A program made the translations under genes and the position numbers. The notes beneath the pieces were generated by a model, which was not told the DNA's origin, made no database searches, and saw only the letters and a list, made by a program, of their open reading frames with translations. 38,907 bases of DNA from an uncultured Bacteroidales bacterium (GTDB taxonomy: Bacteria > Bacteroidota > Bacteroidia > Bacteroidales > P3): assembly GCA_900318175.1 (NCBI GenBank), contig ONJQ01000033.1:1-38907 (forward strand). The letters run 5' to 3'. Positions 1-38,907 of this stretch are shown one piece after another; within the stretch, counting starts at the first letter, position 1; every line of letters begins with the position of its first letter.

Positions 1-1343
1 CGCATCAGTTCGGCTTCCCAAGTGATTTCCAGACCGCGTTTGATTTCGTTGCGGCGGTCGTAGACGTTCTTCAGGGCAGCGGCGATGACGTCCATGTGGT
101 TGTTGGTGTAAACGCGGCGCGGGATGCAGAGACGCACGAAGTCGTTGCCACCAAAGCGGTTCTCGCGGGTCACGGGGTCGCGGTCGGCCAGGACGTAGCC
201 AATCTCGCAAGCGCGGATACCGGCCTCAAGATACAGCTCGCAGGTGAGGGTCTGAGCGGGGAACTCTTCCTTAGGAATCTGGGTCAGAATCTTGTCGGCA
301 TCAACGAAGATGGCGTGACCACCGGCAGGGCGCTGGTAAGGAATGCCATACTCATCCAGCTTGTCGGCCAGATACTGAACCTGCTTGACGCGGGTCTCAA
401 CCATCTCGAACTCAATGTTCTCTTTCAGACCAACGGCAAGAGCGTCCATATCGCGACCATTCATACCACCGTAGGTGAGGAAGCCCTCGAAGGGGATGCA
501 GAAGAGCTTGGCACCTTCGTACCAATCCTTCTTGTTGGTAGCGATGAAACCACCCATGTTGACCAGACCGTCCTTCTTGGCGCTCATGGTCATGCTGTCG
601 GCGTAGCTGAACATCTCGCGAGCAATCTCGCGGAGGCTCTTGTCGGCATAACCCTCTTCGCGGGTCTTGATGAAATAGGCATTCTCGATGAAACGAGCGC
701 TGTCCATGTTGACGGGCACGCCATATTTGTGGCACAGTTCGCAGGTCTCACGGATGTTCTTCATGCTGACGGGCTGTCCGCCGACGGTGTTGTTGGTGAC
801 GGTGAGGACCATGAAAGGCACATTACCCTTGTTCTCTTGCAGCACCTTCTCCAGTTTCTCAAGACTGACATTGCCTTTGAAGGGGACTTCGAGCTGGGTG
901 TCGTAAGCCTCGGGGACGGTGACGTCGATAGCGAAGGCCTTGCGGCTCTCGATATGACCCTTGGTAGTGTCAAAGTGGGCATTGCCGGGAACGACCATGC
1001 CGGGTTTGACGAGGTAGCTGAACAGCACGTTCTCGGCAGCACGACCCTGGTGAGTGGGGATGACATAGTCGAAACCGGTGAGCTCAGTGATGGTGTCCTT
1101 CATGTGGTAGAAGCTGCGGGCTCCGCCGTAGCTCTCGTCGCCCATCATCATGGCACTCCACTGACGGTCGCTCATGGCACCAGTACCGGAGTCGGTCAGG
1201 AGGTCGATGTAGACGTAGTCACTCTTCAGCATGAAGATGTTCTGATGGGCTTCTTCGAGCCATTTTTCGCGTTGTTCGCGGGTGGATTTCTTAATGGGTT
1301 CTACCATCTTGATTTTCCACGCTTCTGCAAATGGTAATTCCAT
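1..1343 (-). CDS. tnaA: tryptophanase (tryptophan indole-lyase), 3' end outside window
   Basis: This PLP enzyme would cleave L-tryptophan to indole, pyruvate and ammonia in the cytosol. About 447 residues are visible; roughly a dozen C-terminal residues lie beyond base 1. The family motifs are clear: YIDLLTDSGTGAMSD near the N-terminus, PTHQGRAAE, the GGQPVS segment, and MSAKKDG with the lysine expected to carry PLP. The close relative tyrosine phenol-lyase has an arginine (SMERG) where this protein reads ACEIG, as tryptophanases do, so tryptophanase is preferred. The start ATG at 1343 gives the usual MELPFAEAWKIK opening. It is the only gene after its promoter in the window, and a terminator-bearing leader precedes it (separate entries). 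Substrate choice between Trp and Tyr is inferred from residues only. Confidence 0.9.
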   Translation of the reverse strand, partial: MELPFAEAWKIKMVEPIKKSTREQREKWLEEAHQNIFMLKSDYVYIDLLTDSGTGAMSDRQWSAMMMGDESYGGARSFYHMKDTITELTGFDYVIPTHQGRAAENVLFSYLVKPGMVVPGNAHFDTTKGHIESRKAFAIDVTVPEAYDTQLEVPFKGNVSLEKLEKVLQENKGNVPFMVLTVTNNTVGGQPVSMKNIRETCELCHKYGVPVNMDSARFIENAYFIKTREEGYADKSLREIAREMFSYADSMTMSAKKDGLVNMGGFIATNKKDWYEGAKLFCIPFEGFLTYGGMNGRDMDALAVGLKENIEFEMVETRVKQVQYLADKLDEYGIPYQRPAGGHAIFVDADKILTQIPKEEFPAQTLTCELYLEAGIRACEIGYVLADRDPVTRENRFGGNDFVRLCIPRRVYTNNHMDVIAAALKNVYDRRNEIKRGLEITWEAELM

Positions 1344-1461
1344 GATATAAAGATTTTAGGTTATTAAATAAAAAAATGATTTCCAAAATCCTTTTCAACC
1401 CCTTTTGGGGTCGAAAAAAGCGCCATAGGGAGCGTGCTCTACCTATGGCTATTACAGTCAT
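1291..1461 (-). CDS. candidate tna leader peptide ORF (56 codons) overlapping tnaA
   Basis: In the tnaA leader an ATG at 1461 is preceded by a purine-rich AAGAGAG about 6 nt upstream. It opens a 56-codon frame that runs through the intrinsic terminator and ends 53 nt inside tnaA in another frame. The peptide begins MTVIAIGRARSLWRFFRPQK; it has one Trp codon (codon 13) followed by FFRP. The Trp codon lies in the 3' arm of the terminator hairpin and the U-tract encodes the FF pair. In E. coli, TnaC also has one essential Trp and a downstream Pro, but the spacing differs, so homology is not claimed. A second frame, 1528 to 1439 (29 codons), ends within the 5' arm of the hairpin and is an alternative. 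Confidence 0.35.
   Translation of the reverse strand: MTVIAIGRARSLWRFFRPQKGLKRILEIIFLFNNLKSLYHGITICRSVENQDGRTH
1414..1449 (-). terminator. intrinsic terminator inside the tnaA leader (attenuator)
   Basis: On the minus strand GCCATAGG (1449-1442) pairs with CCTATGGC (1429-1422), and six U residues follow at 1419-1414 after two bases. The hairpin lies between the promoter (1539-1568) and the tnaA start, so it must be passed or suppressed for tnaA expression. A second small hairpin, CCCC-AAAA-GGGG, sits at 1410-1399. Confidence 0.7.
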
Positions 1462-1538
1462 AAACGTCTCTCTTCTTTATATTTAAGAAGCTATTACGGA
1501 CATTAATATGTTGACTGATGCTATTCATTTTGGAATTG

Positions 1539-1568
1539 CAAAAATACACTTTTTTTTTCAATTGGCAA
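1539..1568 (-). promoter_or_regulatory. tnaA promoter, Bacteroidota type
   Basis: Reading the minus strand, TTG at 1568-1566 is followed by 19 bp containing an A-tract and then TATTTTTG at 1546-1539, matching the Bacteroidota -33/-7 pattern. Transcription should begin near 1531, giving a leader of roughly 190 nt before tnaA. Confidence 0.7.
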
Positions 1569-1612
1569 TTTCCTTTTGTATTTATTAAGAAAAAAGAATC
1601 AGCACCACCCAC

Positions 1613-1650
1613 AAATAGAAAGCGGGGAACCTGAAACAGACTCCCCGCTA
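1613..1650 (-). terminator. terminator of the Ser/Gly-rich secreted protein gene
   Basis: AGCGGGGA (1649-1642 on the minus strand) pairs with TCCCCGCT (1628-1621), with a 13-nt loop and a short T-rich tail (TTCTATTTG). It lies 45 nt beyond the stop of the upstream minus-strand gene. Confidence 0.75.
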
Positions 1651-1693
1651 AGGTAAGATAACTTTATGAATTCAAAGATTGATAACTTCAAAT

Positions 1694-2815
1694 TTAGTCG
1701 GCCTCATAGATAAGCAGCTGGCCATCCTCTGTGTAGAAGAAAAGGAGAGGATCCTTGTCGCGCTTTTTCATAATCCAGCAACCGCCATTCTCCGGGTCAA
1801 CCTCTATCTTGCAGTACTTGCGGCTTACGCGCTGTTCGGCAAGCAGTTTGTCCTCGCGGTCGTAGATTTGCAGATAGGTGTGGCCATCGGGATCGTTGAC
1901 CAATGCATACATATAGTTGCCACTGATAGCATAGGTGATAAGATCAAGCTTGTAAGTATCGTTGACATATTGACGCACCACAACCATATCCGTCACGTGG
2001 TAATCATACCAGTAGCTGTCGCAATACACCCAGAAACCAGGCCAGTAGTAGGGGCGAGGGATGAAGGGATCCCAATAAAGCCTGTGGCAATGCACCATGC
2101 AGTGATGATGAGGGTGCCAGAAGTATGGGGCAGGATGAATGGGACGATGCGAAGGAGGCAGGGGGCCAGGATGTCCCGGACGGGCATAACGACCTTCAGG
2201 AGTGGGGGCGATGCCACTGGGACGGCCATTGACAGTAGCCACCCGGCTGCCGTCTTTGGCAGGACCTCCAGCACGCACTCCGCCACGACCTGCGGCCTCG
2301 GAACGGCCTTCTACCGCGGCACGGCTGCGCACCTGGGCCGGCACACTGCCCGTACGGCTACGCATGGAACTCTCGGCACCGGGACGGACGGCGCTGCCAC
2401 TGGACGACCCTCTGGAGGGAGCACCATAACTGTCGGAACGGCTGCCAGAATAGCTGCTGCGAGAGAAATCGCTACGGCTTGAACTGGCTGCTCCTCCCGT
2501 CACGCTGCTACGTGAAGAGCCACTTGAATAGCTACTGGAACTGCTACGCGAGCTGCTGCCAGAGAAACTGCTGCGGCTGCTGGAACTACTGCGGCTGCTG
2601 GACATGCTGGAACTGCTACGGCTGCTGGAAAAACTGGAACCGCGGCTGCTGCTGGAGAAACCGCCGCCACCGCCACGGCTCACACTCGAACCACTGCTGT
2701 GGCTTCCACCACCACCGCCGCTGCGGCCACCGCCGCCACCACGCTGTGCATAAACCGGGGTCAGCGCCAAGGCTATTCCCAAAAAAGCGATGCTTGCTAA
2801 ACGAGACATCTTCAT
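1694..2815 (-). CDS. secreted Ser/Gly-rich low-complexity protein of unknown function
   Basis: I do not recognise a family. The ATG at 2815 is chosen because AAGGAGC lies 6 nt upstream and a signal peptide follows at once (MKMSRLASIAFLGIALALTP, cleavage after VYAQ). The frame is open further upstream but that part has no coding look. The 373-residue product has a Gly-rich block (about residues 24-40), then a long Ser/Arg/Gly stretch to about residue 190. A His/Pro/Tyr-rich segment follows (HPHHHCMVHCHRLYWD), then a C-terminal region that looks folded (VNDPDGHTYLQIYD) and ends LLIYEAD. It is probably periplasmic or surface exposed. The Ser-rich part resembles a flexible linker or glycosylatable stalk; this is inference. 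Confidence 0.8.
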   Translation of the reverse strand: MKMSRLASIAFLGIALALTPVYAQRGGGGGRSGGGGGSHSSGSSVSRGGGGGFSSSSRGSSFSSSRSSSSMSSSRSSSSSRSSFSGSSSRSSSSSYSSGSSRSSVTGGAASSSRSDFSRSSYSGSRSDSYGAPSRGSSSGSAVRPGAESSMRSRTGSVPAQVRSRAAVEGRSEAAGRGGVRAGGPAKDGSRVATVNGRPSGIAPTPEGRYARPGHPGPLPPSHRPIHPAPYFWHPHHHCMVHCHRLYWDPFIPRPYYWPGFWVYCDSYWYDYHVTDMVVVRQYVNDTYKLDLITYAISGNYMYALVNDPDGHTYLQIYDREDKLLAEQRVSRKYCKIEVDPENGGCWIMKKRDKDPLLFFYTEDGQLLIYEAD

Positions 2816-3038
2816 AATGTTGCTCCTTTCTTTTTGATATTTCTTTTTATTAGTTTCTTTATCGGTCGGCGGGCTGAACCCCTGCTGGGGCCATGCCCTG
2901 CCTTTTTTCACGATGCAAAAGTACAACCATTTTTTCAGGAAAAACCCTTTTTGCCTCCCTAATTTTCCAAGAAACTTACCCTAATCGTCGCACCTCATTG
3001 TTATAGAGACATTTAAAGATTCGCCTTCGGACACCAAT

Positions 3039-3080
3039 AAAAAAGAAGCGGTGCCTTGAGCAAGGCACCGCTTCTTTTTT
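3039..3080 (-). terminator. bidirectional terminator after the MutS-family gene
   Basis: GAAGCGGTGCCTTG (3045-3058) and CAAGGCACCGCTTC (3061-3074) form a perfect 14-bp stem with A6 on one side and T6 on the other. It works on either strand and starts right at the stop codon of the minus-strand gene. Confidence 0.9.
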
Positions 3081-4453
3081 CACGCGGTCAGGAATCGTCG
3101 CGCCGAAGTGATCAGTTCCGGATTGCACGACAGCATCTCGGCAATTCGCAGTGCCTCCTGCGGCACCTCGTCGCTGTCGTCTTCGACAAGCGAATAGTCT
3201 ATAAAACGATTTATGTTTTGGGCGGTCAGGGGTATGTCAACCAAGTCTTCGACAAAACCTTTCACACGCAACCGTCTGCATGGCAGACCCAGTTGACTGT
3301 AGTGGGTTGTAATCAGGGTGATGGAGTTGCGGCTGTCCATAATCGATGCCAGAGCCTGCACCAGTGCCTTCCCTTCGACCGGGTTGGTGGTTCGAGCCGG
3401 CTCGTCTATCAGCACCAGCAACCGCTCCTTTTCCGAACGGCCTATAACGTCGCTGATGCGGGTAATCTCGGAGGCAAAACTGCTCAAACCGTTCATCTCG
3501 TTCTGGTCGTCTCCAATGCAGAAGACCACATCATCCACCGGCTCGACACAGCAACTCTCAGCCGGGATGGGGAAACCGAACTGGTACATCAGCTGTGCCA
3601 GCCCGACACTCTTCAACAGGACTGTTTTGCCCGCCATATTGGCCCCGGTGATGAAGGTGACACCACTGGTAAGAGCAATGTCGACGGGTTGATATCTCAA
3701 ACCCACTTCGGCATTATGCTGCTTCAGTCGGGGATTGAACAGGGCCTGGAAGACAAAGCGCGAGCCAACCCTTTCGGGGCTCACCAGACTCCATTCATGC
3801 GTCAACACCGCACGAGCCATCGTGAAATCGATATACGCCATCCCCTCCAACGCCTCATTCAGCGCATCAGTATATGGGGTAAGACGGGCACATAGCTGAA
3901 CTATCACCTGCTGCTGCACCTCGTTCTGCTGGGCCAGCAAACCGCTCATCTCCGCCTCATCGGCAGCCTTCATCTGGCGGCGGATGGGGGCAAGGCGCGG
4001 GTCATAGCTGTCGTAGATATAGAAGTTGGGCACGCCTGTCCCGTCCGGATCCAGCAGTTCAAAGACCCCTTGGATGTCCGGCAGCGGGAACCGCTCCGAC
4101 AATTGCAAGTCCGCAAGAGCCTGGCGGCTGATGCCACAAAGGTAGGCGAGGTTCTTCACCTCGAACAGCTCGACCTCGTCCAGCAGCACATGCGTGTCAA
4201 GACTATGGAGCGTGGTCCGGATGTCATGGAGTTGCATCAGCTGGTGACGCAACACATTTACGGCTTTCTCATTGCCGGAGTCGTACATGGCGGCTTTCAT
4301 GGCCTGCACCAACTCCTGCTCGCGGTCAAGTTGCGCACGGGCGGTCATCCATGGTTGTTCAAGCATCCTCCTGCGGCCGGCAGCCGACATGAACTCCATG
4401 CTGTCGGTAACAAACAGCAGCCCCGGAACCTCTTTAATCTTATTCTTAATCAT
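3080..4453 (-). CDS. short MutS-family ATPase (KamB-like)
   Basis: The 457-residue protein has the MutS C-terminal ATPase but no room for the mismatch-recognition domains of MutS (about 850 aa) and no Smr domain of MutS2. Walker A is GANMAGKT (about residues 269-276), a signature stretch GLSSFASEI lies near 322, Walker B is LLVLIDEPART (about 345-355) and the switch histidine is in TTHYSQ. The N-terminal half is helical, like the MutS core/lever. Proteins of this shape with a DEPAR Walker B accompany aminomutases in lysine and ornithine fermentation clusters (KamB in Porphyromonas/Fusobacterium), but no aminomutase gene is visible here. A TTG at 4465 could extend it by 4 residues; ATG 4453 is preferred. 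Its role, in repair or in cofactor or enzyme maintenance, is open. Confidence 0.8.
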   Translation of the reverse strand: MIKNKIKEVPGLLFVTDSMEFMSAAGRRRMLEQPWMTARAQLDREQELVQAMKAAMYDSGNEKAVNVLRHQLMQLHDIRTTLHSLDTHVLLDEVELFEVKNLAYLCGISRQALADLQLSERFPLPDIQGVFELLDPDGTGVPNFYIYDSYDPRLAPIRRQMKAADEAEMSGLLAQQNEVQQQVIVQLCARLTPYTDALNEALEGMAYIDFTMARAVLTHEWSLVSPERVGSRFVFQALFNPRLKQHNAEVGLRYQPVDIALTSGVTFITGANMAGKTVLLKSVGLAQLMYQFGFPIPAESCCVEPVDDVVFCIGDDQNEMNGLSSFASEITRISDVIGRSEKERLLVLIDEPARTTNPVEGKALVQALASIMDSRNSITLITTHYSQLGLPCRRLRVKGFVEDLVDIPLTAQNINRFIDYSLVEDDSDEVPQEALRIAEMLSCNPELITSARRFLTA

Positions 4454-4525
4454 ATAGCAAGGCAAAAGCCATTAGATTGGTCTCACTCTGCGCTTGGCCG
4501 TCATTGGATTTGCGCGCAGAAAGAA

Positions 4526-4559
4526 ATTGAAAAAGGGCAAGTTCAGAAAACCCGCCCTT
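4526..4559 (-). terminator. terminator after rpsU
   Basis: On the minus strand AAGGGC (4559-4554) pairs with GCCCTT (4538-4533), with a T-rich tail after it. It lies 25 nt past the rpsU stop. Confidence 0.7.
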
Positions 4560-4583
4560 AGATTGATTCGTGCAGACGACCTC

Positions 4584-4781
4584 TTATTTATCAAGCTCCT
4601 GCTGGCGCAGATGCTGAACGTAGATAGCTTTCTGTCTGCGTTCCCGGTTGATCACGGAAGGTTTCGTAAATTTCTGACGCTCGCGGAGCTCTTTGACAAC
4701 GCCAGTCTTTTCGAATTTTCTCTTGAGTTTTTTCAGGGCTTTTTCGATGTTTTCACCTTCTTTAATAGGAACTACGATCAT
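4584..4781 (-). CDS. rpsU: 30S ribosomal protein S21
   Basis: The 65-residue basic protein starts MIVVPIKEGENIEKALKKLK and contains KFEKTGVVKELRERQKF, the S21 hallmark. S21 sits on the small-subunit platform near the anti-Shine-Dalgarno end of 16S rRNA. In Bacteroidota S21, with S18 and S6, helps hide that end, consistent with the scarcity of Shine-Dalgarno sites in this window. It follows rpmB by 64 nt and probably shares its transcript. Confidence 0.95.
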   Translation of the reverse strand: MIVVPIKEGENIEKALKKLKRKFEKTGVVKELRERQKFTKPSVINRERRQKAIYVQHLRQQELDK

Positions 4782-4845
4782 TGTTGATACCTCTTTCTTG
4801 TTTGGGATTGATAAAAATGTTTATTTAGACCTGTTTGTCTTCATC

Positions 4846-5085
4846 TTAGAACTGCAGGTGACCTTGAGCAGCTGCATCGTTCAGAGCGGCAAGGATGCCT
4901 TTCTTATTGATGATACGCATGCCTTTGGCACTGACTTTCAGAGTAATCCACATATCCTCTTCGGGAATGTAGAACTTCTTGGTCTGCAGGTTAGGAGAGA
5001 AAGTGCGCTTGGTGTGGATGCGCGAGTGGGACACGTTGTTACCACGGATCACTTTTTTGCCGGTAATTTCACAAATCTTTGACAT
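4846..5085 (-). CDS. rpmB: 50S ribosomal protein L28
   Basis: The 79-residue product, MSKICEITGKKVIRGNNVSHS onward, has the L28 features: HSRIHTKRTFSPNLQ and the C-terminal ISAKGMRIINKKG-like segment (here VSAKGMRIINKKG). There is one cysteine, so this is the zinc-free form. It is a large-subunit component. In many Bacteroidota rpmB is followed by rpmG; here rpsU follows instead and no rpmG is visible. Confidence 0.95.
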   Translation of the reverse strand: MSKICEITGKKVIRGNNVSHSRIHTKRTFSPNLQTKKFYIPEEDMWITLKVSAKGMRIINKKGILAALNDAAAQGHLQF

Positions 5086-5151
5086 GATAAGTATACTTTT
5101 TTTTGTTTATCAACGTTATTTATGCGTGTTTTTTGTTTCGAAAAACGGGTG

Positions 5152-5182
5152 CAAAATTCGGACTTTTTTTTGAATTGGCAAA
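5152..5182 (-). promoter_or_regulatory. rpmB-rpsU promoter
   Basis: On the minus strand TTTG (5182-5179), 19 bp with an A8 tract, then GAATTTTG (5159-5152), a close match to the Bacteroidota consensus. It lies about 65 nt before rpmB. Confidence 0.6.
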
Positions 5183-5370
5183 ATTATCGGAGCCTCCCGA
5201 ACAGCAAAAATGAAATTTTTAACATATAGTAAATTACATACAATTATACATCAATTGAATACAGATTTTTTAAAACAAATATTTAACACTGATTTTTCAG
5301 TTAGTTATAACTGAATAACCTGTTCAAAAGTCCAAAAACAGACCCCAAAAATCAAAAAATTGGCCCTCCG

Positions 5371-6426
5371 ATGTTCGCTGAAAAAATCATTAACTGGTAC
5401 CACGAAAACGGTCGCAATCTGCCCTGGCGGTGCACGGACAATCCATACTATATCTGGCTGTCCGAAATCATCCTCCAGCAGACCCGCATAGAGCAGGGAC
5501 GGGCATATTACGAACACTTCATCACGCGCTACCCGACCGTCCAGCACCTGGCCGACGCTACCGAGGAACAGGTGCTGAAAAGCTGGCAGGGACTGGGCTA
5601 CTACTCCCGCGCCCGCAACCTCCACACCGCCGCCCGGCACATAGCCTACGACCTGCATGGGGTCTTCCCCAGCACCTACAAGGAGATTCTCGCCCTCAAA
5701 GGCGTTGGCCGCTATACGGCGGCAGCCATAGCCTCCTTCGCATTCCGACTCCCCTACCCCGTCATCGACGGCAACGTGTACCGCCTCATTGCACGGCTCT
5801 ACGGCATCCACACCCCCATCGGCACCACCGCCGCCCAGCGCGAGTTTGAAAACCTCCTCAACACCCTCATCGACCCTGTGCGGCCCGACCTCTTCAACCA
5901 GGCCATCATGGACTTCGGCTCCATGCAATGCAAGCCCACAGGCTGCGACTGCGCAAACTGCATCTTCAGCCAGGAGTGCACCGCCCACAAGCATGGCCAG
6001 GTGGCCCTCCTGCCCGTCAAGCCCAATCCGCCCAAGGTCAAGGAGCGCCATTTCTACTACTTTGACATCCGATGGCCGCAGCCAGCCGAAACCATGCTCA
6101 TCCACCAGCGCAGCAAGGGCGACATCTGGCAAGGCCTCTACGAGCTACCCCTTCTCGAAACCGACGCACCCATCCCCCAACGCCATCTCCGCGCACAAGC
6201 GCTCCAGACCCTCACCGACTGGCTCGGCACCGAACCGGCCACCCTGCAAGTCGGCCATGCATACACCCACCAGCTCACCCACCGCACCATCAAAGCCCAA
6301 TTTTTACAAGCAAAATACCCCTGTCAGCCCGCCAAAATGCCCCAAACGCTCACCCCCATTTACTGTGAGACACTAAAAACTCTTCCGATTTCACGTTTGA
6401 TTGACAGATACTTGTCCGAAATGTGA
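5371..6426 (+). CDS. mutY: A/G-specific adenine DNA glycosylase MutY
   Basis: MutY removes adenine mispaired with 8-oxoguanine. The 351-residue protein has, in order: LSEIILQQTR with the catalytic Glu (near residue 32); the helix-hairpin-helix LKGVGRYTAAAIASFA; the catalytic Asp in VIDGNVYR; and four cysteines spaced C-x6-C-x2-C-x5-C (CKPTGCDCANCIFSQEC) for the 4Fe-4S cluster. A Nudix-like C-terminal domain recognises oxoG. All catalytic residues are present and the length is normal. ssb follows 125 nt downstream with its own -7 element, an arrangement common in Bacteroidales. Confidence 0.97.
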   Translation: MFAEKIINWYHENGRNLPWRCTDNPYYIWLSEIILQQTRIEQGRAYYEHFITRYPTVQHLADATEEQVLKSWQGLGYYSRARNLHTAARHIAYDLHGVFPSTYKEILALKGVGRYTAAAIASFAFRLPYPVIDGNVYRLIARLYGIHTPIGTTAAQREFENLLNTLIDPVRPDLFNQAIMDFGSMQCKPTGCDCANCIFSQECTAHKHGQVALLPVKPNPPKVKERHFYYFDIRWPQPAETMLIHQRSKGDIWQGLYELPLLETDAPIPQRHLRAQALQTLTDWLGTEPATLQVGHAYTHQLTHRTIKAQFLQAKYPCQPAKMPQTLTPIYCETLKTLPISRLIDRYLSEM

Positions 6427-6471
6427 ATATCTTTAATATTGATATTTACTTATTATTTGCCAAAAATTTAT

Positions 6472-6479
6472 TATCTTTG
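6472..6479 (+). promoter_or_regulatory. ssb -7 element
   Basis: TATCTTTG followed by C is a perfect Bacteroidota -7 box 72 nt before the ssb ATG. No good -33 TTTG stands at 19-21 bp, so strength is uncertain. Confidence 0.5.
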
Positions 6480-6551
6480 CAACATCAAAAATGTGACGGT
6501 AGCCACAAACATTAAGACTCGAAAGAAACTAAAGGTAACAAACTATCAGAC

Positions 6552-6998
6552 ATGATTGGCGTAAACAAAGTTATTCTAATTGGCAATCTGGGAAAGAATC
6601 CCGATGTCGTTGCCCTTCCTCAAGACCGAAACGACGAGACTTCCAATGTGGTGAAAAAAGCCTCTTTCCCGTTGGCGACAACCGAATACCGACGGAACCG
6701 CGAAGGGGAACGCATAGAACAAACCGAATGGCACAACGTGGTGTGCTGGCGCACACTGGCCGAGATAGCCGAAAAGATACTCCGCAAGGGTACCCAGATC
6801 TACGTGGAAGGCAAACTGCAAACCCGCTCATGGATTGACAAAGACGGCAACAAACGCTACATCACCGAAGTGGTGGCCGACAACTTCACCGTCCTCTCCG
6901 GCCGCTCCCGCCCCGAAGAATCCACCAACCACGAATCCGACCCCCTGTCCTCAATCCTCAACAACGACACCGCCCCTCTCGGCGACCTGCCGTTCTAA
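6552..6998 (+). CDS. ssb: single-stranded DNA-binding protein
   Basis: This is a 148-residue OB-fold protein opening MIGVNKVILIGNLGKNPDV. It contains the WHNVVCW segment and KGTQIYVEGKLQTRSW of bacterial SSB. The C-terminus is Asn/Asp-rich and ends in DLPF, the acidic tip that recruits replication and repair partners. It coats single-stranded DNA in replication, recombination and repair. The usual next gene in relatives (gldE) is absent; a repeat-rich patch follows. Confidence 0.97.
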   Translation: MIGVNKVILIGNLGKNPDVVALPQDRNDETSNVVKKASFPLATTEYRRNREGERIEQTEWHNVVCWRTLAEIAEKILRKGTQIYVEGKLQTRSWIDKDGNKRYITEVVADNFTVLSGRSRPEESTNHESDPLSSILNNDTAPLGDLPF

Positions 6999-7072
6999 TA
7001 GCAATCATCCCCAACCCAAGTAATCAATACCGACATCCCCGTGTCGGCACACATCCATATTTTAAAAGTGAC

Positions 7073-7117
7073 TTCAACGCTCCTTCTATATTGAATCAAT
7101 ATTGAAGGAGCGTTGAA
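7073..7117. repeat. palindromic repeat, copy 1
   Basis: TTCAACGCTCCTTC and GAAGGAGCGTTGAA are perfect 14-bp arms around a 17-bp centre that is itself palindromic (ATATTGA-A-TCAATAT). A diverged copy lies at 7965-8009, also preceded by TGAC (or AGTGAC). A repeat family or miniature element is suggested. Confidence 0.75.
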
Positions 7118-7316
7118 CGAAGGTTGATGGAGCGCGTCTGTGGCCTGGAAACAAGGACCTTGTGCAACGCCAGCCATTCTTTTCACGGGGACAAGATACA
7201 AAAGCTTTGCGAGCCGCGTGCAGCACACTGCCTACAGTGATGCAACCCATCCCATCACTTCCCGAGGCTTTCGTTTTTTTCTCCAACCCTCCGCACCACC
7301 CTTGGCAGGGGGCTGA

Positions 7317-7544
7317 TGTAAACACTATCGCTCAACGGCTGCCGGCGTTGGGAAGGCCTTCCGCCGCCTGAGCAGGAACAGTCCCCACCTGTTTGTCTAT
7401 GAGGAGTGGATGGAACTCGGTATCCCAAATACGACAAACTGTCTGGACGGACATTTCCCGGACCTCAGGAACAAACTGCGAAGCCACAATGGAATGTCAC
7501 GAAGACGCAAGATAAAGATGATACTGGAGTATCTCAACTCCTAA
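7317..7544 (+). pseudogene. transposase C-terminal remnant (IS256/IS1249-like)
   Basis: The frame reads CKHYRSTAAGVGKAFRRL, then NSPHLFVYEEW, LGIPNTTNCLDGHFPDL and NKLRSHNGMSRRRK to a stop at 7542. The IPNTTN...LDG...LR.HNG.S..R pattern is the C-terminal end of IS256-superfamily (IS1249-type) transposases common in Bacteroidota. The frame is closed by TGA at 7314 and the rest of a roughly 400-residue enzyme is not recognisable, so it is inactive. Confidence 0.7.
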
Positions 7545-7606
7545 TCCGACAATAATTGCAGCACAAAGGCCGCTTAATGGTTTTTTGAGGCATCTGGAGG
7601 TGTTAC

Positions 7607-7649
7607 CCAAAGCAAGAAAGGCCGCCTGTAATGGCAGCCCTTGCTTTGG
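7607..7649 (-). ncRNA. stable hairpin downstream of a minus-strand promoter, possible small RNA
   Basis: CCAAAGCAAG (7649-7640 read on the minus strand) pairs with CTTGCTTTGG (7616-7607), and inside it GGCTGCC pairs with GGCGGCC over a 6-nt loop. It lies about 65 nt downstream of the promoter at 7721-7752. I cannot match it to a known RNA family; the transcript ends are unknown. Confidence 0.3.
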
Positions 7650-7720
7650 TATAAAACCTCGTCGGCTATTCCTTGAGGAGTCGCTCCCCAGCAGAGCTCC
7701 CCTCAGCTTCGTCAACGGTG

Positions 7721-7752
7721 CAAAGATACGACTTGTTTTTGCCCCCACCAAA
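7721..7752 (-). promoter_or_regulatory. orphan minus-strand promoter
   Basis: On the minus strand TTTG (7752-7749), 20 bp, then TATCTTTG (7728-7721) followed by C. This is a near-perfect Bacteroidota promoter, yet no convincing protein gene lies downstream before ssb. Confidence 0.6.
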
Positions 7753-7761
7753 TTTCAACTG

Positions 7762-7824
7762 AAAAAACAGCCTACTTTTTGTCCTCTCGGACTCTTCGTC
7801 TCAAAAACAGCCTACTTTTTGTCC
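7762..7824. repeat. pair of direct repeats about 22 bp long
   Basis: AAAAACAGCCTACTTTTTGT followed by CC occurs at 7763-7784 and again at 7803-7824, separated by 18 bp. Its origin is unknown; it could be the trace of a duplicated element end. Confidence 0.7.
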
Positions 7825-7825
7825 A

Positions 7826-7921
7826 TTACGCAGCCTCCTCCAAAATATTAGGAAAGCTGTAGTAGAACAACAGAGTAACCCCCATGTGAACCGTTAGACT
7901 ACGAATGGCTTCAAACATCAT
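7826..7921 (-). CDS. possible 31-residue small protein
   Basis: The frame from tandem ATGs at 7921 reads MMFEAIRSLTVHMGVTLLFY, then YSFPNILEEAA and stop. It is open further upstream to about 7950. No recognisable Shine-Dalgarno site or family is seen. The hydrophobic middle could be a membrane segment. This is weak evidence and it may be part of a decayed mobile sequence. Confidence 0.2.
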   Translation of the reverse strand: MMFEAIRSLTVHMGVTLLFYYSFPNILEEAA

Positions 7922-7964
7922 TTCACTCAGTTCCTCACAGCACTCAATCTAACATAGAAATGAC

Positions 7965-8009
7965 TTCAACGCTTCTTCATTATTAAATCAATGATGGAGA
8001 AGCGTTGAA
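7965..8009. repeat. palindromic repeat, copy 2
   Basis: TTCAACGCTTCTTC and GAGAAGCGTTGAA are near-perfect arms around an AT-rich centre with AAATCAAT. It is the same design and orientation as 7073-7117, with base changes in the arms and centre, so the two are related but diverged. Confidence 0.7.
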
Positions 8010-8109
8010 AGTACATTCTTGTCCCGCTAATGTAGACAGCGACAAATCACCTTTTGCTGACAGGATAGGACTGAAGAAGCGTCAGGTACGGTTATCCGTA
8101 TGGCGGCGA

Positions 8110-9429
8110 TTATTTGTCAGCGTATCCCGGCTTGCCAAGCAGACGGAACATATTCTTCTTGTAGGCCTCAACTCCCGGCTGGTCGAAGGGATTCACCCCC
8201 AACACATATCCGCTCACGCCGCAAGCAAACTCGAAGAAATAAATCAACTGGCCCAGGATGTACTCATTTATTTCGGGCAGTTCTATCCGCATCACGGGCA
8301 CTCCACCGTCGCAATGGGCGAGAATGGTGCCCAACTCGGCATTGTGGTTGATCTCGGTCAAGGACTTGCTCTGCAAATAGTTGATGCCATCAAGATTGCG
8401 TTCGTCCCAAGGTATGGCAGCACCGTGCTGAGGCTTGGCTACGCTCATCACGGTTTCGAACATCAGACGCTCACCGTCCTGCACATACTGACCCATGGAG
8501 TGAAGGTCGGTAGTGAAACAGAGGCTATGGGGCAGAATGCCCTTCCCATCCTTACCTTCGCTTTCGCCATAAAGCTGCTTCCACCACTCGCTGAAATACC
8601 TCAGTCGGGGCTCAAAGTTTACCAGCATCTCCACCTTACGTCCATTACGGTACAGGACATTGCGGACAGCAGCGTAGAGCAACGCTGGATTATTGTCAAA
8701 ATCATCATTTTGTACGCACAGTTTTCGCATGTCGCGTGCGCCCTGCAAGAGGTTGTCGATGTCGAAACCGGCCATGGCGATGGGCAATAGTCCCACAGGA
8801 GTAAGGACGGAAAAACGTCCCCCTACATTGTCGGGTATCACATACATGCGGTAGCCTTCCTGAACAGCGATGTCGTGCAGAGCACCCTTGCGGGCATCGG
8901 TGATGGCAACGATACGGCTGGCGGCCTCGCTACGACCGTATTTCTTCTCCATGTGGGCTTTCACCATGCGGAAAGCAACGGCCGGTTCAGTAGTGGTCCC
9001 CGACTTGGAGATGACGGCAACGGCATAGTCCTCCTTCTCCAGGAGATTCATTAGCTCGTAGTAATAATCCTCACTGAGCGTGTGCCCTGCGTACACTACT
9101 AAGGGGAAACCGCCCTCACGATGCAGGGGGGCAAATTCGCTCTGCAAAGCCTCGATTACAGCTCTTGCCCCCAAATAGCTACCCCCGATTCCGATTACCA
9201 CAAACACTTTAGCCTTTGAGGAAAGACGCTGCACATCGGCCTTGATGTCAGCAACAATCTGCGGTGAGAGGTCTTCCGGCAGGGGGACCCAACCCAAAAA
9301 GTCAGCGCCTTTGCCATTGCCTTCAAGCAAGGTTTTCTTGGCATTCAGAACCTCGGGAAGCAAGGCTTCTAACTGGCTATCGCCCATAAAACGGGCCAAA
9401 TGTTGAGTATCCAAACTTATCGTATTCAT
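8110..9429 (-). CDS. pgi: glucose-6-phosphate isomerase
   Basis: The 439-residue enzyme interconverts glucose 6-phosphate and fructose 6-phosphate in glycolysis. Visible motifs are VIGIGGSYLGARA, SKSGTTTEPA for phosphate binding, the signature VGGRFSVLTPVGLLPIA, and the second signature around FACGVSGYVLGVNPFDQPGV with EAYKKN carrying the active-site lysine. The length fits the short bacterial/Bacteroidota form (about 445 aa). The start ATG at 9429 gives MNTISLDTQHLARF. The gene stands alone between the repeat patch and an OmpA-family gene, divergent from the latter. Confidence 0.97.
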   Translation of the reverse strand: MNTISLDTQHLARFMGDSQLEALLPEVLNAKKTLLEGNGKGADFLGWVPLPEDLSPQIVADIKADVQRLSSKAKVFVVIGIGGSYLGARAVIEALQSEFAPLHREGGFPLVVYAGHTLSEDYYYELMNLLEKEDYAVAVISKSGTTTEPAVAFRMVKAHMEKKYGRSEAASRIVAITDARKGALHDIAVQEGYRMYVIPDNVGGRFSVLTPVGLLPIAMAGFDIDNLLQGARDMRKLCVQNDDFDNNPALLYAAVRNVLYRNGRKVEMLVNFEPRLRYFSEWWKQLYGESEGKDGKGILPHSLCFTTDLHSMGQYVQDGERLMFETVMSVAKPQHGAAIPWDERNLDGINYLQSKSLTEINHNAELGTILAHCDGGVPVMRIELPEINEYILGQLIYFFEFACGVSGYVLGVNPFDQPGVEAYKKNMFRLLGKPGYADK

Positions 9430-9454
9430 AATAATAGTGAATTAAAATATTTTG

Positions 9455-9485
9455 CAAATATACAGAAAAAAAATGACACGACAGA
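9455..9485 (-). promoter_or_regulatory. pgi promoter
   Basis: On the minus strand TATATTTG (9462-9455) followed by C is a good -7 box. TCTG about 19 bp upstream stands in for TTTG. It is 26 nt before the pgi ATG, implying a short leader. Confidence 0.5.
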
Positions 9486-9623
9486 AATATTTAACAAAAT
9501 TTTTTTGAGAACTGCAATTCTTAACAATTCCCACTAGCCCACTTTTTTGTTCCAGATAAAGTAAATTGGAAAGAAAAAAAAGATTTATTCAATAAAAAAA
9601 AGTGTTGTGTAAAAAAAAATGTG

Positions 9624-9631
9624 TATCTTTG
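9624..9631 (+). promoter_or_regulatory. -7 element of the OmpA-family gene
   Basis: TATCTTTG followed by CAATTTG lies 49 nt before the ATG at 9680 and after an A9 tract. The only TTG upstream is 16 bp away, short of the usual 19, so the -33 element is weak. Confidence 0.5.
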
Positions 9632-9679
9632 CAATTTGAAATATAGACGAATAATAATAGTAACACTAAGTATATCATT

Positions 9680-10966
9680 ATGTTGAAAAAAGTATCAAAA
9701 CTCGCTGTACTGCTCTGCATGATAGCTTTTGCAGGCAGCACGTATGCTCAGAACGAGGTTCCCGAGTATCCTCAGTACGGATTCTGGAGCAATTGGAGCA
9801 TCGGTTTAGGTCCGTCCTTCATCTATCAGATGGATGCGAAGCAAGCCTATGCTCTTGACAAAATCAAATGGAACAACGGTATCACTGCAGGTTGGTCATT
9901 GTTCTTCCAAAAAGAGATTGACCGTGGCACCTATGCAAGAGTCCGTGTTTCCACCCCCTGTATGTTCGGTCACATGTTTGGTGGTCTGAAAGATGCCAAC
10001 AAAACCGTTACGGGTAATTACTATGCCAATGTGGATCCTAAAGTCACTATGGATGACTACTGGGCAACAACAGTGAACCTGGTTTGGCATCCCTTCAACT
10101 CCTTCCACAGCTGGAAACCCGATCGTCCCGCTTCTTGGTATCTGTTCGGCGGTGCTGGTCTCGCCGTGACCCTCAACAATGCACGTGGATATGACAATGT
10201 GGGTACGCAATTGGAGATTGGTACTGGTTTGGAAGTTCGCCTGTGCGAGGATTGGCATCTTTTTGCCGAAACCGAACTCGACGTTATCTCCAACATCCCC
10301 AATCCCTGGAAGGCTAAGATTCCTTTCCACCACACAGACTGGATTACTACTATCGGTGTCCTCTACAACCTCGGTATCACCGCTGCTGACAGAGAACTCA
10401 TCGCTCAGCGCGCCCTCCTCACCAAGGAGAACTTCGATGCCCTCACTGCTGAGAACGAGGCTGTGAAAGAAGAACTGGCTCAGGCTCAGAACAACGAGAA
10501 GAAACTCAACGCTCAAATCGAAAAGCTCAACGCTCAGGTCAACAATGTGAACAAAGAAGAACTTGCTCGTGCACAACGCGTTTCCGATAGCTTGAACAAC
10601 ATCCTTGACAAACTGAAAGCTGACCAGTTGAACTACTACGCAATCCCCTTCTCCGTGCTCTATGCTAACGATGATTGGCATGTCTCTTCTTACGAAATGA
10701 TCAAGGTGAAGGCTATTTCCCGCGTCATGAAAGACAACCCCGACCTCAAACTCACCATTGTTGGTTTCTGCGACTACACTGGTTCCGACGCTTACAACTG
10801 GAAACTCTCCCAGAAGCGTGCTGAAGAGGTTAAACGTCTCATGGTTAAGAAATATGGTATTGACGAGAACCGTCTGACCGTCGACTACAAGGGCAAGACC
10901 GTTGCTTTCGGCGACATCAACTACTCTCTCAACCGCCGCGTTTCTTTCTACCGCGCTATTGAATAG
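9680..10966 (+). CDS. OmpA-family outer-membrane protein
   Basis: The 428-residue protein has a signal peptide (MLKKVSKLAVLLCMIAFAGS, cleavage near TYAQ) and an aromatic-rich N-terminal half of about 210 residues typical of an 8-strand barrel (GLGPSFIYQM, WYLFGGAGLAVTLNN). A coiled coil of about 70 residues follows (NAQIEKLNAQVNNVNKEEL). It ends with an OmpA C-terminal peptidoglycan-binding domain (LTIVGFCDYTGSDAYNWKLS...RAEEVKRLM, ending NRRVSFYRAIE). It is expected to tie the outer membrane to the cell wall. A strong terminator follows, so it is probably a one-gene unit and, from promoter and layout, highly expressed. Confidence 0.93.
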   Translation: MLKKVSKLAVLLCMIAFAGSTYAQNEVPEYPQYGFWSNWSIGLGPSFIYQMDAKQAYALDKIKWNNGITAGWSLFFQKEIDRGTYARVRVSTPCMFGHMFGGLKDANKTVTGNYYANVDPKVTMDDYWATTVNLVWHPFNSFHSWKPDRPASWYLFGGAGLAVTLNNARGYDNVGTQLEIGTGLEVRLCEDWHLFAETELDVISNIPNPWKAKIPFHHTDWITTIGVLYNLGITAADRELIAQRALLTKENFDALTAENEAVKEELAQAQNNEKKLNAQIEKLNAQVNNVNKEELARAQRVSDSLNNILDKLKADQLNYYAIPFSVLYANDDWHVSSYEMIKVKAISRVMKDNPDLKLTIVGFCDYTGSDAYNWKLSQKRAEEVKRLMVKKYGIDENRLTVDYKGKTVAFGDINYSLNRRVSFYRAIE

Positions 10967-11006
10967 TTAGCGAAACACAACAATTAGTTTCATAACAAAT
11001 TTATGA

Positions 11007-11039
11007 AGAGGTTGTCCATAGAGGACAACCTCTTTTTTT
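11007..11039 (+). terminator. terminator of the OmpA-family gene
   Basis: GAGGTTGTCC and GGACAACCTC form a 10-bp stem with a 5-nt loop followed by seven or more T residues. It is a canonical intrinsic terminator 40 nt beyond the stop. Confidence 0.92.
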
Positions 11040-11174
11040 CTCATCATTCTGTACGTAGACCGTATCGGGGGCATTGGCTGGAAGGAATAAACCCGAATCG
11101 GTTATTAGATGTTTTTTATGCAACATACCAGTCCGCAAGACTGCAGACATTAGGCATGGGCTGAAAACTCCTGA

Positions 11175-11312
11175 TTCGGACGATGGAGTGTACTATCAAC
11201 CCCTGAAGAGTTGTGGGGCACTGATGTGACAATGCAGGCGCTTTTAGCCTTTGTACACTGCGGGGACAATGGCTACGTATTCATTGTAGACAGATATAAT
11301 TTTACTTTTTAA
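11175..11312 (+). pseudogene. DDE integrase/transposase fragment
   Basis: The short frame reads RWSVLSTPEELWGTDVTMQA, then NGYVFIVDRYNFTF and stop. WGTD followed about 20 residues on by a hydrophobic strand and VD(R/H)xN is the start of the rve integrase core (first catalytic Asp region) found in IS3-type transposases. No upstream or downstream part is recognisable. The rest of the 10967-11383 gap holds only the two terminators. Confidence 0.45.
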
Positions 11313-11324
11313 TGGCCGATTGGG

Positions 11325-11361
11325 ATAAAAAGAAAGCTGTCTTCCCCAATGAGAGACAGCT
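11325..11361 (-). terminator. terminator of the purN-glycosyltransferase-OmpA operon
   Basis: On the minus strand AGCTGTCT (11361-11354) pairs with AGACAGCT (11342-11335), followed by TTCTTTTT. It is 22 nt past the last stop of the operon. Confidence 0.88.
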
Positions 11362-11383
11362 ACAGTAATCAAATTGGAAACAA

Positions 11384-12574
11384 TCACATCGAAAGAATCT
11401 TGAATTCAACTCTGCGGTTCAGCGCACGCCCTTCCTCGGTATCATTTGGAGCGACCGGCATGCTTTTGCCATAGCCTTTATATTGAAGACGGCTTGCATT
11501 CACTCCCTTCGACACCAGATAATCCACCACAGCCTTAGCTCTGTTCTCTGAAAGCCGTTTATTATAGCTTTCGGAGCCTTTGCCATCCGTATGGCCACCT
11601 ATCTCAATGCACATCTGGGGATAGGTGTCAAGCAAAGCCAACAGTCTCAACATCTCAAAAAACGATTGCTGCAAAAGCGTGCTCTTATCGAACTCAAAGA
11701 ATATCTCTTTCAAAACGAAAGTGCCTCCAACAGCAAAAGAAGGCTGCTCTTCCGTCAAATAAGTTGAATCGACATTCAGGTCGTCCGCTTCGGGAGGAGG
11801 GCAATTGAGACACTCTACAGAAACATCATCGATATAGTAATAGGCGCCAGGGAGCAGCTGCGTCAATGAGTCGGGGTCCGTATAGCCCGATCTTTCCGCA
11901 GTGTTGAAATTACCTATTGTGATGTATTGCTCGCCACCCTGTGCCACAAAGGTACCCGTTACACATTCCCAATCTCTCGTGTTCTCAAGGTGACGGTCGG
12001 TCGGATTGACTATTTGTGGCTCGAAAGGCCTTGCCACTGTCTGAAACACCCCTTCAGCCAACTGCTCATGCTCCTTCTGGAGAAACAATGTCCTGATAGT
12101 GTCGCTGATTCGGTCTTTAGTAAATAAACCAGCGAGGGTAGAAACCGCGCCTGTCGACTCCTCGGACAGGCTGACATAGAACGTAAGGCGGACACTGTCG
12201 CCAGCCCTCAGTTTGCGCCGCAATCGCGTCTGGAGGTATTCGCGGTAGTCATTCCTGCTGCAATATATTCCACAGTAACCATCCCCATCGTGTGGGGACT
12301 GTTTGCCGAGTTTGTTGACAGGGACTCCACACTCTTTGCTGCCGCACACATTATAGTAATCGGCACTGCCGCGTGTTGGCTGATACCAGCAGTCCACAAT
12401 CGACAGCACACCTACTGCATCAATGCGTTTGGGGCACATCCTGTACTCCTCGAAAGAGCCGTTGTAAACCAGATTGGTATGTTTCACCGTATCTGGAATA
12501 GAATCCTGTTGGGCAGCAACTCCCACAGCACACAATATCATGACTGCCAAACAACCGAAACCCTTCATCTGCAT
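11384..12574 (-). CDS. secreted OmpA-domain protein with N-terminal sandwich domain
   Basis: The 396-residue product has a signal peptide ending near VAAQ. A region of about 240 residues follows that begins NLVYNGSFEEYRMCP and ends YYIDDVSVECL, the usual outline of a carbohydrate-binding-like beta sandwich. It also has several cysteines. The C-terminal OmpA domain begins near residue 285 (EIFFEFDKSTLL) and carries IEIGGHTDGKGSESYNKRLSENRA in pieces, ending RALNRRVEFKI. It probably binds peptidoglycan and presents the sandwich domain in the periplasm or at the surface. It starts 6 nt after the glycosyltransferase stop, so the two are co-transcribed. The biological partner is unknown. Confidence 0.85.
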   Translation of the reverse strand: MQMKGFGCLAVMILCAVGVAAQQDSIPDTVKHTNLVYNGSFEEYRMCPKRIDAVGVLSIVDCWYQPTRGSADYYNVCGSKECGVPVNKLGKQSPHDGDGYCGIYCSRNDYREYLQTRLRRKLRAGDSVRLTFYVSLSEESTGAVSTLAGLFTKDRISDTIRTLFLQKEHEQLAEGVFQTVARPFEPQIVNPTDRHLENTRDWECVTGTFVAQGGEQYITIGNFNTAERSGYTDPDSLTQLLPGAYYYIDDVSVECLNCPPPEADDLNVDSTYLTEEQPSFAVGGTFVLKEIFFEFDKSTLLQQSFFEMLRLLALLDTYPQMCIEIGGHTDGKGSESYNKRLSENRAKAVVDYLVSKGVNASRLQYKGYGKSMPVAPNDTEEGRALNRRVEFKILSM

Positions 12575-12580
12575 GTTGTG

Positions 12581-13714
12581 TTATTTTGATTCCTCGAAAG
12601 TAGTCATCATGCTGTCCCACAGCCTTGAGGCAGTGATGTCCCAACTGAATAGTTCTCTGCGTTTCCTGCCACGCTCTACCAATTCGGCACACAACCCAGC
12701 ATCCACAGCCACTCGCTGCAATGCCGCCTTCAGTTGGTCCACATCGGTGGGCTCTACCAGCAAGGCAGCATCGCCGGCGACCTCCGGCATCGATGTAGTA
12801 TTAGATGTGATGACAGGAACCTCAGCATGAAATGCTTCAAGGATAGGAATCCCAAAACCCTCGAACAGGGACGGATAAACTAATGCCGTTGCTGAGGCCA
12901 ACAGAAGGGCCAATTCATCCGGTTCGGCACGTCCAATGAAAAGCACATCATCCTTGTGGCTCATCGCATCGAAAGCCCTTTTCAACTCGTCCTGCCACCA
13001 AACCCTGTGCCCGACAACCACCAACTTCATTCCTTCAGCATCCTGCTCCCTGAAACGGTCAAAAGCCGTCAAGAGCGTGGCCAGATTCTTCCTTTTAAGT
13101 ATTGTACTTATAAAAATGAAATACCTCTTCCCGTCGGTGTATTTCTCACGAGCGGCCTGCTGCGTTGAAGGGGGCAAAGCCCTGTAGCCCTCATGTGCAC
13201 CGTCATAAACAACATCAATCTTCTCTGGTTGGATGTTGTATACCGTCGAGATGTCCTGTTTGGAAAATTCCGAAACAGTAGCTATACGAGTACTATAACG
13301 GGCAAACTGAGGGAAGAAATAAGTCATATACCGCTGATGCGAAGGCTTGAGGAAATCCTTGCTATGTTCAAAATTGATGTCGTGGATCACTGTCAGCATA
13401 GGCACATCCGTTCCCAATGGCAGATACCCGTCCGGTGACAGAAACAGGTCTATGTTATAACGCTTTAAAGCACGTTTTATACTTATCTGAAAAAAGAGAT
13501 ACCACAGCACAGGGTGCCTGGCTTGCGGGCAGAGCACCACTGGATGCACATTGGATCCAAACACAAAACAGGGGTCATACTTCCTGTCGAAAAAGAAGTA
13601 AAAGTCATGTTCCGGATGGTTGAGCACCAACCTCTTCAAAGTCTCGTTGGCAAACCACCCGATACCGTCCATTTTACCCGACAACAAAAGCCGGGTATTC
13701 ACCCCGATTCTCAT
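12581..13714 (-). CDS. glycosyltransferase family 4 (GT-B) protein
   Basis: The 377-residue protein has the GT-B two-domain outline. The N-terminal domain begins MRIGVNTRLLLSGKMDGIGW and contains TVIHDINFEHS and RIATVSEFSKQDI. The C-terminal nucleotide-sugar domain has FISTILKRKNLATLL, DVLFIGRAEPDELALLLASA and the EX7E-type PSLFEGFGIPILEAF. It transfers a sugar from a nucleotide donor; donor and acceptor cannot be read from sequence. Its start overlaps the purN stop by 4 nt (ATGA), showing translational coupling. Link to surface polysaccharide is inference. Confidence 0.9.
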   Translation of the reverse strand: MRIGVNTRLLLSGKMDGIGWFANETLKRLVLNHPEHDFYFFFDRKYDPCFVFGSNVHPVVLCPQARHPVLWYLFFQISIKRALKRYNIDLFLSPDGYLPLGTDVPMLTVIHDINFEHSKDFLKPSHQRYMTYFFPQFARYSTRIATVSEFSKQDISTVYNIQPEKIDVVYDGAHEGYRALPPSTQQAAREKYTDGKRYFIFISTILKRKNLATLLTAFDRFREQDAEGMKLVVVGHRVWWQDELKRAFDAMSHKDDVLFIGRAEPDELALLLASATALVYPSLFEGFGIPILEAFHAEVPVITSNTTSMPEVAGDAALLVEPTDVDQLKAALQRVAVDAGLCAELVERGRKRRELFSWDITASRLWDSMMTTFEESK

Positions 13715-14277
13715 TTCAAAACCGTTTTCTCTATCACCACGGGGAAATGCTCTTGTTCCAGCAGGTGGATTTTGTCCGCCACCGTGTCAGGGGTGTCCTC
13801 AGGGGATACAGTGCATTTTGCTTGGAAAAGGATTGTGCCTTTGTCATAGTGGTTATCAACAATATGTATTGTTATTCCAGTCTCACGTTCCTTGTTTGCA
13901 ACCACAGCCTCATGCACATGATGGCCATACATCCCCTTGCCACCATAGTTTGGCAGCAACGCGGGATGAATGTTGATAATCCTGTTCGGGAAAGCCTCCA
14001 AAATATCCTCGGGCACCAGCCAAAGGAACCCGGCCAGAATCACCCAATCTATCTCCCTCTCCTTTAAGTATTGCAGCACCTTTCCATTCTCATAGAAGTC
14101 TGCACGACCAAAATATTGTGAGGGAACACCAAGCCTTTTGGCTCGTTCTGCCACATAGGCATTGCGCTTGTTGTATACTATACAATCTACGGAAACCTGC
14201 TCGCTTTTGGCGAAATACTCGCTGATACGCTGAGCGTTAGTCCCGTTACCTGATGCTAATATTGCTAACTTTATCAT
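13711..14277 (-). CDS. purN: phosphoribosylglycinamide formyltransferase
   Basis: PurN moves a formyl group from 10-formyl-THF to GAR in purine synthesis. The 188-residue protein has ILASGNGTNAQRI for phosphate binding, the catalytic Asn-His in IINIHPALLP, and the catalytic Asp in GITIHIVDNHYDKG. Length matches the family. It heads the three-gene minus-strand operon with a glycosyltransferase and an OmpA-domain protein, an odd partnership for a purine gene. The upstream 297 bp hold only AT-rich sequence and weak TTTCTTTG boxes facing both ways. Confidence 0.95.
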   Translation of the reverse strand: MIKLAILASGNGTNAQRISEYFAKSEQVSVDCIVYNKRNAYVAERAKRLGVPSQYFGRADFYENGKVLQYLKEREIDWVILAGFLWLVPEDILEAFPNRIINIHPALLPNYGGKGMYGHHVHEAVVANKERETGITIHIVDNHYDKGTILFQAKCTVSPEDTPDTVADKIHLLEQEHFPVVIEKTVLK

Positions 14278-14536
14278 GTCATTTGAGTTTGTGCATTAAC
14301 GCTAAAAGTCTCAAATTGTTGCCCTTCCACGAAAATTAACATACAAAATTGTTTTCTTGCAATGGAATTTAACAAATCATAGCCCTAAATAACGCCAAAA
14401 ATAGGCATTTTTGAAGCCGTTTTGCCTCCTTTCATGCCCATCTGTAAAGACATTTAAAACACTATTTATCAACCGTATGACAAAATACGTGCAAAGAAAA
14501 AAAGTTAAAAATAGTGATTATATGGATTTTTTTTCG

Positions 14537-14544
14537 TTTCTTTG
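14537..14544 (+). promoter_or_regulatory. acpP -7 element
   Basis: TTTCTTTG followed by CACC lies 30 nt before the acpP ATG, after a T8 tract. It differs from the TAnnTTTG consensus at one position, and no good -33 is visible. Confidence 0.4.
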
Positions 14545-14574
14545 CACCCTGTTAAACTCAAAAAATTAAATAAA

Positions 14575-14817
14575 ATGTCTGAAATTGCAACGAAAGTAAA
14601 AGCTATCATTGTTGATAAGCTCGGTGTTGATGAAAAAGATGTTACGCTGGAAGCCAGCTTCACAAATGATCTCGGCGCTGACTCTTTGGACACTGTTGAA
14701 TTGATTATGGAACTTGAGAAGGAATTTGACATCCAGATTCCCGATGAAGATCAGTACAATGACTCTGAAACGTGTTGTAGTCACTGGCCTCGGCACACTT
14801 ACTCCTATCGGCAATAA
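14575..14817 (+). pseudogene. acpP: acyl carrier protein with its C-terminal helix replaced (3' deletion)
   Basis: The first 59 residues are a textbook [23 protein letters not shown], then [20 protein letters not shown] with the phosphopantetheine-bearing Ser in DSL, then DIQIPDED. After that the family continues with A-E-K-I-x-T-V-x-D-A and a final helix, but here the frame runs straight into the fabF start region. It reads [20 protein letters not shown] in the wrong frame to a stop at 14815. The last 18 or so ACP residues, the stop codon and most of the acpP-fabF spacer are gone, and the ORF now overlaps fabF by 59 nt. ACP is essential for fatty acid synthesis, so either another acpP exists or this is an assembly deletion. 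ATG 14575 is chosen over a TTG 33 nt upstream. Confidence 0.8.
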
Positions 14818-16003
14818 TGTATCGCAACTATGGGATTCCTTGTTGCGAGGAGTAAGTGGCGCCGGGCTGATTACACATTTCGATGCCTCGAACCTTCGTT
14901 GCCACATAGCAGCGGAGGTAAAGGGGTATGATGGTACTCAGCATTTCGACCGCAAGGAACTGCGCACGCTCGACCTTTTCACCCAATACGGTATCGTGGC
15001 CGTGGATGAAGCCCTGCAAGATGCAGGTCTCGACTGCGAGAAGGTCAACAAAGACCGCATCGGAGTGGTCTTCGGAACTGGTATGGGTGGTTGCGGAACT
15101 TTCCAAAACGAACTCATCTCCTATTGCGAAGGAGGCTTTGTGCCACGTTTCAGTCCATTTTTCGTAACCAAGACCATCGGCGATATCTGTGCCGGACAGA
15201 TATCCATCAAATATGGTTTCCGTGGTCCCAACTACTGCACCACCGCAGCCTGCGCATCGTCTGCCATGGCCATCGCCGACTCACTGATGATGCTGCAGCT
15301 GGGCAAAGCCGACATTATGGTTACCGGTGGTAGCGAAGCCGCCATCATCCCCATCGGCATTGGCGGTTTTGCCTCCATGAAAGCCCTCTCCCTCCGCAAC
15401 GACGACCCCGCCACCGCCTCGCGTCCGTTCGACAAAGACCGCGACGGTTTCGTGCTCGGCGAAGGGGCCGGAGCCATCATCCTTGAGGAGTTGGAGCACG
15501 CCAAAGCCCGTGGAGCCAAAATCTATGCCGAGATTACCGGCTGTGGACTCACTGCCGACGCCCACCACATCGCCGCCTCCCACCCCGAAGGGGCTGGGGC
15601 CATGCTGGCCATGCGACAAGCAGTCGAGGACTCTGGCATGCAGTTGACCGATGTCGACCACATCAACACCCACGGTACCTCCACACCCATTGGGGACATC
15701 TCCGAACCCCGTGCCGTTGTGTCGCTTTTCGGCGACCACGCTGGCAAGATTACCCTCAACTCGACCAAGTCCATGACCGGCCATCTGCTGGGTGCCGCCG
15801 GCGCCGTTGAGGCTATTGCCACCGTCCTGGCGGTGAAAAACGATGTGGTTCCGCCCACCATCAACCATTTCACCGACGACCCGGACATCCCATCCCTCGA
15901 TTTCTCTTTCAACAAACCCACACATCGCCGTGTTGACTTTGCTCTCAGCAATGCCTTTGGATTTGGCGGCCACAATGCCTGTCTGGCTTTCCGTAAATAC
16001 TGA
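14759..16003 (+). CDS. fabF: 3-oxoacyl-[acyl-carrier-protein] synthase II
   Basis: FabF condenses malonyl-ACP with acyl-ACP in fatty acid elongation. The 414-residue product begins [20 protein letters not shown], the normal family start, so the ATG at 14759 is used although the frame is open to 14714. Catalytic residues are in place: Cys in [11 protein letters not shown], His in [11 protein letters not shown] and His in [14 protein letters not shown]. It ends in [14 protein letters not shown]. The start is intact even though the deletion in acpP ends a few bases before it, leaving no visible ribosome binding site of its own. It is followed 2 nt later by rnc. Confidence 0.96.
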
Positions 16004-16005
16004 AC

Positions 16006-16773
16006 ATGCTGAACTTTTTCCGTTATCGAGGGGAACACAGAGAATTCTACCTTTTCTTTAAAAACATGCTGGGGTTCACCCCCCGCAACACCCAGTTGTA
16101 CCAGATTGCCTTTATCCACAAGTCGAAATCGCTGGACATGGGCAAAGGCCGTCGCGTCAACAACGAGCGTCTCGAATACCTTGGCGACGCCGTGCTCAGC
16201 GCCATCGTGGCTGAATTCCTCTATAAGAAATACCCCAGCCAGGGCGAAGGCTACCTGACCGAAATGCGCTCCAAACTCGTCAGCCGTGCCAACCTCAACA
16301 AGCTGGCTCAAAAGATAGGCCTCTCCCAGCTCATCCAGTACAACCGCGAATCGCAGGGCATCTTCAAATCCATCGACGGCGACACCTTCGAGGCCCTCGT
16401 CGGTGCCATCTACCTCGAAAAAGGCTACAACTTCACCCGCCACGTGGTTATCGACAAAATCATCAACATCCACCTCGACGTCGACGCCATGGCCCACACC
16501 GAATGGAACTTCAAAAGCAAACTCATAGACTGGGGCCAGAAGAACCACAAGAAAATCAGTTTCGAGGTTGAACGCACCTTTATTCAAGGCAAGGAGAGCC
16601 GACGGCACTACGATGTACGCGTGAAAGTGGACGATACTCCCGCCGAACACGCCATCGAATACTCCATCAAGGCCGCCGAACAGCTCGCCGCTGAAAAGAC
16701 CTACAAAAAATACCAGGAGCAAGGCATCATCCCGCCCCATACCGAAGAATCCTCCGTCCCGGGTACCCATTAA
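16006..16773 (+). CDS. rnc: ribonuclease III
   Basis: RNase III cuts double-stranded RNA in rRNA processing and mRNA decay. The 255-residue protein has the nuclease signature NERLEYLGDAVLSAIVAEFL (about residues 44-63), and the second metal-binding stretch DGDTFEALVGAIYLEKG. A C-terminal double-stranded RNA-binding domain follows, from about 165 (KSKLIDWGQKNHKKISFEVE) to the ordinary KAAEQLAAEKTYKK. All acidic active-site residues appear present. The acpP-fabF-rnc order is conserved in Bacteroidota and the 2-nt spacing implies coupled expression. Confidence 0.95.
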   Translation: MLNFFRYRGEHREFYLFFKNMLGFTPRNTQLYQIAFIHKSKSLDMGKGRRVNNERLEYLGDAVLSAIVAEFLYKKYPSQGEGYLTEMRSKLVSRANLNKLAQKIGLSQLIQYNRESQGIFKSIDGDTFEALVGAIYLEKGYNFTRHVVIDKIINIHLDVDAMAHTEWNFKSKLIDWGQKNHKKISFEVERTFIQGKESRRHYDVRVKVDDTPAEHAIEYSIKAAEQLAAEKTYKKYQEQGIIPPHTEESSVPGTH

Positions 16774-16900
16774 ACCCAAATGACCGATTGGTGTTAAATC
16801 GACATGGTTCTGTAATGCAGACTAAAAGCATTCGAACAATTATTAATCTATAATAAATCAAATATTTTTATTATCTTAGCATTCGATAATTCATCAATAT

Positions 16901-17080
16901 ATGGAATCGGTAGTTCGTACAAAAAATGCAATATCAATGAATTTGCCCAACGTCAATGATGGGCGTAATGCGGTGAGCGACATTCCCGAAGGGTATATGT
17001 CTCTTGATAAATTCGGAGAATTGTTCCATCGTAAACTTGACGAAGCCTATGCGAAGCTACAAAGTGATAGTGAGCAATGA
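16901..17080 (+). CDS. type II antitoxin-like protein
   Basis: The 59-residue product reads MESVVRTKNAISMNLPNVND at the start and ends DKFGELFHRKLDEAYAKLQS plus DSEQ. It is small and acidic at the C-terminus, and it overlaps the start of a ParE/RelE-like toxin by 32 nt, which is why an antitoxin role is inferred. No DNA-binding motif is certain. Two copies of AGCATTCGA (16827-16835 and 16878-16886) flank the likely promoter region and may be operator sites. Because the toxin is broken, the antitoxin would have no active partner here. Confidence 0.6.
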   Translation: MESVVRTKNAISMNLPNVNDGRNAVSDIPEGYMSLDKFGELFHRKLDEAYAKLQSDSEQ

Positions 17081-17356
17081 TGCAGTCAACGACCTTGATG
17101 CCATTGCTGACTATATTGCACACCGTTACAAATCGACAAGTGGCACAATTTCGTAAACCGAATCCTTGGGCAATTGGAATCACTGACCTATTTTGCAGAA
17201 ACCTTTCAAACCAGTCGTTTCTTTGTAGCGAGGCAAATCCACCCCTTGGCAAAGACAATGAACATCATACACCATCGTTGGACTGTCATATTCCATATTG
17301 AGGGTAATTTTGTAATAGTAGACAGAATCATCCACTCAAGCAGGATGTCACAATAA
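17049..17356 (+). pseudogene. ParE/RelE-family toxin, frameshifted
   Basis: Translation from ATG 17049 gives MRSYKVIVSNDAVNDLDAIA, then DYIAHRYKSTSG, and stops at 17154. In the next frame, from about 17146, it continues NFVNRILGQLESLTYFAETF, then ARQIHPLAKTMNIIHHRWTV, IFHIEGNFVIVDRIIHSSRM and SQ to a stop at 17354. Joined, these make a 102-residue ParE-type ribosome/gyrase-directed toxin fold with the usual VIVDRIIHSSR ending. The total, 308 nt, is one short of a multiple of three. One missing base in the GTGGCAC run near 17140-17145 explains it. Either the toxin is inactivated or the base was lost in sequencing. Confidence 0.75.
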
Positions 17357-17357
17357 C

Positions 17358-17396
17358 GAAGTCCCTGCCATGCAGGCAGGGACTTCCGTTTTCTTA
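17358..17396 (+). terminator. terminator after the toxin-antitoxin pair
   Basis: GAAGTCCCTGCC and GGCAGGGACTTC form a 12-bp perfect stem with a 5-nt loop, followed by CGTTTTCTTATT. It begins 1 nt after the toxin stop. Confidence 0.8.
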
Positions 17397-17441
17397 TTCA
17401 GCAATTTCTTCCTTGGTGCTTTATCACAGCCTAAATATCGG

Positions 17442-18449
17442 TCATGTCTTTTCTTCCCTTGAATACAAATCGGGGTAGCGTGCTTCGAGGTATTCCGCGA
17501 GGCCGTCGGGCATCTGGCTGCGCATGATGGCCAGCAGGTCGTTGTAGTTGTAGGCATAGTTCGGCAACACAAAGTACTGCCAAATCATTTCATCGAAACT
17601 GGCAGTCGAGCGGAAGCGTGCCAATAAATTGATATAGTTCATTGTCCTGATGCTGGGAGCAGTCCTGGTCTCAAAGTCTGCACCAAGGATGTAAACGAGA
17701 TTGGAATACTTAATATTCAACACCGCTCTCTGCAATTGTTGTGCCACTTCAGGTTCGATGAATTCATTGAGAGTTAGCATCTCGGCCATTGCATAATTGC
17801 TTTGTTGCAAATTAGTGACAGCTATCAGATGTTTCACCATTTGTGCTATGCCTTTGTTGTATGCATGTTCAACATTCTGAAAGTTCTTGATGTACTCAAT
17901 GAACTCTTTCTCGAAGTGGTTATTGTAATAACTCTCAGACTTAGTGTATGCTTCTGCAAATTTAGCAGGGCCGTAGTCGATGTATTCCGTCATCACTGGT
18001 TTGAAACACAAAATACTGTGGCAATCATCGTTTACCAGGACCACTTCCATCTGCTCCGAAGTGTCGGGGTTTGACTTCAATACAGGCATCCTTACCATAA
18101 AGTAAACCTTATCGTATGTTTTGCCGTCAGAGAAGTGCAACTGATGTTCGGGGCTAATCCAATGGAAGAAGTTGTAAGCCAATATCGCTGACGAGTCAAC
18201 GGCATAGGCTTTGGGCGGAATCTCATTCCCTGCTATCTCTGTTGGAGTAAAAACACTTTTTTCGCCAACATTGAACATCCGATAGAACTTTCCGTCAGGC
18301 ATCATCGCCTCACGACCCCCAGGATAGATACCGTCTAAGTAACTCGGCAAATAGCCTTTCTCATCGGGCTTGGCTGTCAAGACGGGTGAATTCATCAGAG
18401 CAATCCTCCATGCTGGCTCTTTCGGTGTGATTTGAAGGTTACGTTTCAT
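17442..18449 (-). CDS. uncharacterised protein, possibly PD-(D/E)XK-related
   Basis: I do not recognise this 335-residue protein with confidence. It starts MKRNLQITPKEPAWRIALMN and has a conserved-looking SSAILAYNFFHWISP (about 86-100). A segment follows, EVVLVNDDCHSILCFKPVMT (about 135-154), that resembles the beta-hairpin of PD-(D/E)XK nucleases (D/E...ExK). The position expected to be Glu is Cys (C-F-K), so the site would be degenerate if the fold is right. The remainder is helical and ends in an Asn/Tyr-rich region. No signal peptide or membrane segment is seen. It stands next to a clearer nuclease-like gene and a broken toxin-antitoxin pair, pointing to a defence-type neighbourhood. Confidence 0.7.
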   Translation of the reverse strand: MKRNLQITPKEPAWRIALMNSPVLTAKPDEKGYLPSYLDGIYPGGREAMMPDGKFYRMFNVGEKSVFTPTEIAGNEIPPKAYAVDSSAILAYNFFHWISPEHQLHFSDGKTYDKVYFMVRMPVLKSNPDTSEQMEVVLVNDDCHSILCFKPVMTEYIDYGPAKFAEAYTKSESYYNNHFEKEFIEYIKNFQNVEHAYNKGIAQMVKHLIAVTNLQQSNYAMAEMLTLNEFIEPEVAQQLQRAVLNIKYSNLVYILGADFETRTAPSIRTMNYINLLARFRSTASFDEMIWQYFVLPNYAYNYNDLLAIMRSQMPDGLAEYLEARYPDLYSREEKT

Positions 18450-18573
18450 AAAGTTATAAGATAATAGCTATTTATTATTTCTAAACACTGTGTCTATTTG
18501 CAATTTGGATTTTTCAAGAATACTTTGACCTGAAGAATATCCCCATCTCTTATGTCGTTTCAATGTAATATTT

Positions 18574-19287
18574 TTAATGAGAAGAAAAAGCGTCAATGAA
18601 GATGGGGTCAAGAATGTATTTTTTCAGTTCCTCATTCTGATTAATCTGCAATTCTTCATATTCTTTTTCTATTGCTTGCACAAACACAGCTTCGTTCACA
18701 ACATTATAATTCCTCTCTTGGATATACCCATTCTTGAAACCATTAATGAAATAGATATAACATAGCTTTGCATTAATTTTTATGATGCTATTACAGAAGT
18801 ATACGAATGCCAATCGATTAGCCAGTTGGTAATATCTTGATTTAGCCCATTTCTTAGCAAGTTCCATATCCTTACAGGTTAAGTAAAATGCATTGATTAT
18901 TTTATTTATACTTTTTTCTCCTGCATTTGTCCCTTCAGATTTCATTTCATCAAGGTGAGCTTTTGCCTCAACCAAATACAAAATATTATCTTGCCAAAAG
19001 ACACCATCCCAGTTTTGTGATGAACCTTTTTGTGGCCAAAATTTCACCCATTCATCTTGTATGAATTTTAGTTTTCCTTGAGTATTTTTGTGATGTCCAA
19101 AAAACTTTATTCCTTCGTATTCTCCATCGAGAGAGTGTCTTTTGGTTGAAACTGGATAGTCCATCCACTCGATTGGAGAATCACTCTTTGTAGCCTCTTT
19201 GATTTTGGAATCAAGGAAATTGCGATGATGTCCTAAATAACGCAGCAGTTGATATTCGCTGCCATAACCTAATGCCATTTCTGCCAT
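18574..19287 (-). CDS. putative PD-(D/E)XK nuclease-like protein
   Basis: The 237-residue AT-rich gene encodes a protein beginning MAEMALGYGSEYQLLRYLGH. The core QNWDGVFWQDNILYLVEAKA holds D94, E107 and K109, the spacing of the PD-(D/E)XK active site (D-x12-E-x-K), with a possible upstream Glu at residue 11. A helical C-terminal half follows (AKKWAKSRYYQLANRLAFVY). Such small nucleases occur in restriction and other defence loci, but substrate and partners are unknown. It is transcribed from a strong promoter 200 bp upstream with a structured leader. Codon use is AT-rich relative to the envelope genes beside it, suggesting acquisition. Confidence 0.7.
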   Translation of the reverse strand: MAEMALGYGSEYQLLRYLGHHRNFLDSKIKEATKSDSPIEWMDYPVSTKRHSLDGEYEGIKFFGHHKNTQGKLKFIQDEWVKFWPQKGSSQNWDGVFWQDNILYLVEAKAHLDEMKSEGTNAGEKSINKIINAFYLTCKDMELAKKWAKSRYYQLANRLAFVYFCNSIIKINAKLCYIYFINGFKNGYIQERNYNVVNEAVFVQAIEKEYEELQINQNEELKKYILDPIFIDAFSSH

Positions 19288-19354
19288 AATACTTGTTTAT
19301 TAATTTGTTACGCCTACTCTTTGCTGCAGTTTTCGGTTTCCCTGCAAGACCTCT

Positions 19355-19435
19355 TCAAAAAGGAGAGGCCTCTGCTATATTAATACGAAGAGGTTTCTTC
19401 AACATCGGCCATTTTGCCCAAAAAGTTTTCAACAT
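19355..19435 (-). CDS. possible 26-codon leader ORF
   Basis: In the leader of the PD-(D/E)XK-like gene an AAGGAGAGG lies 10 nt before an ATG at 19435. The frame reads MLKTFWAKWPMLKKPLRINI plus AEASPF and stop. It contains two Trp codons and runs through the 5' part of an inverted repeat (ACCTCTTC/GAAGAGGT). A regulatory upstream ORF is possible; chance is not excluded. Confidence 0.25.
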   Translation of the reverse strand: MLKTFWAKWPMLKKPLRINIAEASPF

Positions 19436-19485
19436 TTGTTAATAACCTCTCCTTTCTACAGGTCAAAAAAATAGTTTTGATAGTG

Positions 19486-19515
19486 CAAAGATACATCTTT
19501 TTTCTCAATCAGCAA
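19486..19515 (-). promoter_or_regulatory. promoter of the PD-(D/E)XK-like gene
   Basis: On the minus strand TTG (19515-19513), 19 bp including an A6 tract, then TATCTTTG (19493-19486) followed by C. This is a full match to the Bacteroidota consensus with a leader of about 190 nt. Confidence 0.7.
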
Positions 19516-19542
19516 TCTTTTTTGAATATCCAATCTCTAACC

Positions 19543-21648
19543 CTACCACTTCAACCTCATCTGTATCCTCCATTGCTGGCGGTGGTTGGCGTCTATCTGT
19601 TCGTAGCTTGAGCCGAAGGTCTCTTTGTCGGTGTAGACGGTGAGGCCGTATTTGAAGCCGATGTTCCAGTTGGGCGTGATGTCGTACCGCAGCAGCAGGT
19701 AGACCCTGCACCCTTCGTTCTGATAGAGCGCACCGCTATACTGGTATATGAAATCGCTCTCAGCAGCATAGAGGCGGGCTTCATAGTCATTCACATCAAA
19801 CAGGGCCACCCGCCCCGCCACCATCAAGGGTAGCGCACTGGGGCAGTACTGCACGTCTTGGTAGAAAAGAAGCCCTCTGTCGGCCTCGGTCACGTCGCCA
19901 TGATAGTGGGCATACCCCACCCGCGAAACGAGCCTCCACGGGCCTGTTTTGTACTCCACGTCGGCCAGCACCTGGTGGCGGTAGGTCTGCTCCAGCAGAT
20001 AGGCTCCATCCACCATCTGCGAGGGCGTGACGTTTCGTCCGCGCGTCTTGAAACGGTAACGCACGCGACAGGACAGCCCTTTGACCCACGCCGAGGCCTT
20101 CGACAGCACAAGGCGGCAGTCATAGCCCCGACTGGGGGCGTAGACCAGATATTTGGCATGGGGAAAAAAGAACATATCCCCTGTCAGTGCCGCCTCGACA
20201 CCCCACGGCAGCCGTCCCTGGTAGCAGACCGTCGCGCCCAGCTCGTTTTGCGGGGCACTCCCCTGCCCCGCCGCATTGGCGTGGAGATTATGGTATGTGG
20301 GGCTGTAATACCGCAGCAGACCACTGACGCGATGGTTGTTGTTGATAAAGAACTCAGCACCTGCCAACACTGCAGGGCTCACATTCATCGCCACCGTGTC
20401 AGAGGAACGGTTGGCACACACCGCCGCCTCGCCAAACCACAACAGACGGCTGGCTCGGTATACAAAGTCCACACCCACATTGGCGTTATTGTCGCCGCTG
20501 AAATAGTTGCCGTTATAGACATTCTTGAGGGGGATGATGGCTTTGTCCAACCGTGTCACTGCGCCTGTCATGCCCACGCGCAGCCCTCCCGTCCTGTATT
20601 CTAAGCGACCGCCGTAGAGCAACTCTCCCAACTGCCCTTTCTTGTTCCGCTCGGTCTCCGTGCGGTGATAGCCGGAGTTGTAGAGGCTCTGCACATGGCC
20701 GGCATCGCTGACAGCGGAGCGGGGCAGGGTTGCGTCGCAGTCCCTGTAGGAGAGGAAGAGTGTTGTGTTCCAGCTTTCGCCCAATGCCACTGTGGCTGCC
20801 CCGCCATGCAGAAAACCATACTCGGTAAAGGCTCCGTTGGGACGGATGCCCTGCGCATAGCGGCCAATGCTGGTGCCCACCGTTGTGCGGGGGCCGAATC
20901 CGGACCAAAGGGTGAGCCCCTGCCCAAACTGCAAGTGGTATTGCCCAACAGCCAGCCGTTTGACGTAGACCCCTTGCCGCTGCTTGCCGTCGCGAGTCCA
21001 GCGTCCCAAATCGTTAATCAGAAGACTGTAGCCATAGAAGTCGAAGCCCTGTTTCTGACTTCCACTGAAGAGGGCTTCGCCCGGGTCTTTGTCGGCCGAA
21101 AGCTGCAGCTGCACCCGGTCTCCGTACTTGTAGCGGTAGCGCCACATCAGCCTCATATCGTTGCCCTCGTATTTATCCTCCTTGTATCCTCTGGCCTTCT
21201 CCATGGTCCCCCCTGCACCAATCACCATGTTGCTCCGGCCTTTGGTCCAGAGGTCTCTCCAGGTGAGGGCATGCAGCTCGTCGCAGGGAGCTGCCATCAC
21301 CACGGGCCTCAGCAGTTCGACCGTAGTGCTGTCGAAACCGTTTATCGCATACAGTTCCTCTATGCTCAGCACCCTCCCCGTCATCCTGACATAAGCTCTC
21401 AGCCGTTCGCGCTGCACATCGCTCACAAAGGGGAATGCCGACAGGAGGTCGGCAGTGTCGTTGAGGTTGGCCGGTGATTCGGCATAAAGTTCGTAAAGCT
21501 CAAGCAGTTCATCCACTGCCTCGTCCTCACCTTCGTCCGTCAGCAACTCAATATACTGCTGCCACACTTCGGGCAGCACCTCTTGTGCGATGCCCCAAAG
21601 GGGGCTGAGCACCATCAGAGCCAACGCCAACCAGCATTTCTTCGTCAT
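19543..21648 (-). CDS. helix-hairpin-helix domain outer-membrane beta-barrel protein
   Basis: The 701-residue protein has a signal peptide (MTKKCWLALALMVLSPLWGI, cleavage near AQ). An acidic N-terminal region of about 60 residues follows. Next are two ComEA-like helix-hairpin-helix units (LLSAFPFVSDVQRERLRAYV and VLSIEELYAINGFDSTTVEL). The remaining 550 residues are rich in aromatic and alternating polar residues with many RYRYKYG/QLQLSAD-type strands, ending QQWRIQMRLKW with a terminal aromatic, as barrels do. Proteins of this design are widespread in Bacteroidota and uncharacterised; the HhH part may bind DNA or be structural. It overlaps the upstream hydrolase gene by 4 nt (ATGA) as the last gene of a three-gene operon. 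Confidence 0.85.
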   Translation of the reverse strand: MTKKCWLALALMVLSPLWGIAQEVLPEVWQQYIELLTDEGEDEAVDELLELYELYAESPANLNDTADLLSAFPFVSDVQRERLRAYVRMTGRVLSIEELYAINGFDSTTVELLRPVVMAAPCDELHALTWRDLWTKGRSNMVIGAGGTMEKARGYKEDKYEGNDMRLMWRYRYKYGDRVQLQLSADKDPGEALFSGSQKQGFDFYGYSLLINDLGRWTRDGKQRQGVYVKRLAVGQYHLQFGQGLTLWSGFGPRTTVGTSIGRYAQGIRPNGAFTEYGFLHGGAATVALGESWNTTLFLSYRDCDATLPRSAVSDAGHVQSLYNSGYHRTETERNKKGQLGELLYGGRLEYRTGGLRVGMTGAVTRLDKAIIPLKNVYNGNYFSGDNNANVGVDFVYRASRLLWFGEAAVCANRSSDTVAMNVSPAVLAGAEFFINNNHRVSGLLRYYSPTYHNLHANAAGQGSAPQNELGATVCYQGRLPWGVEAALTGDMFFFPHAKYLVYAPSRGYDCRLVLSKASAWVKGLSCRVRYRFKTRGRNVTPSQMVDGAYLLEQTYRHQVLADVEYKTGPWRLVSRVGYAHYHGDVTEADRGLLFYQDVQYCPSALPLMVAGRVALFDVNDYEARLYAAESDFIYQYSGALYQNEGCRVYLLLRYDITPNWNIGFKYGLTVYTDKETFGSSYEQIDANHRQQWRIQMRLKW

Positions 21649-22619
21649 GGGATGCTCACTATTACGGGCAGGTGGTCACTGAACCCTCCCCAATATTTCA
21701 TGGCGGTGTAGGTCCTGAATGGCTTCTGGCCCAAGTATCTCTCATCGTCCACCAGTAGGAAGTCTGCCCTCATCACCTCCACCTTCAAATAGCGGTTGGC
21801 CACAATATGGTCGATGCACGACCACTGACCCTGGTACTTGTAGGTCCCCTCGCCCTTTGGCACCTGACACATCAAGTCGTAGAATCCACTTCCATTGCGG
21901 CTCTTCCCGCCAAAGCCCAGACCCACACGAACTGCCTCCTCCTCGCTGGCGGCATTCAGGTCGCCCATGGCAAGCACCAGAGCCGACGGATGGCTGTGCT
22001 GCAGACTGTCCAACAGTGCGGAGAGCCGTAGGGCAATAGCCATGCGGTGTTTGTCGGCTTCGGCACCTCCGCGTTTCGAGGGCCAGTGGTTCACCAACAG
22101 GTAGCAGGTGTCGCCCGGTGCGGCGCCTCCCTTCAACACTCCGCCCACCAACAGGATGTCGCGGGTGTAGAAACCCCTCAGCGTGTCCGACACCACGATG
22201 GGCCTTGACTCCAACACCTCGAAGCCATCCCTCCAGTAAAGCAGGGCACAGTCCATACCCCGCTGGTCTGGCGACTCGTAATGCACAAACTCGTAGCCAA
22301 AACGGCGCAGCGGCGTGCCGCGGCATAGATCGCGCAGCACGTGGTCATTCTCCACCTCGGCCAGGCCTATTGCCACAGGCCAGTGCATGGCGGCTATCGT
22401 CTTGTAGATCTTGTTGAGCTTGTCGCGGTAGCGGCGTTGGGTCCAGTGGTTCTCCCCCTCGGGAGTGAAGGCAAGGTCGTTCTTCAGCGTGTCGTGCCGC
22501 GTGTCGAAGAGGTTCTCCACATTCCAGAAGGCTATCGTCCAGCGTGCGTCCTCCTGCCCCCAAAGCATGGACGGGAGTAGAAAGAGAAGAATGGTGAAAA
22601 CCGAACGGCACGTTTTCAT
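21645..22619 (-). CDS. exported endonuclease/exonuclease/phosphatase (EEP) family protein
   Basis: The 324-residue protein has a signal peptide (MKTCRSVFTILLFLLPSMLW, cleavage near GQ). The EEP metal-hydrolase motifs follow in order: FWNVENLFD with the first Asn, GLAEVEN with the catalytic Glu, NHWPSKRGG, GDLNA with Asp-Asn, CIDHI, and the closing SDHLPV with the catalytic His. This fold covers DNase I-like nucleases and phosphodiesterases; the substrate cannot be told. Export places it in the periplasm or outside. It is sandwiched with 4-nt overlaps between a membrane protein and an HhH barrel, hinting at joint work on extracellular nucleic acid or phosphate scavenging (inference). Confidence 0.9.
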   Translation of the reverse strand: MKTCRSVFTILLFLLPSMLWGQEDARWTIAFWNVENLFDTRHDTLKNDLAFTPEGENHWTQRRYRDKLNKIYKTIAAMHWPVAIGLAEVENDHVLRDLCRGTPLRRFGYEFVHYESPDQRGMDCALLYWRDGFEVLESRPIVVSDTLRGFYTRDILLVGGVLKGGAAPGDTCYLLVNHWPSKRGGAEADKHRMAIALRLSALLDSLQHSHPSALVLAMGDLNAASEEEAVRVGLGFGGKSRNGSGFYDLMCQVPKGEGTYKYQGQWSCIDHIVANRYLKVEVMRADFLLVDDERYLGQKPFRTYTAMKYWGGFSDHLPVIVSIP

Positions 22620-23047
22620 GGGTGTCGCTCTTTGTCTGCGTGGTTGCGGATATGCTCCACCATGCCGATGGCCTCTTCCATATCAGTATCCATCAGGACA
22701 TGGAGAAACTCATGTCCCGGCAGCGTGGTGCGTACTATCACTTGATAGCATTCTCCAGGACCGAAGTCGTTGGAGTTGTTGCACGTCACGTCCGCAATGC
22801 TGCCGTATGGCACTTGGATGCCCGCCAAAACCATAAAGTCTTCATAGAAAAGCAAGGGCATGTCGCGTGTCCACAGCATCTGCTGGGGCTCGCCATAGCG
22901 TGCTACCATCGCCTCGCCATACTCCTCGCGCCGCAGCTCCAGTGTCTCATTGACTTTTGGCTCTACCCGTTTCTTGCTCCACCAAAAGGCTGCTATGGGC
23001 AGCAAGGTGAGCAAAGCCAGTAAGGCGTTTTCCAAAAAGTCAGACAT
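22616..23047 (-). CDS. small membrane-anchored protein of unknown function
   Basis: The 143-residue product starts MSDFLENALLALLTLLPIAA, with one N-terminal membrane segment (about 7-24) followed by basic WWSKKR. The remaining 115 residues look like a small soluble domain (YGEPQQMLWTRDMPLLFYED, VPYGSIADVTCNN). I know no function. It is first in the operon with the EEP hydrolase and HhH barrel, overlapping the former by 4 nt. Confidence 0.75.
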   Translation of the reverse strand: MSDFLENALLALLTLLPIAAFWWSKKRVEPKVNETLELRREEYGEAMVARYGEPQQMLWTRDMPLLFYEDFMVLAGIQVPYGSIADVTCNNSNDFGPGECYQVIVRTTLPGHEFLHVLMDTDMEEAIGMVEHIRNHADKERHP

Positions 23048-23067
23048 AAGCAGTGGCTATTGGTAAT

Positions 23068-23100
23068 GTGCGGCGGCGGGCGTTCCGCCCGCCGCCGCAC
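23068..23100. terminator. GC-rich perfect hairpin between two minus-strand genes
   Basis: GTGCGGCGGCGGGCG and CGCCCGCCGCCGCAC are 15-bp perfect arms around a 3-nt loop. It lies in the 60-bp gap after the phosphohexomutase stop and before the membrane-protein operon. No T-tract follows on either strand, so it may be an mRNA-stabilising or REP-like element rather than a terminator. Confidence 0.6.
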
Positions 23101-23107
23101 TTGATAG

Positions 23108-24859
23108 CTATGCCAGATTCATCGAGCGCTTGATGGCCTCAATCTTTCCATCCAGCGCGGAGTTCACTTGGTCGAAATCGGCCTTGCTGGCCAGGGAGCC
23201 TTTCACGCCGAAATAGAACTTGATCTTGGGTTCCGTGCCGCTGGGGCGCACAGTCACCTTGTTGCCCTTGTCCGTGAAGAACTGCAGCACATTGCTGGCA
23301 GGCAGGTCTATCCGCTCCTTCTTGCCGGTGGTGAGGTCGGTGCTCTCGTGCAGCTTGTAGTCCTTGATGCAGACCACCTTCTCGCCGTCAATCTCCTTGG
23401 GCGGGTTCTCGCGGTAGTCCTTCATCATCTGCTGGATTTCCTCAGCTCCGCTCTTGCCCTTGCGCACCACGCTCAGCAGACCCTCCTTATAGAAGCCGTA
23501 CTCGGTGTAGAGGTCCACCAGCACGTCGAAGAAGGTCTTGCCCTGCTCGGCAGCCCAGGCGGCAATCTCGGCAATCATCGAGCAGGCGGCCACAGCGTCC
23601 TTGTCGCGCACAAAGTCGCCAATCATGTAGCCGTAGCTCTCCTCACCGCCGCCAATGAAGACTTCCTTGCCTTCCAGCTCGCGGATTTTGTCGCCGATAA
23701 ACTTAAAGCCCGTCAGCACATCGTACACCTTTACGCCCACGCGCTTGGCTATGTCGGCGGGCAGCTCGCTGGTGACGATGGTCTTGACGATAAACTCCTT
23801 GCCGGTCAGGCGGCCGGTCTCTTTCCATTCTTTCAGCAGGTAGTAAATCAGCACACTCATGGTCTGGTTGCCGTTGAGCAGCATCCACTCGCCATCGGGG
23901 CGTTTCACCGCCACACCCACGCGGTCGGCGTCGGGGTCGCTGGCAAAGACGATGTCGGCGTCAATCTCCTTGGCCAGGTCAACAGCCATCTTCATGGCTG
24001 CCCGCTCCTCGGGATTGGGGCTCGGCGTGGTAGGGAAGTTGCCGTCGGGTGTCGCCTGTTCCTTCACCACGTTCACATTGGTGAAGCCCAGCTTCTCCAG
24101 CATGCGCGGAATCAGGGTGATGCCCGTGCCGTGCAACGGTGTGTAGACAATCTTCAGGTCGTGGTGTTTCTTAATCAGCTCTGGATGCAGGGAGTTCTGT
24201 TCCACACGGTCTAAATAGACGCTGTCCACATTCTCCCCGATAATCTCGATGTTGGCCTCGCCACCCGTCATCTTCACATCATCCAATCCTTTAATCTTCA
24301 GCACCTCGTCAATCACATTCGTGTCGTGGGGGGCCACCAGCTGGCAGCCGTCGTCCCAGTAGGCCTTGTAGCCGTTGTATTCCTTGGGGTTGTGGCTGGC
24401 CGTCACCATGACACCCGTCTGGCAGCCGAAATGGCGCACGGCAAACGAAAGCTCGGGAGTGGGACGCAGGGCCTCGAACAGGTATACGTGGAAGCCGTTT
24501 GCGGCCAACACATTGGCGGTAATCTCGGCAAACTCGCGACTGTGGTTGCGGCTGTCGTGACTCACAGCGGCCTTGATGGGATTGGCCGTGGGGAAGCACT
24601 TCTTCACATAGTTGGCCAAGCCCTGTGTGGCCATGGCCACCGTGTACTTGTTCATGCGGTTGGTGCCCACGCCCATAATGCCGCGCAGACCGCCCGTGCC
24701 AAACTCCAGATTGCGGTAGAAACTCTCGTTCAACTCATTCGGGTTGTCCATCATGTCGCGGATAGCCTGCTTTGTTTCCTCGTCGTACTGGCCGTTCAAC
24801 CAAGTCATAACGTTTTCTTTTGCCGAAGCATCGATGTTCAGATTCTCGATATTCTTCAT
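23108..24859 (-). CDS. phosphoglucomutase/phosphomannomutase (alpha-D-phosphohexomutase)
   Basis: The 583-residue enzyme moves phosphate between C1 and C6 of a hexose. It has all four family motifs: GTGGLRGIMG, the phosphoserine loop TASHNPKEYNGYK, the metal loop DPDADRVG, the sugar loop GGEESYG and the phosphate-binding RPSGTEPK. Its size fits the long bacterial PgcA/PGM-like subgroup, so glucose is the likelier substrate, with mannose possible. It sits alone behind its own promoter and links to pgi functionally through glucose 6-phosphate. Confidence 0.94.
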   Translation of the reverse strand: MKNIENLNIDASAKENVMTWLNGQYDEETKQAIRDMMDNPNELNESFYRNLEFGTGGLRGIMGVGTNRMNKYTVAMATQGLANYVKKCFPTANPIKAAVSHDSRNHSREFAEITANVLAANGFHVYLFEALRPTPELSFAVRHFGCQTGVMVTASHNPKEYNGYKAYWDDGCQLVAPHDTNVIDEVLKIKGLDDVKMTGGEANIEIIGENVDSVYLDRVEQNSLHPELIKKHHDLKIVYTPLHGTGITLIPRMLEKLGFTNVNVVKEQATPDGNFPTTPSPNPEERAAMKMAVDLAKEIDADIVFASDPDADRVGVAVKRPDGEWMLLNGNQTMSVLIYYLLKEWKETGRLTGKEFIVKTIVTSELPADIAKRVGVKVYDVLTGFKFIGDKIRELEGKEVFIGGGEESYGYMIGDFVRDKDAVAACSMIAEIAAWAAEQGKTFFDVLVDLYTEYGFYKEGLLSVVRKGKSGAEEIQQMMKDYRENPPKEIDGEKVVCIKDYKLHESTDLTTGKKERIDLPASNVLQFFTDKGNKVTVRPSGTEPKIKFYFGVKGSLASKADFDQVNSALDGKIEAIKRSMNLA

Positions 24860-24906
24860 AGTCGGGTCCTTTCTGTATGGTGAAACAATTCAAATAAATC
24901 AGTCTG

Positions 24907-24937
24907 CAAAGATACACATTATTTTTGAATTAGCAGA
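24907..24937 (-). promoter_or_regulatory. phosphohexomutase promoter
   Basis: On the minus strand TCTG (24937-24934), 19 bp, then TATCTTTG (24914-24907) followed by C. The spacer shares TAATTCAAAAA and GTG with other promoters in this window. Confidence 0.6.
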
Positions 24938-25590
24938 ATAATTCTCCGACTATAAGAAGGTTTCACCGGCAAACAGACGGGCAAACGAGAGATAAAAGGA
25001 GCTTTTTGCACCGTTGCGCGTTGCCCCTTGCCGGAGCTTCCCCGGCATTACTCGCGTCCGACGAAGAGCAGATGAAGGTCCGCACTGCCTTCGCTGTGCC
25101 TTCGCTTAAGGCCCGCTTCTATAAGCGGCCCTGCAGCTTCCCCAAAAGGGCTCTTCAACGTGGTTAGGAACGCCCCGCGCTACAGCTATTGTGCCACAGT
25201 TCCATTCCCCTAAAATGAAGAACCCCAAAATAAGGTTCCCGAACTGTAGCATCCGTAGGGTATCGATAGCTGAACAACGTGAAAGCGGAGAAGTCAACGC
25301 TCTCAAAACAAAATACTATAACCCTTATATATTTTCTATTTTATTTCTATTTTGTTTCTCCTTACTTTCTATTTTATTTAGCTAACCTAAATAAACGGTA
25401 AAGTAAAGCTAAACAAAAGGTAAACTAAAGGAAGGATAAAAGGCTCTTCTGCAATGAGTTTTCCAGGGGCTATACGTGACCCTAAAAAGTTCCGCACGTT
25501 CACCCTCGACGGTGGCTGCTTTTCCCCTCGAGCTTGATGAGCGTACCCAACCCCACCTATCAAATTGGGAAAAACCTTTTTGAATTATTA
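24938..25590. other. gene-poor region at the left edge of the accessory island
   Basis: I see no convincing gene. The first half is GC-rich with many short repeats (CTTCCCC, GCCTTCGCT/GCCTTCGCTT). The second half switches to AT-rich sequence. A 66-codon minus-strand frame at 25106-25306 is open but has no coding look. The pyrimidine/purine switch at 25320-25440 is listed separately. Confidence 0.5.
25361..25408. repeat. AT-rich inverted repeat at a pyrimidine/purine switch
   Basis: TTTATTTAG (25373-25381) and CTAAATAAA (25387-25395) are perfect arms around CTAAC, flanked by CTTACTTT and AAAGTAAAG. To the left about 70 nt are almost pure T/C/A runs such as TTTCTATTTTATTT; to the right come repeats of GGTAAAGTAAAG and GGTAAACTAAAG. 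It is possibly a transcription stop or an element boundary. Confidence 0.55.
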
Positions 25591-25622
25591 TTTGGCTGTA
25601 TCAGAAATGTGTCGTACTTTTG
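25591..25622 (+). promoter_or_regulatory. promoter of the accessory island
   Basis: TTTG (25591-25594), 20 bp, TACTTTTG (25615-25622) followed by CAAA. It lies 56 nt before the first island gene. Both halves and CAGAAA in the spacer recur at the promoter at 38231-38262. Confidence 0.7.
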
Positions 25623-25677
25623 CAAATCGAAAAAGGTCTAAATAACAATTTTTAAACAAATACAAACACTTAATACT

Positions 25678-26832
25678 ATGTTAACTAGTGTCATTGAAAG
25701 GAGAAATGTCGAGTATGCACCTCTCATTGAAACATTCAAGAAAGAGGTTGCAGGGTTAAACATTAACGGTATTACGGGACCACACTTCCCCGCTATTGGC
25801 GAATGTTATGCTGAGTCAAAATATAAGTTTGCGTTCTGCGGAATGGAAACATATGGATGGTATTCGTTGGAATCCATGTTGCCTATGGATAATATTGAAT
25901 ATTTGCGAGAGATTGACAAATGTATTGATAATTTTGAATATTTGGGATGGGCGACAAACTATCATGCAACATTTTGGGGATTTGTACTAAAATTTTTCTC
26001 CAAGTTTTTCAATGTTGATTTTAACAGAATGAGAAACATTGATGATGCGGATGAAGATATAAAGTCTATAATGAAAAGTTTTATTTGGGCTAACGCTAAT
26101 GCCATTGAGCGGTTTGGTGTTTCAAGCGAAAGTCAAGGTGCAAACTATGATAATTGGGCTAAAGTGAAAAATGCGAGTAAATCATTTGATGACATTAACC
26201 ATATTCTTAATGCTTGTGCCCCTCGTGTGGTTTTTATAATCTACAGAAATGTGGATGAGAAATACTATTTAAATGACAGTTCATTAAGCGAAATATATGG
26301 TGTAGATGAATCTAATAGATTAAATGTATTGAGGTTGAGAAACGATGAATTGATGTATGATTATCTCTATCTGAGGAATTCTAACACTCACATATTTAAA
26401 ATGCCTCACCCAACATGGATGGGTCGATTTAGTGGAATTGGGATAGATCGGTTTGTTGATTCTCTTATAGCTGACATAAAGACTTATCAGGTGTGGGATA
26501 CATACCCTGCTTCACAGAAGGAATGGAAAATAGATAATAAACAAGAAATAGATAAATCATCCAGAGAAAACAAATTTAGAATTGTTGCATCTATTGCTCA
26601 CTCCCTTGTGCAGAATTCAGCGGTAATGTGTGGTCAAGATCTCGCATCAATATTTAACATGAATGGTATTTTTGCACAAAATGGAACACCCTATGCAGAA
26701 GATAGTGGTAGAGGCATATATAAATTAATTTCGTCAGCATGGGCTTACTATCATGAAAAAGGAGATTATCAAACAGCCTATGACATAGCACGAAGCTATG
26801 TCAACAAGAATGGGGAATATGCATACGAGTAG
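25678..26832 (+). CDS. uracil-DNA-glycosylase-fold-like protein with C-terminal extension
   Basis: I do not know a named family for this 384-residue protein. It has two marks of the UDG superfamily: an early strand-loop KFAFCGMETYGWYS (about 50-63), matching the G-x-E-x-x-G type motif A, and a late HIFKMPHPTWMGRF (about 235-248), in the place of the HPS/HPT-type motif B. Between them are SFIWANANAIERFG and APRVVFIIYRNVDEKYY. The last 100 residues form a separate helical piece (SSRENKFRIVASIAHSLVQN, then GRGIYKLISSAWAYYHEKGD, ending NKNGEYAYE), perhaps a DNA-binding or adaptor domain. Catalytic activity is not shown by these motifs. The gene is AT-rich and first in the island. Confidence 0.6.
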   Translation: MLTSVIERRNVEYAPLIETFKKEVAGLNINGITGPHFPAIGECYAESKYKFAFCGMETYGWYSLESMLPMDNIEYLREIDKCIDNFEYLGWATNYHATFWGFVLKFFSKFFNVDFNRMRNIDDADEDIKSIMKSFIWANANAIERFGVSSESQGANYDNWAKVKNASKSFDDINHILNACAPRVVFIIYRNVDEKYYLNDSSLSEIYGVDESNRLNVLRLRNDELMYDYLYLRNSNTHIFKMPHPTWMGRFSGIGIDRFVDSLIADIKTYQVWDTYPASQKEWKIDNKQEIDKSSRENKFRIVASIAHSLVQNSAVMCGQDLASIFNMNGIFAQNGTPYAEDSGRGIYKLISSAWAYYHEKGDYQTAYDIARSYVNKNGEYAYE

Positions 26833-26919
26833 TTAAATCGCAGAATTATTCCAAAAGTGTGTCATGCTTTGGCACACCTTTGTTGTATTTTTGCAGTCGA
26901 AAATAAATAGATAAACATC

Positions 26920-27483
26920 ATGAAAGATTACATGAAACCTTTTGACTGCGATCTGAAACATTATGAAGCATGTCTTGCCACACGCGATTTCTGGGACGAC
27001 TGTGGCCATGAGTGGAATTATAAAACATTGGATGAAAAATTAGTGATTCTTGGTGGCTTTGTACAAAGGGGAGGAAGCCTAAAGCGGGTTATTAAACGCT
27101 ACGCCGAGGACCGAAGTGAGATTTACCGATGCCGTATCCATTGGGTTATCTTCACCTACATCTGGCGGATGATAATGGGGAAAGAACCGATGAGCAACTT
27201 CAACCCGATGTCAAGTAGAATCAAGTGCCTCGATAATGATGAACTAATCAAGCTTTTGTCAGAAGAACTGAAGAAATGTGTAAAACAAACATGCGATACC
27301 CGGTATAATCGTTTTGGCGAACATGAAATATACACATGTTGGATTGTGTCAGACGAGTATCAGTACGACGATACCGCACTTGACAAGATTGAGCGCAAAC
27401 ATTGGCGTTCCCATCCCGACGAACCTTTTTCCATTTATTTGGACAAGGCAAAACGTTGGGACTGGATGAAATGCCTGTTTTGA
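26920..27483 (+). CDS. hypothetical protein of the accessory island
   Basis: This 187-residue protein is unrecognised. It opens MKDYMKPFDCDLKHYEACLA and has GHEWNYKTLDEKLVILGGFV. It is rich in Trp, Tyr and charged residues (RIHWVIFTYIWRMIMGKEPM, DTALDKIERKHWRSHPDEPF) and has several cysteines without a clear CxxC pattern. No signal peptide or certain membrane segment is seen. It has its own TATTTTTG -7-like box about 26887-26894 and lies 87 nt after the first island gene, so co-expression is probable but not certain. Confidence 0.65.
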   Translation: MKDYMKPFDCDLKHYEACLATRDFWDDCGHEWNYKTLDEKLVILGGFVQRGGSLKRVIKRYAEDRSEIYRCRIHWVIFTYIWRMIMGKEPMSNFNPMSSRIKCLDNDELIKLLSEELKKCVKQTCDTRYNRFGEHEIYTCWIVSDEYQYDDTALDKIERKHWRSHPDEPFSIYLDKAKRWDWMKCLF

Positions 27484-27547
27484 ATAAGGGCTGACAAACA
27501 ATATTTTATTACACTTTTCGTTAATCATATAATTAATACACAAAAAA

Positions 27548-28351
27548 ATGAGTACTTCAAATTACCCTACTGACAAAAAATATAAGGATTGGGAAGAATT
27601 GAAAGAAGCCAATCCTTGGAAAGAGATATTCGACCCCAAAGAAGAAGAAAAAGTGCTTCTACAACGTGTTCTCAACGAAGAAGAGTTTATATACTCTAAA
27701 GATGTAGAAATTATTGATGATTTTAATAAAAAAGTTCAACCTAAAGGGATAGACAATGTGTTCGTTACTTCGTTGTTACCAAAACCCTATAGGGGAAATC
27801 TCAAAGACCCCAAACTCGTCATATTGAGTTTGAATCCTAGTTATAAAGAACGTGTTAAGAAAACAATGTTCAAAATGCTCAAGCCAGAGTGTCAGTTGAG
27901 ATTCATCGAATTGGCTAAAAAGAATGCTTTGTTGGAAGATGATTGTTGTATTATATCCGACGATGTGGACGTTGTTACAGATAATGGTTATTGGTTAGAT
28001 AAGCTATCCGGTCTTATTAGTGAGCAAGGGGTAGATGCCTCAAAAATAGGATTAATACAGTTTATTCCATACGCGTCAGAACATTTTGATTCTAATTCGT
28101 GGCCAAAAAACGCAGAACTTGAGACCCCAAAATTCTCTGTGGAAATAATCCGTCGTCTGTTGTACAAAGATAAATCAACGTTGTTTCTTGTGATGCGGGC
28201 AAAAAAGCGATGGGAGGAACTATTTAGGAAACATAATATTGAAATAGACAAGCAAAGATTTTTATACAATGACAATCCAATTTGTCAAAAAATATCTCCT
28301 GATAATTTAAAAGAACAATACAAAGAAATAGTAAAGGCATTTAATAAGTGA
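27548..28351 (+). CDS. second uracil-DNA-glycosylase-fold-like protein
   Basis: The 267-residue protein starts MSTSNYPTDKKYKDWEELKE. After a polar N-terminal 85 residues it has LKDPKLVILSLNPSYKERVK, the strand-loop shape of UDG-superfamily motif A (x-x-G/N-P-x). Next are GLIQFIPYASEHFDSNSW and STLFLVMRAKKRWEELFRKH, matching the later core strands. It differs clearly from the first island protein, so the two are not recent duplicates. It has no visible HPS motif, so activity is doubtful. The gene is AT-rich and is followed 14 nt later by a zinc-ribbon gene. Function is unknown; nucleic-acid binding is inference. Confidence 0.55.
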   Translation: MSTSNYPTDKKYKDWEELKEANPWKEIFDPKEEEKVLLQRVLNEEEFIYSKDVEIIDDFNKKVQPKGIDNVFVTSLLPKPYRGNLKDPKLVILSLNPSYKERVKKTMFKMLKPECQLRFIELAKKNALLEDDCCIISDDVDVVTDNGYWLDKLSGLISEQGVDASKIGLIQFIPYASEHFDSNSWPKNAELETPKFSVEIIRRLLYKDKSTLFLVMRAKKRWEELFRKHNIEIDKQRFLYNDNPICQKISPDNLKEQYKEIVKAFNK

Positions 28352-28365
28352 CCTATAGCATTATT

Positions 28366-28629
28366 ATGGGATACTGCTATAAACTGAGATGCCCCAAATG
28401 CACTCACGAGTTTGAATGGCGTGAGGGTTCTGGGAAGGAGTTTGATGTTTTGCATTGCGACAAATGTGGTAAAGAACTGCTGACAACTGACCGCTATCTT
28501 GAGTATTGCAACATTAAATGTGAATGTGGCGGGTACTTCGACAAAGAAGTGCCAATTATTTGTCCAAATTGCGGTGTTGAAATTGAGCGTCCAAGGCCAT
28601 ATGTCATCGATGCTACGGAGTGGATATGA
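28366..28629 (+). CDS. zinc-ribbon protein
   Basis: The 87-residue product from ATG 28366 reads MGYCYKLRCPKCTHEFEWRE and has CPKC, CDKC, CECGG and CPNC. These give two zinc-binding knuckle pairs spread through the chain. A GTG start at 28348, directly after the previous stop, would add six residues. Zinc ribbons of this size bind nucleic acid or protein partners; nothing more can be said. It sits between the second UDG-like gene (14 nt) and the RhuM-Fic gene (45 nt). Confidence 0.7.
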   Translation: MGYCYKLRCPKCTHEFEWREGSGKEFDVLHCDKCGKELLTTDRYLEYCNIKCECGGYFDKEVPIICPNCGVEIERPRPYVIDATEWI

Positions 28630-28674
28630 AAAAACACATATGCAATAAAATGATACAATTGACGTTATAGAAAT

Positions 28675-29676
28675 ATGGAGAACGTTAATGACAAGATAAT
28701 TATCTACCAGTCTGCCGACGGCAACACACAGATTGACGTGAGGTTGGAGAATGAGACGGTTTGGTTGACTGCCAATCAAATGGCTTTGTTATTTGATAGG
28801 GATGATAAGACCATCCGGAAACATATTAGCAATGCCATCAAAGAAGAGCTGTCAGATACAGTGGTTGTCGCAAAATTTGCGACAACCACTCCGCATGGTG
28901 CAATAGATGGCAAGTCTCAGACCCATCTTGTTAGTTATTATAATCTTGACGTAATAATCTCAGTAGGATATAGGGTTAAATCAAAGCGAGGTGTTGATTT
29001 TCGCCGTTGGGCCAACCGTGTGTTGAAGGAGTATCTTGTAAAGGGCTATGCCGTAAACGAGCGGATACACAAAGAGCAGATTGGAGAATTGCGTCAGCTG
29101 GTGGGGATGCTCGGACGGACTATACAGAACCAGCCGTTGCTCTCGAATGACGAGACCAACGCGCTCTTCAACGTGGTGACTGACTACACCTACGCCCTCG
29201 ACACTCTCGACAGCTACGACTACCAACGGCTCACCGTAAGCGACACCACCAAAGAGGCGGCTTTCCATGCTACCTACGACAACGCCATGCAGGCTATCCT
29301 CTCGCTGAAAGAACGGTTTGGCGAGAGTGCCTTGTTCGGCAACGAGAAGGATGAGTCATTCAAGAGCTCTATCGGGCAGATATACCAGACCTTTGACGGA
29401 GTGGAGCTGTATCCAAGTACCGAGGAGAAGGCCGCCATGTTGCTATATCTTGTCACCAAGAACCACTCCTTCAGCGACGGCAACAAACGCATTGCCGCCA
29501 CCCTGTTCCTGTGGTTTCTGAATAACAACCGTATCCTATACCGCGAGGATGGGAGCAAACGCATTGCCGACAACACCCTTGTGGCTCTCACACTGATGAT
29601 TGCCGAGAGCCGTCCCGAAGAGAAAGACGTTATGGTGAAAGTAGTAGTCAACTTAATCAATAAGAACAACTTATGA
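28675..29676 (+). CDS. RhuM-Fic/Doc fusion protein
   Basis: The 333-residue protein joins two known modules. The N-terminal RhuM-type domain (about 7-150) has VWLTANQMALLFDRDDKTIR, a helix-turn-helix-like start, then VAKFAT, YYNLDVIISVGYRVKSKRG and FRRWANRVLKEYLVKGYAVN. The C-terminal Fic/Doc domain (about 165-330) carries HSFSDGNKRIA at 264-274, the active loop with catalytic His; the NKR form resembles Doc, which phosphorylates EF-Tu, more than the NGR form of AMPylases. Fusions like this are common, poorly understood toxin-like proteins. A perfect 15-bp inverted repeat lies inside the coding sequence at 28860-28890. The end overlaps the WYL gene by 4 nt (ATGA). The 5' third is AT-rich and the rest GC-rich. 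Confidence 0.85.
   Translation: MENVNDKIIIYQSADGNTQIDVRLENETVWLTANQMALLFDRDDKTIRKHISNAIKEELSDTVVVAKFATTTPHGAIDGKSQTHLVSYYNLDVIISVGYRVKSKRGVDFRRWANRVLKEYLVKGYAVNERIHKEQIGELRQLVGMLGRTIQNQPLLSNDETNALFNVVTDYTYALDTLDSYDYQRLTVSDTTKEAAFHATYDNAMQAILSLKERFGESALFGNEKDESFKSSIGQIYQTFDGVELYPSTEEKAAMLLYLVTKNHSFSDGNKRIAATLFLWFLNNNRILYREDGSKRIADNTLVALTLMIAESRPEEKDVMVKVVVNLINKNNL
28860..28890. repeat. perfect 15-bp inverted repeat inside the RhuM-Fic gene
   Basis: AGTGGTTGTCGCAAA (28860-28874) and TTTGCGACAACCACT (28876-28890) are perfect arms around one base. It lies over the codons for the conserved VVAKFATT stretch. It could be an internal operator or an mRNA hairpin, or coincidence of coding. Confidence 0.7.
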
Positions 29677-30581
29677 CACCCTTGAAGAAATATATATGGC
29701 TTGTTGATACCGTAATGAAGGCGGGCAATGTGGGGTTGACGCTCCAGCAGATTGCCGATGCCTATTATTTCAATGACGATATTAATGGTGGTCGTCTTTA
29801 TTCTGACCGCACCTTCCATCGCCATCGTGAGGAGATAAAGGATATTTTCGGAATAGAAATTGAATGTTACGTGTCGGGCGGCGTGTACCGTTATCGTATA
29901 GCCGACAGCGGCAAGAACGGCTATTTCCGTCAGTGGATGCTCAACGCCATTGCCGTGAACCGGATTGTGATGGACAGCCAAGAGTTGGCACAGTATATCG
30001 CCATAGAAGAGAGTCGCACCGACCCACTGCCTGCCATACTCCAGGCCATGAAGGAGATGCGAATGATGAAGTTCGACTATGGCCCCTATTGGCGCGACAA
30101 TGTGACGCACTACACCGACTTCCGACCTCATGCCTTGAAGATGTTTGAACGTCGCTGGTATGTGGTCGGCAAGTACACTGAGGATATGCCGCATCATATC
30201 TTTGCGCTGGATAGGATTAGCAACATTGAAATCCAAGAGGAGGCATACACCAGAGACCCCGATTTCGACGTGGAGGAGATGTTTAAGGACAGCTATGGCA
30301 TCATTCTTAGGGAAGAGGTAGAGGTGGAGAGTGTCTGGATAAAAGTGGATGCTTTTCAGGCCAACTATCTGCGGTCGCTCCCGCTGCATCACTCCCAAAT
30401 AGAGCTGAAACGGAATGAGGAATACTCGGTCTTCTCGGTTCGTGTGCGTCCGACCTTTGACTTCCGGCAGCAATTGCTGTCGTTGGGCAGCAGGGTGGAA
30501 GTGCTAAAGCCTGAATCCTTAAGGGCAGAAATGAAAGAGGAAATTGCAGCCATGTTGTCTAAATACAGCCATAATGAATAA
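29673..30581 (+). CDS. WYL-domain transcriptional regulator
   Basis: The 302-residue protein has an N-terminal winged helix-turn-helix (MTPLKKYIWLVDTVMKAGNV, GLTLQQIADAY, RTFHRHREEIKDIFG). The WYL domain (about 125-200) contains ALKMFERRWYVVGKYTED and HIFALDRISNIEIQ. A C-terminal WCX-like segment ends EVLKPESLRAEMKEEIAAML. WYL proteins sense nucleic-acid or nucleotide ligands and often repress defence operons, for example BrxR and CapW. The 4-nt overlap with the RhuM-Fic gene suggests that it controls that gene or the whole island. It would fit as repressor at 25591 or 28860; that is inference. Confidence 0.88.
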   Translation: MTPLKKYIWLVDTVMKAGNVGLTLQQIADAYYFNDDINGGRLYSDRTFHRHREEIKDIFGIEIECYVSGGVYRYRIADSGKNGYFRQWMLNAIAVNRIVMDSQELAQYIAIEESRTDPLPAILQAMKEMRMMKFDYGPYWRDNVTHYTDFRPHALKMFERRWYVVGKYTEDMPHHIFALDRISNIEIQEEAYTRDPDFDVEEMFKDSYGIILREEVEVESVWIKVDAFQANYLRSLPLHHSQIELKRNEEYSVFSVRVRPTFDFRQQLLSLGSRVEVLKPESLRAEMKEEIAAMLSKYSHNE

Positions 30582-30919
30582 ACCCATAGCGTTCACAAAG
30601 AAGTAAATAACCATCACAAATATTGGAAAGTAACTACACAAAAACTCCGCACCGTCGTTGGTGGTGCAATGCCCGTCGCTGCGTATGTTTCAATCGTAGT
30701 TTGTTGTGTCGGATTTGCAATCATGAGCGGTCGAAAGATTTTTAATCCAATTTGCTATCAAAATGGCTTTTGGAAAAGTAAAAAAACAAAAACCACTATT
30801 GCAAAAGCGAACATTCCTTACTATTTAGGAAATAATTCCGCAAAAGTTATGACTTTTTCGGAATACATTCAAAAAAATCATATCTTTGCAGGGTAAGACA
30901 CCAGTAATGTAGGCTGCCG
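30582..30919. other. gene-poor right edge of the accessory island
   Basis: The 338-bp stretch has a possible 75-codon plus frame (30669-30896; MPVAAYVSIVVCCVGFAIMS start) with no recognised family and low-complexity Lys-rich middle, so I do not call it. It contains an inverted repeat at 30835-30864 and a good plus-strand -7 box at 30881-30888 pointing toward the 3' end of dusB. Confidence 0.5.
30835..30888 (+). promoter_or_regulatory. inverted repeat plus outward promoter antisense to dusB
   Basis: ATTCCG-C-AAAAGT and ACTTTT-T-CGGAAT form a 13-bp stem with one mismatch and a 4-nt loop (30835-30864). TATCTTTG with C after it (30881-30888) stands 21 bp after TTTC. It would give a transcript running antisense into dusB. 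Confidence 0.4.
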
Positions 30920-31888
30920 CTATCCGTAGTGCTCGGCCACGCGGTCGAGGATGGGGAGGATTTGGTCGAGGGCGGTGGTGTTGACCATGGGAATGCGGAA
31001 CTGTTTGAAGTCGCGGAGGCCTTTGAAGTAGCCACCGTAGTGTTTGCGCATCTCGAACATGGCGGTATGCTCACCTTTGAACTCAACGGCGGCCAAAAGG
31101 TGGCGGCGGCACACTTCGACCCGCTCTTGGACGGTGACGGGGCGTTCTTCCTCACCACGGAAGAGACGTTGCGTCTGCTCGAATATCCAGGGGTTGCCGA
31201 TAGCACCGCGACCTATCAGGATGCCATCGACACCGTAGCGGCGGCGCGCATCAATGGCTTGCTGGGGGGTGGTGATGTCGCCGTTGCCGAAAATGGGGAT
31301 GTGCATGCGGGGGTTGCTCTTTACCTCGCCGATGAGGGTCCAGTCGGCAGAACCCTGATACATCTGGGTTTTGGTGCGACCGTGAATACTGAGGGCGGCA
31401 ATGCCCACATCCTGCAGCCGCTCAGCCAACTCGACAATGGGTTTGTCGTCGGCATCATACCCCAAACGGGTCTTGACGGTGACAGGCAGGTGCGACCGCT
31501 TTACAAGGGCTTCGGTGATGCGGAGCATCTTGGGAATGTCTTTGAGGATGCCGCTGCCTGCCCCCTTGCCCGCCACCTTGCGCACGGGGCATCCCCAGTT
31601 GATGTCGACGAAGTCCGGTTCGCGGGCCTCGACAATGTCAAGACAGCGCAGCAGCTCGTCCTCGTCGGCTCCGAAAATCTGGATGCCTATGGGGTGCTGG
31701 GCTGGGGTGAAGAGCATTTTGCGGTAGCTCTTCTCGGCCTCGCGGTTGAGGGCCTCGGAGGCGATAAACTCGGTGATGAGCAGGTCGGCCCCGAAGCCTT
31801 TGCAGAGTTCGCGGAAAGGGAGGTCGGTGATGTCGTCCATGGGAGAAAGACCAAGGACACAATATTTTCCAAAGTCGAGCGTTTTCAT
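30920..31888 (-). CDS. dusB: tRNA-dihydrouridine synthase
   Basis: Dus flavoenzymes reduce uridines of tRNA D-loops. From ATG 31888 the protein is 322 residues: MKTLDFGKYCVLGLSPMDDI, ITEFIASEALNREAEKS, QIFGADEDELLRC, then the active-site loop DINWGCPVRKVAGKGAGSG with the catalytic Cys. Next come VKTRLGYD, ALSIHGRTKTQMYQGSADW and FGNGDITTP for FMN binding, then DGILIGRGAIGNPWIF. The frame is open for 121 codons more upstream but that part is antisense to cdd and is rejected. DusB assignment among Dus types is by general resemblance. Its promoter lies between the two start codons, 27 bp apart, divergent from cdd. Confidence 0.93.
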   Translation of the reverse strand: MKTLDFGKYCVLGLSPMDDITDLPFRELCKGFGADLLITEFIASEALNREAEKSYRKMLFTPAQHPIGIQIFGADEDELLRCLDIVEAREPDFVDINWGCPVRKVAGKGAGSGILKDIPKMLRITEALVKRSHLPVTVKTRLGYDADDKPIVELAERLQDVGIAALSIHGRTKTQMYQGSADWTLIGEVKSNPRMHIPIFGNGDITTPQQAIDARRRYGVDGILIGRGAIGNPWIFEQTQRLFRGEEERPVTVQERVEVCRRHLLAAVEFKGEHTAMFEMRKHYGGYFKGLRDFKQFRIPMVNTTALDQILPILDRVAEHYG

Positions 31889-31898
31889 CTTCAAATTG

Positions 31899-31906
31899 CA
31901 AAGATA
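31899..31906 (-). promoter_or_regulatory. dusB -7 element
   Basis: TATCTTTG read on the minus strand, followed by C, 10 nt before the dusB ATG. Its -33 region would fall within the first codons of cdd, so the mRNA leader of dusB is very short or leaderless. Confidence 0.5.
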
Positions 31907-31914
31907 AGAAAAAA

Positions 31915-32388
31915 ATGGAAAGAAAAGAATTAATTGTAGATTACAACGAATACGCCAGCGTGGCCGAGTTGGCTGCCGACGAGCGGGAACTGATGGAAAG
32001 GGCCATGGAGGCCGCACGGGGCGCCTATGCCCCCTATTCCCGCTTCCACGTAGGGGCAGCGGTGCGGATGGCAGACGGAACACTGGTGACGGGCAGCAAT
32101 CAGGAGAATATTGCCTACCCCTCGGGGCTCTGCGCCGAACGGGTGGCGATGTACAGCGCATCGGCCCAGCACCCCGGTCTGGCGATGACGGCAATGGCCG
32201 TTGTGGGATACAACGAGGGCGAGTACTGCGAAGCATCGCCCTGCGGGGCATGCAGGCAAGTGATGGCAGAATATGAGCAGCGCGACGGCCACGAGATGAC
32301 GCTTCTGTGCTATCTTGCCGGAGGCAGAATTCGGCGAATTAAGGGTGTGAAAAGCTTGCTTCCGTTCACTTTCGAGGCCCAATTGTAG
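31915..32388 (+). CDS. cdd: cytidine deaminase
   Basis: The 157-residue enzyme deaminates cytidine and deoxycytidine to uridine forms in pyrimidine salvage. It has APYSRFHVGAAV, NIAYPSGLCAERVAMYSA with the zinc-binding Cys and catalytic Glu, and PCGACRQVMAEYEQ with two zinc cysteines. This is the homotetrameric short type. The start ATG at 31915 follows a purine-rich stretch. A promoter for it is not obvious in the 27 bp shared with dusB. Confidence 0.95.
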   Translation: MERKELIVDYNEYASVAELAADERELMERAMEAARGAYAPYSRFHVGAAVRMADGTLVTGSNQENIAYPSGLCAERVAMYSASAQHPGLAMTAMAVVGYNEGEYCEASPCGACRQVMAEYEQRDGHEMTLLCYLAGGRIRRIKGVKSLLPFTFEAQL

Positions 32389-32462
32389 GCTTTTTTGTTG
32401 TTTTGCAACACGTTGAAAAATAGCGGTATGCAAAATTTACTAACTTTTTTTCCACAAAAAAG

Positions 32463-32493
32463 TTTCGTACACTAAAATTTCTTTGTACCTTTG
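32463..32493 (+). promoter_or_regulatory. promoter of the ppiD-like operon
   Basis: TTTC (32463-32466), 19 bp, TACCTTTG (32486-32493) followed by C. A leader of about 130 nt follows. Confidence 0.6.
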
Positions 32494-32524
32494 CACGCTT
32501 AAAATAGGTAGAAAAGGGTGACAG

Positions 32525-32570
32525 AGTTTTGGGGATAAAAGGGGTGTCGCACCCCTGAATATCCAAGACT
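32525..32570 (+). promoter_or_regulatory. stable hairpin in the 5' leader of the ppiD-like gene
   Basis: AGTTTT pairs with AAGACT, GGATA with TATCC, and GGGGTG with CACCCC over a TCG loop, with a GG bulge and small internal loops. It starts about 25 nt after the expected transcript start and ends 59 nt before the ATG. No T-tract follows, so it is a leader structure, not a terminator. Confidence 0.5.
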
Positions 32571-32629
32571 ATTAGCCCTCGAAACCCGAGCACTCAATTA
32601 ACGAATAAACAATAAAAAAATACTCACAA

Positions 32630-34747
32630 ATGGGAATTATAGGAAGTATTAGAAAACACTCATGGATAGCCGTCATCGTCGTTGGCGTGGCTATCATCGC
32701 ATTCATCATTGGCGACTTGACCAAGAACAACCGCGGTATCCCCGACATGGGCAAGATTAATGGCTCCACCATCACTTATCAGCGTTTCAACGAACTGACC
32801 GAGGAGATGGAAAACAACTATAAACGTCAGCAGGGCGTCAGCCAGATTCCCGCCGACGTGGAATACCAGTTGCGCGACCAGGTGTGGCAGACCCTTGTGG
32901 GCGAGACCCTCACGGACGAGCAATTTGAGAAACTGGGCCTGACGGTGAGTCCCGCCGAGCTGAACGACATGTATGTCGGCAACTTCATTCACCCCTATCT
33001 GCGCCAGAGCTTCACCGACCCCAAGACCGGTGAATACCAAACCCAAGCTATCCAGTACTATGTGGACAACTTTGAGAATCTGGACACCCTGCAGCGTATG
33101 CAGTGGGTCGAGCTGGAGAAAGCCGTGAAGGCCGACCGCAAACAGCAGAAATACAGCGCCCTGATTTCGCGCGGCATGTACATGCCCAACGCCATTGCCA
33201 AGCAGATTGCCGACATGGGCAGCAAAGTGAGCAACGTGTTCGCAGTGAACTGCACCTACCAGTCCGTGGCCGACGAGGAAATCACCCTCACTGATGCCGA
33301 CTACGAGAACTACTACAAGAAACACAAAGCCGAGTTCCGTCTGCGCGACGAGATGCGCGAACTGAACTATATCGTCTACCCCATCGTCCCCACTCAGCAG
33401 GACATTGCCGACATCCAGGCCTCTGTTGAAAAGACTTGGGAAGAGTTCCAGACTGTTGAACCGGAAGAGGTGGTCTTCTTCGTCAACTCCGAGTCCGACC
33501 ACAGCTACGACTCCACCTACCGCAAGGCCAGCGAGTTCAGCTCGCCCATGGATTCCGCCATCATGGCTGCCGGCACTGGTTCCTTCATCAGCCCCCGCAT
33601 GGTTGGCAACGAATGGATGATGGCCAAAGTTCTTGACGTGGCCAACCGTCCCGACAGCTTGCGCGCCAGCGCCATCTACATCTTCAACAACCGCGTGGGC
33701 GGCAACATCACCCGTGGCGACGACCAGGCCAAACTGCTTGCCGACAGCGTGATGAACATCGTGCGCAGCGGCACCATGAGCTTCGAAGAGGCCGTGAAAC
33801 AATACTCTGACGACCCCCAGAAAGAGGAGAACAACGGCGACATGGAATGGCAACTCGACGGCAACTATGGCTTCCTGAACGAGGACCTTATCAACACTCC
33901 CGAAGGCGGTGTCTTCGTAGTGAAGCACCCCAGCGAGGTTGGCTATTTTGTGGTGAAAGTGACCGGCAAGACCACTCCCCACAGAAAATACCGCGTGGCC
34001 ACCATCACCCGTGCCATTGCTGCCTCCGAAACCACCACTCGCAACATCTACAACAACGCCAACCGTTTTGCTGGCAACAACCGCACCTTTGCCGAGATGA
34101 CCGCTACCGCCCAGTCTGAAAACCTGCAGACCCGCAACAGCATGATTACCGCCATGTCCTACTCCATGCCCGGCATCAACAATGCCCGTAGCATCGTCCA
34201 GTGGGCTTTCAACGAGAAGACCACTGTTGGCGAGGTCGCCGACCAGATTTTCGAGGCTGACGACATGTATATCGTCGCTGCCCTGAAGGACATCTACAAA
34301 GTGGGTTACGCCACCCTCGACCAAGTGCGTCCCAGCATCGAGAACCAGGTGCGCATCGAGAAGAAAGCCGAGCTGCTCAAAGCCCGTCTCGAAGAGGCCA
34401 AGAACGGCAATGCCAACCTGACCACCATCGCTGCCAAGATGAACGTGGCCATTGACACCCTCGACAGCATCTCCTTCAACGACTACTTCCTCGGCAAATA
34501 CGGCATGGAGCCCAAAGTTCAGGCCACCATCGCCGCCGCTGAGGCCAACACCCTCGTGGGTCCCATCCAGGGTGCCAACGGTGTGTATATGGTCTACGTC
34601 AACAGCAAGAGCGACAATCCCGCTGCTCCCGACGCCGAGGCCATCCGCAGCCAGCGCCAACAGAGCTTTATGCAAGGTCTGCGCAACATCCAGCAGGTGC
34701 TGAAAGACCATGCCAAGATTGTTGACCAGCGCAACAAGTTCTTCTAA
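32630..34747 (+). CDS. PpiD-like peptidyl-prolyl isomerase / SurA-N-domain protein
   Basis: The 705-residue protein has one N-terminal membrane anchor (IAVIVVGVAIIAFIIG, about 13-28) and a large periplasmic part. A SurA-N-like chaperone region follows (YQLRDQVWQTLVGETLTDEQ, KLGLTVSPAELND). Then comes a parvulin-like domain around SGTMSFEEAVKQYSDDPQKE...GDMEW (about 385-410), then a second less clear one, with a final domain near GPIQGANGVYMVYVNSKSD. PpiD assists folding of outer-membrane and periplasmic proteins at the translocon exit. Size and layout match Bacteroidota PpiD (about 700 aa, longer than the 623 aa of E. coli). Its last stop base is shared with the start of the next gene. Confidence 0.9.
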   Translation: MGIIGSIRKHSWIAVIVVGVAIIAFIIGDLTKNNRGIPDMGKINGSTITYQRFNELTEEMENNYKRQQGVSQIPADVEYQLRDQVWQTLVGETLTDEQFEKLGLTVSPAELNDMYVGNFIHPYLRQSFTDPKTGEYQTQAIQYYVDNFENLDTLQRMQWVELEKAVKADRKQQKYSALISRGMYMPNAIAKQIADMGSKVSNVFAVNCTYQSVADEEITLTDADYENYYKKHKAEFRLRDEMRELNYIVYPIVPTQQDIADIQASVEKTWEEFQTVEPEEVVFFVNSESDHSYDSTYRKASEFSSPMDSAIMAAGTGSFISPRMVGNEWMMAKVLDVANRPDSLRASAIYIFNNRVGGNITRGDDQAKLLADSVMNIVRSGTMSFEEAVKQYSDDPQKEENNGDMEWQLDGNYGFLNEDLINTPEGGVFVVKHPSEVGYFVVKVTGKTTPHRKYRVATITRAIAASETTTRNIYNNANRFAGNNRTFAEMTATAQSENLQTRNSMITAMSYSMPGINNARSIVQWAFNEKTTVGEVADQIFEADDMYIVAALKDIYKVGYATLDQVRPSIENQVRIEKKAELLKARLEEAKNGNANLTTIAAKMNVAIDTLDSISFNDYFLGKYGMEPKVQATIAAAEANTLVGPIQGANGVYMVYVNSKSDNPAAPDAEAIRSQRQQSFMQGLRNIQQVLKDHAKIVDQRNKFF

Positions 34748-35286
34748 TGGACAACCCCGAACAGAAAGCGATAAAAGAGAAAGGCGCGGCCCTGCGGCTG
34801 CGCCTTTCTAACACTTGGCAGAACTTCCGCGAGCGGATGCACCACAAGCACCGCATCGTCGTAATGGACACCGACACCTTCAAGGAGACCTTCTCTGCTG
34901 AACTGACGGGAGTCAACATCTTCACCTATGTAGGCATCACCGTCATTGTCATGCTGATTCTCGCCTCCCTCCTTATCGCTTTCACCCCACTCCGGGGCTT
35001 AGTGCCCGGATTCATCAAACCCGAGTTGCGCGAAGAGACCATCCGCAACGCAAGGACCATAGACTCGCTCGAACTGGTCATTGACCAACACGAGCAGCAC
35101 ATCCGCATCATTCAGGACGTCATCAACGGCAAGACCATCACCACTGCCGAAAGCTCTCCCACCGAAAGCGTCGACGACCAGGAGATTGTTTACCGCCGAA
35201 GCCGTGCCGACTCGCTGCTGCGTGTCAAGGTGGAGAAACGCCAAAAAGAGCAGCAAGCCAAAAACAAAAACAAACGCAAAAAATGA
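34747..35286 (+). CDS. membrane protein resembling the N-terminal part of M23 peptidases, peptidase domain absent
   Basis: The 179-residue product has a basic cytosolic stretch (NTWQNFRERMHHKHRIVVMD) and FKETFSAELTGVNIFTYVGI running into a membrane helix (about 57-80). The periplasmic LIAFTPLRGLVPGFIKPELR follows, then a coiled coil (TIDSLELVIDQHEQHIRIIQ) and a Lys-rich tail. In Bacteroidota this TM-plus-coil layout normally precedes a C-terminal LytM domain; here the chain stops at about 179 residues with no HxH or related zinc motif. It is thus a natural short form or a truncated relative, perhaps a regulator or scaffold. It overlaps ppiD-like by 1 nt and dxr by 4 nt. Confidence 0.75.
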   Translation: MDNPEQKAIKEKGAALRLRLSNTWQNFRERMHHKHRIVVMDTDTFKETFSAELTGVNIFTYVGITVIVMLILASLLIAFTPLRGLVPGFIKPELREETIRNARTIDSLELVIDQHEQHIRIIQDVINGKTITTAESSPTESVDDQEIVYRRSRADSLLRVKVEKRQKEQQAKNKNKRKK

Positions 35287-36413
35287 AACGTATAGCCATA
35301 CTGGGTTCCACTGGTTCCATTGGCACCCAGGCTCTCAATGTCATCCGCCGCCACCGCGACCTCTTCGCTGTCGAAGTGCTCTGCGCTGGTAGCAACGCCG
35401 ACCTGCTTATACAGCAAGCCTTGGAATTCGACCCCAACGCTGTGGCCATTGCCGACACCAACAAATACCAGCAGGTGCAGGATGCCCTTGCCCCTCACGA
35501 TATAAAAGTCTTCGCTGGCATGGACTCCATTGCCGACCTCATGGAGATGGACTCCATCGACCTTGTGCTGGCCTCCATTGTGGGTTTTGCCGGCCTCCGC
35601 CCCACCCTCCGTGCCATCGAACACCACAAAGCCATTGCCCTGGCCAACAAGGAGACCATGGTTGTGGCAGGACAGATAGTCACCGATGCCGCTGCACGCA
35701 ACCACGTGCCCATCCTGCCTGTCGACTCCGAACATTCGGCCATCTTCCAAAGCCTCGTGAGCGAAATGGGCAACGTGGACAAAATACTCCTCACCGCCTC
35801 CGGCGGCCCCTTCCGCGGACGCACACGCCAACAACTGGGGCACGTCACCCTTGCCGACGCCCTTAAGCATCCCAACTGGAGCATGGGCCGCAAGGTGACC
35901 ATCGACTCCGCCTCGCTGATGAACAAGGGCCTTGAGGTCATCGAAGCCCGCTGGCTCTTCAACATCCCCGCCGACCGTATTCAAGTGCTTGTCCATCCCC
36001 AATCCGTAGTCCACTCCATGGTTCAGTATATTGACGGCAGCATCAAAGCCCAACTCGGCGTCCCCACCATGGAGACCCCCATCCAGTACGCCTTCAGCTT
36101 CCCCACACGCATCGAGAGCCACCTCCCACGACTCGACTGGACCAAATATCCCCAACTCACCTTCGAGGAACCCGACACAAAGACCTTCCGCTGCCTCCAA
36201 TTGGCCTACGATGCCATTGCCCGCGGAGGCAACATGCCCTGCATCATGAACGCCGCCAACGAAGTGGCCGTGCAACAGTTTATCGATGGGCGGATTACTT
36301 TCCTACAGATTGCTGACTTCGTCGAAGAGCAGATGCAGAAAGCCCCCTTCATCGCCAAGCCTACACTCGACGACCTCTTCAGCACCGACGCCGAAGTGCG
36401 GAACAATAAATAA
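35283..36413 (+). CDS. dxr: 1-deoxy-D-xylulose 5-phosphate reductoisomerase
   Basis: Dxr makes MEP from DXP with NADPH in the non-mevalonate isoprenoid pathway. The 376-residue enzyme has the NADPH-binding GSTGSIGTQALNVI near the start, ANKETMVVAG, PVDSEHSAIFQSL with metal-binding Asp and Glu, TASGGPFRG, and TIDSASLMNKGLEVIEARWL with the active-site Ser, Asn and Lys. A late NMPCIMNAANEVAV closes the core. Length is normal. It is the last gene of the operon with the PpiD-like and membrane-stub genes. The next gene faces it from the other strand. Confidence 0.97.
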   Translation: MKRIAILGSTGSIGTQALNVIRRHRDLFAVEVLCAGSNADLLIQQALEFDPNAVAIADTNKYQQVQDALAPHDIKVFAGMDSIADLMEMDSIDLVLASIVGFAGLRPTLRAIEHHKAIALANKETMVVAGQIVTDAAARNHVPILPVDSEHSAIFQSLVSEMGNVDKILLTASGGPFRGRTRQQLGHVTLADALKHPNWSMGRKVTIDSASLMNKGLEVIEARWLFNIPADRIQVLVHPQSVVHSMVQYIDGSIKAQLGVPTMETPIQYAFSFPTRIESHLPRLDWTKYPQLTFEEPDTKTFRCLQLAYDAIARGGNMPCIMNAANEVAVQQFIDGRITFLQIADFVEEQMQKAPFIAKPTLDDLFSTDAEVRNNK

Positions 36414-36440
36414 TAAAAGCTTGCTCGGAAAGATACTCTG

Positions 36441-37148
36441 CTACTGATTACTATCCGAATCAACGGGATGGTTATTCCGATACTCCATGCACAGCCCACG
36501 ATACTTCTCCGCCAATGCGCGGATGCTGTCGTCAGGGTCTCGCTCTAACACATACTTCAACTCCTCTTCGGCCTCGCTGACTCGGTCCATATTGAGATAG
36601 TAGGCTGCGCGGTTCACGTATGCCAACAAGAAGTCGGGGTCTATTTCAATAGCCTTTTCTATGTCATCCATCGCCTGCTCGTGGTTCCCCAGCATACCGT
36701 AGGCACTGCCACGGCTGCAATAAGCCTGTGCATAATCAGGATTCAGCTTTATCGCCCTATCGAAATCCGGAATTGCCAGCTCATACTGTCCCTGCTTATA
36801 GCGCAGGTAGCCCCGGTTGTTATATGTCTCCGCCCGCTTGGGGCACAGCCTTATCGCCTGCTCGAAGTCCGCCAACGCACGCTCCATATCACCCAACGCG
36901 TCGTAGGCAATGCCGCGGTTCAGATACACGATGCCGTCCCGCGGATTCAACGCCAACGACTCGCTGAAAAGCTCCACCTGCCGCTCCGGATGCTCATCAT
37001 CCCAATAAGCTAAATAGAACAGATTCTCCGCCTCTTCCTCCGCCCGTCTCTTTGCCCCATACCGCACGCCACGCGTATTAAACCGCAGCGACCCGATAGT
37101 GACAACCCACCTCCTCGGCATCCGATGTTTTTTTCGATTACGCATCAT
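36441..37148 (-). CDS. tetratricopeptide-repeat protein
   Basis: The 235-residue protein has a basic N-terminal 30 residues (MMRNRKKHRMPRRW) and about five TPR units, for example YLNRGIAYDALGDMERALAD, YNNRGYLRYKQGQYELAIPD, YCSRGSAYGMLGNHEQAMDD and YVNRAAYYLNMDRVSEAEEE. Such repeats bind other proteins. No signal peptide or membrane segment is seen; it is probably cytosolic. It converges on dxr, with 27 bp between stops, and lies 40 nt after a lipoprotein gene on the same strand. Confidence 0.9.
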   Translation of the reverse strand: MMRNRKKHRMPRRWVVTIGSLRFNTRGVRYGAKRRAEEEAENLFYLAYWDDEHPERQVELFSESLALNPRDGIVYLNRGIAYDALGDMERALADFEQAIRLCPKRAETYNNRGYLRYKQGQYELAIPDFDRAIKLNPDYAQAYCSRGSAYGMLGNHEQAMDDIEKAIEIDPDFLLAYVNRAAYYLNMDRVSEAEEELKYVLERDPDDSIRALAEKYRGLCMEYRNNHPVDSDSNQ

Positions 37149-37188
37149 AATGTAAAACAGTTTTGGGGTAACGCAACCCCATCTATCA

Positions 37189-37683
37189 TCATGGGTGATC
37201 TGCTAACAGGCTATATATTTTTGTATAGCCGTAATGTCCATCCTCTTCGTCGTAATTTTCCACAAGCCCATCCCTATTGACAAGCAGAGGAATCGGCATT
37301 GCCTTGGTTTTTCTGTAATCTTTCAGTAGGCTAAGCATAGTCTTGTTGGCATCTCTCTTAATCAAGAAAGGAATGGACAGATCCAGATTGATAACCAATC
37401 GGTTCTCGGTTTTTAAATCAACGACTGCTTCTTCTTTGCCATAATGAATGATAACAATTCCGACGTTGTTTCTCTCCAGTTCTTCAAGATATGGCTTTAT
37501 ATTCGTCTCAAGCATGCTTTTACTTGCTTCACAATAATCTGCCCAAATATAAATCAGTGTATTATCATGACTCTCCAACATTTGAATAATGTTTGTTCTG
37601 TCAGAATCTTTCAATGCTGTCTTTGGACCAGAACAAGAAACCAATCCGAGTAATGCTAACAGCATGACTATTGTATGTTTCAT
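37189..37683 (-). CDS. lipoprotein with thioredoxin-like fold
   Basis: The 164-residue protein has a lipoprotein signal (MKHTIVMLLALLGLVSCSGP, lipobox LVSC with Cys17). A thioredoxin-like core follows: NTLIYIWADYCEASKSMLET, with the first active-site Cys but Ser at the CxxC partner position (C-E-A-S). Next are VGIVIIHYGKEEAVV, FLIKRDANKTMLS and MPIPLLVNRDGLVENY, the cis-Pro region. With one cysteine it cannot form the usual disulfide, so it may be a monothiol or non-redox form. It is expected on the inner or outer membrane facing the periplasm. Stress or folding function is a guess. Confidence 0.75.
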   Translation of the reverse strand: MKHTIVMLLALLGLVSCSGPKTALKDSDRTNIIQMLESHDNTLIYIWADYCEASKSMLETNIKPYLEELERNNVGIVIIHYGKEEAVVDLKTENRLVINLDLSIPFLIKRDANKTMLSLLKDYRKTKAMPIPLLVNRDGLVENYDEEDGHYGYTKIYSLLADHP

Positions 37684-37753
37684 ATCGTTATGTTTTAGAT
37701 AATTTCAACATCATAAACGTCAATCCCTCGAAGCTATTGCTCTCCCACCAAAC

Positions 37754-37778
37754 AAAAGCCGCCGCCCATTCGGCGGTA
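37754..37778 (-). terminator. terminator of the small antitoxin-like gene
   Basis: On the minus strand CCGCCG (37776-37771) pairs with CGGCGG (37764-37759) over a 6-nt loop, followed by CTTTTG. It is about 50 nt past the gene's stop. Confidence 0.6.
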
Positions 37779-37827
37779 CCATCAACTTGTCATAAGACCC
37801 ACCAAGCAGAGTGCTTAGAATAAGGCA

Positions 37828-38037
37828 TCAAATTTTGTTTTCAGCCAACCAGCGGGCAGTGTTCATTTTTGATGTACAGATGAAAGCCTCGCGTTCCTCC
37901 TCGGCGGTCCATTCACGGTCTTCCTTCTCCTCGTCAATCTGAGAGATTTGGAACACGTCGCCAAGAGAGCGTATCAACGCCACCACGTTCTGCGCCACTT
38001 TGCTATGCCCATCGTAAGATATCGTCATTGTTGCCAT
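37828..38037 (-). CDS. small acidic antitoxin-like protein
   Basis: From ATG 38037 the product has 69 residues, MATMTISYDGHSKVAQNVVA at the start and an acidic middle (SQIDEEKEDREWTAEEEREA). A GTG start 27 nt upstream would add nine residues. Proteins beginning MATMTISYD are common in Bacteroidales and some stand beside toxins, but no toxin gene is visible next to it, so it would be an orphan. It lies between two copies of a short repeat (37735-37759 and 38087-38113). Confidence 0.6.
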   Translation of the reverse strand: MATMTISYDGHSKVAQNVVALIRSLGDVFQISQIDEEKEDREWTAEEEREAFICTSKMNTARWLAENKI

Positions 38038-38230
38038 GATGCTATTTTTATTGTTTTCTGACACTATAACGCCATAAATCCTTTTTTATTGCTCTCCCCG
38101 CCAAACAAAAAGCAGTATAGATTCAACATCGAAGTGGAAAGAAACATACCTCTTTATTCAGCGTTGAGGAGCCACAACAGCGAGATCGATTGTCTTAAAT
38201 CAGCCTTACTTAACACTATAGCGTAGTATA

Positions 38231-38262
38231 TTTGCTCATTTCAGAAAAAGTTAGTACTTTTG
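38231..38262 (+). promoter_or_regulatory. promoter of the terminal kinase-like gene
   Basis: TTTG (38231-38234), 20 bp, TACTTTTG (38255-38262), 26 nt before the ATG at 38289. Spacer and flanks resemble the island promoter at 25591. Confidence 0.7.
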
Positions 38263-38288
38263 TAAATTGAAAGATACAATATAAATAA

Positions 38289-38907
38289 ATGACAAACACG
38301 GACTTTTGGAAGCAAATAGAATCAGTTATTAGCGGCGTTTTACCTCCGAAGGTCTGAAAAAGCTTGACTATTATGCAGAGTTATTTATCTATGGACGACT
38401 TATATATAAACGATTTTCACCGTTTGAACAGCATGGCTGCGCAACGGGAGGTGCAACGCATGTCATTGCATCCCTACTCGCGGGAGCAAAAGCTCACACA
38501 GATAGCGGAGCTGCACCTTATGGCAACGATTTCAAAAGAGAATTCCAATGCGGAGCGCAGCAAGCTGAATGCATAGAGCGTTGGGCTCGCCTCACCAATT
38601 GCTGGACAGACTGCGTAGACAAGACGCTTTCCCATACGCTTGGCGAACAGATAGCTGAGGGCGGTGAAGCCAAAGTCTATGACCATGGCGCCACCCTTGT
38701 CAAAACCATCGGACTCGATTATTTTGTCCAACCTATCCTCGCACTCGACCGCATCTCACTCCACAACGCCTATTTCCCCGAAACACGGCTGACCGTCCTT
38801 GGTTTTGGACGCACTATAGAGGGCGACTTCAAGATAGTGGTGGAGCAGCCTTTCGTTAAGGGGAAGCATGTCGACGATAGTCTTATCGCTGATTATATGC
38901 ATCGTAT
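38289..38907 (+). pseudogene. kinase-like polyvalent-type protein, frameshifted near the start and cut by the window
   Basis: ATG 38289 opens MTNTDFWKQIESVISGVLPP and stops at 38355. From 38336 the next frame reads RFTSEGLKKLDYYAELFIYG and stays open to the window end. It continues GRLIYKRFSPFEQHGCATGG, RWARLTNCWTDCVDKTLSHT, AEGGEAKVYDHGATLVKTIG, YFVQPILALDRISLHNAYFP and RLTVLGFGRTIEGDFKIVVE. LAEGGEAKVYD-type and FKIVVEQPFV lines match the Ser/Thr/Tyr kinase-like family seen in polyvalent proteins of mobile elements. Joining the frames needs one extra base near 38328-38336, so a single-base loss is likely. No start exists in the main frame after the break. It is either a decayed gene or a sequencing error. 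Confidence 0.65.

Follow-up and report, generated by a model that had tools for sequence, protein, structure and literature searches.

The acyl carrier protein (ACP) gene acpP of the draft genome studied here lacks its normal 3' end and runs into fabF, and we propose that this clipped form is a deletion made during metagenome assembly (probability about 0.84), the organism itself most likely having a normal acpP of 78 aa that is followed by a short spacer and fabF. The locus lies in a window of 38,907 bases, which is the whole of contig C38 in a draft genome of 70 contigs and 2.90 Mb (91.78% complete, 2.26% contamination).

Structure of the clipped acpP locus

The features on which the analysis rests are as follows.

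14575, + strand: ATG of acpP, read directly; the register is shared with relatives through codon 58 (14748) and two bases of codon 59 (14750).
14575..14817, + strand: hybrid open reading frame (ORF) of 80 aa, with 58 acpP codons followed by 22 out-of-register codons from the spacer and the fabF start; the stop codon is at 14815-14817.
14750..14751, + strand: junction, at which 76 bases of seven relatives are absent.
14759..16003, + strand: fabF (beta-ketoacyl-ACP synthase II), complete, 414 aa; NCBIfam TIGR03150, Pfam PF00109 and PF02801.
14490..14750, + strand: identical block, comprising the acpP leader, the first 58 codons and 2 bases, delimited by exact-match scan and alignment.
38809..38907, no strand: contig-end overlap, in which the last 99 bases equal the end of contig C46.

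In its first 58 codons, its phosphopantetheine site and its place just before fabF, the gene resembles a usual AcpP (NF002151, TIGR00517, PF00550) of an acpP-fabF pair; it departs from such a pair in that codons 59-78, the stop codon and most of the spacer are gone and the frame enters fabF out of register. On alignment, 76 bases fewer are present than in G081, G018, G021, G027, G110, G142 and contig C85 of G017, and the gap measures 73 bases against G112, values that fall within the 60-100 bp of the preliminary description and narrow it. With the nearest sister, G081, as the reference, the missing sequence starts at the third base of codon 59, runs through codons 60-78 and the stop codon, and takes in 15 of the 23 spacer bases; this agrees with the loss of the stop codon and most of the spacer described earlier. 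The 59 perfect codons of that description have to be reduced to 58; the third base of codon 59 derives from beyond the junction, for which reason residue 59 of the hybrid is Asp. The number 76 is not divisible by three, so that the acpP frame passes into fabF in another register and ends at 14817; the near-normal length of the hybrid is a coincidence, as had been supposed. Between the junction and the fabF ATG (14759-14761) there are 8 spacer bases, and fabF itself scores 573.8 bits with TIGR03150 (cut-off 493.75). The junction is clean and free of N; no repeated base was seen there in an alignment judged by eye, and this lack of microhomology favours neither a real nor an artificial deletion.

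acpP tails in related genomes

The survey of the genus covered 120 genomes, 113 with a match and 7 without, of which 108 (the window genome included) were read, giving 110 acpP loci; the short weak matches of G008, G062, G085, G126 and G143 were left out of the tails read, and the second contig piece of G017 stands outside the 110 loci. The tail is normal in 106 of these loci. The four abnormal tails are those of the window genome, of G017, where a contig ends inside acpP, of G035, which has a run of N, and of G122, which has a 30-base in-frame deletion. Counted by genome, the acpP tail is free of both deletion and contig break in 105 of the 108, a figure that includes one genome with N there; the contig of G137 starts inside acpP, yet its tail is normal. 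A search for the exact junction pattern, which other letters at the junction would escape, returned one of the 120 genomes, that of the window. The description of acpP as lacking its normal 3' end and running into fabF, which follows from direct reading, is upheld, and the form is exceptional in the genus.

Comparison with the nearest relatives, which the preliminary description had put forward as a check, revealed in G081 an intact 78-aa acpP. Identity between G081 and the window is 89-94% in long aligned blocks, save for a 239-base block at 77%; it amounts to 89% over 11327-14750 and 94% over 14751-16733, in the same order on one G081 contig, and the other gaps do not exceed 11 bases in the 15,370 columns of the aligned blocks. 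The survey was widened to 80 fabF loci of named genomes, where a script found the acpP motif upstream in 72 and none in 8; the gene is of full length in 71 of the 72, the remaining one (L039, UBA1217) having an N gap. This gap and the N run of G035 (L160) are probably the same record, and hence not independent evidence.

Two genomes of the survey carry the acpP region twice. On contig C22 of G083 (L235, L236) it is present in opposite orientations, identical over all 817 bases compared, which looks like a palindromic assembly; in G076 it occurs on contigs C14 and C12 (L189, L252), again in opposite orientation and identical over all 822 bases compared.

An identical block and the proposed assembly fault

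The exact run that ends at 14750 extends over 261 bases in G081, 233 in G018 and G142, 190 in G021 and G027 and 185 in G017. By comparison, fabF identity taken gene by gene is 76-84% for G018, G021, G027 and G017, and identity over 14751 to about 16740 is 86% for G142 and 94% for G081. That the acpP block should show no base difference between species whose fabF or its neighbourhood diverges by 6-24% is an observation of its own, and the fixed synonymous sites may be due to selection on codons, to gene exchange or to some other constraint. Beyond the block the sequence varies. Within the nearest cluster, which has seven species, variation at third positions stays at 0.03-0.06 through codons 1-50, rises to 0.11 in codons 51-60 and to 0.41 in codons 61-70, and falls back to 0.10 in codons 71-78; the missing stretch is, in this cluster, a variable patch between conserved flanks. 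The peak at codons 61-70 is present in three of the six clusters of at least four members (the nearest cluster included), not in the other three, and it is not seen when all 78 sequences are pooled.

The ends of contigs bear traces of how they were assembled. The exact 99-base overlap of the window contig with C46 would point to a de Bruijn word length of about 99, and G017 has two contigs whose ends lie inside acpP and overlap exactly over 141 bases. PMC10914622 reports that the contig ends which assemblers produce at repeats overlap by the maximal word length or by that length minus one, and the word lengths used in that study give 99 and 141. The identical acpP block (185-261 bases in six species) is about twice as long as the 99-base overlap.

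We propose the following sequence of events. In several species of the genus the acpP leader and first 58 codons agree letter for letter over about 190-260 bases. This is longer than the word length of about 99, so that the paths of co-resident species would come together in one graph node. The variable stretch after the block would then produce branching and the conserved sequence that resumes around the fabF start would produce re-merging, and at this spot the assembler would drop 76 bases. We infer that the assembly was a short-read metagenome assembly, that congeners were in the source sample, that reads with the missing bases exist and that a step of the assembler was at fault. The 99- and 141-base end overlaps, together with the longer interspecies identity, resemble short-read metagenome misassembly at sequence common to co-resident species as described in PMC10914622 and PMC7299287; in contrast to misassembly by a break or a species switch, the present case is a clean internal deletion.

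Other assemblies are irregular at the same place, namely G017 (break), G035 (N gap) and G122 (30-base deletion), among the 108 genomes read. Of the 10 genomes with a near-identical block, 3 have tail irregularities (G017, G122 and the window genome G000), against 1 of the 98 others (G035), with a one-sided p of 0.002; without the window genome the figures are 2 of 9 against 1 of 98 (p 0.018); both p values are post hoc, the grouping of genomes having been chosen after the data were seen. The G122 deletion may be real; it removes ten residues from the same part of acpP (L145, L261). In this genome, which is 96% complete, no other ACP exceeds the Pfam cut-off, and a real deletion in G122 would lend weight to a biological reading of the window locus.

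Of the three explanations that the preliminary description had offered, the assembly deletion is the best supported. In its favour are the confinement of the junction to one of 120 genomes, the intact acpP of G081, the clipped gene being the sole ACP over the cut-off, and the identical block; against it stand the clean N-free junction, the lack of a leftover tail on another contig, and the fact that the G122 deletion is in frame. The earlier interpretation as a whole is partly supported, the identical interspecies block and the other faults at the same place having lain outside its view. The case calls for caution, as a draft contig that is clean and free of N can still show an essential gene with a deletion that is false; such deletions are to be expected in genes with long stretches identical across related species.

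The hybrid protein and the search for another acyl carrier protein

The hybrid protein retains family membership on its first 60 residues. It scores 98.6 bits with NF002151 (cut-off 92), over profile positions 1-60 of 78, whereas the full-length G081 protein scores 126.4 bits over positions 1-77; it is also above the cut-offs for TIGR00517 (86.9 against 70.45 bits) and PF00550 (54.8 against 20.8 bits) and, unlike the G081 protein, below that for NF002149 (88.4 against 106). The cut-offs of NF002151 and TIGR00517 are reached within those 60 residues. GADSLD occupies residues 34-39; helix II and the Asp-Ser-Leu site are kept, this motif at the start of helix II being the site of the phosphopantetheine serine (PMC6619796). 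AlphaFold2 gave the hybrid a mean pLDDT of 55.3 and a pTM of 0.26, with two helices and all of residues 60-80 below 50, and gave a full-length relative (L035), with the same alignment companions, a mean pLDDT of 83.4 and a pTM of 0.63, with four helices; low model confidence in the tail is to be expected, since the tail has no relatives in the alignment. Helices III and IV are absent and the tail is predicted to be disordered, and the hybrid shows neither a full-length profile match (the match ends at position 60 of 78) nor a complete four-helix bundle (two helices are modelled). The final ACP helix had been noted as missing; it is lost, and the statement fell short in that most of helix III is gone as well.

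An intact ACP encoded in an unassembled part of the genome would make a real deletion, in the lineage or in part of its population, tolerable, and this we regard as unlikely. The clean junction is consistent with it, as is the completeness of 91.78%, by which about 8% of the genome, and the gene with it, may be missing from the assembly. A second, diverged ACP scores above the cut-off in some congeners (among them G035 on C19, G137 on C141 and G006 on C105), and therefore the unassembled part of the window genome may hold one too. The second acpP suggested in the preliminary description was not found in the assembly, in which the one PF00550 match over the cut-off is the clipped acpP, and 105 of the 108 congeneric genomes without tail deletion or contig break speak against a real loss. 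The two weaker PF00550 matches were rejected as a second acpP. The first (E 0.027, on C24) is an ORF of 86 aa, ACP-like but in another gene setting, to which neither Pfam nor NCBIfam gave a family at E 0.001; G081, in addition to its intact acpP, also has a match with the same profile bounds. The second (E 0.24) sits in a long ORF that reads as a putative peptidase. Nor was the lost ACP tail found on other contigs when the 32-residue tail of a relative was compared with the genome: this query matched the clipped acpP (E 0.05) and a 44%-identical stretch on C56 (E 0.029), which lies in a 451-aa frame that is by eye a putative signal recognition particle protein Ffh, and which was taken as chance. 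AcpS-type, FabH-type and FabF genes are present in the genome, and their retention leads us to expect a full ACP.

That the deletion is real and that the hybrid works as the only ACP, or that the C24 protein replaces it, is very improbable. The retained Asp-Ser-Leu site and helix II, the scores above the NF002151 and TIGR00517 cut-offs, and the likewise shortened only ACP of G122 would all suit a working short protein. The tolerated short ACP of the preliminary description is nevertheless disfavoured, since the hybrid has lost helices III and IV and ends in a tail predicted to be disordered; the predicted model is poor (pLDDT 55, pTM 0.26) beside that of the full relative (83, 0.63), helix III takes part in binding the acyl chain (PMC6619796), and AcpP is described as an essential hub of fatty-acid synthesis (PMC8602292). 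As for the C24 protein, its lack of an assigned family argues against a replacement. Comparably hard to credit is that two species of one clade of Bacteroidales, that of the window and G122, should each have lost the helix III region by its own deletion, from an ACP that is their only one for fatty acids, and should live with a minimal carrier or an unrecognised replacement. Should the deletion be real, fatty-acid synthesis without a complete ACP would be very surprising.

The least probable account is a chimeric contig, with one species up to 14750 and another from fabF onwards, joined at the common block: the block would permit such a switch, and PMC7299287 describes metagenome contigs made chimeric by shared k-mers, but G081 is the nearest of the relatives compared on both sides (89% and 94%), in order on one of its contigs, and a species switch by itself would not take out 76 bases.

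Other observations

Close to the C24 ORF (L133:3204-3464), an adenylating-enzyme-like ORF lies upstream and acetyltransferase-like and deacetylase-like ORFs are near, all named from their translations; together they perhaps form a small biosynthetic cluster. Elsewhere in the window, 17358-18452 and 19150-19345 are about 97.5% identical to G142, with an exact run of 473 bases at 17641-18113, whereas the neighbouring blocks are 73-86% identical; the high identity of these two stretches is perhaps due to recent exchange.
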